From Streptococcus toyakuensis (GTDB lineage Bacteria; Bacillota; Bacilli; Lactobacillales; Streptococcaceae): a stretch of 64,000 nucleotides of DNA. A program made the translations under genes and the position numbers. Positions 1-64,000 of the stretch are shown here, piece after piece. Numbering within the stretch: position 1 is the stretch's first letter; each line of letters begins with the position of its first letter. The notes under the pieces are model-generated. The model worked only from the letters and a program-made list of their open reading frames with translations, was not told the DNA's origin and did not search any database. Location of the stretch: NCBI RefSeq assembly GCF_024346585.1, contig NZ_AP024523.1, forward strand, positions 1,991,024 through 2,055,023, written 5' to 3'.

Positions 1-489
1 CTCATCTAGGATAAACACATCTGGATCCGAAGCAAACATGCGCGCAATCACCGCTCGCTGCTTTTGCCCTCCAGAAAGAGACCCCAAGCGTTTGTCTCGG
101 TGTTCCCACATGCCAACTGAATCCAGACTAGCCTTGATATGCTCCTCATCATGAGCATTCAAGCGACGGAACCAGCCTTTTCGTGGATAACGACCCGACT
201 TGACAAATTCGTAAACCGTACTTGGAAAACCCGCATTAAAACTGGCAATCTGTTGAGGAAGGTAGGCTATTCTCAATTTCTTACCCTGTGTATTTGTCTT
301 TGAAATAGTCACCTTGCCAATGCGTGGTTGGAGGATACCAAGACTAGCCTTGATCAGTGTCGTCTTAGCTGCCCCATTCTCCCCCGTCAAGGTAACAAAT
401 TCCCCACTATCAACACTATAATTGATATGTTCAAGAACGGGCTCCTTATCATAATAGAAGGATAAATCCTCTACCGTAATATATCTCAT
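1..489 (-). CDS. adcC: Zinc ABC transporter ATP-binding protein AdcC (partial, C-terminus beyond window)
   Basis: ATPase of the AdcABC zinc importer, acting at the inner face of the membrane. The 163 codons present run without a stop from the ATG at 487-489 to the window edge. A Walker A loop (GENGAAKTT) and an ABC signature (LSGGQKQR) followed by FILDE (Walker B) are readable on the minus strand. The start codon overlaps the adcR stop by one base (TAATG), so the two are translationally coupled. The family is about 234 residues, so roughly 70 are missing off the left edge. High confidence because adcR precedes it. Confidence 0.93.
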
Positions 490-929
490 TATTTGATTTC
501 TCCTACTAAAGCAGTCAAAAACCGCTGAATAACTTTTTGTTCATTTGGAGTAAACTGAGTCGCCACTTGTTCATAGGTTAAAAGTGTATGCTCATGGTGA
601 TGATGGTGCTCCTCAGCGATTGGACGAGCCAAATCAGTCAACTGATAAAAAATCACACGCGCATCCTTAGGATCTTTAGATGTTTCCAACATTCCTTCCT
701 TGACCAAAGACTTAATGGCCTTGGTAACTGCCGCCTGACTGACATTGAGGCGACGGGCCAACTCTGAATTTGTTAAAGATTCCTCTGACAAGAACATGAG
801 AATGTGCTCCTGAGTATTGGTCAGGGCCACCTCGCTAGTACAATGACCTATTAGGATTTCATGCTGATTTTCCGCCTGCAAAATCACCTCATTTAAAAAG
901 GCATCGATATCCTTCGCTAGCTGTCTCAT
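489..929 (-). CDS. adcR: Zinc-responsive MarR-family repressor AdcR
   Basis: 146-residue MarR-type winged-helix regulator that, with zinc bound, represses zinc uptake genes in streptococci. The helix-turn-helix is around residues 50-75 ([21 protein letters not shown]). A histidine-rich stretch, HHHHHEH at about residues 108-114, supplies zinc ligands in this family. It is the first gene of the adc operon, with adcC starting on its stop codon. An AdcR-box-like sequence overlaps its own promoter, which suggests autoregulation. Length is normal for the family. Confidence 0.95.
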
Positions 930-995
930 ATCTGACTCCTTTCCTTTTGGACTTCTCTTTATTTTAAGAGAAAAATACTATTCTTTGAAAAATTA

Positions 996-1034
996 TTTAC
1001 TGGTTAATTATATCACAACCAAAAAAAGAGTCAA
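996..1034 (-). promoter_or_regulatory. adcR promoter with AdcR-box-like operator
   Basis: Minus strand: -35 TTGACT (1029-1034), 16-base spacer, extended -10 TGATATAAT (hexamer 1007-1012). TTAACCAGTAAA at 996-1007 matches the AdcR consensus TTAACYRGTTAA at most positions and abuts the -10, a position where a repressor would block RNA polymerase. The motif assignment comes from the known consensus; binding is inferred. Confidence 0.7.
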
Positions 1035-1083
1035 GAAAAAACGTGAAAACTAGTTTCATCCTTGAACTCTTCTATATTATGAT

Positions 1084-2587
<1,504 letters not shown>

Positions 2588-2596
2588 TTATTTCCT

Positions 2597-3841
2597 TTAT
2601 TTTTTAAACCATAGATCATTCAAAAATCCAGAAAAGATCAAGAATGACAGCATGACGACATGGAAGGTGACAACCATGCCAAGCAACTGAATCCAGCGAT
2701 TCTCAGGTAGAGCAGGCTTCCCTGCTTTTTTCCGTTCCTTATTGAGCGTTTTTTTCTTGCGAATCCAAGCGTCATTGATAACCAGTCCAATCCCATGAAA
2801 GAGTCCATAGGCGATGTAGTACCAGGTCACACCATGCCAAAATCCCATAATCAGCATATTTACAATGTAAGCCACGCTTGAGGTTACATTGCGATTTTTA
2901 AAGATCTTCTTTCTGGTCAATACCATGACCATTCGCATAAAGACAAAGTCACGGAACCAGAAAGAAAGACTCATGTGCCAACGATTCCAAAATTCCTTTA
3001 AATCCCTTGATAAAAAGGGCTTGTTAAAGTTGATGGGACTACGGATTCCCATTAAATTTGAAATGGCTAAGGCAAACATAGAATAACCTGCAAAGTCAAA
3101 GAAGAGTTCCAGACCAAAGGTATACATGACTGCCAAGGCATAGTGGTTAAAGAAGCCACCAGACTGCAGGGCTAGATTCTTCAGAGGAGGTAGTAAAGTC
3201 TCTCCTAAAACATGAGCTAGGATAAACTTATACAAAAAGCCCCACATGATATAGCGAACAGATTCATCCAACATATCCAGCAACTCATCCCGCTCAGGAA
3301 TGGTCTGATAATTTTCATTAAAACGCTTAAAGCGATCGATTGGGCCACTTGAAAAGGTCGGCATGAAGAGAAGAAAACGGAGGAATTCCCAGAGGGTAAA
3401 ATCCTTAATCACTCCATCTCTCAGCTCGATGATAATCCCAACCGAACGAAAGGTCAGGTAAGAAATTCCCAAAAACCCAAGCAAAGACTGCGTTCCATTG
3501 ATAGCCGGCTGCACCTTGACAAAGATAATCGGAAGGAGGGACAGAAAACTAACTAGGTAGAAGACCCACTTGCCATCCTTGCTTTTTCGATAATGCTTGT
3601 AGAAGAGTACGAGCAATATTTCCCAGCAAAGGTAAATACCCAAGGCAGCCAACTGATTAGTCTTCCCACCTACCAACATGGTGACGATAAAGAAGAGACT
3701 AACCAGCACTTCATACCAGGCAAAGCGTTTCTTGAAAAAGAGGCCAATAAAGATGGGCAAGGTTGCAGCAATCACATAGACAAAATACTGAGGATTACCA
3801 TATGGCTCTAAATGAGGAAGCTGTTGAAAGAACTCCATCAT
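2597..3841 (-). CDS. dltB: D-alanyl transfer membrane protein DltB (MBOAT family)
   Basis: 414-residue multispanning membrane-bound O-acyltransferase that works with DltC and DltD to move D-alanine across the membrane. Many hydrophobic helices, the [10 protein letters not shown] block near residue 285 and the HGIGL histidine block near residue 345 mark the MBOAT fold. The ATG overlaps the dltA stop by 4 bases. Full length for the family. Confidence 0.95.
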
Positions 3842-5388
3842 CTGCTATTCACCTCGTTAATCAATCCTTTGATGTCAATCTTTCCATTTGGAGTCAGTGG
3901 CAGACTGTCTCGATAAAGGAATTTAGACGGCATCATGTAGGACATCATGATATCTGTTAAATCTTCCTTGATAGCCTTGGTAATATCAATATCTCGCTCA
4001 AACTGCTCACGAACACCGTCTTTTAAGATGACATAGGCTAACAGATTTTGTACCTTGTGGTCCTTGTTATAGCGCGGTACTGCGACAGCAGACTCGATAA
4101 AGCGAGACTTATTGAGATTTTGAGAGACATCTTCTAACTCAATGCGGTAACCGTTGAACTTAATCTGGAAGTCCATGCGTCCACCGTAAAGAAGCAAGCC
4201 CTCATCTGTCATAGTTCCCACATCTCCTGTATGGTAGGCTGGTAGACCTTCAAACTCAAAGAAGGCTTCTGCCGTTTTTTCAGGATTGTTCATATAACCT
4301 TTTGAAACGGCTGGTCCAGAAACAATGATTTCTCCCTGTTCGCCATTTGGCAATTTATTGCCGTCCTCGTCAATGATAAAGGTTGGAGAATCAGCCTTGG
4401 TATAGCCGATTGGGAGGCGTTTGAGAGTCGCTAGCATCTCGTTTGTCACGGCAACAGCTGATAGAGCTACTGTAGCTTCTGTTGGACCGTAGGCATTGAT
4501 AATACGGGCATGTGGGAAACGTTCGCGCAATTTTTGAGCCGTTTTGACCGTCAATTCTTCCCCATCAAAGTAGAAATGCGTGATTCCAGGCATTTTCTCG
4601 CTATTAAAGTCTTCTGACAACATGGCCATATCCGCAAAAGAAGGAGTTGATGTCCAGATAGCGATTGGCAATGAAAAGATGGTCGCAAAGAGTTGCTTAA
4701 AGTCCTGAGTAATAGCTGAAGGAAGAGCGAAGAGCGTACCACCCAGTGCCAAGGTAGGCGCCCAGTACATGACGGACAGGTCAAATGAATAAGGGGGCTG
4801 AGCCAACATTTGCGGACGACTTGGCGTCGCAAATTCCTTATCCGTAATCATCCAGTTGGTAAAGCTGAGGAGGTTATCATGGGAAATCTGCACTCCTTTA
4901 GGCTTACCAGTCGTACCAGAAGTAAAGATAATGTAGTAGTTATCATCACTCTTGACTGGATGCGTGATCTCATAGTTATTCCCCTGAGCAAAGGCTTCTT
5001 GAACCTGAGCTAGAGTCATCATCGGTGTAGAAACCTGCTCCAATGGGAAGTCTGAAATGGCAATAATCAAACTTGGCTCCGCTACTTCTAAAATAGCTGA
5101 AACTCGCTCCAAGGCCGAATGGCTGTCAATAGGAATATAGGCATGACCTGACTTAGTCAGCGCTACAAAAGTTGCCAACATTTCATATTCTTGGCCACCA
5201 AAAACAACCACAGGAGACTTCTCAGGCAAATCCAGTTGATCAATGGCTGCAGCCAAACTATCCGAATCAGCCTTTAAATCTCCATAAGTGTGTTCCTGCC
5301 CCAAAACATTGTAAACAGGATAGCTAGGCTGTGTCTGAGCAAAATGCTCAATGGTTTCAATCATATCTACTATTGGTTTATTTGACAC
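3838..5388 (-). CDS. dltA: D-alanine--D-alanyl carrier protein ligase DltA
   Basis: 516-residue adenylation-domain enzyme that activates D-alanine with ATP and loads it on DltC in the cytoplasm. Visible motifs: the ATP loop [10 protein letters not shown] at about residues 153-162, NAYGPTE near 295, and YHTGD near 385, all standard for the AMP-forming family. The start is GTG at 5386-5388, preceded by GAAGGAG about ten bases upstream. It follows dltX by 20 bases and overlaps dltB by 4. Confidence 0.95.
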
Positions 5389-5408
5389 AATAGGAATTCT
5401 CCTTCAAG

Positions 5409-5540
5409 TTAAAATTCATTATAGATAAAGCTTCCTTGACCCTGACCAAGATAGCTAAAGAAGTAAAGCAGCCCTAGAAAGATAAGAAAATACAAGGCTG
5501 TTCGACCAAGAAAGAGGTACAATTCTTTTCTCTGTTTCAT
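5409..5540 (-). CDS. dltX: Small dlt-operon membrane protein DltX
   Basis: 43-residue ORF (ATG at 5538-5540, TAA at 5409-5411) immediately upstream of dltA. It has a charged N-terminus (MKQRKEL), a single hydrophobic span at about residues 10-30 and the C-terminal motif GSFIYNEF. This size, topology and place match DltX, a small protein at the head of Firmicute dlt operons needed for D-alanylation. It would be missed by a long-ORF filter. Confidence 0.9.
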   Translation of the reverse strand: MKQRKELYLFLGRTALYFLIFLGLLYFFSYLGQGQGSFIYNEF

Positions 5541-5609
5541 CAAGAAAAACCATTCATTTCTGTAATTTTTGCTAAATAAGATAGACTCTTACTATAGTAT
5601 TTTTCTACC

Positions 5610-5639
5610 ATTGTACCACTTTATAGGCTAGTTTTTCAA
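5610..5639 (-). promoter_or_regulatory. dlt operon promoter
   Basis: Minus strand -35 TTGAAA (5634-5639), 18-base spacer, -10 TACAAT (5610-5615), about 70 bases upstream of dltX. I looked for a CiaR direct repeat (TTTAAG-N5-TTTAAG) upstream of the -10 and did not see one. Confidence 0.6.
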
Positions 5640-5776
5640 TTGTTTACCGTACATTTTCACTAGATTTCAGCTTATTTTAAGGGTTATGCGCTTTTTCTAT
5701 GTATATTTCAAGTAGAGTGATACTGTTTCAAAACTCCATTTTATGAGAAAATGAAGGAAATCTTCCCATAATAAAA

Positions 5777-5815
5777 CGCACGATATCAAGTTTTTTCAAC
5801 ACCTGATACTATGCG
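5777..5815. repeat. Imperfect inverted repeat in the dlt/MFS intergenic stretch
   Basis: The 5541-5850 stretch has no gene. Besides the dlt promoter it holds an inverted repeat with arms CGCA-CGA-TATCA (5777-5788) and TGATA-CTA-TGCG (5804-5815) around a T-rich centre. It could be a terminator for the MFS gene or one copy of a small interspersed repeat. A weak stem (AGACT/AGTCT) at 5831-5850 just after the MFS stop is the other terminator candidate. Confidence 0.4.
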
Positions 5816-5850
5816 ATTTGCTGATTTTTAAAGACTTTTTAACTAGTCTC

Positions 5851-7029
5851 TCATTTAAAATAATCTCGTCTGATATAAATTAAAATAGCTTCTATCACCA
5901 GACAAATGGCCGATATCCAAAAACTGATACTAATACCAAAACTCTCAGTAATATAGCTCATTAGCAAAACAAATACTGAAAATGCTAGTGTCGAAATCAC
6001 TTCAAGAACGGAATAGACATTAACCAAGTTATTTTCCTCTACTGTTTCCTGAAGAAATACACTTTCAGGAACTTCTTTTAGTTGCGATAACATACCAACT
6101 AAAGCTGAAAATACTAAAAACATCTGTGCATTTGGAAAAAATAGAATAGTCAGTGTCACTATTGCCATGGCTACAAGAGGAAAAAGAATACTTTCCCATT
6201 TAGCAGCAAGAAACTTTTCAGATAGCCGAAAAGCAATTAAGCCACTAATTATAATCCCGATAGAATATGCTGTATTAGAATATCCCCAGTAACTTTCCGT
6301 TTCATTTAATAACTCAGTTACAAAGACAAGTATGATAGACGAAACCCAAATCGTATTTGAGAAAATTTCAAATAAATTTGCTGATACAAAAAGTCTTAAT
6401 CTAGGATCTCTAGCAACTAACTTCCAACCTTTGAGCAAAATTTCAAGATTCGTCTCTGACTCTAGTACCTCCACTTCAGCGTTAGGCAGAAATAACATCA
6501 GAAAGCTAGAAATGATATACAAGATTAAAATGATAAACGTGGTAGGCAACAGACCAATTGTTGCAAACAAGAGTCCACCCAACCCCCACCCTACCAATTG
6601 AACAGCTTCACCAGTCATTGACAAGGCTGAGTTAGCCTTGCCCAAATCGGTCGCATAGCGCGGCACAATAGCATAGGAAACGGGTGCTGCAAAACCATCT
6701 AATATGGAAATTGCAACAACAAATAGATAGATCACCAAAGGCGCTACTGATTGCATTACGGTAAACATTCCTACCAGTATCGCCAATAATATAGTCTTTC
6801 CAAATTGGGATAAAGATAAAACCCTATTTAGCGCTATCCTTTTAGTAACTAAAGGAACTAAAAGACTTGCAACAAAAGAGGATATCCCTATTAAAATGGG
6901 AACTAGTGATGTGGCAATTACTGATTTTGAAATAATGTATATGTTAGCAATGATTGTTACTCTAAAGAAAATATCTGCTAAATTTGCAAACAATTGAGAG
7001 ACTAACAATTTGATAAATGAATTAGACAT
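5851..7029 (-). CDS. MFS transporter, probable exporter
   Basis: 392-residue integral membrane protein with about 12 hydrophobic segments in two halves, the layout of the major facilitator superfamily; the best impression is the drug/secretion-effector exporter group, substrate unknown. ATG at 7029 has AGGAG (minus strand) shortly upstream. It stands alone between dlt and glp, more AT-rich than its neighbours, and is divergent from a 22-codon pheromone-like ORF at 7125-7193 with only 95 bases between starts. That pairing raises the possibility that it is under peptide signalling control, but no direct evidence is present. Confidence 0.8.
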   Translation of the reverse strand: MSNSFIKLLVSQLFANLADIFFRVTIIANIYIISKSVIATSLVPILIGISSFVASLLVPLVTKRIALNRVLSLSQFGKTILLAILVGMFTVMQSVAPLVIYLFVVAISILDGFAAPVSYAIVPRYATDLGKANSALSMTGEAVQLVGWGLGGLLFATIGLLPTTFIILILYIISSFLMLFLPNAEVEVLESETNLEILLKGWKLVARDPRLRLFVSANLFEIFSNTIWVSSIILVFVTELLNETESYWGYSNTAYSIGIIISGLIAFRLSEKFLAAKWESILFPLVAMAIVTLTILFFPNAQMFLVFSALVGMLSQLKEVPESVFLQETVEENNLVNVYSVLEVISTLAFSVFVLLMSYITESFGISISFWISAICLVIEAILIYIRRDYFK

Positions 7030-7050
7030 ATAGCTCTCCTATCTTAGTTG

Positions 7051-7096
7051 CCAACTTTGGAATTAAAATTTGATTTTTAATATTTTAGCATAAAAT
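7051..7096 (+). promoter_or_regulatory. Divergent promoter region of the SHP-like ORF and the MFS gene
   Basis: On the plus strand TTTGAT (7069-7074) and TAAAAT (7091-7096), 16 bases apart, can serve the peptide ORF. On the minus strand TGCTAAAAT (about 7084-7092) is an extended -10 for the MFS gene. The short palindrome CCAACTTTGG (7051-7060) lies just upstream of the plus-strand -35, where Rgg-type activators bind in SHP systems. Operator identity is inference. Confidence 0.4.
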
Positions 7097-7124
7097 AGCA
7101 GAAAACAAAAGTGAGGTTTTTTAC

Positions 7125-7193
7125 ATGAGAAAGCAAAAGCTAGTGCCTTTATTCTTCCTATTTTTTGAAGGAATTATTATCGTTGGAGGCTAG
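7125..7193 (+). CDS. Putative short hydrophobic peptide (SHP-like pheromone precursor)
   Basis: 22-codon ORF, ATG at 7125-7127, TAG at 7191-7193, with GTGAGG at 7111-7116 eight bases before the start. The peptide starts MRKQK (basic), continues with a hydrophobic run rich in Leu and Phe, and ends EGIIIVGG. SHP pheromones sensed by Rgg regulators are about 20-23 residues, basic at the N-terminus, and give a mature C-terminal peptide that starts with Glu or Asp and often ends in Gly-Gly (for example DILIIVGG in group A streptococci). No rgg gene is in the window. It could also be a chance ORF or the relic of a membrane protein. Confidence 0.6.
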   Translation: MRKQKLVPLFFLFFEGIIIVGG

Positions 7194-7213
7194 CTCTAAG
7201 AAGTTATACTCAA

Positions 7214-7244
7214 TGAAAAAAGCCTGAGATACTCATCTCAAGCT
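7214..7244 (-). terminator. Intrinsic terminator after glpF
   Basis: Minus-strand stem AGC-T-TGAGAT, loop GAGT, ATCTCA-G-GCT (7221-7243) followed by a run of T. It may also stop plus-strand transcription from the SHP-like ORF. Confidence 0.8.
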
Positions 7245-7256
7245 CTATTTTCTAAA

Positions 7257-7961
7257 TTAGAAAAGTGAGAATACGAGAACGGCCAAGGCTGCTCCGATAA
7301 CAGGTCCCACAACAGGAATCCAGGCATAAGACCAGTCTCCGTCTCCCTTGTTTGAAATTGGCAAAATGCTATGCATGATACGAGGTCCAAGGTCACGCGC
7401 AGGGTTCAAGGCATAACCTGTTGTCCCACCTAGTGATAGACCGATACCGACAATCAAAGTCCCCACTGCAAAGGTTCCGATTCCTGCTTGAAGGTCATAA
7501 AGTCCCAAAGCAAAGATTGTCAATACCAATACAAAGGTGCCAAGGATTTCGCTGATCAAGTTTGATACAGTATCTTTGATGGCTGGTCCAGTACTGAAGG
7601 TTGCCAGGATATTTCCTGCATTTTCTTCTGCCTCATAGTGAGGTTTGAATTGCAACCAAACCAAAATCTGACCGAGCATAGCCCCTGCGAACTGGGCTAG
7701 GATATAAGGGAATACTGATGCCCAAGGCAAGTCACCTTTTAAAGCCACACCAATTGTCACAGCTGGATTCAAATGAGCTGGACTGAGTTTTCCAGATACA
7801 AAGACTGCAACTGCAACTGCAATCCCCCAACCCATCGTAATCACAATCCAACCTGAGCTGTTGCTCTTGGTTTTTGGAAGAACAACACCAGCAACAACAC
7901 CATTTCCTAGAAGAATTAGGATTAAAGTCCCTAGAAATTCTCCAAATAATTCATTCATCAT
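7257..7961 (-). CDS. glpF: Glycerol uptake facilitator GlpF
   Basis: Aquaglyceroporin channel of 234 residues with six membrane spans. Both NPA boxes are present: HLNPAVTIG near residue 65 and ALNPARDLGP near residue 185; the Asp after the second NPA marks the glycerol-type channel. An in-frame upstream extension to 8015 is rejected: the ATG at 7961 has GGAG upstream and gives the usual length. Third gene of glpK-glpO-glpF, so it lets in the substrate of the two enzymes encoded before it. Confidence 0.93.
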   Translation of the reverse strand: MMNELFGEFLGTLILILLGNGVVAGVVLPKTKSNSSGWIVITMGWGIAVAVAVFVSGKLSPAHLNPAVTIGVALKGDLPWASVFPYILAQFAGAMLGQILVWLQFKPHYEAEENAGNILATFSTGPAIKDTVSNLISEILGTFVLVLTIFALGLYDLQAGIGTFAVGTLIVGIGLSLGGTTGYALNPARDLGPRIMHSILPISNKGDGDWSYAWIPVVGPVIGAALAVLVFSLF

Positions 7962-8030
7962 CTTTCTGTCTCCATTAAAAAGAAGGGGCGGGCGACAAGG
8001 AAGCCTGCCCTCCACCTCTTTGATTTTTTC

Positions 8031-9857
8031 TTAATTTTTTAATTCTGCTAAATCATTGTTAGCGAGAGCCGCTTCGACATCCGCACGGTAAGTTGCTTTC
8101 TCATCTTCTGTCCAGTCATAGAATCGTCCCATTTCATCCAAAACTGGCTCAACGATGCTATCCAAGCTATCACGCATAAAGAGCATATGGTTGGTACGAC
8201 GAAGAAGGAAGTCAACTGGGCTAAGTGCCAACTCATTGCGCATTGCATAGTGAAGGGACAAGGTTTCCGCCAAGCTGAGTCCTGGTGCTTGTTCCAAACT
8301 ATGAGCAAGGGCAAAGACCTTCGGTGCATTTGAACCGTAAAGATTTGCTAGGTAATGAGCTTCCTTGCTATCCAAACCACGTGACACTCCAAGTTGCGCA
8401 AAGGCTTCGATTTCTGAGTCTACATTTGCTGGGTTCAATTCTCCACCTGAAACAGGATATGTCTTAGAGTTGATGAGTTTAAAGCTGCGATCAAATTCTG
8501 CTTTGAGGATGTCAACCACACGCTCCATAGCTCCTTCAGCCATCTTACGGTAGTCTGTGATTTTACCACCAGCAAGAGTCAAGAGACCATTGTCATCACG
8601 GTCCAAGCTCGAACCACGTGAAACTGCAGATGGGTCCAAATGTTTCTCAGAGGTACTGCTTTCAAGCTTGCTGACAGCAGACTCAACATCTTCACGCGTT
8701 TTTTCTTTAGAGAGATAAGATTCAACAGTAGCAATCAAGTTGTTAAAGCTTTCATCACTGATGGTTCCGTTATTTCCTCCATTGTAGTCAGAAGCGCTAT
8801 TGCCTGCGATCAATGGACGAAGACCTGCCCAGCTACTTTCGATATCATCAATGGTGATGTTGGCTTCTGGGAAGCGGTTGTTGACAATGCCAAGTAGGTA
8901 ATCTACATCTTCCTGAGTTACTTTTGGATGTTCCAAATCACCTGTGTAGTCTGTATCAGTTGTACCAAAGTAAGTCTTGTTTTCACGTGGGAGAACAAAG
9001 ACCATACGGCCATCACCCAAACCTGTATCAAAGTAAACTGGCTGTGAAACCTTGATCTTGCTTGAGTCCACTACCAAGTGAACTCCCTTAGTTGGACGCA
9101 TTTGTGAGAATTGTGTTCCCTTATTAGACAAATTGCGCACCTTGTCGCTCCAAGGACCTGTTGTGTTAATCACCAGACGGGCCTTGATTTCAAAGACTTG
9201 GTCTGTCAAGAGATCACGAGCTACAACACCTGTAATCTTGCCACTTTCGTCAAATAAGAAACCTTCTGCTTTAACGTGGTTGGCAATGAGGGCACCGTCT
9301 TGGTTGGCACGTTTGATGTTTTCAATCACGAGACGTGCATCGTTGTTACGGAAGTCAAGGTAAACCCCACCTCCTACCAAACCTTCTTTCTTCAAGTTTG
9401 GCTGGCGTTCCAAGACTTCTTCCTTACTCAAGACCTTGTTAGCAGCTGGTGTGTTGTTAACTCCTGCCAAAAGGTCGTACAAATCCATAGCTACTTTAAG
9501 ACGGAAGAGGCTAAAGGTTGCTCCATCTTCATCGTAAACTGGCAAGAGCATTGGGTCCGGTTTTGGAATGTGTGGTGCGATTTGTTGAACCACTGCACGT
9601 TCAGAAACTGTATCTGATACTACTTCTACATCAAATTGCTTAAGGTAACGTAGTCCTCCGTGAACCAATTTTGTTGAACGACTGGATGTTCCTTCTGCGA
9701 AGTCCTGCATTTCAATCAAACCAGTATCTAGACCACTAGCTGCTGCCTGCAAGGCTACACCAGCCCCTGTAATTCCTCCACCGATAATCAAGAGGTCCAA
9801 GGTACGTTCCTGCATTTTTTGAATTGATAATTCACGTGTTTTCTTTGAAAATTCCAT
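8031..9857 (-). CDS. glpO: Alpha-glycerophosphate oxidase GlpO
   Basis: 608-residue FAD enzyme that oxidises sn-glycerol 3-phosphate to dihydroxyacetone phosphate. The FAD-binding GGGITGAGVALQAAASG motif is at about residues 25-41, and GLRPLIAG near residue 345 is in the substrate region. The length and an inserted segment around residues 360-415 fit the streptococcal oxidases, which use oxygen directly and release hydrogen peroxide, rather than respiratory GlpD. It lies between glpK and glpF on the same strand. Confidence 0.92.
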   Translation of the reverse strand: MEFSKKTRELSIQKMQERTLDLLIIGGGITGAGVALQAAASGLDTGLIEMQDFAEGTSSRSTKLVHGGLRYLKQFDVEVVSDTVSERAVVQQIAPHIPKPDPMLLPVYDEDGATFSLFRLKVAMDLYDLLAGVNNTPAANKVLSKEEVLERQPNLKKEGLVGGGVYLDFRNNDARLVIENIKRANQDGALIANHVKAEGFLFDESGKITGVVARDLLTDQVFEIKARLVINTTGPWSDKVRNLSNKGTQFSQMRPTKGVHLVVDSSKIKVSQPVYFDTGLGDGRMVFVLPRENKTYFGTTDTDYTGDLEHPKVTQEDVDYLLGIVNNRFPEANITIDDIESSWAGLRPLIAGNSASDYNGGNNGTISDESFNNLIATVESYLSKEKTREDVESAVSKLESSTSEKHLDPSAVSRGSSLDRDDNGLLTLAGGKITDYRKMAEGAMERVVDILKAEFDRSFKLINSKTYPVSGGELNPANVDSEIEAFAQLGVSRGLDSKEAHYLANLYGSNAPKVFALAHSLEQAPGLSLAETLSLHYAMRNELALSPVDFLLRRTNHMLFMRDSLDSIVEPVLDEMGRFYDWTEDEKATYRADVEAALANNDLAELKN

Positions 9858-9898
9858 ATTTACACACTTTCTAACTGAGTCGCTTTATTCTTCCAGTA

Positions 9899-11485
<1,587 letters not shown>

Positions 11486-11566
11486 TTATCAACTTTTTTT
11501 AATTTTTTAAAAAATGTGAGGAGATTGTATGAATTTCACAAAAAAGACCTGGAACGACCAAGCCTT

Positions 11567-12994
11567 TTAAGTGAATAATAACTGACGAATCCCTGCCAAA
11601 TCTTCCAAATCCAAGTCGTTTTTTAAATAATAAACTGGGGTCTGTTCCTTCTTATGAATCGGGTTATTTGTAACCAGCAAATCATAATGCCGAGTTCGGT
11701 CATAGGCTTCAATGGTAATAAAACGATTGTATTCCAAATACCGTTTCAAAATGGCTGCCATCCTTGAAAAGACAAGAAAACCAGATGTCAAATCCAGACC
11801 AATCCGCATATGCTGACCACCATTTTCAGCCATATATTCGATTAACTGCAGCCATTCCCAGAGAATTTTCTTATCCAAATCCGTCCCCTGCTGAAAGGCA
11901 GGCATGGCATGAAAAATCTCCTCTGCCGTCCCCCTAAAATCATGTTCCATCAGCAAATAAGGATGACGATTCTCTAACTGGTACTTATAGCGGTCCTGTA
12001 AAATATAGCCCTTATAGAGATAGACTTGAGCACAAAGCTGACTGAGTTCATAGGTAATATGATCCTCTGTATAACCACCCAGCAACTCCTCCTTCTTCAT
12101 TTCTTGAATCAATTGCGTCAGCAAATCTGCCAACTGCCCTCCAAAACCAAGGATATACTCCATAGTATGAAGAGGAAGAATGCGATGAGATAGGAGGAAA
12201 GAGAAGAATATCATCATCTCCCCATCCTCAGTTCCTAGTGGAATATGTTGCCCAGCGAAAAATGACGGAGCCTTTCGATGCAAACGAAGATAGAAAATAT
12301 TGTCAAAATACCCTCGCATTTTTTCTTCTATCACTTGGAACTGACAGGCATTGACCCGAAGACGTTGCTGACTGATATGAGCCCAGAGAATCAAGTCCAA
12401 TTTCTGACCCGAAGACAAACTTGCACCGCAGATTTCTTCTAAACTGGCAATCTCCTGTTTTCTCTCTGGTTTCTGCATATGGCATTCCCATTCCTGACTC
12501 GACCAGACCTTGCGGAAAAGACAGAAATAGAAATAGCGAATCTGATGCTCTGGACCTCGCCAACGTCCATTCTGGATGGATAAATCAAATTCTGACAAAA
12601 TCTGATTTAAGCTAGCTAAGTGGCGACCAAGTGTAGCCTCGCTAATCATCAATTCTTGAGCCAGCTGATGGGCTAAAAACTGTTGGTGGTAGAGAAGATA
12701 GACCAAAATCTGGTATTTAACAGCATTCTCCAAAAACAGGCTCCGAATATCTCTCCCCTTGGTAGCTGCACCGATCGACAGGCGCAGATTTTCATCTTCT
12801 AAGGAGATATTCAGCTCTAAGCCACTGTCCAAAGCCTTGTCATTGAGTAAGGTGACATATTTAGTTAGGGTTGCTTTTGAAAATCCTGTTTCCTCCATTA
12901 CAGCCTTGACAGTCGTCTGAGACTCTTGTAATAGAAAGGAAAGGATTGAAAATTGGCCAGATTCAGCCTTTTCCATCAAATCTCCTAAATACAT
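11567..12994 (-). CDS. Mga-family helix-turn-helix transcriptional regulator
   Basis: 475-residue protein with two N-terminal helix-turn-helix segments (about residues 25-50, [19 protein letters not shown], and 108-135, [20 protein letters not shown]) followed by a long region like the PRD-type and C-terminal domains of Mga/RofA regulators. It lies directly upstream of the glpK operon on the same strand, so it may regulate it, but the target is unknown. Two starts are possible: 12994 (GAAAGGGG upstream) or 12976 (AGGAG upstream); I kept the longer. Confidence 0.8.
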
Positions 12995-13142
12995 TTGTTA
13001 CCCCTTTCATTTTCTACCTTAAGCATAGCATAAATCTTACAAATGCTGAAATAATCTGTTTCTCTTTTTATTTTCATGCTGATTTCCTGGTCCATTATCC
13101 TGAAAATCAGCAAACACACGGCTCCCCCTTTGGGCATTTTTA

Positions 13143-13151
13143 TGCTAAAAT
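13143..13151 (+). promoter_or_regulatory. Extended -10 directly before hslO
   Basis: TGCTAAAAT (hexamer 13146-13151) with no good -35 and no Shine-Dalgarno sequence. The hslO ATG begins eight bases after the hexamer, about where transcription would start, so the mRNA may be leaderless. Confidence 0.55.
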
Positions 13152-13158
13152 AGTAGCT

Positions 13159-14031
13159 ATGGATAAAATTATTAAAACTATATCAGAAAGCGGAGCCTTT
13201 CGTGCTTTTGTCCTTGATAGCACAGAAACCGTCCGCACTGCTCAAGAAAAACACCAAACCCAAGCTAGCTCAACTGTAGCGCTTGGTCGAACTCTTATCG
13301 CTAGCCAGATTCTCGCAGCCAATGAAAAAGGAAATACTAAACTAACAGTTAAGGTGCTGGGATCTAGCTCTCTAGGTGCTATTATCACCGTTGCTGATAC
13401 CAAGGGGAACGTTAAAGGCTATGTTCAAAATCCTGGTGTTGACATCAAAAAGACTGCAACTGGTGAAGTCCTAGTTGGACCTTTTGTTGGAAATGGTCAA
13501 TTCCTCGTTATCACAGACTACGGTACTGGAAATCCTTACAACTCTATGACTCCTCTTATCTCTGGAGAAATTGGTGAAGACCTGGCCTTTTACCTGACTG
13601 AAAGCCAACAAACACCTTCAGCAGTCGGCCTCAATGTCCTTTTGGACGAAGAAGACAAGGTCAAGGTTGCAGGTGGTTTCCTAGTCCAAGTCTTGCCAGG
13701 AGCCAAGGAAGAAGAGATTGCTCGCTTTGAAAAACGCGTCCAAGAAATGCCAGCTATCTCAACACTTCTGGAAAGCGACGACCATATCGAAGCCCTCCTC
13801 AAGGCAATCTACGGTGACGAGACCTACAAGCGTCTTTCTGAAGAAGAAATCCGTTTCCAATGTGACTGTAGCCATGGGCGCTTTATGAACGCTCTTGCCA
13901 GCCTTCCAATCTCAGACTTGCAGGAAATGAAAGAGGAGGATCACGGGGCAGAAATCACTTGTCAATTCTGCCAAACTACTTACAACTTTGATGAAAACGA
14001 CCTGGAGGAACTCATTCGTGACAAATCTTAA
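13159..14031 (+). CDS. hslO: Redox-regulated chaperone Hsp33
   Basis: 290-residue cytoplasmic holdase switched on by oxidation. The C-terminal zinc site is present: CDC near residues 235-237 and CQFC near 268-271. The open frame continues upstream to 12946, but the ATG at 13159 ([11 protein letters not shown]) gives the family length and starts just after an extended -10. It overlaps dusB by 14 bases. Hsp33 next to a Dus enzyme is the usual streptococcal arrangement. It makes sense in bacteria that produce peroxide. Confidence 0.95.
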
Positions 14032-14998
14032 TACACCCTTTATGATTGGCAATGTTGAGATTCCCAATCGTACCGTTTTAGCACCCATGGCTGGTGTGAC
14101 TAACTCAGCCTTTCGTACTATCGCAAAAGAGCTCGGAGCTGGACTCGTTGTCATGGAAATGGTCTCTGACAAGGGAATCCAGTACAACAATGAAAAAACC
14201 CTGCACATGCTTCATATTGATGAAGGCGAAAACCCTGTCTCTATCCAACTTTTTGGTAGTGATGAAGACAGCCTAGCACGCGCAGCAGAATTCATCCAAG
14301 AAAACACTAAGACCGATATCGTGGATATCAACATGGGCTGCCCAGTTAACAAAATCGTGAAGAACGAAGCTGGCGCTATGTGGCTCAAGGACCCAGACAA
14401 GATTTACTCTATCATCAACAAGGTCCAGTCTGTCCTTGATATTCCCCTTACTGTCAAAATGCGTACCGGCTGGGCTGACCCATCTCTTGCAGTAGAAAAT
14501 GCCCTCGCTGCTGAGGCAGCAGGTGTTTCTGCCCTCGCTATGCATGGCCGTACCCGTGAGCAAATGTATACAGGTCACGCAGACCTTGAGACCCTTCACA
14601 AGGTCGCTCAAGCTTTGACCAAGATTCCATTTATCGCTAATGGTGACATCCGTACGGTCCAAGAAGCCAAACAACGCATCGAAGAAATCGGTGCTGACGC
14701 AGTCATGATTGGCCGCGCTGCCATGGGCAATCCCTACCTCTTCAACCAAATCAACCATTACTTTGAAACAGGAGAAATCCTCCCTGATTTGACCTTTGAA
14801 GACAAGATGAAAATCGCCTACGAACACTTGAAACGTTTGATTAACCTCAAAGGGGAAAATGTAGCAGTTCGTGAATTCCGCGGCCTCGCTCCTCACTACC
14901 TCCGTGGAACATCTGGCGCAGCCAAACTCCGTGGAGCCATTTCACAAGCTAGCACTCTGGCAGAGATTGAAGCCCTCTTGCAGTTGGATAAGGCTTAA
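14018..14998 (+). CDS. dusB: tRNA-dihydrouridine synthase (DusB type)
   Basis: 326-residue FMN enzyme that reduces uridine in tRNA. Motifs: [13 protein letters not shown] near the N-terminus, [18 protein letters not shown] around residue 95-110 with the catalytic Cys, and GDIRT and GRAAMGNP in the barrel's phosphate-binding part. GTG at 14018 is preferred: GGAGG lies nine bases upstream inside hslO, while the ATG further upstream (13988) lengthens the protein without family support. Ends at a bidirectional terminator. Confidence 0.92.
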
Positions 14999-15004
14999 TA
15001 GTTT

Positions 15005-15038
15005 AAAACCCGTAACTATCTTAAAGTTTACGGGTTTT
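15005..15038. terminator. Bidirectional terminator between dusB and the lipoprotein gene
   Basis: Stem AAAACCCGTAA / TTTACGGGTTTTT flanked by A and T runs; serves convergent genes. Confidence 0.8.
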
Positions 15039-15068
15039 TGACTGTAAAAATTCAAATACTGAAGGTTA

Positions 15069-15767
15069 TTATTGATTCAAAGCAACACTGGAAACCTTAC
15101 CATCCGCTCCTGTTGTAATTTGGATGACTTTTCCTCCACCAATTTTGGCATTATACTTGCCATCATCAAGAGTATAAGAGTAGCCTTTGATAGAGTAGTT
15201 TTCTTTCTTTCCATCAGAAGATTCTACTGTGAATTGACCTCCTGATGAAACTGTGATAGTTTCGCCATTGGCTCCCTTCCAATTGCCCGCTGCAGCTGAG
15301 AAATCACCATCAACCATGGTTAAGACACCCTTATAGCGTTTATTTTGCTCTGCCTGTTTATCTTGAAGTTTGCGGTCAGTTGTAGGATCATAGCTTGATT
15401 GATTAGACTGAGCTTGAGAAGCCTGTTGAGTTGAAGGAGTCTGAGCAGGAGTTTGTTGACTAGCTGCCTGTTGATTAGCCACTTCTTGACCTTGTCTTTG
15501 CTCTGGTGCAGGTGTCGCTTGTGATGGTGTTGCACTTACTGAAGACTGGTCGGTAGATGCCTTGGCCTTTTCAGATGAAGCTGAACTTGAGGACTTCTGA
15601 GTCTTGCTTTCTTTGCTAGCAGAAGCTGCTTTAGAACTTGATGATTGGCTTGTCTTAGCAGAACTGCTTGCTTGAGTTGTTTCCTTTTTATTTCCACAAG
15701 CTCCTAATAGCAAGGTAGAAGCCAATACAGTTGCTGCCATCAATTTGATATAGGTTTTCTTTTTCAT
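15069..15767 (-). CDS. Ser/Gln-rich lipoprotein of unknown function
   Basis: 232 residues. Signal peptide with lipobox LLGAC (Cys at about residue 24) predicts a lipid-anchored surface protein. Residues 30-130 are a low-complexity linker of Ser, Ala, Gln, Lys and Thr. The C-terminal 85 residues form a compact domain with GVLTMVDGDFSAAAGNWK and several Gly-rich strands, resembling the small C-terminal domain of streptococcal lipoproteins (DUF6287-like, from memory). Function unknown. Strong own promoter. It stands where the pneumococcus would carry cbpA. Confidence 0.85.
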   Translation of the reverse strand: MKKKTYIKLMAATVLASTLLLGACGNKKETTQASSSAKTSQSSSSKAASASKESKTQKSSSSASSEKAKASTDQSSVSATPSQATPAPEQRQGQEVANQQAASQQTPAQTPSTQQASQAQSNQSSYDPTTDRKLQDKQAEQNKRYKGVLTMVDGDFSAAAGNWKGANGETITVSSGGQFTVESSDGKKENYSIKGYSYTLDDGKYNAKIGGGKVIQITTGADGKVSSVALNQ

Positions 15768-15821
15768 TTTTCTACTCCTTTGTAATATTTTAGAAATATA
15801 AAGAAATCTTTTTGTAATATA

Positions 15822-15850
15822 ATTGTAACATTAGGATTTAAATATGTCAA
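15822..15850 (-). promoter_or_regulatory. Promoter of the lipoprotein gene
   Basis: Minus strand -35 TTGACA (15845-15850), 17-base spacer, -10 TACAAT (15822-15827). Confidence 0.75.
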
Positions 15851-15983
15851 CAATTTATCTAAACTATTTTAAAAATCTTAAATACTTTAGATACATTTAC
15901 TCCTCCTACTCTTCTATTCGTAATAAAACAGAAAAACAGGAGATTTTCCTGTTAAAAATTTGAATTTGTTTTTGTGAAATCGC

Positions 15984-16012
15984 TTGCACCTTTAAGTACA
16001 AAGGAATATAAT
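15984..16012 (+). promoter_or_regulatory. Promoter of the 76-residue membrane protein gene
   Basis: TTGCAC (15984-15989), 17-base spacer, TATAAT (16007-16012). Near-consensus. Confidence 0.75.
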
Positions 16013-16045
16013 AACATTGAAATAGAATATAGGAGGTGCACTCTT

Positions 16046-16276
16046 ATGCTAAATAAGTATTATAAGTATCTTCCTTGGTTGATTTTGGGAGCAATTGGCT
16101 CTTATCAATCAGCCGCTTACTATGCGAGAACTGCATTTGATGTGTTTTATCTGACTACAATCTTTTTGATTGTTTATATCGCTTTGTTATTTTTACATGA
16201 GAACTATCTCAAGTATCGATACAAAGACTTTTTTACTCACCTGTTGAGCAATTCTAAGAGAGATAGCCATCCCTAA
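16046..16276 (+). CDS. Small two-span membrane protein, unknown function
   Basis: 76 residues starting MLNKYYKYLPW at the ATG 16046, with a perfect AGGAGG at 16031-16036 and a near-consensus promoter. Two hydrophobic segments (about residues 9-25 and 31-50) and a basic C-terminal tail. The open frame extends upstream to 15974, but that would include the promoter and lacks a ribosome site. I do not recognise the family. Monocistronic, ending at the 16318 terminator. Confidence 0.7.
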   Translation: MLNKYYKYLPWLILGAIGSYQSAAYYARTAFDVFYLTTIFLIVYIALLFLHENYLKYRYKDFFTHLLSNSKRDSHP

Positions 16277-16317
16277 AACAGTCGCAACAGCAAATCAAAC
16301 TAATAAAGGCAAATAAA

Positions 16318-16350
16318 GAGGTCGGGAACTTTTTCCCGGCCTCGCTTTTT
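16318..16350. terminator. Bidirectional terminator
   Basis: GAGG-T-CGGGAA, loop, TTCCCG-G-CCTC followed by T5; between the convergent small membrane protein gene and the Nudix gene. Confidence 0.85.
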
Positions 16351-17122
16351 ATTTCAATCGATAGGTTTTTCTTGGTTTCTTTTTAGGTACTCGTTTGAGT
16401 CCGACTTCTTCTACATATTCTCCGTATTTTACGAGAAAGTTATTGCTGACGATTGGACGACCGGGATTGATAAGATTGACCAGTTCAGTTCCTTCGTAGA
16501 CAGTGAACTCCTCCTCCAGCAGATAGAGGAAGGTCGGATTCCAGTCGAGACGGCCTTGGATTCGTTTGATGGATTCTTGGATAATGGCATAATGATCAAA
16601 AGCGAAGGCTTGCTCCTCCAACTCTACTCCCTCTAGGTAGCATTTTCCTGTCTGAAAATCGACATCTAAAAAAACCACATCCTTGGCATCGTCTCCTGCT
16701 TGAACAAGTTCTAATGCACGACTAGGCAAATAAACCAAGTGGGCAATGGTCACTGTCCAGCCCCGTGGGTCACGGCCGGGAGTCGATACGGTCATCAATT
16801 GCTCGATTTTTTCCAAAGGAAGATCGAGATTGACTTCTTCTCTCACCTCACGCTGACAGGCATGCGCAGCATCTTCGCCCTTGTCCATAAATCCTCCAAC
16901 TAAGGCCAAACAGTTCTGATAAGGGTGAGCCTTGCGGCGAATTAATAAGAGCTTGATCTTTCCTTCGACAAAGCAGTAGGCTACCATATCCACCGTCACA
17001 CTTGGTTTTTCGTATTGAGGAAGTTCCTGCTTGTAGTACCAATCCAAAAACTCCTCCTGACTGGCATGAATTTCAAAATATTCTTTTTCCGTCATCCCTG
17101 CTGGAATCATCGTGTCCGTCAT
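16349..17122 (-). CDS. Nudix-domain protein, NrtR-like (NAD metabolism)
   Basis: 257 residues. Nudix box at about residues 77-98: GFMDKGE, seven residues, then REVREEVNL; the catalytic Glu residues are kept and only the late Gly is replaced by Asn. About 110 residues follow, ending KKKPRKTYRLK, in the size range of the winged-helix half of NrtR-type regulators. It is the last gene of nadR-pnuC-Nudix, one base after pnuC. It may be an ADP-ribose type hydrolase, a regulator, or both; sequence alone does not decide. Confidence 0.75.
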   Translation of the reverse strand: MTDTMIPAGMTEKEYFEIHASQEEFLDWYYKQELPQYEKPSVTVDMVAYCFVEGKIKLLLIRRKAHPYQNCLALVGGFMDKGEDAAHACQREVREEVNLDLPLEKIEQLMTVSTPGRDPRGWTVTIAHLVYLPSRALELVQAGDDAKDVVFLDVDFQTGKCYLEGVELEEQAFAFDHYAIIQESIKRIQGRLDWNPTFLYLLEEEFTVYEGTELVNLINPGRPIVSNNFLVKYGEYVEEVGLKRVPKKKPRKTYRLK

Positions 17123-17123
17123 T

Positions 17124-17903
17124 TTATGCCTCCTTACGAACTGCCTTGGTCCATTGGTACCAACCTACTAGACTATTGAGTGTGTAAACCCAGTACATCC
17201 CTTGAATATGGATATTTTCACCCCACCAGAGGTAGATACTAAAGAGATTGGTTGCAATCCAGAAAATCCATTGCTCACGATAGAGACGTGTCATCAAGAG
17301 CTGGCCGACACCATTGGTCGCATCGGTAACACTATCACGGAAAGGGCGAGCACTATGGATACTTTGGTAAGCTAAGCCCATACCAATCCAGATGATAGCA
17401 GTCAAGGCTAAGTACTTGAGCCAGTCAAAAACAGATAATTTCTTAGATTCAAAGTGAGATTCTTCTACTTTTCCTTGGTCATTGATACGGTTGGACAGCC
17501 AAGCATAGAGACCAATCGGCTGCATGACAAAGAAGTAAACAGTCGTCAAAACTTCACCATAAAAAGTCGCATTCATAGCCAAAACCAAATAGATAGCAGA
17601 GTTAATGGCCCCAAAGAGATAATTGCTTGCACGTCCTTCTGCTACCAAGATAACACAGACAATCCCAGTCCAAGATGCAAACAAGCTCATCCAGTCATGA
17701 CTTTCTGTATTTTGCGTGAATTCTAAAATCAAGGGAACACTTGACAGGACGGTGAGATACAACCACTGGAAGAGACTACGTCCCATAAAGAGATCCTTCC
17801 AGAGCAGGCGCATGATTCCTGCAAAACCGATCTTACGAGCTTCTGCATGAACATTTTTAAAGTTTTCGATAAATTGTGTGATTTTTTCAGTTAGTTTTTT
17901 CAT
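17124..17903 (-). CDS. pnuC: Nicotinamide riboside transporter PnuC
   Basis: 259-residue membrane protein with about seven spans after an amphipathic N-terminus. WIATNLFSIYLWW and YLVLAMNATFYGEVLTTVYFFVMQPIGLYAW are PnuC-type blocks with aromatic residues lining the riboside path. It lies nine bases after nadR, whose kinase domain phosphorylates and traps imported nicotinamide riboside, and one base before the Nudix gene. Confidence 0.9.
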   Translation of the reverse strand: MKKLTEKITQFIENFKNVHAEARKIGFAGIMRLLWKDLFMGRSLFQWLYLTVLSSVPLILEFTQNTESHDWMSLFASWTGIVCVILVAEGRASNYLFGAINSAIYLVLAMNATFYGEVLTTVYFFVMQPIGLYAWLSNRINDQGKVEESHFESKKLSVFDWLKYLALTAIIWIGMGLAYQSIHSARPFRDSVTDATNGVGQLLMTRLYREQWIFWIATNLFSIYLWWGENIHIQGMYWVYTLNSLVGWYQWTKAVRKEA

Positions 17904-17912
17904 AATTTTCTC

Positions 17913-18971
17913 CTAATCTGCTTGGTAAATGGCATCAATAGCCACTTTGGCTGCTTCATAATTGCCTAGGTAATCCTCAGCTAGATAAACTAGTGGAATG
18001 GTGGTTAAATATCGCTCTCTCATATGGTCCAAATGCTGGGAAAAACTATGACGAATATGGTCTTCTGCCATAGTCATATCTCTAAATCCGTCATTGACAT
18101 AGGAGCCGACCGGTTGCACAAAGAGAATCAAGTCCCATTTTTCCTTAGCCAAGATCGAAACAAAGAGATTATCAAAGGTTTCTCCTGATAAGTCCCCTTG
18201 GTCCTCGGTCTCCATGTAATAATCATAGTAGCCCTTGGTTACTAAGGAGTTGGTATCAGCTATCACCAGTCCCCTATTGGCATTACTGTCAATTAACTTA
18301 GAGGTCTGGTCATACTGCCCCAACAGGAGATAATAATAATCCTTTGGAGTCAATTCATCGTCGCGGACATTGTTTTTGATCTGGTACTCACGTGCGTATT
18401 CCAAGCTGACTGGTGCATCGTAATACCTAGCCAAATCCTTGGCTAGAGTGGTCTTCCCATTGCTGGCACTTCCCATAATCAACACTTTCTTTGTAAACTG
18501 ACGACGGAAGGGTTGAGCGATATATTTCCAATATTTGCTTGGATTTTCTCGAATCATGGTCGCTGAGATACCAAATTTTCTTTCTTGCAAAACAGTCTCA
18601 AAACCACGATTTGATAATTCTTTCTGGTAGTCTGCTTCTCCCACAAAGAAAATTAGTTCTTGCTGGATTTCATCATAGGAAATCTCCACTAACATTTGGT
18701 CCAACCACTCCTGCCAGCCCATAGGGTAACGGGGAAGATTGGTCTCATCTAACTTGCAAACGGAGGTCAACTCGTCATCACAAAAGGCCTCTCGGATATA
18801 GCGAAATCTTTTTTGAAGCGTTAAGCCTATCTGCTCCCCTCTATCTCCCTCATAGCCTGAAACGACAATCCAGACCCGGTCACACTGCCGCTTCGCTCGC
18901 TGAATCAGATCGATATGACCTTGATGAAGCGGAGCAAAGGTTCCAAATACCACTGCTGTTTTCTTTTTCAT
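17913..18971 (-). CDS. nadR: NadR: NMN adenylyltransferase / ribosylnicotinamide kinase
   Basis: 352-residue two-domain enzyme. N-terminal nucleotidyltransferase with FGTFAPLHQGH (HxGH motif, about residues 9-19); C-terminal kinase with P-loop GSASNGKTT near residue 167. Together they convert nicotinamide riboside to NMN and then NAD. It lacks the N-terminal helix-turn-helix of enterobacterial NadR, so it is an enzyme and not a repressor. First gene of the operon with pnuC and the Nudix gene. Confidence 0.92.
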   Translation of the reverse strand: MKKKTAVVFGTFAPLHQGHIDLIQRAKRQCDRVWIVVSGYEGDRGEQIGLTLQKRFRYIREAFCDDELTSVCKLDETNLPRYPMGWQEWLDQMLVEISYDEIQQELIFFVGEADYQKELSNRGFETVLQERKFGISATMIRENPSKYWKYIAQPFRRQFTKKVLIMGSASNGKTTLAKDLARYYDAPVSLEYAREYQIKNNVRDDELTPKDYYYLLLGQYDQTSKLIDSNANRGLVIADTNSLVTKGYYDYYMETEDQGDLSGETFDNLFVSILAKEKWDLILFVQPVGSYVNDGFRDMTMAEDHIRHSFSQHLDHMRERYLTTIPLVYLAEDYLGNYEAAKVAIDAIYQAD

Positions 18972-19021
18972 AAACGCATTACCTTTTTATATTTTTTGAT
19001 ATTTTCGTTGCCTATGTTTTT

Positions 19022-19055
19022 ATTATAAACTATATTTTTGTTTTGTCAATAGTTT
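19022..19055 (-). promoter_or_regulatory. nadR operon promoter with inverted repeat
   Basis: Minus strand -35 TTGACA (19044-19049), 16-base spacer, -10 TATAAT (19022-19027). The arms AAACTAT (19027-19033) and ATAGTTT (19049-19055) form a perfect 7-base inverted repeat with 15 bases between, 22 bases centre to centre, spanning the promoter. It is a candidate operator; the protein that would bind is unknown. Confidence 0.6.
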
Positions 19056-19082
19056 TTTATTATTTTTTATAAAAAAGTAGCA

Positions 19083-19113
19083 AAAAAGAGAATCAAGACT
19101 GCTCCTGATTCTC
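19083..19113 (-). terminator. Terminator after clpC
   Basis: Stem GAGAATCA / TGATTCTC with a ten-base loop, followed on the minus strand by T6. Confidence 0.85.
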
Positions 19114-19118
19114 CATTT

Positions 19119-21551
19119 TTATGCAATATCAAATTTTAACTGGCCTGCTTTGACACCAATCTTAAGTGTGCTGCCTGCCTCTAATTCTCCCTTGAGAAGA
19201 AGTTCTGCCAACTTGTCTTCCACTTCTGTTTGTAGGGTTCTACGAAGTGGACGAGCTCCCATCTCTGGGTCATATCCTTGATTTGCCAACAATTTCAGGG
19301 CTGAAGCTTGTAATTTCAAGTCAATACCTTTTTCAGCCAAACTTGCCACTAAAGGTTTGACCATAATCTTCACCACTTCCTGCATATGGTCGCTAGACAG
19401 GCTATGGAAGACCACCTTTTCATCAATACGGTTAATAAACTCAGGTCTATAAGCCTTTTTTAGCTCTTCAAACATGCGTTTTTCCATATTTTCCTGGTCA
19501 AAACGAATGTCCTTTGCCCCAAATCCGACAGTCTTGTCATCACGAAGGGCTGTCGCACCAAGGTTTGACGTCATGATGATAATGGTATTTGAAAAGTCAA
19601 CCTTGCGTCCCTTACTATCGGTCAAGACACCGTCATCCAAGACCTGCAAGAGAACATTAAAGATGTCTGGGTGGGCTTTTTCTACCTCATCAAATAGGAG
19701 AACAGAGTATGGTTTGTTGCGAACCTTCTCGGTCAACTCCCCACCTTCTTCGTAGCCCACATAACCCGGAGGAGCTCCGTTGAGACGACTGGCTGCGAAT
19801 TTCTCCATATACTCACTCATATCAAAGCGGATAAGGGCTGATTCGTCGTCAAAAAGAACTTCCGCCAAAGCCTTGGCCAATTCAGTCTTCCCGACACCTG
19901 TAGGCCCTAAGAACATAAAGGAACCAATCGGACGCTTATGACTACGAATCCCTGACTGGTTGCGGCGAATCGCACGGCTAATGCTTGAAACAGCTTGATC
20001 TTGACCGATGACACGTTTGTGCAGTTCAGCTTCCAAGTTTAAGTATTTCTTAGCATCAGTCTGAGTCAGTTTTTGGACTGGAATACCTGACAAGCGACTC
20101 AAGGTGGTCAAAATATCAGACTCTGTCACCAAGTCTTTATAGACAGGCACTTCCTCTTCTTTTGCGATTAGCTGGGCTGCCTGTTTCCACTTACCATCTA
20201 TCAAGGCCTTGTCAGCTAGACTCAAACCTGAATCGTCTGCTTTTACATGCTTAGCCTTATTTTGCACTGTTGTTGCTGCTTCATCCAAGAGATCAATAGC
20301 AGAGTCTGGCAAGTGACGACTAGTCAAATAACGATGAGCCATCTTGACAGCTGTTTCAACTGCTTCATCTGTGATTTGCACACGGTGATGTTTCTCATAA
20401 GTCGCCTTCAAACCTTGCAAAATGGTCATGCTGTCTGCAACACTTGGCTCTTCAATCGTAACTTTGGCGAAACGACGAGAAAGAGCTGCGTCTTTTTCGA
20501 TGTGTTTTTGATATTCTTCCTGAGTGGTCGCACCAACTGTTCTCAAAGTTCCACGCGCTAAGGCTGGCTTCAAGATGTTGGCCGCATCCAGAGTCGAATC
20601 AATTCCACTCCCAGAACCCATGATGGTATGAAGTTCATCGATAAAGAGGATGACTTGGCCATCTTCTTCAATATCCTTGATGATATTGTTCATGCGTTCT
20701 TCAAAGTCACCACGGAAGCGTGTCCCTGCAACGACATTCATCAAATCAAGCTCTAACACGCGCATCTTAGCCATTTCCGAAGGTACATCACCACTAGCAA
20801 TACGCTGAGCGAGCCCAAGCGCCAAGGCTGTTTTCCCGACACCAGCATCCCCAACCAAGACAGGATTGTTCTTGGTCTTTCGACTCAAGATTTGAATCAT
20901 ACGTGAGATTTCCTTGTCCCGACCGATGACTGGTTCTAACTTGCCAGAACGCGCTTGCTCTGTCAAATCATGCGTATAGTCCTCGAGACCACCACTCGGA
21001 GTCTGGGGCATGCCCATCATATTAGCCATAGAATTTTGCTTGTCAGCTACTGTACGATGACGTTGGCGTAAAGCCTTGAGGTCTTCACGAGTCCAACCTG
21101 CACGTTCTTCTAGATTTCGACGTAGGGCAGCAATCTTGACCTGATCTTTCTTGTCTTCATAAGAAAAGCCAGCCCTCTCCAAGATACGAGTTGCCAAGGC
21201 ATTTCCATCATGCAAAATCGCATAAAGGACGTGCTCCGTCCCTAGCACCTTAGCATGGACCACTGACGCCACATATTCCGCCTCATCAAAGAGGACCTGC
21301 AAACGATGAGAAAACGGCAATTCCGTAAAGGTTTCATCCTGGCTATAGTCCGTTTCAGTCAGTTCCAACGCGACCTCTTCTAAACGGTCCATCTCATATG
21401 GATAATCGTTTAATGTCGCCCCTGCTACACTGTAACTATGATTGGACATAGCAATCAACAAGTGCCAAGACTCTAGGTAACGAGCTCCAAAATGGCCAGC
21501 AACCATATAGGCACTTTCGATACATTCATTCAATGCTTTTGAATAGTTCAT
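19119..21551 (-). CDS. clpC: ATP-dependent Clp protease ATPase subunit ClpC
   Basis: 810-residue Hsp100 chaperone that unfolds proteins for ClpP. N-terminal double Clp repeat (to about residue 145), first AAA domain with GDAGVGKTA and second with GPTGVGKTE, and LLFDEVEKAH in the second Walker B. It starts one base after ctsR ends and shares its heat-shock promoter. In pneumococcus this locus lies beside a two-component system and cbpA, which are missing here. Confidence 0.96.
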   Translation of the reverse strand: MNYSKALNECIESAYMVAGHFGARYLESWHLLIAMSNHSYSVAGATLNDYPYEMDRLEEVALELTETDYSQDETFTELPFSHRLQVLFDEAEYVASVVHAKVLGTEHVLYAILHDGNALATRILERAGFSYEDKKDQVKIAALRRNLEERAGWTREDLKALRQRHRTVADKQNSMANMMGMPQTPSGGLEDYTHDLTEQARSGKLEPVIGRDKEISRMIQILSRKTKNNPVLVGDAGVGKTALALGLAQRIASGDVPSEMAKMRVLELDLMNVVAGTRFRGDFEERMNNIIKDIEEDGQVILFIDELHTIMGSGSGIDSTLDAANILKPALARGTLRTVGATTQEEYQKHIEKDAALSRRFAKVTIEEPSVADSMTILQGLKATYEKHHRVQITDEAVETAVKMAHRYLTSRHLPDSAIDLLDEAATTVQNKAKHVKADDSGLSLADKALIDGKWKQAAQLIAKEEEVPVYKDLVTESDILTTLSRLSGIPVQKLTQTDAKKYLNLEAELHKRVIGQDQAVSSISRAIRRNQSGIRSHKRPIGSFMFLGPTGVGKTELAKALAEVLFDDESALIRFDMSEYMEKFAASRLNGAPPGYVGYEEGGELTEKVRNKPYSVLLFDEVEKAHPDIFNVLLQVLDDGVLTDSKGRKVDFSNTIIIMTSNLGATALRDDKTVGFGAKDIRFDQENMEKRMFEELKKAYRPEFINRIDEKVVFHSLSSDHMQEVVKIMVKPLVASLAEKGIDLKLQASALKLLANQGYDPEMGARPLRRTLQTEVEDKLAELLLKGELEAGSTLKIGVKAGQLKFDIA

Positions 21552-21552
21552 C

Positions 21553-22011
21553 TTACTTCCCTTTTCTATCTACCTCTTGTATGACCTGTCGTAACATATT
21601 AGCACGAACAACTGGAGCTTCTTCCCCTAGAACGCGATCCAAAGCTACTGATACTAGCAAATTCATCTCCTGCTTGGTCATCAATTCCTGCTCAACCAAA
21701 AGCTGCAGAATATCCTCATAAATTTCTTGACTAACTCGCTCACCAATTGAGTAAAGCAAATCGCGGAGCATTTCATGATGACTGGAAAACTCAATCCGTC
21801 CTATACGAATGTAGCCTCCGCCACCACGCTTACTTTCAACCAAGTAGCCTCTACTTTCCGTAAAGCGTGTCTTGATCACATAGTTAATCTGACTAGGAAC
21901 AACCTGAAAAGTATCTGCCAACTGACTCCGTTGCAACTCCACAATTCCAGATTGATCTAAAATCGCCTTGATGTAGGCCTCAATATGATCCGATGTATTT
22001 TTAAATCTCAT
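21553..22011 (-). CDS. ctsR: Class III stress gene repressor CtsR
   Basis: 152-residue dimeric repressor of clp genes. The winged helix with the conserved RGGGGYIRI beta-wing is near residues 62-70. It is the first gene of the ctsR-clpC operon and its own target site lies just after the -10. Confidence 0.95.
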   Translation of the reverse strand: MRFKNTSDHIEAYIKAILDQSGIVELQRSQLADTFQVVPSQINYVIKTRFTESRGYLVESKRGGGGYIRIGRIEFSSHHEMLRDLLYSIGERVSQEIYEDILQLLVEQELMTKQEMNLLVSVALDRVLGEEAPVVRANMLRQVIQEVDRKGK

Positions 22012-22035
22012 TACAAACCCACCTCTCTCTTTAAA

Positions 22036-22059
22036 CCTTGACTATCTTTGACTATTATA
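22036..22059 (-). promoter_or_regulatory. ctsR promoter with CtsR operator
   Basis: Minus strand AGTCAAAGATAGTCAAGG (22036-22053) matches the CtsR heptad repeat GGTCAAA-N3-RGTCAAA with small departures. The -10 TATAAT is at 22054-22059; no good -35 is visible. Confidence 0.8.
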
Positions 22060-22086
22060 CCGAAATTTTCTCATTTTTAAAAGAAA

Positions 22087-22124
22087 AAGGGCGCTGGTAA
22101 AGGATAATCTTCACCAACTCCCTA
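22087..22124 (-). terminator. Terminator of the thiamine ABC operon
   Basis: Minus-strand stem from GGGAGTTGGTGAAG pairing with CTTTACCAGCGCCC, then T5. Confidence 0.75.
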
Positions 22125-22129
22125 TTTTT

Positions 22130-22858
22130 CTACTTATCTAAGCCTAATTCTACCAAGATTTGACGTTTGTAGGCAATCTTTTGAACCTCTTTGTCCTCAT
22201 CTTCAGACCAATCTGGTTTAATTTCTGAAACAATCTGCCCAGGGCGATTTTTCAAGATATAGATGCGGTCGCTGAGACTGAGAGCCTCCTCGATACTATG
22301 CGTGATAATCAATGTTGTCAGTTGCAACTGCTTGTGAATCTCCAGATACCAAGCGTGGAGTTCCATCTTGGTCATCTCATCCAAGGCGCTAAAGGCCTCA
22401 TCCAAGAGAAAGAGCTTGTGCCCGAAAAGGTAGGTTCGGAGCAAGGCTACACGCTGGCGCATCCCGCCGCTGAGTTCATGAGGATACTTGTCCCGTACAG
22501 CTATCAACTGAAAGGTCGCAAGAATTTCATCTGCGCGAGCAATAGCTTCTGCCTTACCCACTTTTTGAATCAAGAGGGGCAGAATGATATTACCAAGCAC
22601 CGTCTTGTGCTCCAAGAGCAAGTCCTTTTGCAACATATAACTCACGCGCCCCTTAGGATTTTCTTCACCATCAAGGACAATTCTCCCTGACTGAACTTCT
22701 AAAATCCCAGCTATTAGATTAAAGAGGGTGGTCTTTCCTACACCACTTGGGCCTAGGATAGAAACCACTTCACCTGAAGTCACCTGCAGGTTGATATCCT
22801 CTAAAATTTTCTCCTGACCATAAGCATAACTGACGTGTTCTAGTCTAATCTCTGTCAT
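22130..22858 (-). CDS. ABC transporter ATPase, thiamine/HMP uptake
   Basis: 242-residue ATPase with GPSGVGKTT (Walker A), LSGGMRQRVALLR (signature) and LFLLDEAFSALD (Walker B), of the nitrate/taurine/HMP importer family. The ATG overlaps the solute-binding gene stop (TAATG). With the binding protein, permease and MTH1187-type gene it forms an operon under a TPP riboswitch, so thiamine or a pyrimidine precursor is the likely cargo (ThiZ role). Confidence 0.88.
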   Translation of the reverse strand: MTEIRLEHVSYAYGQEKILEDINLQVTSGEVVSILGPSGVGKTTLFNLIAGILEVQSGRIVLDGEENPKGRVSYMLQKDLLLEHKTVLGNIILPLLIQKVGKAEAIARADEILATFQLIAVRDKYPHELSGGMRQRVALLRTYLFGHKLFLLDEAFSALDEMTKMELHAWYLEIHKQLQLTTLIITHSIEEALSLSDRIYILKNRPGQIVSEIKPDWSEDEDKEVQKIAYKRQILVELGLDK

Positions 22859-23865
22859 TATTTCACAAATTCGTTAGTGAAGCCTTTGTCTGTCAAGTCT
22901 TCTTTAAGGATACCATTTTCTTTATCCCATTTGTAGAAGGCATTCCAGCGAGCTGCGTCAAATTGACCCCATTTTCCCTTGTCGCTTGCGTATTCTTTTG
23001 ACAAGTATTTTTGAGATTCGATGACAAAGTCACGTTTTTCCTTGAGTTCAGGCGCATTCTTGATGAGGATATCTGCAGCTTCTTCTGGATGTTCCATAGC
23101 GTATTGGTAGCCTTTTTTGATAGCTTGGATGACTTTACGTGCTTCTTCTTTGTTGTCTTTGAGGTAGTCGTTGTTGGCGATGATAACTGGTGAGTAGTAG
23201 TCAAATTCCTTAACGTAGTCTTTCAAATACATGAAGTTAGCATCTACACCTTGAGATTTTGCAAGGATACCATCCCAACCGTAGTAGATCCAAGCAGTAT
23301 CAAAGACACCATTAGCGATTGGTGTGATAGAGTTTGAGTCATTATTTGGTACTTTTTCTACCTTCTCAAAGTCTCCACCTTGTGATTCTACTAAGGTTTT
23401 CAACATAGCAAGTTCCGTTGGGTCATTCCAAGTTCCGTATTTCTTACCAACCAAGTCTTTTGGACTAGCTACATTGTCAGATTTACGAGAAATGATTCCT
23501 GATGTATTGTGCTCTACGATAGCTGCAACGGCAGTAATTCCTGCCCCTTTTTCTAACTTCTTAGCCATGTAATCTTGGAAATACACTGCAAATGGCGCCT
23601 TACCATTGATCACCAAGTCAGAAGAACTTTCTTCTGGTGGCAATTTCAAATCAACATCCACTCCAGCTTCTTTGAAATAGCCTTTTTCCTTGGCAACATA
23701 AAGCCCTGTGTGGTTAGTATTTGGTGTCCAGTCTAGGATAAAGTCAATTTTCTTGAGTTCTGCTTCTTTGTTGTCCTTAGAAGCAGTTCCTTGGCCACAA
23801 GCCACAAGTACGACAGCTACAAAAGTCGTTACAAGCGTTAAAAACACTTTCCATGTTTTCTTCAT
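22858..23865 (-). CDS. Thiamine-precursor ABC transporter substrate-binding lipoprotein
   Basis: 335 residues from the ATG at 23865 (GAGG a few bases upstream); the frame stays open to 23937 but lacks support. Signal peptide with lipobox LVAC. The NMT1/THI5-like fold is shown by FILDWTPNTNHTGLYVAKEKGYF near residue 40, the typical start of HMP-binding proteins (ThiY). It is anchored outside the membrane and hands substrate to the permease encoded just upstream. Confidence 0.88.
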   Translation of the reverse strand: MKKTWKVFLTLVTTFVAVVLVACGQGTASKDNKEAELKKIDFILDWTPNTNHTGLYVAKEKGYFKEAGVDVDLKLPPEESSSDLVINGKAPFAVYFQDYMAKKLEKGAGITAVAAIVEHNTSGIISRKSDNVASPKDLVGKKYGTWNDPTELAMLKTLVESQGGDFEKVEKVPNNDSNSITPIANGVFDTAWIYYGWDGILAKSQGVDANFMYLKDYVKEFDYYSPVIIANNDYLKDNKEEARKVIQAIKKGYQYAMEHPEEAADILIKNAPELKEKRDFVIESQKYLSKEYASDKGKWGQFDAARWNAFYKWDKENGILKEDLTDKGFTNEFVK

Positions 23866-23902
23866 TTTGATTTCCTCTTTTCTTTTTTGAAACATTCTAC
23901 TT

Positions 23903-24661
23903 CTACGAACGTTTCCATTTAATAACATATTTTTCACTAATATCGACCAACTTCATACCGAGAAGGCTGATAATCGATACCAGAATAATAATAGCAAACA
24001 TGGTATCATACTGAAACAGTTTCTTGGACTGAATCATGTAAACACCTAGTCCTTCAAAGCCTCCCAACCACTCAGATACTACTGTTGTGATAAAGGCGTA
24101 GGAGACACTGACCCTCAGACCTGCATAAAAGTAAGGCAGGCTGACTGGGATTTTAAAATGCCACAGAATTTGCCAAGGCTTGGCCCGCATCAGACTAAAC
24201 AAGGTCAGCATATCCTTGTCACAATGCCTAAAACCGTCCAAAATGCTGACGATAATAGGAAAAGTTGTCGTCAAGATAATCAAGACAATCTTGGGCAAAA
24301 TCCCATAACCTAGCCACAAGACCAAGATAGGAGCTATGGCAATAGTCGGAATGGTCTGAACAACCACCATCATAGGGTAAATCAGGTCATTGAGCCAAGT
24401 CAAACTATCCATGAGCACAGCCATGAGACAGGCAATCAAGACTCCCAAAATTAGACCTAGCAAAGCCACTCTCAAGGTGGCCCAGCTATGGTGCCAGAGA
24501 AATTCTCTGTCACGAACAAAGGCCTGGAGAATTTCAAGAGGGGTCGGCAGGATAAACTTAGGAAGAAGTTTAAGCAACCCTGCTAGCTGCCAGATTGACA
24601 AGACCCCTAGAAAGCCCAACAGACTAATGTGTCGTCTCAGTATACTTTTCAAGTTTCTCAT
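23903..24661 (-). CDS. ABC transporter permease, thiamine/HMP uptake
   Basis: 252-residue inner-membrane permease with about six spans and the cytoplasmic-loop motif for ATPase contact near FSLMRAKPWQILWHFKIPVSLPY. The ATG at 24661 overlaps the preceding gene by 38 bases; a TTG directly before it is also open but less likely. The overlap suggests coupled translation. Family: nitrate/taurine/HMP importers (ThiX role). Confidence 0.85.
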   Translation of the reverse strand: MRNLKSILRRHISLLGFLGVLSIWQLAGLLKLLPKFILPTPLEILQAFVRDREFLWHHSWATLRVALLGLILGVLIACLMAVLMDSLTWLNDLIYPMMVVVQTIPTIAIAPILVLWLGYGILPKIVLIILTTTFPIIVSILDGFRHCDKDMLTLFSLMRAKPWQILWHFKIPVSLPYFYAGLRVSVSYAFITTVVSEWLGGFEGLGVYMIQSKKLFQYDTMFAIIILVSIISLLGMKLVDISEKYVIKWKRS

Positions 24662-24914
24662 CAATACTTAAAATCTCTCCTACATTTATTTTGACATTGG
24701 CAAAAACATTATCTGCCTCCTGCCCTGCCACTTCTAGCACTTCTTTGAGAATGCGCATGAGCTCATCAAACTCCCCTTCCAAGACCGTTTCAAATGGTGT
24801 CACCACCATGGTCACTTCTTGAGCTTGCAGATAAGCAATGACCTGATCGATAACAGCTATCCGATCAATCCCCTGTGATAGGGGTAAAACTTGCAAGGCA
24901 ATGCTTGCTTTCAT
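24624..24914 (-). CDS. MTH1187/YkoF-type thiamine-binding protein
   Basis: 96-residue protein of the thiamine-binding ferredoxin-fold family (MASIALQVLPLSQG-like start, here MKASIALQVLPLS). GAGGAGG precedes the ATG. It is first in the riboswitch-controlled operon, in line with a role in binding thiamine or its precursor in the cytoplasm, though its exact role is not settled. Confidence 0.85.
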   Translation of the reverse strand: MKASIALQVLPLSQGIDRIAVIDQVIAYLQAQEVTMVVTPFETVLEGEFDELMRILKEVLEVAGQEADNVFANVKINVGEILSIDEKLEKYTETTH

Positions 24915-24945
24915 AACAACCTCCTCTTCTCGTTTTCCTTTTTAT

Positions 24946-24978
24946 AAAAAGAAAAACCTTTACCATATATGGAAAAGG
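24946..24978 (-). terminator. Riboswitch expression-platform terminator
   Basis: Minus-strand stem CCTTT-T-CCATA / TATGG-T-AAAGG (24957-24978) followed by T5CT5. It lies between the aptamer and the first ribosome site, so it is likely the regulated terminator. Confidence 0.7.
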
Positions 24979-24992
24979 TCAAGAATAGACTA

Positions 24993-25078
<86 letters not shown>

Positions 25079-25091
25079 ATTATATGGACAT

Positions 25092-25120
25092 ATGATAGCG
25101 CAAAACAAAAAAAATGTCAA
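25092..25120 (-). promoter_or_regulatory. Promoter of the TPP riboswitch operon
   Basis: Minus strand -35 TTGACA (25115-25120), 17-base spacer, -10 TATCAT (25092-25097). Confidence 0.75.
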
Positions 25121-25137
25121 GGAAACTGCTTACAGAA

Positions 25138-25160
25138 AAAGTAGGAAAAATTTCCTACTT
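25138..25160 (-). terminator. Terminator after cbpD
   Basis: Stem AAGTAGGAAA / TTTCCTACTT followed by T-rich sequence on the minus strand. Confidence 0.75.
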
Positions 25161-25167
25161 CCATTTT

Positions 25168-26286
25168 CTATACTCGTTCTCCATCACTGTTTACTCTGTA
25201 GCCATCCACCGTCGTATTCACAGCTAAGGCGCCTGAAGAGTAAGAATAATACCACTTACCTGAGACTTGATACCAACCTGTTTTCATTGCCCCTGAACTA
25301 TCCAAATAATACCACAAACCATTTTCCTTTAACCAGCCTGTCTGCATTTCACCAGATGATTTCAAATAATACCAACTAGATCCGTCTTTCAGCCAACCCG
25401 TTGATTTAGACCCATTTGATTTAAAATGATACCAACTACCATTTATTTTCTTCCAACCGACAGTTGAACTGTTATTGGATCCATAGTTAGAGCTATTTCC
25501 TGATTGATTCTGATAATTCTGTGAAGAGGTTACTCCCTCTAGCTGGATATAGCGACGACTTCCGTTATAAGCCGTATAACTCAACCACTTGTACCCATCT
25601 TTTTCGAGAATTTGATCATAATGAACATTCTCCCCAGGATAATAGTAATCAATCGCAGTTGCGCTAGCTAGAGGCTGATTTTTGATAGCAGCCTTAGTCT
25701 TAAAATAATGTGTTCCTCCTATTGAAACTGAGGATTGACTATTCCCAACACTGCCACCAGCTAAATCTTTAAAATGAATAAAACCAGTCATAGTATTCGC
25801 CTTCACGACGCGCTTATTGTAAGATTCCCTTATTCCATAGTTGTATTCTTCAATCTCAATCTCATCTCCTATTACATTTGACACCCAAGCAACATGACCA
25901 TAAGTTCCTGCAGTAGACCAAGCAATGGAGCCAATCGCTGGTCTATTATCGACACGATAGCCTTCACGACGAGCACGATAGCCCCATTCATTCGCATTCC
26001 CATAAGCAGCCGGAATCTCAAAACCATTGACATTACTCAAACGAAAAGCTGCAAAAGAAGTACATTGACGAGAATACATGCGCCACTTATCAATCTCCTG
26101 ACTCCCATTTTTATAATGAGCAGGATAATCATCCCCACGCGCAATCGATCCATTTCCTCCGGAATAGGCATATACACTATTACCCGCTGCTAACATCAGC
26201 CCTACTACTAAAAAAGGAACAACCTTTTTAACTGACTTTCTAATAGAAAGCCTTGTCTCTGCTACTTTAAATGGTGAAATTTTCAT
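25168..26286 (-). CDS. cbpD: Choline-binding murein hydrolase CbpD (competence fratricin)
   Basis: 372-residue secreted lysin. Signal peptide to about residue 40; CHAP amidase/peptidase domain about 45-170 with catalytic Cys in RQCTSFAAFR and His in YGHVAWV; one SH3_5 domain about 188-250; Gly/Asn/Ser linker; then four choline-binding repeats (GWKKINGSWYHF and three more). Competent pneumococci use it to lyse non-competent kin. The pneumococcal form is about 448 residues with two SH3 domains, so this one is shorter. A ComX box lies upstream. Confidence 0.9.
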   Translation of the reverse strand: MKISPFKVAETRLSIRKSVKKVVPFLVVGLMLAAGNSVYAYSGGNGSIARGDDYPAHYKNGSQEIDKWRMYSRQCTSFAAFRLSNVNGFEIPAAYGNANEWGYRARREGYRVDNRPAIGSIAWSTAGTYGHVAWVSNVIGDEIEIEEYNYGIRESYNKRVVKANTMTGFIHFKDLAGGSVGNSQSSVSIGGTHYFKTKAAIKNQPLASATAIDYYYPGENVHYDQILEKDGYKWLSYTAYNGSRRYIQLEGVTSSQNYQNQSGNSSNYGSNNSSTVGWKKINGSWYHFKSNGSKSTGWLKDGSSWYYLKSSGEMQTGWLKENGLWYYLDSSGAMKTGWYQVSGKWYYSYSSGALAVNTTVDGYRVNSDGERV

Positions 26287-26335
26287 TCTTCCTCCTTGAA
26301 AAATAATATAAATCGAAGATTACCTTCACTTAAAC

Positions 26336-26343
26336 TATTCGGA
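26336..26343 (-). promoter_or_regulatory. ComX (SigX) cin-box of cbpD
   Basis: TCCGAATA on the minus strand, one base from the consensus TACGAATA, with a T-rich run nearby, 50 bases before cbpD. Confidence 0.7.
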
Positions 26344-26346
26344 GAA

Positions 26347-26376
26347 AAAAGAAAAAGTGAGAAAATTTCTCACTTT
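26347..26376 (-). terminator. Terminator after veg
   Basis: Stem AAAGTGAGA / TCTCACTTT (26354-26376) followed on the minus strand by T5CT6; it touches the veg stop codon. Confidence 0.8.
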
Positions 26377-26641
26377 AGTCAAGATAATGAATCAAATTCT
26401 TTTCTGTAAGGATATCTGAGTAAGTAAAGGATTCAACATAAACATTAGCTTGTTTATCTCCTTCAACGTTTCCAAATTCAACGATAAATAGGGATGGATA
26501 AACCTCAATTAGCTTCCCCAATCTATTTTTTTGGCGCTTACGACCATTCTCCAAGGTCATTTCTACGACTTGTCCCTCATGTGCCTTGATTTCTTCTTTT
26601 ATTTTTTTCATCTTGGCTACATCTGTAAATGCATCTGACAT
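26375..26641 (-). CDS. veg: Veg-like small protein
   Basis: 88 residues resembling Bacillus Veg (about 86 residues): basic middle segment NGRKRQKNRLGKL followed by EVYPSLFIVEF and a C-terminal SYTYSDILTE-like block (here FTYSDILTEKN). In Bacillus it affects biofilm gene expression; role here unknown. It starts one base after dnaB ends and is probably cotranscribed with it. Confidence 0.8.
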   Translation of the reverse strand: MSDAFTDVAKMKKIKEEIKAHEGQVVEMTLENGRKRQKNRLGKLIEVYPSLFIVEFGNVEGDKQANVYVESFTYSDILTEKNLIHYLD

Positions 26642-26642
26642 C

Positions 26643-27995
26643 TTATGCCTCCCTCTTTGAGATACTTGAAAATTTATTGTATTCTTTTTGGAAAATTAAT
26701 TCCACCGTTCCACGAGCTCCACTACGGTTTTTCTCTATAATAACTTCTACCTTATTGTTTGGTATGCCTTCCTCTTCTTCACCACCACGCTCATAGTAGT
26801 CGTCGCGATAAAGAAAGGCTACGATATCAGCGTCCTGCTCAATAGAACCAGATTCACGAATATCAGACAAGACCGGTCTCTTATCCTGGCGTTGTTCTAC
26901 ACCACGAGAAAGCTGACTTAGAGCGATTACTGGAACCTTCAGTTCCTTAGCTAAAATTTTCAACTGACGTGAAATTTCTGAAACCTCTTGTTGACGATTT
27001 TCCCGACCAGTTCCCGTGATAAGCTGCAAATAGTCTATCAAAATCAATCCAAGATTTCCAGTTTCTTGAGCCAGTTTACGAGAACGAGAACGAATCTCTG
27101 TAATTCGAATTCCTGGCGTATCATCGATATAGATACTTGCATTAGCTAGATTCCCTTGAGCAATGGTATATTTTTGCCACTCCTCATCAGTCAATTGACC
27201 TGTACGAATAGAATGTGACTCCACCAAGCCTTCTGCCGCCAACATACGGTCCACTAGACTTTCCGCACCCATTTCGAGTGAAAAAATAGCAACCGTTTTG
27301 TCCAACTTAGTCCCAATATTCTGAGCAATATTCAATGCAAAGGCTGTCTTACCAACCGCTGGACGTGCTGCTAGGATAATCAACTCCTCCTCATGAAGTC
27401 CAGTCGTCATATGATCCAAGTCACGATAGCCTGTCGCAATACCTGTAATATCGGTCGTTTGTTGCGAGCGAGTTTCCAGATTTCCAAAGTTGATATTCAA
27501 CACATCTCGAATGTTCTTAAATCCACTTCGATTAGCATTTTCGCTGACATCAATCAGGCCTTTTTCTGCCTGAGCAATGATTTCATCAGCTGGTTGCGAA
27601 GCCTCGTAAGCTTGATTGACAGACTCTGTCAACTTGGAGATTAATCGACGTAGCATGGCCTTCTCTGCAACAATCTTAGCATAATACTCCGCATTAGCAG
27701 AAGTTGGCACAGAATTGACAATCTCAACCAGGTAAGACAAGCCACCAATATTCTGTAAATCACCTTGATTATCAAGAATGGTACGAACCGTTGTTGCATC
27801 TATAGCATCGCCACGATCGGATAAATCGACCATAGCTTGGAAAATCAAACGATGGGCATACTTAAAAAAGTCCCGAGACTCAATATATTCTCGCACAAAA
27901 ACAAGCTTACTCTCGTCAATAAAGATAGCCCCTAAAACGGATTGCTCAGCTAAGATATCTTGAGGTTGTACTCGTAACTCTTCTACTTCTGCCAT
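26643..27995 (-). CDS. dnaB: Replicative DNA helicase DnaB
   Basis: 450-residue hexameric helicase (called dnaC in some Gram-positives). N-terminal domain with PQDILAEQSVLGAIFIDE, RecA-type core with ARPAVGKTAFALNIA (Walker A) and LILIDYLQLI (Walker B), and C-terminal SREAS-like end. It follows rplI by 43 bases, a common Firmicute grouping with gdpP. Confidence 0.96.
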   Translation of the reverse strand: MAEVEELRVQPQDILAEQSVLGAIFIDESKLVFVREYIESRDFFKYAHRLIFQAMVDLSDRGDAIDATTVRTILDNQGDLQNIGGLSYLVEIVNSVPTSANAEYYAKIVAEKAMLRRLISKLTESVNQAYEASQPADEIIAQAEKGLIDVSENANRSGFKNIRDVLNINFGNLETRSQQTTDITGIATGYRDLDHMTTGLHEEELIILAARPAVGKTAFALNIAQNIGTKLDKTVAIFSLEMGAESLVDRMLAAEGLVESHSIRTGQLTDEEWQKYTIAQGNLANASIYIDDTPGIRITEIRSRSRKLAQETGNLGLILIDYLQLITGTGRENRQQEVSEISRQLKILAKELKVPVIALSQLSRGVEQRQDKRPVLSDIRESGSIEQDADIVAFLYRDDYYERGGEEEEGIPNNKVEVIIEKNRSGARGTVELIFQKEYNKFSSISKREA

Positions 27996-28038
27996 CAGAC
28001 TTCCCTTCCTTTTACAATCTTGTCAAGAAAGTGTAAAT

Positions 28039-28491
28039 TTACCCTTCTTTCACACGAAGATTGATCACACCTGTGATATCTTGATAGATTTTCACTGGTA
28101 CATCGATCAAACCAACTGCTCGAATCGGAGCTTGTACTTGAATATGACGCTTATCAATCTTAATTCCAAATTGCTTTTGCAATTCTTCTGCAATTTTCTT
28201 ATTGGTAATGGAACCAAAGGTACGACCATCTGGACCAACTTTTTCAACAAATTCTACAACCGTTTCTTCTGCTTCTAGTTGGTCTTTAATTGCTTTTGCT
28301 TCTGCAATCATCTCAGCGTGAGCTTTCTCTTCTGATTTTTGTTTACCACGAAGTTCACCTACAGCTTGAGCAGTTGCTTCTTTTGCTAGATTCTTTTTGA
28401 TAAGAAAGTTTTGCGCATACCCTGTTGGTACTTCCTTAATTTCGCCTTTTTTACCTTTTCCTTTGACATCTGCTAAAAAGATTACTTTCAT
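28039..28491 (-). CDS. rplI: 50S ribosomal protein bL9
   Basis: 150 residues with the N-terminal signature [21 protein letters not shown] and the long helix and C-terminal domain of bL9. The ATG overlaps the gdpP stop by four bases, giving a gdpP-rplI-dnaB-veg run. Confidence 0.97.
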
Positions 28492-30461
28492 TCTTCTTTC
28501 TCCTTTTCCTTTATTTCATTTAATACAATTTCTGTCAGTTTTTCCCCTGCTTCTGACAAGGTTGAATCCTTAATTTGAGCTGCTGCCAAATTAAAGTGGC
28601 CTCCACCTCCCAGCTCTTCCATAATCCGTTGTACATTCAGCTTACTACGACTGCGAGCTGAGATAGAGATAAATCCTTGTGTATTCTTCGCAAGAACAAA
28701 ACTCGCTTCAATACCTGACATAGCTAACATGGCATCTGCTGCCTTACTAATAACAACTGTATCATAGCATTTCGAGTCCTTAGCCTCTGCTATTAGTACA
28801 TCTGAACCTAATTTACGCCCCTGTAAAATCAGTTCATTGACCTCACGATATTCTTCAAAATCTGTCGCAGCAATTTCTTGGATAGCAATACTATCACTTC
28901 CTCTCGTTCTGAGATAGCTAGCAACATCAAATGTCCGACTAGTCACTCGTGAGGTGAAATTTTTAGTATCCAACATCATACCAGCCATCAAGACACTTGC
29001 TTGCATACGACTCAAACGATTTTTCTTAGAATTCTGGAACTGAATCAATTCCGTTACCAACTCACTGGCACTACTTGCACCACTTTCGATATAAGTAATA
29101 ACCGCATTATCTGGAAAATCCTGATCCCGTCTGTGGTGGTCGATGACGATGGTTTGGGTAAATAAATCATAAAAAGCTTTTGATAAAGTTAAGGCTGTCT
29201 TTGAATGGTCTACAAGAATCAACAAAGAACGATTGGTCACCATCCCCATTGCATCCTTAACAGACAACAACTTCGTAACTCCTTCTTTTTCTAAGAATGA
29301 AACAGCTCGTTCAATATCCGGAGACATCTGATTTTCATCATAAAGAGCATAACTATTTTCTGTTACATTACTAGCGAATAACTGCATACCTACAGCAGAA
29401 CCCAAAGCATCCATATCAAGATTTTTGTGACCAACTACAAAAACCTGATCTACACTTCTAATTTTATCTGAAATAGCTGTCATCATAGCGCGCGTACGTG
29501 TCCTTGTACGCTTGATTGACGCCGCAGATCCACCACCAAAATAAACGGGATTTTTCGTTTCGTCATTCTCCTTGACAACCACCTGGTCGCCACCACGCAC
29601 TTCAGCCAAGTTCAAGTTGAGCAATGCAACTTTCCCTATTTCATCATGATTTCCATCACCATAAGAAAATCCCATACTTAAGGTCAAAGGCAACTGTCTC
29701 TGTTTCGACTCTTCTCTGAAAGCATTGATAACAGAAAATTTATCATTCATCAATCCCTCAAGTACCGTGTAGTCCGTAAATAGATAAAAGCGATCCATAC
29801 TTACTCGACGGGAGAACATGGCATGTTTACCAGCAAATTCTGAAACAAAATTGGCTACAAAACTATTGATATGACTGATATCAGACTCCGATGTTTCATC
29901 TTCTAAGTCATCATAGTTGTCAACGGAGACAATCCCAATAACAGGTCTACTCGTAACTAACTCAACAGTCGCTTCGTATTCTCCAGATACATCAAAGAAG
30001 TAAAGAACTCCAGATACCTTGTCCATATGAACCGAATAGCGAGTCTCACCCAAGGTAGCATAAGAACCTGGATTCCCCACAGACGCCTTTATAATTGTTT
30101 GAATTAATGTAACATCAATCTCGCCCACTTCATTAGTTAAAATCAATTCAGCGTAAGGATTGAACCATTCAACTTCACCTGACGATAAGTCTAGTTTAAT
30201 AACTCCGACAGGCATCTGTTCTAACAAGGTTGTCAAACTATCTTCAGCTTGGTGGTTTACATACTGGATTTGTTCTACTTCACTCTTTGAGTAGTAGTCT
30301 CTCTGATGGATGAATAGTAAAATATATGAACCCAAAATAAGTAGCAAAAGAAATAGCGTTACCAGTGTATTCGTTACAAAAACAAGTTGCACAGATAGCA
30401 CTCCGAACGCCACTATTCCTAATATTAAGGGGAAAATAGGACTTACATAAAATTTTTTCAT
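28488..30461 (-). CDS. gdpP: Cyclic-di-AMP phosphodiesterase GdpP (Pde1)
   Basis: 657 residues from the ATG at 30461. Two membrane spans, a PAS-like domain (about 75-150), a degenerate GGDEF domain (about 165-300), then DHH/DHHA1: [15 protein letters not shown] near 350, [16 protein letters not shown] and GGGGHFNLA near the end hold the metal ligands. It breaks down c-di-AMP and so tunes wall and potassium balance. An ATG seven codons upstream is rejected since it lies in the -10 (GGTATAATGG at about 30479-30488). Confidence 0.94.
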
Positions 30462-30546
30462 TCCAAACCTCTTGGCACCCATTATACCATAATAACCACC
30501 AAAAAGCGACTTTTTAAAAGTGTAATCAGTAATTCTATCAATTATA

Positions 30547-30582
30547 AGAAAAAGGAGGTTTACAATTCAGTAAACCTTCCTT
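30547..30582 (-). terminator. Terminator after hpf
   Basis: Minus-strand stem AAGGAAGGTTTAC / GTAAACCTCCTT followed by T-rich sequence. Confidence 0.8.
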
Positions 30583-30596
30583 TACACATATTGAAA

Positions 30597-31145
30597 TTAA
30601 GACTCTTTAACTTCTAACAAGCCAATCTCGCCATCCTCACGACGATAAATCACATTGGTTGTCTGATCTTCAACATCCACATAGATAAAGAAATCATGTC
30701 CCAACAAATCCATCTGTAGAATAGCTTCTTCCAAATCCATTGGTTTTAAATCAATTTGTTTTGAACGAACAACTCTAGACTGGACAACATTTGGATCTTC
30801 CACCAAAGCATCTGTAAATAATTGACTAGTTGCTACCTTGTTTTTATTTTTACGCTCGATTTTTGTTTTATTTTTACGAATCTGACGTTCAATTTTATCG
30901 GTTACAAGGTCAATTGAACCATACATATCTTGAGACACATCTTCTGCACGAAGAGTAATTGAGCCAAGCGGAATCGTCACCTCCACTTTAGCAGTTTTTT
31001 CACGATACACCTTCAAGTTAACTCGAGCATCCAACTCTTGTTCAGCTTGAAAATACTTTTCGATCTTTTCGAGTTTAGAAACTACATAATCACGAATTGC
31101 TTCTGTTACTTCTAGGTTTTCACCACGGATACTATATTTAATCAT
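30597..31145 (-). CDS. hpf: Ribosome hibernation promoting factor, long form
   Basis: 182 residues. N-terminal HPF/YfiA fold (about 1-100; MIKYSIRGENLEVTEAIRDYVVSKLEKIEKYF) and the C-terminal dimerisation domain of long HPF (about 125-180; KPMDLEEAILQMDLLGHDFFIYVD). It pairs 70S ribosomes into inactive dimers in stationary phase. Its own promoter (TTGCAA 31210-31215, 17 bases, TATAAT 31187-31192) lies downstream of comFC. Confidence 0.96.
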   Translation of the reverse strand: MIKYSIRGENLEVTEAIRDYVVSKLEKIEKYFQAEQELDARVNLKVYREKTAKVEVTIPLGSITLRAEDVSQDMYGSIDLVTDKIERQIRKNKTKIERKNKNKVATSQLFTDALVEDPNVVQSRVVRSKQIDLKPMDLEEAILQMDLLGHDFFIYVDVEDQTTNVIYRREDGEIGLLEVKES

Positions 31146-31186
31146 ATGAGTACCTTCTTTCTAAACATTTTTGTTTTTCTGATTTC

Positions 31187-31215
31187 ATTATAACGCTTTC
31201 ATTTTGTTTTTGCAA
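31187..31215 (-). promoter_or_regulatory. hpf promoter
   Basis: Minus strand -35 TTGCAA (31210-31215), 17-base spacer, -10 TATAAT (31187-31192). Confidence 0.7.
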
Positions 31216-31224
31216 ATTTTTTCC

Positions 31225-31887
31225 TCATCTTACAAGGGAAAATGTTTTTACATCCTCAACACCAGATTCTTCCAACAGTTTCTTCACACGATTTATAGTT
31301 GTTCCAGTAGTGTAAATGTCATCTATGAGTAGGACTTTTTTAGGAATAGTGACTCCCCTTTTAATAAAGAAAGGAAGTTCTGTTGCCAAGCGTTCTGAAC
31401 GATTTTTGGAAGAACTGGCCCGCTCTTCTCTCTTCTCTAGTAAGTCTTGAAAAGAGAACCCTGCTGCTTCAACTAAACCTTCAACCTGGTTAAATCCCCT
31501 CTCGAGCAATCTTTCAGGACTTAGGGGAATTACAACAAATTGATACTCTTTGTACTTTTTTAACTCCTCACTTAAAACTGAAGCAAAAACTTTTCTTAAA
31601 AGGAAGTCTCCATCAAACTTATACCGACTGAAAAAATCCTTCATAGCTTGATTGTAAGTAAAAATCGCTCTATGACTGACTTCAACTTCTTCTTTACACC
31701 AAAATTGACAATCTTGACACTTTGTTGACAAACCTGTTTTCATACAGTTTGGGCAGTTTTCTTCTCCAATCCTCTCAAAAGTAGAGTCACAGTCTGAACA
31801 AAGACAAGAGTCATCATTCTTCAGAAGTAAGAGACTCCTAAAAGTTAAAACAGCCTTCATAGTCTGCCCACATAATAAGCACTTCAT
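31225..31887 (-). CDS. comFC: Competence protein ComFC
   Basis: 220 residues: N-terminal zinc-finger cysteines (CLLCGQ, CLCSDC, CPNC, CQDCQFWC) and a phosphoribosyltransferase-like C-terminus with the PRPP motif VLLIDDIYTTGTT near residue 185. In transformable bacteria it supports single-strand DNA uptake with ComFA and DprA. Overlaps comFA by four bases. Confidence 0.93.
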   Translation of the reverse strand: MKCLLCGQTMKAVLTFRSLLLLKNDDSCLCSDCDSTFERIGEENCPNCMKTGLSTKCQDCQFWCKEEVEVSHRAIFTYNQAMKDFFSRYKFDGDFLLRKVFASVLSEELKKYKEYQFVVIPLSPERLLERGFNQVEGLVEAAGFSFQDLLEKREERASSSKNRSERLATELPFFIKRGVTIPKKVLLIDDIYTTGTTINRVKKLLEESGVEDVKTFSLVR

Positions 31888-33182
31888 AGCCCCGCCTCCT
31901 TATTCATCTGCTGAATTTCCTTAATTGCCTTTTTGATTGAAGCATTTAACCCGTCATGGAAGAAAAGCAAATCTCCTGTCGGTCTGTCCATACTCCGACC
32001 GACACGTCCTCCAATCTGTATTAAACTAGACTTGGTAAACAGACGATGATTGGCCTCTACTACGAAAACGTCAACACAAGGGAAGGTAACTCCACGCTCC
32101 AATATCGTCGTACTGATAAGTATTGTCAGTTCTCTATCTCGAAAAGCTTGTACCTGCTCTAATCGATTTTCTGTGATAGAAGATACAAAGCCAATTTTCT
32201 CATTTGGAAATTGCTCCTGTATGATTTCTTTTAACTGTTCCCCTTTCTTAATCTCTGAAGCAAAAATGAGTAACGGATAACCTGTCTTTCTCTGCTTCTC
32301 AATATAAGACTTTAGCTTTGGTGACAACCGACTTTTCTCTAAACAGTGATTAAAATCGGATAACCAGACAGGTTTAGGAATAATCAAAGGATTTCCATGA
32401 AATCGTCTTGGCAAACTCAATCGTTTTAATTCTCCGATGCGAACCTTCCTATCTAACTCATCGGTAGAAGTTGCTGTTAAAAAGATTCTCAAGCCATTCT
32501 CCTTTACACTATTCTTGACAGCATGGTAAAGCATAGGATTGTCAACATAAGGAAAGGCATCTACTTCATCCACTATCAGTAAATCAAAAGCTTGATAAAA
32601 CTTCAATAACTGATGGGTCGTCGCAACAACTAGTGGTGTTCGAAAATACGGCTCTGATTCTCCATGTAGGAGGGCTATCTCACAAGCAAAATCCTTTTGC
32701 AGGCGCTTATACAGCTCCAAACAAACGTCTATGCGAGGACTGGCCAAACACACTGCACCACCCGCATTGATCACTTTAGCTACTACTTGATAAATCATTT
32801 CTGTCTTTCCAGCTCCTGTTACAGCGTGAACCAAGCTTGGCTCTTGCTTGTCTACCGCTTGAAGCAGTCCCTGTGATACCTTATCTTGAAAAGGAGTTAA
32901 TTGACCACGCCATTTAAGAATATCTTGCTTCGCAAAATCCTCCTGCGGAAAATAGTATAAAACTTGATCACTCCTGACTCGCTTCATTAGCAAACACTCC
33001 CTACAATAGTAAGCACCGATGGGCAAATACCATTCATCTAAAATAGCACTATCACAACGTTGACAGAAAAGTTTCCCTTTCTCCTTTCTCATTGCTGGAA
33101 GTTTCTCCGCCAACTGACGTTCCTCTTTAGTTAATTCATTCTCCGTAAACAACCGACCGAGATAATTTGGATTTACTTTCAT
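31884..33182 (-). CDS. comFA: ATP-dependent DNA uptake helicase ComFA
   Basis: 432-residue superfamily-2 helicase that drives DNA uptake at the membrane. N-terminal zinc site (CQRC, CREC), Walker A AVTGAGKTE near residue 120, DEVDAFP (DEAD-like) near 210, and QIGGRVGRSMDRP motif VI near 400. The ComX box ends seven bases before the ATG, so the leader is almost absent. Confidence 0.95.
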   Translation of the reverse strand: MKVNPNYLGRLFTENELTKEERQLAEKLPAMRKEKGKLFCQRCDSAILDEWYLPIGAYYCRECLLMKRVRSDQVLYYFPQEDFAKQDILKWRGQLTPFQDKVSQGLLQAVDKQEPSLVHAVTGAGKTEMIYQVVAKVINAGGAVCLASPRIDVCLELYKRLQKDFACEIALLHGESEPYFRTPLVVATTHQLLKFYQAFDLLIVDEVDAFPYVDNPMLYHAVKNSVKENGLRIFLTATSTDELDRKVRIGELKRLSLPRRFHGNPLIIPKPVWLSDFNHCLEKSRLSPKLKSYIEKQRKTGYPLLIFASEIKKGEQLKEIIQEQFPNEKIGFVSSITENRLEQVQAFRDRELTILISTTILERGVTFPCVDVFVVEANHRLFTKSSLIQIGGRVGRSMDRPTGDLLFFHDGLNASIKKAIKEIQQMNKEAGL

Positions 33183-33189
33183 ACTTCTT

Positions 33190-33197
33190 TATTCGTA
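33190..33197 (-). promoter_or_regulatory. ComX (SigX) cin-box of comFA
   Basis: Exact TACGAATA on the minus strand, seven bases upstream of the comFA ATG. Confidence 0.88.
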
Positions 33198-33238
33198 AAA
33201 ACCTAGCGCTTTAAATGATTTTTTAGTACAATTAAATC

Positions 33239-33874
33239 ATGGAATTTAGAACAATTAAAGAGAACGGACAAGTCCAAGAAGAAATCAAAAAATCACGCTT
33301 TATCTGTCATGCCAAGCGTGTTTATAGCGAAGAAGAGGCTCGTAACTTCATTACTGCCATCAAGAAAGAGCACTACAAAGCTACTCATAACTGCTCTGCC
33401 TTCATTATTGGGGAACGTAGCGAAATCAAACGGACAAGTGATGATGGTGAGCCCAGTGGGACTGCTGGCGTTCCCATGCTTGGGGTTCTAGAAAATCACA
33501 ATCTTACTAATGTCTGTGTGGTAGTGACACGCTACTTTGGTGGCATTAAACTAGGCGCTGGAGGATTGATTCGTGCTTACGCTGGCAGTGTTGCCTTAGC
33601 TGTCAAAGAAATTGGCATCATTGAAATAAAGGAACAGGCTGGCATTGCTATTCAAATGTCTTACGCTCAGTATCAAGAGTACAGTAACTTCCTTAAGGAA
33701 CATAATCTTATGGAACTTGAGACAAACTTTACAGATCAAGTCGATACGATGATTTATGTTAATAAAGAAGAAAAAGAAACTATTAAAGCTTCACTTGTAG
33801 AGTTTTTTAATGGAAAAGTCACTTTAACTGATCAAGGTTTACGAGAAGTTGAAGTTCCTGTAAATTTAGTGTAA
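33239..33874 (+). CDS. yigZ: YigZ/IMPACT family protein
   Basis: 211 residues with the UPF0029/IMPACT signature: HNCSAFIIG, KRTSDDGEPSGTAGVPML near residues 64-81 and YFGGIKLGAGGLIRAY near 100-115. Biochemical role not settled. Divergent from comFA with 56 bases between starts. TACAAT (33227-33232) ends six bases before the ATG and no ribosome site is visible, so its message may be leaderless. Confidence 0.9.
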   Translation: MEFRTIKENGQVQEEIKKSRFICHAKRVYSEEEARNFITAIKKEHYKATHNCSAFIIGERSEIKRTSDDGEPSGTAGVPMLGVLENHNLTNVCVVVTRYFGGIKLGAGGLIRAYAGSVALAVKEIGIIEIKEQAGIAIQMSYAQYQEYSNFLKEHNLMELETNFTDQVDTMIYVNKEEKETIKASLVEFFNGKVTLTDQGLREVEVPVNLV

Positions 33875-34063
33875 ATAATAGATAATACAGTGTTTCACTG
33901 ATATCTTCACCGCTACTTTAATTAACAACATAAAAAGGTGCTTGCCAAGACCTACTAGAAAATGAAGAAATTCAAAAAGAAAACAGATATCGTTCCACTT
34001 TACACCTATTTACTAGAATTAGCTTATCACAATCGCTTGAAAATTAATGGCTTAGACCTGTGA
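33875..34063 (+). other. Stretch without a confident gene
   Basis: Between yigZ and its terminator. It holds a 33-codon ORF (ATG 33962, TGA 34061-34063; start MKKFKKKTDIVPLY) with no clear ribosome site, and another open frame across the same bases. It may be the relic of a decayed gene. I do not recognise it. Confidence 0.3.
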
Positions 34064-34066
34064 TAT

Positions 34067-34098
34067 AAAAAAATCCTATCACTTTGATAGGATTTCTA
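34067..34098. terminator. Strong hairpin terminator between yigZ and cysK
   Basis: Perfect 11-base stem AAATCCTATCA / TGATAGGATTT with a CTT loop (34071-34095). The T run is better on the minus strand (T7) than on the plus strand. Confidence 0.75.
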
Positions 34099-34101
34099 TA
34101 T

Positions 34102-34130
34102 TTTACAAATGGTATAGTTAGCGTTATACT
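34102..34130 (+). promoter_or_regulatory. cysK promoter
   Basis: TTTACA (34102-34107), 17-base spacer, TATACT (34125-34130). Confidence 0.65.
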
Positions 34131-34159
34131 AGAAATATCTTATACAAAGAGGTATTCAT

Positions 34160-35086
34160 ATGTCTATTTATAACAACATTACTGAATTAATCGGACAAAC
34201 ACCGATTGTTAAACTTAACAACATCGTGCCAGAAGGGGCTGCGGACGTCTATGTAAAGCTTGAAGCATTCAACCCTGGTTCTTCTGTAAAAGATCGTATT
34301 GCTCTTAGCATGATTGAAAAAGCTGAACAAGACGGTACTCTGAAACCAGGTTCTACAATTGTTGAAGCAACAAGTGGAAACACTGGTATTGGACTTTCAT
34401 GGGTAGGTGCTGCTAAAGGGTATAAAGTTGTCATTGTTATGCCTGAAACTATGAGTGTAGAACGCCGTAAGATTATCCAAGCCTATGGCGCTGAACTCAT
34501 CCTCACTCCTGGTAGCGAAGGAATGAAAGGTGCTATTGCTAAGGCTCAAGAAATCGCTGCTGAACGTGATGGTTTCCTTCCTCTTCAATTTGACAATCCA
34601 GCTAATCCAGAAGTACACGAAAGAACAACAGGAGCTGAGATATTAGCTACTTTCGGTAAAGATGGATTAGATGCCTTTGTTACTGGAGTTGGTACCGGTG
34701 GAACAATTTCTGGTGTTTCTCATGCCCTCAAAACAGCAAATTCAAGTATTCAAGTTTATGCAGTAGAGGCAGATGAATCTGCTATTCTATCTGGTGAAAA
34801 ACCTGGCCCTCACAAAATTCAAGGTATCTCAGCTGGATTTATTCCTGATACACTTGATACAAATGCCTATGATGGTATTGTTCGTGTAACATCAGACGAT
34901 GCACTAGCACTCGGCCGTGAGATTGGTGGAAAAGAAGGATTCCTTGTAGGGATTTCTTCAGCTGCAGCTATCTACGGAGCCATCGAGGTTGCCAAGAAAT
35001 TAGGTACAGGTAAAAAAGTTCTTGCTCTAGCACCAGATAACGGTGAACGTTATCTCTCTACAGCACTTTATGAATTTGAAGTGTAG
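34160..35086 (+). CDS. cysK: Cysteine synthase (O-acetylserine sulfhydrylase)
   Basis: 308-residue PLP enzyme making cysteine from O-acetylserine and sulfide. The PLP lysine is in [12 protein letters not shown] near residue 43, the substrate loop is TSGNTG near 70, and the phosphate loop is GTGGTISG near 175. Single gene with its own promoter and terminator; AGAGG lies about 8-12 bases before the ATG. Confidence 0.95.
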
Positions 35087-35102
35087 TCTCCTAAATGCAC
35101 TT

Positions 35103-35125
35103 AGCCCTTTTTATAGGGCTTTTTA
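35103..35125 (+). terminator. Terminator after cysK
   Basis: Stem AGCCCT / AGGGCT with loop TTTTAT followed by T5. Confidence 0.8.
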
Positions 35126-35177
35126 TTTATATCTTGAAAAGTAGAATTCTTTCCCTATAGGAATCTACTGCATAGAA

Positions 35178-35205
35178 AAAAGGAAGCTAAAGTGCTTCCT
35201 TTTTA
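35178..35205. terminator. Terminator after tsf
   Basis: Stem GGAAGC / GCTTCC (35182-35199), A run on one side and T run on the other, so usable from both strands. Confidence 0.8.
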
Positions 35206-35208
35206 TTA

Positions 35209-36249
35209 TTAGTTATTCAAGGCTGCTGCCATTGTAGCTGCAACTTCAGCTTCGAAGTCGTTTGCAGCTTTTTCGATACCTTCACCAACTTCAAAGCGAG
35301 CAAACTCAACTACTGAAGCGTTAACTGATTCAAGGTATGCTTCAACTGTCTTGCTGTCATCCATGATATATACTTGCGCAAGAAGTGTATAAGCTTGGTC
35401 AACTTTAGTGTTGTCAAGCATGAAGCGATCCATTTTACCTGGGATGATTTTGTCCCAGATTTTTTCTGGTTTGCCTTCTGCAGCCAATTCAGCTTTGATG
35501 TCAGCTTCAGCTTGAGCAATAACATCATCAGTCAATTGAGCTTTTGATCCATACTTCAAGTGTGGAAGAGCTGGTTTGTTAACCATTGCACGACTTTCAT
35601 TGTCTTGGTCGATTACGTGGTTCAATTGTGCCAACTCATCTTTAACGAATTGCTCATCCAATTCTTTATAAGAAAGAACTGTTGGTTTCATCGCTGCGAT
35701 ATGCATTGACAATTGTTTAGCAAGTGCTTCGTCTCCACCTTCAATAACTGAAATAACACCGATACGTCCACCGTTATGTTGGTAAGCTCCGAAGTGTTGT
35801 GCGTCTGTTTTTTCAATCAAAGCAAAGCGACGGAATGAGATTTTTTCTCCGATAGTTGCTGTTGCAGATACATATGCAGCTTCAAGAGTTTCACCTGAAG
35901 GCATTGTCAAAGCAAGTGCTTCTTCATTATTAGCAGGTTTTCCTTCAGCAATAACTTTAGCTGTAGTATTTACCAATTCAACGAATTGAGCGTTTTTCGC
36001 AACGAAGTCAGTTTCAGCATTTACTTCAATAACTGCTGCAACATTACCGTTAACATAAACACCAGTCAAACCTTCTGCAGCAACACGGTCAGCCTTCTTA
36101 GCTGCCTTAGCCATACCTTTTTCACGAAGCAATTCAATCGCTTTTTCGATGTCACCGTCTGTTTCTACAAGCGCTTTTTTAGCGTCCATAACTCCGGCAC
36201 CAGATTTTTCACGCAACTCTTTTACAAGTTTAGCTGTAATTTCTGCCAT
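35209..36249 (-). CDS. tsf: Translation elongation factor Ts
   Basis: 346-residue nucleotide exchange factor for EF-Tu. N-terminal UBA-like part [26 protein letters not shown] and the core signature block [11 protein letters not shown] (here [11 protein letters not shown] near residue 76-86). Longer than the E. coli protein, as usual in streptococci. Second gene after rpsB, with an attenuator-like hairpin between. Confidence 0.97.
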
Positions 36250-36274
36250 TTTGATTCTCCTATATTTTTTAAAA

Positions 36275-36307
36275 ATAGGAGAGCTGGGCTAAGCCCCGCC
36301 CTCCTAG
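36275..36307 (-). terminator. rpsB-tsf intergenic hairpin (possible attenuator)
   Basis: Minus strand TAGGAG..GGGCTTAGCCC..CTCCTA followed by T5. It lies between rpsB and tsf and may reduce read-through into tsf. Confidence 0.65.
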
Positions 36308-36327
36308 GTAATTACTATTTATATGAA

Positions 36328-37107
36328 TTAAGCGTTGTCGCCTTCTACAACTTCAACGATTTCTTCAATTGAATCGGCTTGAGCTTCAGAAGCTGCAAAT
36401 TCTGCTTCAACTGCTACTGCATCTTCACCTTGACGTCCTTCGATGATAGCGTCAGCCAATTTAGCTGTAATCAATTTAACAGCGCGGATAGCGTCATCGT
36501 TAGCTGGGATGATTACATCGATATCATCTGGATCAGTATTTGTGTCAACCATCGCTACAACTGGGATTCCCAATTTCTTAGCTTCTTTAACAGCGATTTG
36601 CTCTTTATGTGGGTCAACTACGTACATAACATCTGGGATACGAGGCATATCTTCGATACCACCCAAGAATTTTTCAAGACGTGCACGTTGTTTGTTAAGA
36701 AGTGCAACTTCTTTCTTAGGAAGAACTTCGAAAGTTCCATCTTCTTCCATACGTTTGATTTCTTTCAAACGAGCGATACGTTTTTGGATTGTTCCCCAGT
36801 TTGTAAGAGTTCCACCCAACCAACGGTGGTTGATGAAGTATTGACCTGAACGTACTGCTTCTTCAGCAACTGCATCAGCCGCTTGTTTCTTAGTACCAAC
36901 GAACAATACAACTGCATCGTTAGCTGCTGCATCACGCATGAAGTCGTATGCTTGGTCAGCGTATTTTACAGTTTGTTGCAAGTCGATAACGTGGATTCCG
37001 TTACGCTCAGTGAAGATGTACTTAGCCATCTTAGGGTTCCAGCGACGAGTTTGGTGACCAAAGTGTACACCAGCCTCAAGAAGTTGTTTCATTGAAATTA
37101 CTGCCAT
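36328..37107 (-). CDS. rpsB: 30S ribosomal protein uS2
   Basis: 259 residues starting [19 protein letters not shown] at the ATG 37107, with GGAG upstream; the frame is open to 37191 but that extension lies in the leader. [21 protein letters not shown] and GRQ motifs are typical of uS2. Acidic C-terminal tail. Confidence 0.97.
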
Positions 37108-37223
37108 GAGTATTTCTCCTTTTTGTTTTTTTCCTCTTCTTGACTTCAACTCGCAAAACGACCCAAAGGCAACTGTTTCACAATTCATCAAGAATGAGTA
37201 TTATCGTTCACACGACAGTTTTC

Positions 37224-37252
37224 ATTTTACCATACTTTTTCAATATTTTCAA
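37224..37252 (-). promoter_or_regulatory. rpsB promoter
   Basis: Minus strand -35 TTGAAA (37247-37252), 17-base spacer, extended -10 TGGTAAAAT (hexamer 37224-37229). The leader to the ATG is about 110 bases and may carry control by S2; I cannot assign a known leader fold. Confidence 0.7.
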
Positions 37253-37293
37253 GCGATTTTAGTAGATTTTTAAAGTAAGTTAACTATATAAAT

Positions 37294-37324
37294 CATAAAA
37301 GAGACTCAAATCGAGCCTCTTCGT
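37294..37324 (-). terminator. Terminator after pcsB
   Basis: Minus-strand stem AAGAGGCTC / GAGTCTCTT followed by T-rich bases. Confidence 0.75.
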
Positions 37325-37332
37325 TTTATTCA

Positions 37333-38526
37333 TTAGTTTGGATAGATATATGTTACAAAACCTTCTGAAGTTGTAGTAGGATTGAACCAACCACGTTTAT
37401 TTCCGATTGTACGATTTCCACCATAGTTTGATTCAGATACTTGGATACTTGTTGATGATGAAACAGCTGTAACCACGGCTACGTGTCCATATCCACCATC
37501 ATTCCAACATGCAATAGCACCAACTTGAGGTGTAGATCCTGTACGGAATCCTGCTGCAGCTGCACTTGTAGCCCACTGTGCCCCATTACCCCAGTAATCT
37601 CCAGCCCAAGGTGCCAATGTTTTAGCTCCCCATGTACACTCACCAGTTGGATAACTTGAAGCGTTTGTACTGTATGTTGGACGATGTTTTACTGGTGCAG
37701 GAGTGTAGCTTGAAGATGATTCAGATGAACTAGATACTGCTTGAACTTCTGCTGTAAAAGTTGTATTTCCAGAAGCAACTACTGTTTGTTGTTGACTTGC
37801 TTGTTTAGCTTTGTAGGCTGCTTCTGCTTCTGCAGCTGCTTTAGCTTCTGCTTCCGCTGCAGCTTTTTTCTCAAGTAAACTTGCTTTTTCATCCTCTGCA
37901 GTAGCCTTTTCAGCAGCAAGATTCAATTCTGCAGCTTTCAACTCAGCTTGTTTTGTAGTTAATGATTGAGCATCATCAGCTAGTTTTTGCTGATTTGCAA
38001 TAACTGTATTAATCGCATCATTGTTTGCTACTTGTTTTTCAGAAATAGCTTTTTTATCTGCTTTTTGTTGTTCCAACATTTTGTTGTTTGCAGATACGAT
38101 TTCACTCATTGCAGCAACACGTGAAATAGCTTCTGTAATTGATTTTGAGTTTACAATTGTATTGATGTAATTTGTTGCAGCTCCATTTGTTTGAGCACTA
38201 CGAGCTTGTTTTTGCAATGAATCATTGCGAGATACAATATTCTTAGAAAGTTCTGTAATTTCACCCTCAAGCTTTTTAGATTCTGCTTGTAGTCTATCAT
38301 TTTCAGATTGCAAGTTTGATTGCTCTGTTTGAATAGCAGATACTTGCTCCTGAATTTGATCAACTTGTTTTTGGGCTTCTTGTTGTTGTGCTGTTAAGTT
38401 ACTAATTTTATTATCTTGAGCAGCAATTTTGTCATCAGTCGTTTCTGCATGCGCAGTTGTTAAAACAGCTACTTGAGAAACCATTACTGTACTTAGTAAA
38501 AGTGACGCTAAGATTTTTTTCTTCAT
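37333..38526 (-). CDS. pcsB: Cell division hydrolase PcsB
   Basis: 397-residue secreted protein essential for septum splitting, switched on by FtsEX. Signal peptide to about residue 27 (AHA cleavage region), long coiled coil about 30-240 rich in Gln, Ala and Glu, Ala-rich and Ser-rich linkers, and a C-terminal CHAP domain with Cys in GECTWGAK near residue 293 and His in GYGHVAVV near 349. A WalR (VicR) site lies upstream of its promoter. Confidence 0.95.
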
Positions 38527-38561
38527 ATTTCGTAGATACTCCTTCTTTTAAAGACACTACT

Positions 38562-38605
38562 AGTATACCAAAAAAAGGCCTAATGAATATTACGCCTTTG
38601 TTACA
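38562..38605 (-). promoter_or_regulatory. pcsB promoter with WalR (VicR) site
   Basis: TGTAACAAAGGCGTAA (38590-38605, minus strand) matches TGTNA-N6-TGTNA with one mismatch. Extended -10 TGGTATACT (hexamer 38562-38567) lies 22 bases downstream; no good -35, which fits activator dependence. Confidence 0.8.
38570..38598 (-). terminator. Terminator after mreD
   Basis: AAGGC-G-TAAT / ATTA-G-GCCTT followed by T7 on the minus strand; it overlaps the WalR site of pcsB. Confidence 0.75.
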
Positions 38606-38619
38606 TTTTTATTTCTTTC

Positions 38620-39114
38620 TTATAGGTAAATCTTTTCAAAAATAAACTGAAAAATAATCATCCACACAAGATTTAAAATCATGGATGGTACTAAACTATA
38701 GACTATAAATAAAGACATACCATCCACAGTTAAACCTACCACTAATGCAAGTATATAAGCTCCCATCTCAAATAGAAAAGTCATGACAATAATTGCCAAC
38801 ATTCTCGTCCAACGATTCAATAAAATAACACTATTAAATTTATGGAGAAATACTCCCAACAAGACGAACAACAAAGTTGCAATCCCTATCAAGTGGAAAA
38901 AGTAAATGTCATAAACCAAACCCACTACAAAACAATAAGCTAAATAGAAATACTCTGATACTTCAATCGTCTCAAATAAGAGAAACAGAAATAGAAAATG
39001 ACTAGCCAACTGAACGTGGGGGAAAAATGAGCCCAGAAGCTGGCTAATATGGGCATCAATTAGAACAAAGAAAGGAAGCAATAAAAATACTCCAACTCGC
39101 TTCAACTGTCTCAT
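38620..39114 (-). CDS. mreD: Rod shape-determining protein MreD
   Basis: 164-residue hydrophobic protein with five or six spans. It begins on the mreC stop codon region and works with MreC in peripheral wall synthesis. Ovoid streptococci keep mreCD without mreB. Confidence 0.9.
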   Translation of the reverse strand: MRQLKRVGVFLLLPFFVLIDAHISQLLGSFFPHVQLASHFLFLFLLFETIEVSEYFYLAYCFVVGLVYDIYFFHLIGIATLLFVLLGVFLHKFNSVILLNRWTRMLAIIVMTFLFEMGAYILALVVGLTVDGMSLFIVYSLVPSMILNLVWMIIFQFIFEKIYL

Positions 39115-39932
39115 TATGAATTCCCCACTAATTCTATCACATTCACATTATGAGTATCTGCACTCAATTTAACAGTTACTTCTCGTGTCAAGTAGTCCGT
39201 ACTATGCGTTGTAGCAACCACTTCACCAACAGGAATATCAGCAACGTTAAAGTTTCCTAGTCCACCAGTGGTCACCTTATCTCCTGCACTAATATCGCTA
39301 CTACCATTTAATTGACTAATTTTGAGAACTTCATTTTCCTTGTCATAGCCAACAATAATCCCATAAATTGTAGTAGAACCATGTTGAATTTTAACAGAAA
39401 TCTTATCAGCATTTTCCGTATTTGTCAGAAGGTTGACCATAGTAGAATTCTCCTCTACTTTTGAGACACTCCCAATCAAACCACCATTTGCAATGGCTAA
39501 CATGTTTTCAGAAGCCCCTTTTGATTTGCCTGCATCCAGGGTCAATTCCTGCTTCCAAGATACCGGAGAACGCATAATTACATCTGCTGATAAAGTCTTT
39601 GTGGCTTGTAACTTGGACTTCATATCAAGCAATTGACGCAGTTGTTCATTTTCCGTCTTTAAACTTTCCGCCTCATTTGATTTCACTTCTAATTGGTAAA
39701 TCTGTTTCTTCAAACTCTCATTTTCATTATAAGTTCGTGTCAAATGAGCCAAATCTGATTTGACAGAATCAAACCACTGAAAAGGTTTTTGTACAACCCT
39801 ATCAACCAATGAGATTCCATCGCCTAATTTTGTCACAATTGTACTTGAATAAGTCGTCGCTAAGAGAGCTGACACAAGCAGAACAGTGACAAAAACAATA
39901 ATGACATATTTTGATTTTTTAAAACGGTTCAT
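39114..39932 (-). CDS. mreC: Rod shape-determining protein MreC
   Basis: 272 residues: one N-terminal span (about 10-28), a coiled coil about 65-105 and a beta-rich periplasm-side domain with IANGGLIGSVSKVEENSTMV. It organises side-wall synthesis. Overlaps mreD by one base. Confidence 0.93.
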   Translation of the reverse strand: MNRFKKSKYVIIVFVTVLLVSALLATTYSSTIVTKLGDGISLVDRVVQKPFQWFDSVKSDLAHLTRTYNENESLKKQIYQLEVKSNEAESLKTENEQLRQLLDMKSKLQATKTLSADVIMRSPVSWKQELTLDAGKSKGASENMLAIANGGLIGSVSKVEENSTMVNLLTNTENADKISVKIQHGSTTIYGIIVGYDKENEVLKISQLNGSSDISAGDKVTTGGLGNFNVADIPVGEVVATTHSTDYLTREVTVKLSADTHNVNVIELVGNS

Positions 39933-39991
39933 ATCCCTACCTTTATATCAAAAACTGTTACAGTAACTTTTTATCAATTCTTTAAAAGATA

Positions 39992-40786
39992 CTAAGATTT
40001 TAAGAAAAATAAGCAACAACCAAGTACGATAATAACAAGAATAGTCAGCGTATCCTTTCGAGTCCATTTCAATTGTCTGTATTGACTTCTGCCTTTTCCA
40101 CCCTGATAACCACGCGCTTCCATAGCGATAGCCAAGGAATCTGCACGTTTTAAACTTGTTGCAAAAAGAGGAATCAAAATGGGAATCATAGCTTTCACCT
40201 TTTGAACAATGCTTCCTTCTCCAAAATCCACTCCACGCGCTTTCTGCGCATTCATAATCCGCGTCGTATCATCCATCAAGGTCGGGACAAAACGCAAACT
40301 CATGGACAGCATTAAGCCAATTTCATGAACCGGAACTTTCACACGCTTTAAAGGTGCTAACAAAGCTTCGACAGCTGATGCCAAACTTAAGGGCATGGTC
40401 GTTAAGGTTAACAAAGTTGAAAAGAAAATAATCAATACAAAGCGACAAAAAATAATTCCAGCTTGTTGCAAAGCATAATCCGTGATTCTCACAAACGAAA
40501 ACTCAAATAAAACATTCCCATTAGAAATGAAAAACAGTTGGAAAATAGTTGTGAAGGCAATCAAGAAAAACATAGATTTCAAGCCCTGAATAAAAAATGA
40601 AAGAGATACTCCTGACAAGGCAATAAATATCCCTGTCGCTACAAAAAGAATCAGATTTGTCAAAGGGTTATTAGCCCAAAACACAATCAAAATCAGTAGC
40701 ATCATAGCCAGTAATTTGCTACGTGGATCCAATCGGTGAACAATCGAATCCCCTGGGATATAACGCCCCAAAATCATACTATCCAT
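39992..40786 (-). CDS. ecfT: ECF transporter transmembrane component EcfT
   Basis: 264-residue membrane subunit shared by vitamin ECF importers. Five or six spans and the two coupling motifs: AQKARGVDF near residue 180 and [10 protein letters not shown] near residue 218. Overlaps ecfA2 by eight bases. Confidence 0.94.
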
Positions 40787-41618
40787 TTAGCGACTCCTTG
40801 AACTCCTCTATCTTAATCGGTAATCGTTTAAATGACACGCCTCTATCAGCCAATCGTTTACAAAAGGCTGTAATTTTAGGTACTCCCAACTGCACTTCTT
40901 CCATAAAGACAACATCTTGAAAGACATCACTTGGTTTACCACCCTTAACTAAACGTCCCTTTTCCATCACATAGACTTGATTTGCATATTCAGCAACATC
41001 ATCCATCAAATGCGTTACCAAGACAATGGTCATCCCTGACTGGTGGAGTTTTTTGAACAAATTCATCAGCTCTTTTCTTCCCAGGGGATCTAGGACTGCT
41101 GTGGGCTCATCTAAGACTAATATGGCTGGTTCCATGGCAAGTATGCCTGCAATGGCGACACGTCTCATTTGTCCACCTGATAGCTCAAACGGACTACGAT
41201 TAAAAAGTGATTCATCAATTCCAACTAGAGCCAGTTTCTCACGCGCAATCTTCTCCGCATCTTCTTCAGAAACTCCAAAATTTTGCGGTCCAAAAGCAAC
41301 GTCTTTCAAAACCGTTTCTTCAAAAATCTGATTTTCAGCAAACTGAAATACCAAACCAACCTGTTTTCTAATTTGACGAATGTCTTTATTTTTAGAAGTC
41401 GAAGTGATTAAGGTATCAAAAACTCGCACACTCCCTTGACTTGGCACCAATAAACCATTTAATAGTTGTAAAATAGTTGATTTACCACTACCTGTGTGGC
41501 CAATTAAAGCCGTATAAGAACCATCTTCAATCGTCAAAGAAACATCTGACAAAGCTGTTGAAGCTAAGGGAGTTCCTTCTTGATACGTAAAACTCACATT
41601 TTCTAGAGCAATTCCCAT
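40779..41618 (-). CDS. ecfA2: ECF transporter ATPase EcfA2
   Basis: 279-residue ATPase with GHTGSGKST (Walker A), [13 protein letters not shown] (signature) and [12 protein letters not shown] (Walker B). It pairs with EcfA1 to energise S-components encoded elsewhere. Overlaps ecfA1 by 16 bases. Confidence 0.94.
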
Positions 41619-42430
41619 AGTTTATCCTCTAGCTCACTTTCTGTCAAATAATTTTCAGGCAAATCATAGCCATTCTGGCTTAAAGAATGTTTTAATTGAT
41701 TAGCAAAAGGATCGTCTAATCCAATTTGATCCAAATCATTTCGAGAGAAAAGTTCTCTTGGACTGCTGGTTGATTCAATTTCCCCTTTTTTCATGACCAA
41801 TACACGATCACTCATGGCGACTTCTTCCAAATCATGGGTAATGGAAATGACCGTCATATCATAGTCTTTTCGAATTCCTTTTACTGTATCAATCAGTTCT
41901 CTACGCCCCTCAGGATCCAACATACTCGTTGCTTCATCTAGGATTAAAATAGCTGGTCTAAGGGCTACAACACCTGCAATGGCCACACGTTGCTTTTGGC
42001 CACCCGATAGACGCGCTGGCTCTCTCTTTTTAAAGTCCAACATGCCAACCAAAGCCAGAGCTTCTTCCACTCTCTTTTTCATTTCTTGACGAGAACGGCC
42101 CTGATTTTCCAAACCAAAGGCAACATCATCTTCAACAGTCGCTCCAACAAATTGATTATCTGGATTTTGAAAAACCATACCGATTTGACGACGTATATTC
42201 CAAACATTTTCCTCAGTCAGCCGTTGGCCATCAATTACAATATCTCCGGATTCTGCTTCCAGTAAGCCATCAATTAAGCGAACCGTTGTTGATTTACCAC
42301 TACCATTATGCCCTACAATCGAAAGCCATTCTCCACGTTTCACGTGAAACGTAATATCCTTCACATCATAGTATTCCTGACTTTCCTTATAGCGAAAAGA
42401 AAGATTTTTTACATCAATTATTGATTTCAT
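41603..42430 (-). CDS. ecfA1: ECF transporter ATPase EcfA1
   Basis: 275-residue ATPase with [23 protein letters not shown] and [12 protein letters not shown]. Partner of EcfA2. A parS-like palindrome sits in its coding sequence at 42336-42351. Overlaps pgsA by four bases. Confidence 0.94.
42336..42351. promoter_or_regulatory. parS-like site in ecfA1
   Basis: CGTTTCACGTGAAACG: perfect 14-base core GTTTCACGTGAAAC of the parS consensus TGTTTCACGTGAAACA, with the outermost pair swapped. About 21 kb from the origin end of the window. Confidence 0.85.
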
Positions 42431-42972
42431 TTCGAACCAAATGTCCCTTTAAATACATAGGCACTACCCTTGAAATAATCATAGCCAGAGTAGATAGTGA
42501 AAAACAAGGCTACATAAAGTAGAACTTGACCAAGCAAAGTCCAATGTAATAACAAGAAAATAATGGCAAACATCTGACTAAAAGTTTTAATTTTTCCAGG
42601 CATTGCTGCTGCTAAAACTGTTCCACCAGTTTCAACTAATAAAAGTCTTAAACCTGTCACAGCCAACTCACGACAGATAATCACTGCAACAATCCAAGCT
42701 GGAGCCATACCTAACTCAATCAGCATAATAAAAGCCGACATAACTAGTAGTTTATCCGCCATAGGATCTGCAAATTTACCAAAATTACTAACCACATTCC
42801 ATTTACGAGCTAAATATCCATCTAAATAATCTGTAATACTGGCAATAGCAAAGATAATAGCTGCCACTATATGACTCTCTATCGAATTTCCTATCGTTAA
42901 AATAAAGATAAAAATAGGTATAAAAAGAATTCGACCTATTGTTAAGAGATTTGGAATTTGTTCTTTTTTCAT
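42427..42972 (-). CDS. pgsA: CDP-diacylglycerol--glycerol-3-phosphate phosphatidyltransferase
   Basis: 181-residue membrane enzyme of the CDP-alcohol phosphotransferase family making phosphatidylglycerol phosphate. The signature D-G-x2-A-R-x8-G-x3-D-x3-D is readable as DGYLARKWNVVSNFGKFADPMADK near residues 50-72. In line with rodZ and the ecf genes. Confidence 0.94.
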   Translation of the reverse strand: MKKEQIPNLLTIGRILFIPIFIFILTIGNSIESHIVAAIIFAIASITDYLDGYLARKWNVVSNFGKFADPMADKLLVMSAFIMLIELGMAPAWIVAVIICRELAVTGLRLLLVETGGTVLAAAMPGKIKTFSQMFAIIFLLLHWTLLGQVLLYVALFFTIYSGYDYFKGSAYVFKGTFGSK

Positions 42973-42982
42973 TCGTTTTTCC

Positions 42983-43810
42983 TTAATTTTTAGTAAAGGT
43001 TACAGTGATTTTTCCAGTCTGAGCTGTTAATTTTGATAAGTCAACGGTCTGATTATCTACTGTTAAAGCTACACCTTTGACAACACCTAAAGTAATGGTC
43101 ACAGAATTTTTAGTTGAAACTGTTGTTTCCGCACTTTTATTATCTGGTGATAAGGTTACTCCACCCTCAAGATCACTTTCTGAAACACTAACCCAACTTC
43201 TAGCATCTGAGACTGATAATTGTAATTTTGCAGTTTCCTTGCTCGTTTTATAAGCAACTTCTACTCGATTTCCTTCACCTGATACACTTATAGCAGGTTC
43301 CATATTCGAAGAGCTACTTGATGAACTACTACTTGAAGATGAATTTACAGAACTAGTTGAGATTGTTGCTTGGACTACACTATAACTAGACGCAGATGAA
43401 CGCTCCGGTTGAGTCTGGAGATAATTCCAAACATAATAAGTCACAAAAATGACAATCGATAGGGCAAAGAGTATAAAGTAAAATAAAGGTAAAAATGATG
43501 CCTTATTTTTCTTACTTGAACGTCTCCTGCCTGTCAACTCCTCTTCATCAACATCTACTTCCTCATAAGTAATCATGCTCCCAGAATCATAAGCATCTAA
43601 GACAATTCGCTCATCAAGTTCAACTGCCCACGCATACTTTCTCAAAAAAGAACGAGTATAAAATGGACTAGGAAGTTGATCAAAATCATCAGCTTCCATT
43701 GCCTCCAACATATCCAACTGAATTTCTGTTTTTTTGTGTAATTCTTCTAAAGTCAACCCTTGGTTGGTTCTAGCTAAACGTAAAACCTCACCAATTGTTT
43801 TTTTCCTCAT
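42983..43810 (-). CDS. rodZ: Cell-shape protein RodZ
   Basis: 275 residues from the ATG at 43810, which has AAGGA nine bases before it; an ATG three codons upstream sits too close to that site. N-terminal helix-turn-helix about 5-70 (GEVLRLARTNQGLTLEELHKKTEI), a membrane span about 108-130, a serine-rich linker with a run of about 12 Ser near residue 158, and an external beta domain. Helps organise division and elongation. Confidence 0.9.
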   Translation of the reverse strand: MRKKTIGEVLRLARTNQGLTLEELHKKTEIQLDMLEAMEADDFDQLPSPFYTRSFLRKYAWAVELDERIVLDAYDSGSMITYEEVDVDEEELTGRRRSSKKNKASFLPLFYFILFALSIVIFVTYYVWNYLQTQPERSSASSYSVVQATISTSSVNSSSSSSSSSSSSNMEPAISVSGEGNRVEVAYKTSKETAKLQLSVSDARSWVSVSESDLEGGVTLSPDNKSAETTVSTKNSVTITLGVVKGVALTVDNQTVDLSKLTAQTGKITVTFTKN

Positions 43811-43851
43811 ACTTGTCATTCCTTCTTTCTAGTATCGATTATGATAGGTTG

Positions 43852-45135
43852 CTACGATGGGAATATTGTAAAATCAACTATGTCACCATCATCTATTAAA
43901 TGGTGTCCAGCATCAAGGACATCCTCTAAAGTAATTTCCTGTAAAATTTTCGGCAAATCAAAGATTGTCTCACCTTGTCCAAAAGCATCATATTGCGTTG
44001 CAATAAATTCAAGAGAGTTCATGCTACTGAAAAATTCTCCAAACATCTCTCTTTTGATAATGTCTAAATGATCCTCTGTAATATCTAAATCCTTTGTGAA
44101 ATTACGAATAGCCTTTTTAAACTGATGGGATAAAGCAACTGGCTCTTTTGTATCCATTGTCAACATAACAAAATGAAAGCGACTTGTTACTTCAACTTCC
44201 AGAGATAAGGACGCATCAATTTTACCTGATTCATATAATTTTTGAAAACGATCCGAAGTCCAACCAAACATCATTGCAAACAATAATTTTAATAAAATAT
44301 GATGTCGATAGCAATCCGCCTCATCAACTTCTCGATTACCTCTAATCCCAATCGCTAGTTTAGGAGAAGACACTTCCATTCTCATACTGTCTGTTTGCTT
44401 TACAGCTTGTAAAACAAACTTTTCCCTTGCTACTTCATGAACATCTAAATCTTCCAGTTCTTTTCTTTCAAAATAGTTCTGTACTTGATCCACATCAAAA
44501 TTACCAACTAAAAACAGAGACATGTTTACAGGTTTGTAAAATCTTGTAAAATTTTCTTGCAAATTAGTTAGATTTATTTGGGAAATGGACTCCTCACTGC
44601 CAACTATATCAGTTGCTAAAGGTGTGCCAGGATATAAATTCGCTAAAGTTGAAAAGAATAAACACGAATCTGGATCATCTTGATACATTTCTCGTTCTTG
44701 CTGGATAATATCCTGCTCTCTTAAAATGGAAGCTTCAGTAAAGTGTGCTGATGTTACCAATTCATCAAGTAAATCTAAATTTTCTAAAAAATGATCCGTT
44801 GCCGAAAAAAGATAGTTTGTTTTTGTAAAGCTTGTAAAGGCATTGCTATCCGCACCTAGACTCATAAAAGCTGACATCAAATCACTAGAATCTTCTCTCT
44901 CAAATAATTTATGTTCAAGAAAATGAGCAATTCCCGCAGAATATTCTTTTACATCTCCGTCAACTTCAGTGACAAGCATATCTACCGAACCAAACTGAAC
45001 AGTGACACTCCCGTAAACCTCTTTAAATTCCTTTTTAGGCAAAAGAGCAACTGTCAATCCGTTGGCAAAACGAGTTCGATAAACCATTTCTTTTACAGCT
45101 GGGTAGTATTTTTCTTCAAAAACAATCTTTGTCAT
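43852..45135 (-). CDS. yfmH: M16-family peptidase-like protein YfmH
   Basis: 427 residues of the pitrilysin fold. The zinc motif HFLEH is kept near residue 70 (GIAHFLEHKLF). It forms a pair with the next upstream gene, like YmfH/YmfF of Bacillus, which are linked to EF-P modification; function is not firmly known. Overlaps it by four bases. Confidence 0.85.
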   Translation of the reverse strand: MTKIVFEEKYYPAVKEMVYRTRFANGLTVALLPKKEFKEVYGSVTVQFGSVDMLVTEVDGDVKEYSAGIAHFLEHKLFEREDSSDLMSAFMSLGADSNAFTSFTKTNYLFSATDHFLENLDLLDELVTSAHFTEASILREQDIIQQEREMYQDDPDSCLFFSTLANLYPGTPLATDIVGSEESISQINLTNLQENFTRFYKPVNMSLFLVGNFDVDQVQNYFERKELEDLDVHEVAREKFVLQAVKQTDSMRMEVSSPKLAIGIRGNREVDEADCYRHHILLKLLFAMMFGWTSDRFQKLYESGKIDASLSLEVEVTSRFHFVMLTMDTKEPVALSHQFKKAIRNFTKDLDITEDHLDIIKREMFGEFFSSMNSLEFIATQYDAFGQGETIFDLPKILQEITLEDVLDAGHHLIDDGDIVDFTIFPS

Positions 45136-46382
45136 TCTGTTCCTTCCATAAAGTAAATCGCTTGTAGTTTCACATTATTAGCTGCTCTACAAATATCATC
45201 TTTGTCAACTTGCTCGAGTTTTGCAATCCAACTTTTAAAGTCTGCTGAAGATTTTCCAAGTAAGGCATTTTGATAAGCACGTTCAATCAATGAAGATTGA
45301 TTATCTTGAGAAAGTAACAGAGACCGACGAATCATTTCCTTTGTTTGCTCTAACTCAAGCTCTGTAAAATAACCTTTTTTTAAATCAAGCAGTTGATTAT
45401 TCATCATTTTACGAGCATGGTTCCGATTTTCTCGATTGATACCAGCGTACATCCTCAAGAATCCACTAAACAAATCGAGCTGACTTGAAATAGTATAAGC
45501 CAATCCAGCATTTTCACGGACATTTGTAAATAGTTTAGAGTGAGCAAATCCACCAAGTAAACCATTCATTACAATCATGGGTAAATGTTGCTCATCACCG
45601 TATTCAGAAGGACAATGATAACCTAATTCCAAAATGGATTGTCCCACATTTTTCCGAACCATACCTTCCTGCAGGATATTGGAATAAGGTTGACAATACT
45701 GAACCTTCACATCTCCTTCTCGACCTTTAAAACCAAATGATTCTAATACATTTTGAATTTCAATCTCATTAAAATCACCTAAGAAAAAGAAATCTATTCG
45801 ATCATTGGCCAAAAATTCTTGGAAACAAGAATAAGAACTCTGTGGAGTTTCAGCTAAAATACGATTTCGTAAATCACTATATTCCAATTGGAGACGTTCG
45901 TCATGAAAAAATATTTTGTCTAATTCTTTATGTGCAAAATAAAAAGAATCATCCATATCAGCTGCTAAACTTGCTAGCAATTGCTTTTTCTCAATTTCAA
46001 ATAAGGCTGGATCAAATCCATTATCAACTACCACGGGTGAGAAAAGAGTCTCTTTTACTAGTTCCAAAACCTGAGAAGTTAGCACATTTTTCCTACTTAA
46101 AAACTCATCACGAACATAGTTAAATGTCAAGTCTACAATATGACTTTGCCCTCTTCTAAAACAATTGGTTGACATATCTGTACCGTATAGACTGGCTAAA
46201 TGTCTTCTCAAATCTTGAGAAGTGGGATACATCTGATTAGCAGTCTCTAGCATACTCGCACTCAACATGCGACCTGCAATTGTATCGAGGGATAATGGAG
46301 CGGTAAAACGCACGGCGATTTTGTTCGTTTTAAACTTTTTTGATTGGATAAAATGTGTTGAAATTCCATGCACTAACTCCAT
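45132..46382 (-). CDS. yfmF: M16-family peptidase-like protein YfmF (no zinc motif)
   Basis: 416 residues of the same fold as its neighbour, but the position of HxxEH reads SASMLETANQM, so it probably lacks catalysis and acts as the partner subunit. Family members are annotated as EF-P modification associated. Confidence 0.85.
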   Translation of the reverse strand: MELVHGISTHFIQSKKFKTNKIAVRFTAPLSLDTIAGRMLSASMLETANQMYPTSQDLRRHLASLYGTDMSTNCFRRGQSHIVDLTFNYVRDEFLSRKNVLTSQVLELVKETLFSPVVVDNGFDPALFEIEKKQLLASLAADMDDSFYFAHKELDKIFFHDERLQLEYSDLRNRILAETPQSSYSCFQEFLANDRIDFFFLGDFNEIEIQNVLESFGFKGREGDVKVQYCQPYSNILQEGMVRKNVGQSILELGYHCPSEYGDEQHLPMIVMNGLLGGFAHSKLFTNVRENAGLAYTISSQLDLFSGFLRMYAGINRENRNHARKMMNNQLLDLKKGYFTELELEQTKEMIRRSLLLSQDNQSSLIERAYQNALLGKSSADFKSWIAKLEQVDKDDICRAANNVKLQAIYFMEGTE

Positions 46383-46514
46383 GATTTACCTCCTTATATA
46401 CAGACTTCTATTATATCACGAAAACCTGAAATTTTCTTGTTCTCTGTAACACTTTTGAAATAAAAATCGCTTACATTACTCCTTATTTCTCTCACTATTT
46501 TTAGGAAAATATGG

Positions 46515-46520
46515 TATAAT
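46515..46520 (+). promoter_or_regulatory. yaaA-recF promoter -10
   Basis: Extended -10 TGGTATAAT (hexamer 46515-46520), 20 bases before the yaaA ATG. Confidence 0.6.
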
Positions 46521-46540
46521 ACCAAAGATTGAGGTGAATT

Positions 46541-46909
46541 ATGGAATACAAATTATTTGAAGAATTTATTACCCTCCAAGCACTACTCAAAGAACTTGGA
46601 ATTACACATAGCGGAGGAGCTATCAAATCATTTCTCTCTGAACACTCTGTTTACTTTAATGGGGAATTAGAGAGTCGTCGTGGTAAAAAACTTCATATTG
46701 GTGATAAAGTTGACATCCCTGACATGAATATTGACATCTTGTTGACACAACCTACTTCTGAGGAGCAAGAGGAATATCAGGCTGATAAAGTTGAAAAAGA
46801 ACGAATCGCTAAACTTGTTAAGGAGATGAATAAGGGAGTAAAAAAAGATAAATCAAAACCTACTTCATCACCCAAAAACAAACAAACTCCGCGATTCCCT
46901 GGTAGATAA
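46541..46909 (+). CDS. yaaA: S4-domain RNA-binding protein YaaA
   Basis: 122 residues: S4 domain about 15-75 ([44 protein letters not shown]) plus a basic tail. It precedes recF by two bases, the normal Firmicute order near the origin. Exact role unsettled. Confidence 0.9.
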
Positions 46910-46911
46910 TC

Positions 46912-48009
46912 ATGTGGCTACAACACCTATCTCTCAAGACTTTTCGTAACTATAAAGAGACGAAAATAGACTTTAATCCTAAATTAAATGTCTTTTTAGG
47001 ACGCAATGCGCAAGGTAAAACAAATATGTTAGAGGCTATCTATTTTTTAGCCTTAACACGTAGTCATCGGACTCGGACAGATAAAAATCTTATTCATTTT
47101 GACGAGGAACAACTTCATCTTTCAGGTCTTGTTCAGAAACAAACGGGATCCATTCCTCTCGAAATCGAACTAACACAAAAAGGGCGTGTGACAAAAGTTA
47201 ATCACTTAAAACAGGCACGACTTTCAGATTACGTAGGACACATGAATGTTGTCTTATTTGCTCCGGAAGATTTACAACTAATTAAAGGAGCACCTTCAGT
47301 TCGACGAAAATTCATTGATATGGAGCTTGGACAAATTAAGCCCATCTATCTATCAGATTTAACCAATTATAACCATATCCTTAAGCAAAGAAATACCTAT
47401 CTAAAATCAGCTCAAAAAATAGATGAAACCTTCCTTTCAGTTTTAGATGATCAGCTAATTGATTATGGATGTCGTGTAATGAATCACCGCTTAGATTTCA
47501 TAAAAAAACTAGAATCATTTGGTCGTAAGAAACATTTTGAACTCTCTAATCAGATTGAAGAGTTGTCAATATCCTATCAATCTTCTGTCAATATAACTGA
47601 CAAAGAAGACTTATCAGAATCTTTCAAAATTGCTTTAGAAAAAAGTAGGTCCAGAGATTTATTTAAAAAGAACACTGGTGTTGGTCCTCATCGGGATGAC
47701 ATTTCTTTTTATATAAATGGGATGGATGCTAGTTTCGGAAGTCAAGGCCAACATCGTAGTCTCGTCCTTTCTATAAAATTAGCAGAAATCGAGTTAATGG
47801 AAAGTATTACTACAGAATCTCCGATATTATTGCTTGACGATGTCATGAGTGAACTTGACAACACTAGACAACTAAAATTATTAGAAACGATTTCTCACTC
47901 AATCCAAACCTTTATTACAACAACAAGCTTAGATCATCTTCAAAATCTGCCAGAAAATCTAAGTATCTTTACTATTCAGGATGGTAAAGTTTCTGTAAAT
48001 CAAAATTGA
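46912..48009 (+). CDS. recF: DNA replication and repair protein RecF
   Basis: 365-residue SMC-like ATPase that loads RecA at gaps. Walker [10 protein letters not shown] near residue 30, signature [13 protein letters not shown] near 275 and Walker [12 protein letters not shown] near 310. Coupled to yaaA. Confidence 0.96.
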
Positions 48010-48018
48010 CAACATCGT

Positions 48019-48048
48019 AAAAGAACTCCTGTTTTCACGGGAGTTCTT
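48019..48048. terminator. Bidirectional terminator between recF and guaB
   Basis: Stem AAGAACTCCTG / CAC-GGGAGTTCTT with a T4 loop; A and T runs flank it. Confidence 0.85.
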
Positions 48049-48058
48049 TCTATTGTTT

Positions 48059-49619
<1,561 letters not shown>

Positions 49620-49631
49620 ATATTACAGGGG

Positions 49632-49674
49632 TAAATAAAAAACTATCTTTTCTTTGAGATAGAAATGATAGTTT
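49632..49674 (-). terminator. Terminator after trpS
   Basis: Minus-strand arms AAACTATC (49667-49674) and GATAGTTT (49640-49647) followed by T-rich sequence. Confidence 0.65.
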
Positions 49675-49688
49675 CTTGTAAAATAAAC

Positions 49689-50714
49689 TTAGTTAAAGTA
49701 ATTGAGTCCCATTGCACCTTTAACCTCAGATAGGGTTTGACCTGCTACTTCACGCGCTCTTTCACTACCTTTTTGAAGCATATTATAAACTTCTCCCATA
49801 TCCTTAGCAAATTCGATACGGCGCTCACGAATAGGACCAAGTTCACGCTCTAATATTTCAAGTAGATAACGCTTGGTCTTCACATCACCAAGACCACCTC
49901 GTTGATAATGTTCTTTCATGTCAGCAATTTCTTGAGCATCTTCTGGACGACCAAAAACATCTAGATAATGGAAAACCATATTTCCTTCAATTTTACCTGG
50001 ATCCTCAACGCGGATATGATCTGGATCTGTATACATACTCATCACTTTTTTACGCAAAGTATCCGCATCATCAGCTAAATAAATACCATTATTGAGTGAT
50101 TTAGACATTTTAGCATTTCCATCTAAACCAGGCAAACGCCCTGCTCTCTCATTTTCTGGATAAATACCTTCCGGTTCTACCAAGACATCACAGTTATATG
50201 CATTGTTAAAAGAACGAACAATTTCACGAGTCTGCTCAATCATTGGTTTCTGATCTGTCCCAACAGGAACATAGTTGGCCTTAAAGGCTGTGATGTCAGC
50301 TGCTTGTGCAATTGGATAAACCAAAAATCCTGTCGGAATGCTTTCTCCAAATTCCTTCTGAGCAATTTCTGTCTTGACAGTTGGATTGCGCTCCAAACGT
50401 GCTAATGACACTAAATTCATATAATACATAGACAACTCAGCTAATTCTGGAATTTGGCTTTGAATAAAGATAGTTGATTTACTTGGATCCAATCCAACTG
50501 CAAGGTAATCCAAAGCTACATTTCCGATAGACTCTACAATGGTTTGAGGGTCTTTAGCATGATCTGTCAAAGCTTGTTGGTCAGCCAAGAACACAAACAT
50601 ATCATACTTATCCTCTTCCTGTAATAATACTCGATTTTTGAGACTTCCAACATAATGTCCAATATGCAATTTTCCTGTTGGACGGTCTCCTGTTAAAATA
50701 ATGGGTTTAGTCAT
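49689..50714 (-). CDS. trpS: Tryptophanyl-tRNA synthetase
   Basis: 341-residue class I synthetase with [13 protein letters not shown] (HIGH motif, near residue 11-23) and AKMSKSLNN (KMSKS) near 200. Short leader after an extended -10 (TGCTATAAT, 50743-50751), so no T-box. Confidence 0.96.
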
Positions 50715-50742
50715 TTTGTTCTCCTTCGATATAGTCCCTTCA

Positions 50743-50751
50743 ATTATAGCA
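50743..50751 (-). promoter_or_regulatory. trpS promoter, extended -10
   Basis: TGCTATAAT on the minus strand, about 30 bases before the trpS ATG. Confidence 0.6.
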
Positions 50752-50808
50752 TTTTTTTAATGAAATAACCGTAATTTATCAAAATAAATCAGCCTTGCTA
50801 TTTACGGA

Positions 50809-50846
50809 TTTGTGTAAAGTATGCTGTAAATTTAATTTACACAAAA
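50809..50846. repeat. Overlapping palindromes between trpS and the ABC-F gene
   Basis: Perfect 8+1+8 palindrome TGTAAATTTAATTTACA (50825-50841). A second inverted repeat TTTGTGTAAA (50809-50818) / TTTACACAAA (50836-50845) shares its right arm. No T run follows, so an operator is more likely than a terminator. Confidence 0.6.
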
Positions 50847-50861
50847 TTGATAGATAAAAAT

Positions 50862-50890
50862 TTGAATATTTCCGTATTTTCTAGTAGAAT
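50862..50890 (+). promoter_or_regulatory. Promoter of the ABC-F gene
   Basis: TTGAAT (50862-50867), 17-base spacer, TAGAAT (50885-50890). Confidence 0.65.
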
Positions 50891-50919
50891 AAATATATTA
50901 CATATATAGGAGAAAAACA

Positions 50920-52542
50920 TTGCTTACAGTATCTGATGTTTCACTACGTTTTAGTGATCGCAAACTTTTTGATGATGTCAATATCAAATTTACAGAAGGA
51001 AATACTTACGGATTGATCGGTGCTAATGGTGCCGGAAAATCAACCTTTTTAAAAATTTTAGCTGGAGATATCGAACCTACTACTGGTCACATCTCTCTTG
51101 GTCCAGATGAACGTCTCTCTGTTCTTCGTCAAAATCACTTTGACTATGAAGACGAACGTGCCATTGATGTCGTTATCATGGGAAATGAAAAACTTTATAG
51201 CATCATGAAGGAGAAAGATGCCATCTACATGAAGGAAAATTTCTCAGATGAGGATGGAGTGCGTGCTGCCGAACTCGAAGGAGAGTTTGCCGAGCTTGGA
51301 GGTTGGGAAGCAGAAAGTGAAGCCTCTCAACTCCTTCAAAACCTAAACATTCCAGAAGAATTGCACTATCAAAACATGAGCGAATTGGCCAACGGTGAAA
51401 AAGTAAAAGTTCTCCTTGCCAAAGCACTTTTTGGTAAACCAGATGTGCTTCTATTGGACGAGCCTACCAACGGTTTGGACATCCAATCGATTACTTGGTT
51501 AGAAGACTTCTTGATTGACTTTGATAACACAGTTATCGTAGTATCCCACGACCGTCACTTCTTAAACAAAGTATGTACTCACATGGCCGACCTTGACTTT
51601 GGAAAAATCAAACTCTATGTCGGAAACTATGACTTCTGGAAGGAATCTTCTGAACTCGCTGCTAAATTGCTAGCAGACCGTAATGCCAAAGCAGAAGAAA
51701 AAATTAAACAATTGCAAGAGTTCGTTGCTCGTTTCTCTGCCAATGCTTCTAAATCAAGACAAGCAACATCACGTAAGAAAATGCTTGATAAGATTGAACT
51801 AGAAGAAATTGTTCCATCTAGTCGTAAATATCCATTTATCAACTTTAAAGCGGAACGTGAGATTGGTAATGATCTCTTGACAGTAGAAAATCTAACTGTA
51901 AAGATTGATGGTGAGACTATTTTAGATAATATCAGCTTTATCTTGCGTCCAGGTGATAAGACAGCTCTTATTGGTCAAAATGACATCCAAACGACTGCAT
52001 TAATTCGTGCAATAATGGGGGACATTGACTATGAAGGAACTGTCAAGTGGGGAGTAACTACTAGCCGTTCTTACTTGCCAAAAGATAACTCGGCAGATTT
52101 TGCAGGAGGAGAGTCAATCCTTGACTGGTTGCGTCAATTCGCAAGTAAAGAAGAAGATGACAATACTTTCCTACGTGGTTTCCTCGGCCGTATGCTCTTC
52201 TCTGGAGATGAAGTTAACAAACCTGTAAATGTCTTGTCAGGGGGAGAAAAAGTTCGTGTCATGCTTTCAAAACTAATGCTCTTAAAATCAAATGTCCTTG
52301 TACTTGATGATCCAACAAATCACTTGGACTTGGAATCTATCTCAAGCTTGAACGATGGATTGAAAAACTTCAAAGAATCAATCATCTTTGCCAGTCATGA
52401 CCACGAGTTCATTCAAACTCTAGCTAACCATATCATTGTCTTATCTAAAAATGGCGTCATCGATCGTATTGATGAAACCTACGATGAATTCCTAGAAAAT
52501 GCAGAAGTACAAGCAAAAGTAAAAGAACTTTGGAAAGACTAA
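50920..52542 (+). CDS. ABC-F family ATPase (YbiT/YkpA type)
   Basis: 540-residue cytoplasmic protein with two ATPase domains joined by a linker (about 240-300); ABC-F proteins act on the ribosome. The start is TTG (50920) with AGGAG seven bases upstream. First domain: GANGAGKST, signature LANGEKVKV, LLLDEPTNGLD. Second: the Walker A position reads GQNDIQTT, without the Lys, then LSGGEKVRV and LVLDDPTNHLD. The asymmetric sites are odd. Not one of the resistance types I recognise. Confidence 0.9.
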   Translation: MLTVSDVSLRFSDRKLFDDVNIKFTEGNTYGLIGANGAGKSTFLKILAGDIEPTTGHISLGPDERLSVLRQNHFDYEDERAIDVVIMGNEKLYSIMKEKDAIYMKENFSDEDGVRAAELEGEFAELGGWEAESEASQLLQNLNIPEELHYQNMSELANGEKVKVLLAKALFGKPDVLLLDEPTNGLDIQSITWLEDFLIDFDNTVIVVSHDRHFLNKVCTHMADLDFGKIKLYVGNYDFWKESSELAAKLLADRNAKAEEKIKQLQEFVARFSANASKSRQATSRKKMLDKIELEEIVPSSRKYPFINFKAEREIGNDLLTVENLTVKIDGETILDNISFILRPGDKTALIGQNDIQTTALIRAIMGDIDYEGTVKWGVTTSRSYLPKDNSADFAGGESILDWLRQFASKEEDDNTFLRGFLGRMLFSGDEVNKPVNVLSGGEKVRVMLSKLMLLKSNVLVLDDPTNHLDLESISSLNDGLKNFKESIIFASHDHEFIQTLANHIIVLSKNGVIDRIDETYDEFLENAEVQAKVKELWKD

Positions 52543-52554
52543 ATAAAACTTCAA

Positions 52555-52586
52555 AACTCAGTTGGGGTAACCAGCTGAGTTTTCTA
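52555..52586 (+). terminator. Terminator after the ABC-F gene
   Basis: Stem AAAACTCAG-T-TGG / CCA-G-CTGAGTTTT. Confidence 0.8.
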
Positions 52587-52603
52587 ACATTTTATGAGGT
52601 AAC

Positions 52604-55147
52604 ATGAAATTATTTTTTAAAACATATTGGACCTATTTTGTTTCTTTCATCATTCCCATAATCATTATGATAGGAGTATATCTATCTCAAGGTATCTACT
52701 GGAATAGCGACAACTCTCCTCTATTAGGAGATGGCTTTCATCAATACGTTATTTTTGATATAGCTCTAAGAAATATCCTACATGGAAATGGTAGTCTGTT
52801 TTACACCTTTACAAGTGGTTTCGGATTAAATTTCTATGCCCTATCTAGTTATTACTTGGGAAGTTTCCTTTCACCTCTAGTTTACTTTTTTGATCTAACT
52901 AATATGCCAGATGCTGTCTATCTGACAACTCTCTTAAAATTTGGATTGATTAGTTTGTCAACCTTCTTTAGTTTAAATAAATTATTTAAAAATGTCCCTC
53001 AAACTTTAAAACTAGCCTTATCCACTTCTTATGCTCTGATGAGCTTTACCATTAGTCAGTTAGAGATAAAAACCTGGCTAGATGTTTTTATCTTGATTCC
53101 TTTAATTATAACTGGTTTACATCTACTGATAACTGAAAAGAAATTCTCATTATACTTTACAAGTCTGTCAATCTTATTTATCCAAAACTATTATTTTGGC
53201 TATATGACAGCATTGTTTCTTATTTTCTGGTATCTCTGTCAAATTTCTTGGGACTTTAAAACTCGAAAATCATCTTTTCTTGATTTCATAATCACCTCCG
53301 TTTTAGCTGGTATGGCTAGTTTGATTCTGACTCTTCCTACTCTATTTGATTTACAGACACATGGGGAAAAATTAACTGGAATTACAAAGTTTCAAACTGA
53401 AAGTAGCTGGTATCTTGATCTCTTTGCTAAACAATTCATTGGTTCCTTTGACACAACAAAGTATGGGGCCATCCCAATGATTTTTGTTGGACTACTTCCC
53501 TTTATTTTGACCATTTTATTTTTTACGCTGAAATCTATTAAGTTTCACGTGAAACTTATCTATGCAATCTTCTTTGCATTTCTAATTGCAAGCTTTTATA
53601 TAGAAGCTCTTGATTTATTTTGGCAAGGTATGCATACTCCAAATATGTTTTTACATCGCTATTCTTGGATTTTCTCTACCTTGTTAATTTACACAGCAGC
53701 GGAAGTCTTAAAGCGTCTGAAAGAACTTAAAGTCTGGAATTTTTTAGTTTCACTTTTTCTTCTAGTAACAGGGGTTTTAACTACCATCTATCTAAAATCG
53801 CATTATTCTTTTTTAACAGATTTGAATATTCTACTTACTCTTGAATTTTTGGTTGTCTATTCGCTTTTACTCCTTGCAGTTATCAAAAAGTTTATCTCTG
53901 TAAAACTGTTTGCCATTCTAATCTCTTTATTTATAATGGTTGAAATAAGTTTAAATGCTTCATCTCAAATGGACGGAATTGCTAAAGAATGGGGCTTTGC
54001 TTCTCGAAGTGCATATAATCGAGATATCCCAGCTATGGAATCTTTCTCAATATATATTGGAAATCAATTTACTCGTACTGAAAAACTACAAACTCAGACA
54101 GGAAATGACAGTATGAAATTCAACTACAATGGAATCTCTCAATTTTCATCTGTTCGAAATCGTTCAGCAAGCTCTACTTTGGATAAACTTGGGTTTAAAT
54201 CCTCTGGGACCAATCTCAATCTCCGTTATGCCAATAATAGTATTTTGGCTGATAGTTTATTTGGCATCCAGTACAATATCTCAGACAGTCCTATTGATAA
54301 GTATGGTTTTAAAGATATCTATCAAAAAGATAATCTTACCCTATATGAAAATCAATTCTCTCTTCCGATTGCCTTTGCTAGTCAATCTGTTTACAATGAT
54401 GTCAAGTTCAATGAACATACCTTGGATAATCAGGCCTCGTTTTTAAATCAACTTGCTAACGTCAATTTTGATTATTTTTCTCCAATACCTTATGAAAAAA
54501 CTGAAAATACTGATGATTTGATTAGTGTTACAAGTTCTTCAAATGAGGATGCAGAAATCCAGTATCAAATTGAGGTTCCCGAAAACAGTCAAGTTTATCT
54601 TTCTTTCATAAACCTTCACTTTTCTAATGACAAACAAAAAAAAGTTGACATCCTTGTAAATGGAGAAAAGAAAACTTTTACAACTGATAATGTCTTCTCC
54701 TTCTTTAATCTAGGCTATACAAAAGAGAAAAAGACTTTCAATATCAATGTTAGTTTCCCTGAAAATTTACAAGTATCATTTGAATCTCCTACCTTCTATC
54801 GTTTAGATACCCAAACTTTAACTGAGGCAATTCAAAAAATCAAAGAACAGCCTGTAACAGTATCAACTTCTAAAAACAAGGTTTTTGCTACATATGATGT
54901 CCAACAAGATACATCTATTTTCTTCACCATTCCTTATGACAAAGGTTGGTCTGCCTACCAAGATGGTAAGAAAATAGAAATTAAACAAGCTCAAACTGGT
55001 TTTATGAAAGTTGATATTCCTAAAGGGAAAGGAACTATTACACTTTCCTTTATTCCCAATGGTTTTATTACTGGAGCAATTTGTTCCTTTACTTCTCTCT
55101 TACTATTTGGAACCTATAATCACAGACGAAAGTCATCTAAGGCATAA
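52604..55147 (+). CDS. YfhO-family membrane protein (putative glycosyltransferase)
   Basis: 847 residues: about 13 membrane spans in the first 480 residues, then a large external domain and a final span (about 825-840). The YfhO family is of the GT-C type fold and linked in Bacillus and Listeria to lipoteichoic acid glycosylation. Early block GDGFHQYVIFDIALRNILHGNGSLFYTFTSG is typical. GAGG precedes the ATG. A parS-like site lies within at 53541-53556. Exact substrate here unknown. Confidence 0.85.
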   Translation: MKLFFKTYWTYFVSFIIPIIIMIGVYLSQGIYWNSDNSPLLGDGFHQYVIFDIALRNILHGNGSLFYTFTSGFGLNFYALSSYYLGSFLSPLVYFFDLTNMPDAVYLTTLLKFGLISLSTFFSLNKLFKNVPQTLKLALSTSYALMSFTISQLEIKTWLDVFILIPLIITGLHLLITEKKFSLYFTSLSILFIQNYYFGYMTALFLIFWYLCQISWDFKTRKSSFLDFIITSVLAGMASLILTLPTLFDLQTHGEKLTGITKFQTESSWYLDLFAKQFIGSFDTTKYGAIPMIFVGLLPFILTILFFTLKSIKFHVKLIYAIFFAFLIASFYIEALDLFWQGMHTPNMFLHRYSWIFSTLLIYTAAEVLKRLKELKVWNFLVSLFLLVTGVLTTIYLKSHYSFLTDLNILLTLEFLVVYSLLLLAVIKKFISVKLFAILISLFIMVEISLNASSQMDGIAKEWGFASRSAYNRDIPAMESFSIYIGNQFTRTEKLQTQTGNDSMKFNYNGISQFSSVRNRSASSTLDKLGFKSSGTNLNLRYANNSILADSLFGIQYNISDSPIDKYGFKDIYQKDNLTLYENQFSLPIAFASQSVYNDVKFNEHTLDNQASFLNQLANVNFDYFSPIPYEKTENTDDLISVTSSSNEDAEIQYQIEVPENSQVYLSFINLHFSNDKQKKVDILVNGEKKTFTTDNVFSFFNLGYTKEKKTFNINVSFPENLQVSFESPTFYRLDTQTLTEAIQKIKEQPVTVSTSKNKVFATYDVQQDTSIFFTIPYDKGWSAYQDGKKIEIKQAQTGFMKVDIPKGKGTITLSFIPNGFITGAICSFTSLLLFGTYNHRRKSSKA
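53541..53556. promoter_or_regulatory. parS-like site in the yfhO-like gene
   Basis: AGTTTCACGTGAAACT: perfect 14-base parS core GTTTCACGTGAAAC with A/T outer bases, about 10 kb from the origin end. Confidence 0.88.
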
Positions 55148-55178
55148 AAAATCGACCAATTAATCGGTCGATTTTTTT
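55147..55178. terminator. Bidirectional terminator between yfhO-like and yhgE genes
   Basis: Stem AAAATCGACC / GGTCGATTTT with loop AATTAATC, A and T runs on both sides. Confidence 0.85.
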
Positions 55179-57819
55179 AATCTTCTTCCATTTTCTTAGG
55201 TTGATAGGCTAGCATACCTAAACCAATAAATAGAGCTAGTATCACGGCAAGGAAAATGACTTGATGATGAATATTTCCTGTCATAGAGATTGTTTGTCGT
55301 AATCCCGAAACTGAATAACTCATTGGTAACCAGGGATTAATAGCTCTAAAGAAATCATTTGTCAAAGCAAGTGGGTAAGTACCTGCACTTGATGCCAACT
55401 GTAATAAAAGCAAAATAAGAGAGAAGAAAGCTCCTATACGGCTATTCCATGTTGTTAAAGCGGTCACCATGGACATGAATACTAAACTTGTTAGGATAAT
55501 GAGAATAAATGTTCTCATCTCATGATTTGCAGTTAGACCAATAATATGAACTCCTCCATATACCAAAATTCCTGCCAAAACAGCTATAATACCATTTATT
55601 TCTGCTCGAGATTTCAACCAAGCCCAACGACTCTCTGGATGACGTCCTGAAGGCAACTTCGCAAATATCATATTCGTTGATATTGCTGCAACAAAGAGAG
55701 CAACTGATATCATATAAGGAGCCATTGCAATTCCATTTACAGGAACTTGGTCATTGTCAGTTTTGGAGAGACTGAGAGGATTTGACAAAATCTCTGCATT
55801 TTGAGATTCCGTAGATGCTGATTTGAGTTGATCACTAGCATTACTTAGTCCTTGTCCTAAAGAAGCAACTCCTGTCTGTAAACCTTCCAATCCAGAAGTT
55901 AACTTTGTTCCACCTTCTGCAAGTTTCCCAGATCCATCTGCCAATTTATTAGCTCCACTTTCTAATTGAGAAGCACCTGAAATTAACTGACTGGATTTGT
56001 CAGATAGTTGGCTAGATCCTGACTGCAATTTATCAACTCCTGCTATCAATTCTTGACTCTTTTGATTCAATTGGTTGGAGCCAGTTGATAATTTTTCAAT
56101 ACCAGACACTAATTCTGGAGTTTTTTCAACTAATTGACCAACTCCTGCTGTCAAGTTAGAAGATTTTTGTGTCAAGGTAGTTGAGCCTGAAACTAATTGG
56201 TTCAAACTACCTGTCAAGGTGGAATTCTTTTCACTTAGTTGACTTGCACCTTGAGAAACTTTATCAACACCCGCAGTATATGCATTTACCCCCGATGTAA
56301 TCGACTGACTAGCAGGAACTAATTTACTAGTCACTGCTCCCTGTATTTCTGTTAATCCACTTGACAATCCTGTCAAAGAAGTAGAAGCAATAGGTAATAC
56401 TTGATTAGCTTGATTTTTTAATGTCGAAAGATTAGAAGACTGATTTTGTAAGTTTTCCAAACTTCCCTGTAAACCTTGAGCTAAAGCTACAATTGACTGT
56501 GCTGATTGAATACTATCAGTCGAATTTTGAGATACAGAAGCACTTATTTCAGCTTGTTGCTCACTTGTCAAAGATTGATAAGCTGCTGTCGATTGAATAT
56601 TGGCTAATGTAGTCGCTTTATCAGACTGAGCACTTGCTAACATTTGATTAGAAAGAGATACTATACTTGATAAAATAGAATCTAATTGTTTTGTATCTCC
56701 AACATCAATATTTTGAATAGCTTGATTTAACTGATTTAGACCAGAAGATAATTGATTAATTTGATCTTTTTGCTCAGACGAAGCATCTAACTTGCTAGAA
56801 AGTTGTTGAATTCCTTCACTTAATTGCTCCACCCCCATTCGAAGTGTAGCTGATTGATTAGATAACTGATTAGCACCTGTTGCAAGACTTCCCACTCCAT
56901 TGGTGTAGGCACTAACACCAGATGAAAATTGATTAAGACCAGCATTGAGCCGAGAAACACCGCCAGTATAGGACTCTACACCAGTATATAGTTGATTGAT
57001 TCCTCCTACTAATTCAGGACTTTTAGAAGATAATTGACCTAATCCGCTATCTAATTGACTCACTGCACCAGTATATGTAACTAAACCACTATTAAAATTT
57101 CCTAATCCAAGATGAAGTTGTTCAACACCAGAGACATAAGAGGATAATCCTTTAGTAAACTGCTCCGTTCCATTTGAAAATGTTAAACTTGAATCTGCTA
57201 AAGAGTGTAGGTTAGTAGTTAATGTTTGACTTCCTGCCACTAACTGATTCGCTCCATCAGTTAGTTTTTCACTACCAGACGCTGCTTGACTCATACCATC
57301 CTTTAAATCGACCATCTTGTTAAAGAAAGCTTTAGTATAAGTCTCGGTTACATTGGTAGAAACACTCTGCTTTAATTGTGTCATAGCAGAATCGCTCATC
57401 TTGCTGGCAATAAAACTATGGCCACTTGAAGTCTGATAATCGATTTGCATTTGCTCAGGGTGATCCGTTAAAATAGAAGCTGCTTTTTCAGACAAGTCAC
57501 TTGGCAAAGTGACTACCATATAATAATCACCGTTTTCTAGACCCTTCTTACCTTCTTCTTCATCTACAAAATGAAAATCCAATGATTTATTTTGCTCTAA
57601 ATTAGACACCATGTCTTTTCCTATAGACATGCTATTACCATTATAAGAGGCCTCTTTATCATTATTGACAACTGCCACAGGTAAGTCAGACACTTGACCA
57701 TATGGATCCCACATTGAGGATAGAAATATGATATTGTACAGAGCGGGAATAAGAGAAATCCCTATCATGACAATAATAAAAGTTGGTTTTTTAAAAATTG
57801 CTTTCCATTCTTTAAACAT
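55177..57819 (-). CDS. YhgE/Pip-family membrane protein
   Basis: 880 residues from the ATG at 57819 (AGGAG five bases upstream); the frame is open to 57840. One N-terminal span, an external domain, a long helical region (about 180-680) made of repeated units such as GANQLxxGSxxL and SGxxQLxxG, then five spans. This layout is that of YhgE/Pip proteins (phage infection protein), related to ABC-2 permeases and linked with secretion. Divergent from a TetR-type regulator. Confidence 0.85.
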   Translation of the reverse strand: MFKEWKAIFKKPTFIIVMIGISLIPALYNIIFLSSMWDPYGQVSDLPVAVVNNDKEASYNGNSMSIGKDMVSNLEQNKSLDFHFVDEEEGKKGLENGDYYMVVTLPSDLSEKAASILTDHPEQMQIDYQTSSGHSFIASKMSDSAMTQLKQSVSTNVTETYTKAFFNKMVDLKDGMSQAASGSEKLTDGANQLVAGSQTLTTNLHSLADSSLTFSNGTEQFTKGLSSYVSGVEQLHLGLGNFNSGLVTYTGAVSQLDSGLGQLSSKSPELVGGINQLYTGVESYTGGVSRLNAGLNQFSSGVSAYTNGVGSLATGANQLSNQSATLRMGVEQLSEGIQQLSSKLDASSEQKDQINQLSSGLNQLNQAIQNIDVGDTKQLDSILSSIVSLSNQMLASAQSDKATTLANIQSTAAYQSLTSEQQAEISASVSQNSTDSIQSAQSIVALAQGLQGSLENLQNQSSNLSTLKNQANQVLPIASTSLTGLSSGLTEIQGAVTSKLVPASQSITSGVNAYTAGVDKVSQGASQLSEKNSTLTGSLNQLVSGSTTLTQKSSNLTAGVGQLVEKTPELVSGIEKLSTGSNQLNQKSQELIAGVDKLQSGSSQLSDKSSQLISGASQLESGANKLADGSGKLAEGGTKLTSGLEGLQTGVASLGQGLSNASDQLKSASTESQNAEILSNPLSLSKTDNDQVPVNGIAMAPYMISVALFVAAISTNMIFAKLPSGRHPESRWAWLKSRAEINGIIAVLAGILVYGGVHIIGLTANHEMRTFILIILTSLVFMSMVTALTTWNSRIGAFFSLILLLLQLASSAGTYPLALTNDFFRAINPWLPMSYSVSGLRQTISMTGNIHHQVIFLAVILALFIGLGMLAYQPKKMEED

Positions 57820-57842
57820 AGTTTCTCCTTTTTTAAACATAT

Positions 57843-57926
57843 TGTCTAAAATTTTGATATAATAGATTATACAATAAAAAATCTAAATTACAAGATAAAA
57901 AATCCATTTTTAGACATATAGTCTAA
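57843..57926. promoter_or_regulatory. yhgE/tetR divergent promoter region with TetR-type operators
   Basis: Palindrome TTAGAC-ATATA-GTCTAA at 57910-57926, and a second half-site TGTCTAA at 57843-57849. For yhgE (minus strand): -35 TTGTAA, 16 bases, -10 TATAAT (rc of 57867-57872). The operators flank both promoters, fitting repression by the adjacent TetR protein. Confidence 0.65.
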
Positions 57927-57946
57927 TTTGTTTATAAGGAGAAAAT

Positions 57947-58489
57947 ATGCAAGAAAGTAACAAACGCTTAAAAACAAAGCGAACTATTGAAAATGCTATG
58001 GTACAATTACTGATGGAACAACCATTTGATCAAATTTCTACTGTCAAGTTAGCAGAAAAAGCCGGAATTAGTCGTTCCAGCTTCTATACGCACTATAAGG
58101 ATAAGTATGATATGATTGAGCACTATCAAAGCAAGCTATTCCATACATTTGAATATATTTTTCAAAAACATGCTCATCACAAAAAAGATGCTATTTTAGA
58201 AGTATTTGAATATCTAGAGTCAGAACCACTTCTGGCTGCCCTTCTTTCTGAAAATGGGACTAAAGAAATCCAAAATTTCTTAAGAAATAAACTTCATATC
58301 ATGCTCAGCACAGATTTACAAAAACGCTTTATGCAACTGAATCTCAATACCACTGAATTAGAATATAGTAGCATCTATCTAACTCACGCACTTTTTGGTG
58401 TCTGCCAAACTTGGATTGCACATGGAAAAAAAGAAAGTCCTCAAGAAATAACAGACTTCCTTATGAAAATGCTTGGTGATACAAATTGA
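57947..58489 (+). CDS. TetR/AcrR-family transcriptional regulator
   Basis: 180 residues; N-terminal helix-turn-helix about 10-55 (TIENAMVQLLMEQPFDQISTVKLAEKAGISRSSFYTHYKDKYDM). The C-terminal half would bind an unknown ligand. Divergent from the yhgE-like gene with a palindrome between them, so probably its repressor. Confidence 0.9.
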   Translation: MQESNKRLKTKRTIENAMVQLLMEQPFDQISTVKLAEKAGISRSSFYTHYKDKYDMIEHYQSKLFHTFEYIFQKHAHHKKDAILEVFEYLESEPLLAALLSENGTKEIQNFLRNKLHIMLSTDLQKRFMQLNLNTTELEYSSIYLTHALFGVCQTWIAHGKKESPQEITDFLMKMLGDTN

Positions 58490-58497
58490 TACAAAAA

Positions 58498-58522
58498 GAG
58501 GAACACAGTTGTGTTCCCTTTT
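58498..58522 (+). terminator. Terminator after the TetR gene
   Basis: GGAACAC-AGTT-GTGTTCC followed by CTTTT. Confidence 0.75.
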
Positions 58523-58529
58523 ACCTATA

Positions 58530-58603
58530 CTCCGCCAGTAGGACTCGAACCTACGACATCATGATTAACAGTCATGCGCTACTACCAACTGAGCTATGGC
58601 GGA
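58530..58603 (-). tRNA. tRNA-Asn (anticodon GTT)
   Basis: Minus strand, 74 bases, acceptor TCCGCCA / TGGCGGA, anticodon loop CTGTTAA, T-loop GGTTCGAGTCC. No CCA encoded. Confidence 0.95.
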
Positions 58604-58608
58604 TAAAA

Positions 58609-58680
58609 TAGTCCGTACGGGATTCGAACCCGTGTTACCGCCGTGAAAAGGCGGTGTCTTAACCCCTTGACCAACGGACC
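58609..58680 (-). tRNA. tRNA-Glu (anticodon TTC)
   Basis: Minus strand, 72 bases, acceptor GGTCCGT / ACGGACT with a G-T end pair, anticodon loop TTTTCAC, T-loop GGTTCGAATCC. Five bases upstream of tRNA-Asn in the same direction. Confidence 0.95.
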
Positions 58681-58731
58681 TTCTATCTGTAGCAGATATA
58701 ACCATTATATCAATTTCTTGCTAATTGTCAA

Positions 58732-59485
58732 TTACTTTTGAGATTTTTTCTCTAGAATATCTTTCAATTTTCTAATTTTTAATCTTGAAATAGGACAACG
58801 ATGATCTTCATAGAAAACAATTTCTAGGTTTTTTCGATCAATTTCTCTAATATTGCCTATATTTACCAAAAAATGACTTATGAGGAGAATAAAATCGTTG
58901 GGTATGTTTGTCCTTTTCCTGAATATCTGTCATTGTTCCATAGAACTCTTTGGCAAAATTCTTACCAATAATGCGCAATTTATGAGAAACTCCTGTCGTT
59001 TCAATATACAGAATGTCATGGTAAGGAATTTTTAAATCATTTCCCTTGTAATTGTAGTCAAAATAATCTACCACATCTTCATTTTCAAGTAACATACTCT
59101 TCGTGTAGAAGATATTTTGCTCAATTCTCTTCTTAAACAACTCATCATTGATATCCTTATCAACAAAATCTAAGGCTGATACCTGGTATTTATAAGTTAG
59201 AGTCGCAAACTCTGATCGACTGGTGATAAAGACGATAATAGCATAAGGATTGTGGTGACGAATAAACTGGGCAACTTCAAACCCTTTTTTCTCAACTCCA
59301 TGAATATCAATATCTAGAAAATAAAGCTGGTTTACTTCGTCGTTTTCAATATATTCCTTGAACTCACGAACTTTTCCTGTTGTCTTGTATGATATTGGAA
59401 TATTCGATTCTTTCGAAATTTCATCCAATATTCTTTCTAGTCTCACTTGATGTTCAATAACATCTTCTAAAATTAAAACTTTCAT
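58732..59485 (-). pseudogene. comE: Competence response regulator ComE, frameshifted
   Basis: Response regulator that, phosphorylated by ComD, switches on early competence genes. Receiver domain about 1-120 with phosphoacceptor Asp58 (FLDID); LytTR DNA-binding domain about 140-245. The open frame stops at 212 residues (58847). One extra A in the run 58868-58873 (T6 in the coding strand, where T5 keeps the frame) breaks it after residue 205. Removing it restores SFLVNIGNIREIDRKNL and a 250-residue protein ending LEKKSQK at 58732. Either a true competence-negative allele or a sequencing error. Confidence 0.9.
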
Positions 59486-60807
59486 TCAAATTCCCTCTTA
59501 AATCTAATAATTTGTCTAAATGTACTGCCTTCCATCTCTGTTTCTAAAATAATATTGTTGTACTTATCTAGTAGTTCTTTCACATTATTTAATCCTACCC
59601 CGCGATTTCTTCCTTTAGTGGAGAATCCTAATGCAAATAGATCTCCTGAAGGAATCATCGTCATTTTACATGAATTCTGAATCACAATCACTGTTTCAGT
59701 TTCCATCTTAATAACTGCTACTTCCATCTGCTTTTTATAACTATCAGCCGATCCTTCGACAGCATTGTTCAATAAAACGCTCATGATACGAACCAAATCC
59801 AATAATTCAATTGGGAGCTTGGTAATCGTATCTTTTACTTCCAGTGTAAACTCTACACCATTATTTCGAGCATAGACAATGGACTGAGCAACCAAACTTC
59901 GTAAAGCTGAATCTTCTATATTGTTTAAATCAAAGTAAGTGTACTTATCTGAACGCAATTTGTGATTTGCTTTGACCAAAACTTCATTGTAAACTCTGTC
60001 AATTTCCTGTAAATCACCACTGTCAATTGCCATTTGCATACTGACAAGCATCCCAGCATAATCATGTCGAAAACCACGGATTTCATTATACAGACCGACA
60101 ATTTCATCTGTATAATTCTGTAAATGTTTCTGTTCAAATTTCTTCTGCTTCAAAGCAATCTCTTTCTCCATTTGAACTTTATGAGAATTCATTGCAAAGA
60201 AGGTCAAAAGTAAAGAGATAAAGACAATAGATGATAAAATACTTCCAAAGCTATTCAAATGTTTAATCGTACTTACCATATTTGAAACGAAAGATACAAT
60301 ATGGAGCAGTAGTAAAGCAAAAAATACTTTTTTCAAGAAAGGATAAAGGTAGTCCTTGTCAAAATAGGCTAGTTCCAAATGGAAATAATGAATGATTGTT
60401 ACGATAACGACATAAGTCAATACCGTTACAACGAAAAAGAATAGGCCATAATATTGTAAAACAAAATTGTCTCCTGTTATAGAGGAGAACGTTACGGACA
60501 GAAAGTTATGAGTGCTCTCATATAAAAGAGATAGTAGTAAACTTAGGAATAGTCCTCTATCCCTCTCATACTGTTTAATCCATCGAAAATAGGAATATAA
60601 GCCCAAAGGAAATAAAAATCTTGCAATCCCTAACCCATCTAAATTTAGAAGATAGAAGGGAAGGCCAAGTACTACTTCTACTAGTAATGTATAAGCACCA
60701 AAAAAGAATAATTCTTTTCTATTTATTTGACCTTTACAAATTAAATGGTAACTGTGACTAATAATAAAAAAATATAATATAAAATCTACTACTAAGAAAA
60801 AATTCAT
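59482..60807 (-). CDS. comD: Competence histidine kinase ComD
   Basis: 441-residue membrane receptor for CSP, HPK10 family. About six or seven spans in the first 210 residues, then the phosphoacceptor His in GFRHDYAGM near 240, the N-box LNNAVEG near 355 and the G-box GRNRGVGLNN near 395. AAGGAG precedes the ATG. It starts 12 bases after comC and overlaps comE by four. Appears intact, in contrast to comE. Confidence 0.95.
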   Translation of the reverse strand: MNFFLVVDFILYFFIISHSYHLICKGQINRKELFFFGAYTLLVEVVLGLPFYLLNLDGLGIARFLFPLGLYSYFRWIKQYERDRGLFLSLLLSLLYESTHNFLSVTFSSITGDNFVLQYYGLFFFVVTVLTYVVIVTIIHYFHLELAYFDKDYLYPFLKKVFFALLLLHIVSFVSNMVSTIKHLNSFGSILSSIVFISLLLTFFAMNSHKVQMEKEIALKQKKFEQKHLQNYTDEIVGLYNEIRGFRHDYAGMLVSMQMAIDSGDLQEIDRVYNEVLVKANHKLRSDKYTYFDLNNIEDSALRSLVAQSIVYARNNGVEFTLEVKDTITKLPIELLDLVRIMSVLLNNAVEGSADSYKKQMEVAVIKMETETVIVIQNSCKMTMIPSGDLFALGFSTKGRNRGVGLNNVKELLDKYNNIILETEMEGSTFRQIIRFKREFE

Positions 60808-60819
60808 TCTGCTACTCCT

Positions 60820-60942
60820 TTATATTCTTCTTAAGAAATTAAAGAAATTATTATTTGATTTCCTCATCTCCCCACCTTGAATCTTTTGCAAGTCTTTTTC
60901 CTTCAAGGCTACAAACTGTTCCAATTTAACTGTGTTTTTCAT
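60820..60942 (-). CDS. comC: Competence-stimulating peptide precursor ComC
   Basis: 40 codons, ATG at 60940-60942, TAA at 60820-60822, TGAGGAG upstream. Leader [24 protein letters not shown] ends in the double glycine cut by ComAB (leader residues 1-24). The mature peptide is [16 protein letters not shown] (16 residues), with the usual E-M-R start and a basic end. It is neither pneumococcal CSP1 nor CSP2. Confidence 0.95.
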
Positions 60943-60968
60943 AATAAAATCTCCTCAATGTTTTTTTC

Positions 60969-60986
60969 TTGTAAGCTAACTTACAA
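60969..60986 (-). repeat. Inverted repeat in the comC leader
   Basis: TTGTAAG-CTAA-CTTACAA, perfect 7-base arms, in the 5' untranslated part of comCDE mRNA. Confidence 0.5.
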
Positions 60987-60991
60987 AAACT

Positions 60992-61058
60992 ATTATACAA
61001 AATGGAATTTCGTTTTAGATAAAATTCTCTCAACTGTCATTTTTTTCTCCCAAAGTGT
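60992..61058 (-). promoter_or_regulatory. comCDE promoter with ComE-box direct repeats
   Basis: Minus strand: -10 TATAAT (60992-60997) and two imperfect repeats, ACACTTTGGG (61049-61058) and ACAGTTGAGA (61028-61037), starting 21 bases apart, the spacing of ComE binding sites. No good -35, as expected for an activated promoter. Confidence 0.88.
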
Positions 61059-61071
61059 ACTTTTTTAAGAA

Positions 61072-61097
61072 AAAAGCCGGGAAAATTCCCAGCTTTG
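61072..61097 (-). terminator. Terminator after tRNA-Arg
   Basis: AAAGC-T-GGGAA / TTCCC-G-GCTTT followed by T-rich sequence on the minus strand; insulates comCDE. Confidence 0.8.
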
Positions 61098-61106
61098 CTA
61101 TTATAT

Positions 61107-61180
61107 TGATCCCAGCAGGATTCGAACCTGCGACCGTTCGCTTAGAAGGCGAATGCTCTATCCAGCTGAGCTATGAGACC
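61107..61180 (-). tRNA. tRNA-Arg (anticodon TCT)
   Basis: Minus strand, 74 bases, acceptor GGTCTCA / TGGGATC, anticodon loop CTTCTAA, T-loop GGTTCGAATCC. Between rlmH and comC, as in pneumococcus. Confidence 0.95.
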
Positions 61181-61223
61181 TAATACAATTATTCTACCAA
61201 AAATTCAATTGAAAGTCAATTTT

Positions 61224-61703
61224 CTATTTATGATAGGGCGAGCCCTGCTGTATTGTAAAAGCCCGATAGATTTGTTCAACAAGGACTAGTCTCATTAACT
61301 GATGGGGCAAGGTTAAACGGCCAAAACTAACAGAGAGATTGGCTCTCTTTTTTACATCCTGTGCTAATCCCAGACTCCCCCCAATAATAAATGTAAGAGT
61401 AGAAAATCCTTTTATAGAAGCTTCTTCTAGCTGCTTACTAAATTCTTCTGAGGAGAAAGTTCTCCCTTCGATAGCCAACACAATCACGAAATCACGGTCA
61501 CCAACTTTTGATAAAATTCTCTGACCTTCTATTTCTAAAATCTTTTGATTTTCTGATTCACTGGCCTTATCTGGTGTTTTTTCATCTGCTAGCTCTATCA
61601 TTTCAAGCTTAGCAAATCGAGAAATTCGTTTTGAATACTCTGCAATACCATCTTTTAAATACTTTTCTTTCAGTTTCCCAACTGTTACAACTTTAATTTT
61701 CAT
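61224..61703 (-). CDS. rlmH: 23S rRNA (pseudouridine1915-N3)-methyltransferase RlmH
   Basis: 159-residue SPOUT methyltransferase with the knot motif [17 protein letters not shown] near residues 103-119 and [20 protein letters not shown] near the end. It modifies the ribosome at the subunit interface. Conserved neighbour of htrA at the origin. Confidence 0.95.
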
Positions 61704-61739
61704 GACTCTATTCTAACATATTCTCTATTTTTTCACATC

Positions 61740-61803
61740 TTATTCACAAAATAAAAGGTTAATTTTAGCCGAGAAAACCACAGATTTTTGAAAGTTATCC
61801 ACA
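61740..61803. promoter_or_regulatory. DnaA boxes between rlmH and htrA
   Basis: TTATTCACA (61740-61748) and a consensus TTATCCACA (61795-61803). They extend the origin-linked cluster. Confidence 0.75.
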
Positions 61804-61824
61804 ATCTGTGAAAAACTTTTTGTG

Positions 61825-61857
61825 TTTAAGTTATAATTAAGTTAGTCAGTTTATACT
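61825..61857 (+). promoter_or_regulatory. htrA promoter with CiaR direct repeat
   Basis: TTTAAG-TTATA-ATTAAG (61825-61841) matches the CiaR site TTTAAG-N5-TTTAAG with one mismatch; the -10 TATACT (61852-61857) begins ten bases later, the normal CiaR spacing. Confidence 0.85.
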
Positions 61858-61865
61858 TTCAGTAA

Positions 61866-63068
<1,203 letters not shown>

Positions 63069-63098
63069 TTGACATCTATGTAAAGAAAGCTTTACATA
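63069..63098 (+). promoter_or_regulatory. parB promoter with palindrome
   Basis: TTGACA at 63069-63074 directly after the htrA stop. A perfect hairpin TATGTAAAG-AAAG-CTTTACATA (63077-63098) fills the spacer and a weak -10 (TTACAT, 63092-63097). It could be an operator or a terminator of htrA without a T run. Confidence 0.5.
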
Positions 63099-63125
63099 AG
63101 TGAAAAGATGTGTTAGTGTAGAATC

Positions 63126-63884
63126 ATGGAAAAATTTGAAATGATTTCTATCACAGATATACAAAAAAATCCCTATCAACCTCGAAAAGAATTTGATGGA
63201 GAAAAACTACATGAACTAGCACAGTCTATCAAAGAAAATGGGGTCATTCAACCGATTATTGTTCGTCAATCTCCTGTTATTGGTTATGAAATCCTTGCAG
63301 GAGAGAGACGCTATCGGGCTTCACTTTTAGCTGGTCTAAGGTATATCCCAGCTGTTGTTAAGCAGCTTTCAGATCAAGAGATGATGATCCAATCTATCAT
63401 TGAAAATTTACAGAGAGAAAATTTAAATCCAATAGAAGAAGCACGCGCCTATGAATCTCTTGTAGAGAAAGGATTTACCCATGCTGAAATTGCAGATAAA
63501 ATGGGCAAGTCTCGTCCTTATATCAGCAACTCTATTCGCTTGCTGTCCTTGCCAGAACAGATCCTTTCAGAAGTAGAAAATGGCCAACTATCACAAGCCC
63601 ATGCGCGTTCGCTAGTTGGGTTGAATAAGGAACAACAAGACTATTTCTTTCAACGAATTATAGAAGAAGACATTTCTGTAAGGAAGTTAGAAGCTCTTCT
63701 GACAGAGAAAAAACAAAAGAAACTGCAAAAAAATGATTATTTCATACAAAATGAAGAAGAACAGTTAAAAAAAATACTCGGATTAGATGTAGAAATCAAA
63801 CTGTCTAAAAAAGATAGTGGAAAAATCATTATTGCTTTCTCAAACCAAGAAGAATACAGTAGAATTATCAACAGCCTGAAATAA
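63126..63884 (+). CDS. parB: Chromosome partitioning protein ParB (Spo0J)
   Basis: 252-residue CTPase-clamp protein that loads SMC at parS sites. N-terminal box GERRYRASLLAGL near residue 60 (CTP binding), helix-turn-helix about 115-140 (THAEIADKMGKSRPYISNSIRLL). No Shine-Dalgarno sequence is visible before the ATG. ParA is absent in streptococci. Two parS-like sites occur in the window. Confidence 0.95.
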   Translation: MEKFEMISITDIQKNPYQPRKEFDGEKLHELAQSIKENGVIQPIIVRQSPVIGYEILAGERRYRASLLAGLRYIPAVVKQLSDQEMMIQSIIENLQRENLNPIEEARAYESLVEKGFTHAEIADKMGKSRPYISNSIRLLSLPEQILSEVENGQLSQAHARSLVGLNKEQQDYFFQRIIEEDISVRKLEALLTEKKQKKLQKNDYFIQNEEEQLKKILGLDVEIKLSKKDSGKIIIAFSNQEEYSRIINSLK

Positions 63885-64000
63885 GGCTGTTCTTTTATTT
63901 TTTTATCTCACAAGGTTATCCACTATTTTTTTCAAAAAAAAGCTTCATAAATCAATAGTTTCTGATTTTATCCCCAACCTGTGGATAAAATTTTATAACA
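63885..64000. promoter_or_regulatory. Left edge of oriC with DnaA boxes
   Basis: TTATCCACT (63916-63924), TTATCCCCA (63968-63976) and TGTGGATAA (63980-63988, reverse of the consensus TTATCCACA) in AT-rich sequence after parB. dnaA is expected just past the edge. Confidence 0.85.

Follow-up and report, generated by a model that had tools for sequence, protein, structure and literature searches.

The shp gene and its divergent neighbour

The window, which is the whole 64,000-nucleotide stretch analysed here (bases 1991024-2055023 of a 2,055,023-base contig of Streptococcus toyakuensis), contains a 22-codon open reading frame at 7125..7193 on the plus strand, which encodes the peptide MRKQKLVPLFFLFFEGIIIVGG and is preceded by the ribosome site GTGAGG at 7111..7116 (plus strand), a site that is kept in relatives. 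The frame is flanked by a divergent MFS gene for a 392-aa protein (5851..7029, minus strand, starting at 7029) on one side and by glpF on the other, and a terminator-like hairpin (7219..7246, minus strand) is located beyond glpF, between glpF and shp. A sequence-only reading had described the frame, its start codon, ribosome site and peptide, and the divergent MFS partner in the same way. That reading had also stated that no Rgg is encoded in the window. In agreement with this, when the whole host genome was searched for the Rgg C-terminal family, four places were returned, all of them outside the window.

The peptide has the basic start, the hydrophobic core and the acidic first mature residue of an SHP pheromone, with EGIIIVGG as the predicted mature end after presumed cleavage. 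A loose SHP pattern, composed after the frame had been seen, matched this frame and no other in the window, and 40 simulated first-order sequences of 64 kb gave a mean of 0.075 matches each, none of which had a ribosome site; the frame is more than a chance occurrence. Two further features of SHP genes are absent. No linked rgg, divergent or convergent, lies in the window or between shp and the MFS gene, and the candidate Rgg operator, a box assigned from its position, is missing from the shp promoter. DNA encoding exactly EGIIIVGG was found in two of 284 Streptococcus genomes, the host and G137, and the G137 copy lies in near-identical DNA: up to the point where glpF diverges, about 1,690 bases align with 2 mismatches, a sign of recent exchange. 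A search of a phage collection with the region gave no match, and the limited paper collection searched contained no match to EGIIIVGG, to GGIMIIVVG (an end found in relatives) or to 'orphan pheromone' together with Rgg.

Several described systems resemble this gene in part. SHP1358 of S. thermophilus, which is MKKQILLTLLLVVFEGIIVIVVG (PMC3679016), has a basic start, a hydrophobic core and an EGII end and shares 13 of 22 residues with the window peptide; however, shp and rgg are linked and divergently transcribed in the SHP1358/Rgg1358 system as described there, whereas in the window rgg and the box are missing and the end is EGIIIVGG. The peptides SHP2 and SHP3 of S. pyogenes (DILIIVGG/DIIIIVGG), as given in the same source, have a similar hydrophobic IIVGG end but start with Asp and belong to another Rgg group, whereas the IIIVGG end in the window goes with an EGII-type peptide, flanks and relatives. 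The SHP listed as Sthermo_14 of S. thermophilus (PMC12445099), MKNQKLLPLLFLLFEGIIIIVVG, is the same as the shp product of loci L054, L057 and L080, and is linked to an Rgg, in contrast to the orphan shp of the window. Fragments of the SHP peptides considered here are not found in the main text of PMC9426450.

The MFS protein belongs to the ryptide export MFS transporter family (NCBIfam NF041056), with 685.6 bits over residues 1-392 against a cut-off of 575. Ryptides are described as having no characterised function (PMC13361665). The ryptide maturase family NF040899 had one weak match in the host genome (34.7 bits, cut-off 600), at the streptosactin maturase gene, and no RRR-type precursor was present among ORFs of at least 20 residues in 6500-8000. 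Because a full ryptide maturase was found in only 1 of the 284 genomes, the case for an ancestral ryptide cluster in this group rests on the exporter family together with a maturase-like tail next to the MFS gene.

States of the glpF-dltA site in relatives

MFS relatives at an E value of 1e-70 or better were found in 39 of the 284 Streptococcus genomes, 24 of them at an identity of at least 90%, and the loci of 36 of the 39 were fetched (G169, G210 and G265 were left out). The 24-locus counts given below refer to the relatives at 90% or more; G220 (72%) and 11 fetched loci at 60-62% without an rgg match are outside these counts. The 21 named loci include S. mitis, S. pneumoniae, S. pseudopneumoniae, S. 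hohhotensis, S. thalassemiae, S. cuniculi and S. agalactiae; 19 of them were taken as genomes already counted, and the other two stand outside the counts, namely L037 (S. mitis), with rgg and an ABC transporter, and L057 (S. agalactiae), with shp, rgg, a streptide-type maturase and a broken MFS gene. The glpF query was an out-of-frame translation, but its matches mark glpF DNA, and in-frame glpF ORFs are present in named loci.

At 15 of the 24 loci, rgg and a RiPP or ABC-transporter cassette lie between shp and the MFS gene. Thirteen of the 15 sit between glpF and dltA, and for G010 and G218 neither gene is in the stretch fetched. An intact, divergent shp stands 89-90 bases from rgg in 14 of these loci (G070 has no shp match), and the window shp is homologous to such rgg-adjacent genes, with identity of up to 17 of 22 residues. 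Rgg has 283-287 aa in 14 loci and is cut to 116 aa in G154. The cassette between rgg and the MFS gene contains an ABC transporter in 10 loci, with a further 441-aa ORF in two of those, a streptide-type maturase and a second MFS gene in three (broken in G154, with a fragment in G218), and a precursor ending TRRRY with a ryptide maturase in G010. Assigned to families, the L052 maturase (S. mitis SK564) falls in TIGR04080 (893 bits) and the L054 maturase (S. cuniculi) in NF040899 (966 bits); the L037 ABC transporter comes closest to GggC, yet far under the cut-off (208 of 750 bits).

The remaining nine of the 24 loci have no rgg (the host G000, G137, G200, G149, G029, G269, G198, G238 and G140), with glpF and dltA matches present. 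The dN/dS of the MFS gene was 0.130 among eight of them (G137 was dropped as a near copy) and 0.143 among 13 rgg loci, and its reading frame has no stop in the 25 rows compared. Judged by these codon comparisons, the MFS gene is under purifying selection, also where the product and regulator genes are gone. The rgg-less loci were not grouped in the MFS tree (8 label changes, with 390 of 500 shuffles as low), in which 17 of 22 inner branches are open; the tree therefore does not show that there was one deletion event only. Exporter retention is not universal, because in S. agalactiae ATCC 13813 only a C-terminal piece of the exporter is left (L057, 6001-6380), after a shp-rgg-streptide-type locus that otherwise looks complete.

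Other variants of the site were also observed. In G220 (L082, 5195-7349), apparently a separate reduction, a box and then the exporter come directly after rgg; the exporter is preceded by a maturase-like tail, and there is no shp match. Five of the 24 loci encode, between glpF and shp, a 219-aa protein with a signal-like start (L050:1118-1777, with matches in L069, L070, L075, L076 and L079), which had no Pfam or NCBIfam family at E 0.001. In 8 of the 14 rgg-adjacent shp genes (L060, L061, L063, L074, L075, L076, L077 and L079), Gly replaces the expected Glu or Asp (GGIMIIVVG/GGIMIIVVS), as it also does in the rgg-less locus L070. A comparison of six against seven full-length Rggs, with L076 left out, gave no fixed residue difference separating EGI-type from GGI-type SHP loci.

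The junction, the promoter core and the fate of shp

The host follows the shp-rgg intergenic DNA of the complete loci from the shp start outward to AAAAATCAAA and then diverges. All nine rgg-less loci align across this junction, passing from the shp/rgg promoter core into a short stretch like a maturase 3' end, and none of the nine has rgg, a candidate Rgg box or the cassette. Where the shp start could be recognised (4 of 9), it lies 94-95 bases from the MFS gene. The stretch that resembles the 3' end of the G010 ryptide maturase gene covers 7030..7073 (minus strand) and is now the leader of the MFS gene. Compared over 7030-7075, 34 of 46 bases were identical to the G010 gene, with a local score of 39 against a maximum of 29 in 2000 shuffles, which preserve base composition and not dinucleotides; the homology spans these 46 bases only. 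Six other loci scored 12-19 and G220 scored 35. Five bases, TTTGA/TCAAA at 7069..7073, are common to both sides of the junction and mark the probable deletion point; given TCAAA on both sides, a deletion across microhomology would be the simplest reading.

The retained part of the shp/rgg intergenic region extends over 7069..7124 (plus strand) and includes a -10-like TAAAAT at 7091-7096, assigned by eye, which faces shp. A second -10-like element, TGCTAAAAT at 7082..7090 (minus strand), faces rgg in complete loci and the MFS gene here, and may act as its promoter. A promoter scan of 6950-7320 returned no consensus promoter, with 0.9 expected by chance, so these promoter assignments follow from conservation only. 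With at most one mismatch, the box CWNATATGGGAA is present before shp in 14 of the 15 rgg loci and just after rgg in 15 of 15, and it is present in none of the nine rgg-less loci between the shp site and the MFS gene. The box pattern was composed after the loci had been viewed, and with one mismatch it also occurs elsewhere, at 22 places in the host against 7 in the reversed control and at 15 against 13 in G010; from its position, it is a candidate Rgg operator. The MFS gene would now probably be read from the former rgg promoter and not from a quorum-controlled one.

Among the nine rgg-less loci, shp is intact in three, broken in two and deleted in four. The intact copies are those of the host and G137, which are identical, and of G198, which ends GGIMIIVVG; the copy of G238 is frameshifted, that of G140 has lost its start and frame, and the four others have lost the body of the ORF. 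Intact shp is thus found in 14 of 15 rgg loci versus 3 of 9 rgg-less loci (Fisher p 0.004, with related rows). The sequence-only reading had proposed that a lack of conservation of the last eight residues amid conserved neighbouring DNA would count against its interpretation, and this is seen in the nine loci: although the flanking DNA is conserved, EGIIIVGG is kept only in the two near-identical copies, one locus has an intact GGIMIIVVG and six have no intact shp. Since the MFS tree does not group the rgg-less loci, recombination has probably carried their common junction from strain to strain, unless the tree lacks the power to group them.

Candidate host receptors and the probable origin of the orphan gene

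Compared with the Rggs of the glpF-dltA site, three of the four host Rggs show 24-34% identity. The other, at 538 kb, is of the same clade and 63% identical to a site Rgg over 249 residues, but it is truncated at 249 aa, whereas its counterpart in G107 agrees with it in the first 246 residues and runs to 287 aa. A separate shp, MNKKMIVTLVLCILESIIVIGVG at 539348-539419, goes with this host Rgg, as do two exact boxes, a precursor ending CGPSHSCGGGR and the maturase GggB (718 bits, cut-off 650). This streptosactin-type locus (L124, G000:C1:535415-539419) has the shp end ESIIVIGVG and an ABC transporter gene, with an IS-like transposase gene beyond. Neither an Rgg of more than 33% identity to the clade nor a GggB match was found in G137 and the seven other rgg-less genomes. 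By these comparisons, no intact cognate receptor is evident in the host or in G137, although orphan Rggs may conceivably serve as one. The sequence-only reading had proposed to look for an Rgg without a linked peptide. The three other Rggs had no SHP-like ORF in the small-ORF filter, but the filter also overlooked the shp at 539348-539419, because a longer ORF that starts further upstream contains it; the filter result is therefore no proof that other host Rggs lack peptides. At L001 (G000:C1:1183586-1187254), another MFS gene comes after an Rgg gene, and the box-like CTTATTTGGGAA stands directly behind that rgg; no SHP-like ORF was recognised there by the filter, and the locus is a possible orphan receptor-exporter pair. 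SHP peptides are exported by PptAB, cleaved by Eep and taken up by Ami/Opp; candidates for processing and import in the host are one Eep-type protease match and nine places of oligopeptide-binding proteins.

Considering these results, we regard it as likely that an SHP1358-like Rgg/SHP locus with a ryptide-type target operon was lost here through a deletion that spared shp and the MFS exporter, and that the ORF is its vestigial shp. In the proposed course of events, the ancestral locus would have been an SHP1358-like quorum-sensing system controlling a ryptide-type operon (an RRR-class radical-SAM RiPP), and a deletion, probably across the five-base microhomology, would have brought the shp/rgg promoter core up against the maturase 3' end. 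Lost in this step would have been rgg with the two candidate Rgg operators, the precursor gene and all but a small part of the maturase gene, so that shp and the MFS exporter would remain. This reading draws on the shp homology, the common junction, the absence of rgg and the boxes, and the purifying selection on the MFS gene, all of which are seen in the sequences compared. The window shp would have no working receptor at home and be decaying, and the MFS gene may be kept for an efflux or immunity role without a product; the host shp, intact with its ribosome site and promoter core, runs counter to a relict. The nearest precedent is the transporter-only ryptide loci of the SHP/Rgg gp_sali_7 group in S. 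thermophilus, where the target operon is reported to encode only the transporter in 264 of 265 strains (PMC12445099); those loci keep rgg and shp, whereas the window has lost rgg too and its shp is left without a receptor. What the sequence-only reading had proposed is accordingly divided: the gene is of the SHP type and orphaned, and its neighbour is a peptide exporter by family, but a functioning unit, unlinked or hybrid, in control of export does not agree with a site whose rgg is linked in relatives and is missing here with the candidate boxes, nor with a same-clade host Rgg that is truncated and already paired with another shp.

A working self-signal, exported, cleaved, re-imported and read by an unlinked host Rgg, would be in line with the intact ORF and ribosome site, the processing and import candidates, the same-clade Rgg at 538 kb and the three further Rggs without an SHP-like ORF in the filter. 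We consider it improbable, because that same-clade Rgg is truncated and has its own peptide, the remaining three are distant from the site Rggs, no Rgg of G137, which has the same shp, exceeds 33% identity, the box is missing from the shp promoter, and Rggs without a peptide are unproven by a filter that missed one. Alternatively, the peptide might act on neighbours only, triggering or blocking the Rgg of complete-locus strains and being ignored by its receptor-less host. Close relatives commonly have a complete locus, with a full-length Rgg and a related SHP, and the recent tract shared by the host and G137 could reflect selection. The IIIVGG end is shared with DIIIIVGG, which crossed between two of the tested systems, an exception among tested SHP-Rgg pairs that were mostly specific in the experiments described (PMC3679016). 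However, six of nine rgg-less loci have lost shp, the shared tract includes the MFS gene and part of glpF and so says nothing specific on shp, and the two S. thermophilus systems tested in that source responded to no foreign peptide (PMC3679016), which makes this explanation very unlikely.

It is more unlikely still that the nine rgg-less loci are the ancestral state, with rgg and the cassettes inserted later. The streptide-type, ABC-transporter and ryptide cassettes between shp/rgg and the MFS gene indicate that the region is exchanged, and the MFS tree leaves the states unordered; but the short maturase-like tail is present in the rgg-less loci, and a lone SHP lacking its Rgg would make little evident sense as the original state. 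Compared with these alternatives, we prefer deletion from a complete locus, which explains the apparent orphan pheromone through a series of states observed at a single place in the chromosome, from the complete locus and the exchanged cassettes to the deletion scar and the loss of shp.

Scans for SHP genes without such a site comparison will list relict genes as active signals. The retained RiPP-type exporter makes exporter-based protection in commensal streptococci testable. As a bolder idea, to which we assign little probability, cluster-less strains would keep the exporter as constitutive protection and the diverged lone pheromone of the window lineage would act on the quorum sensing of cluster-bearing neighbours; if true, these would be resistant non-producers that talk and do not listen.
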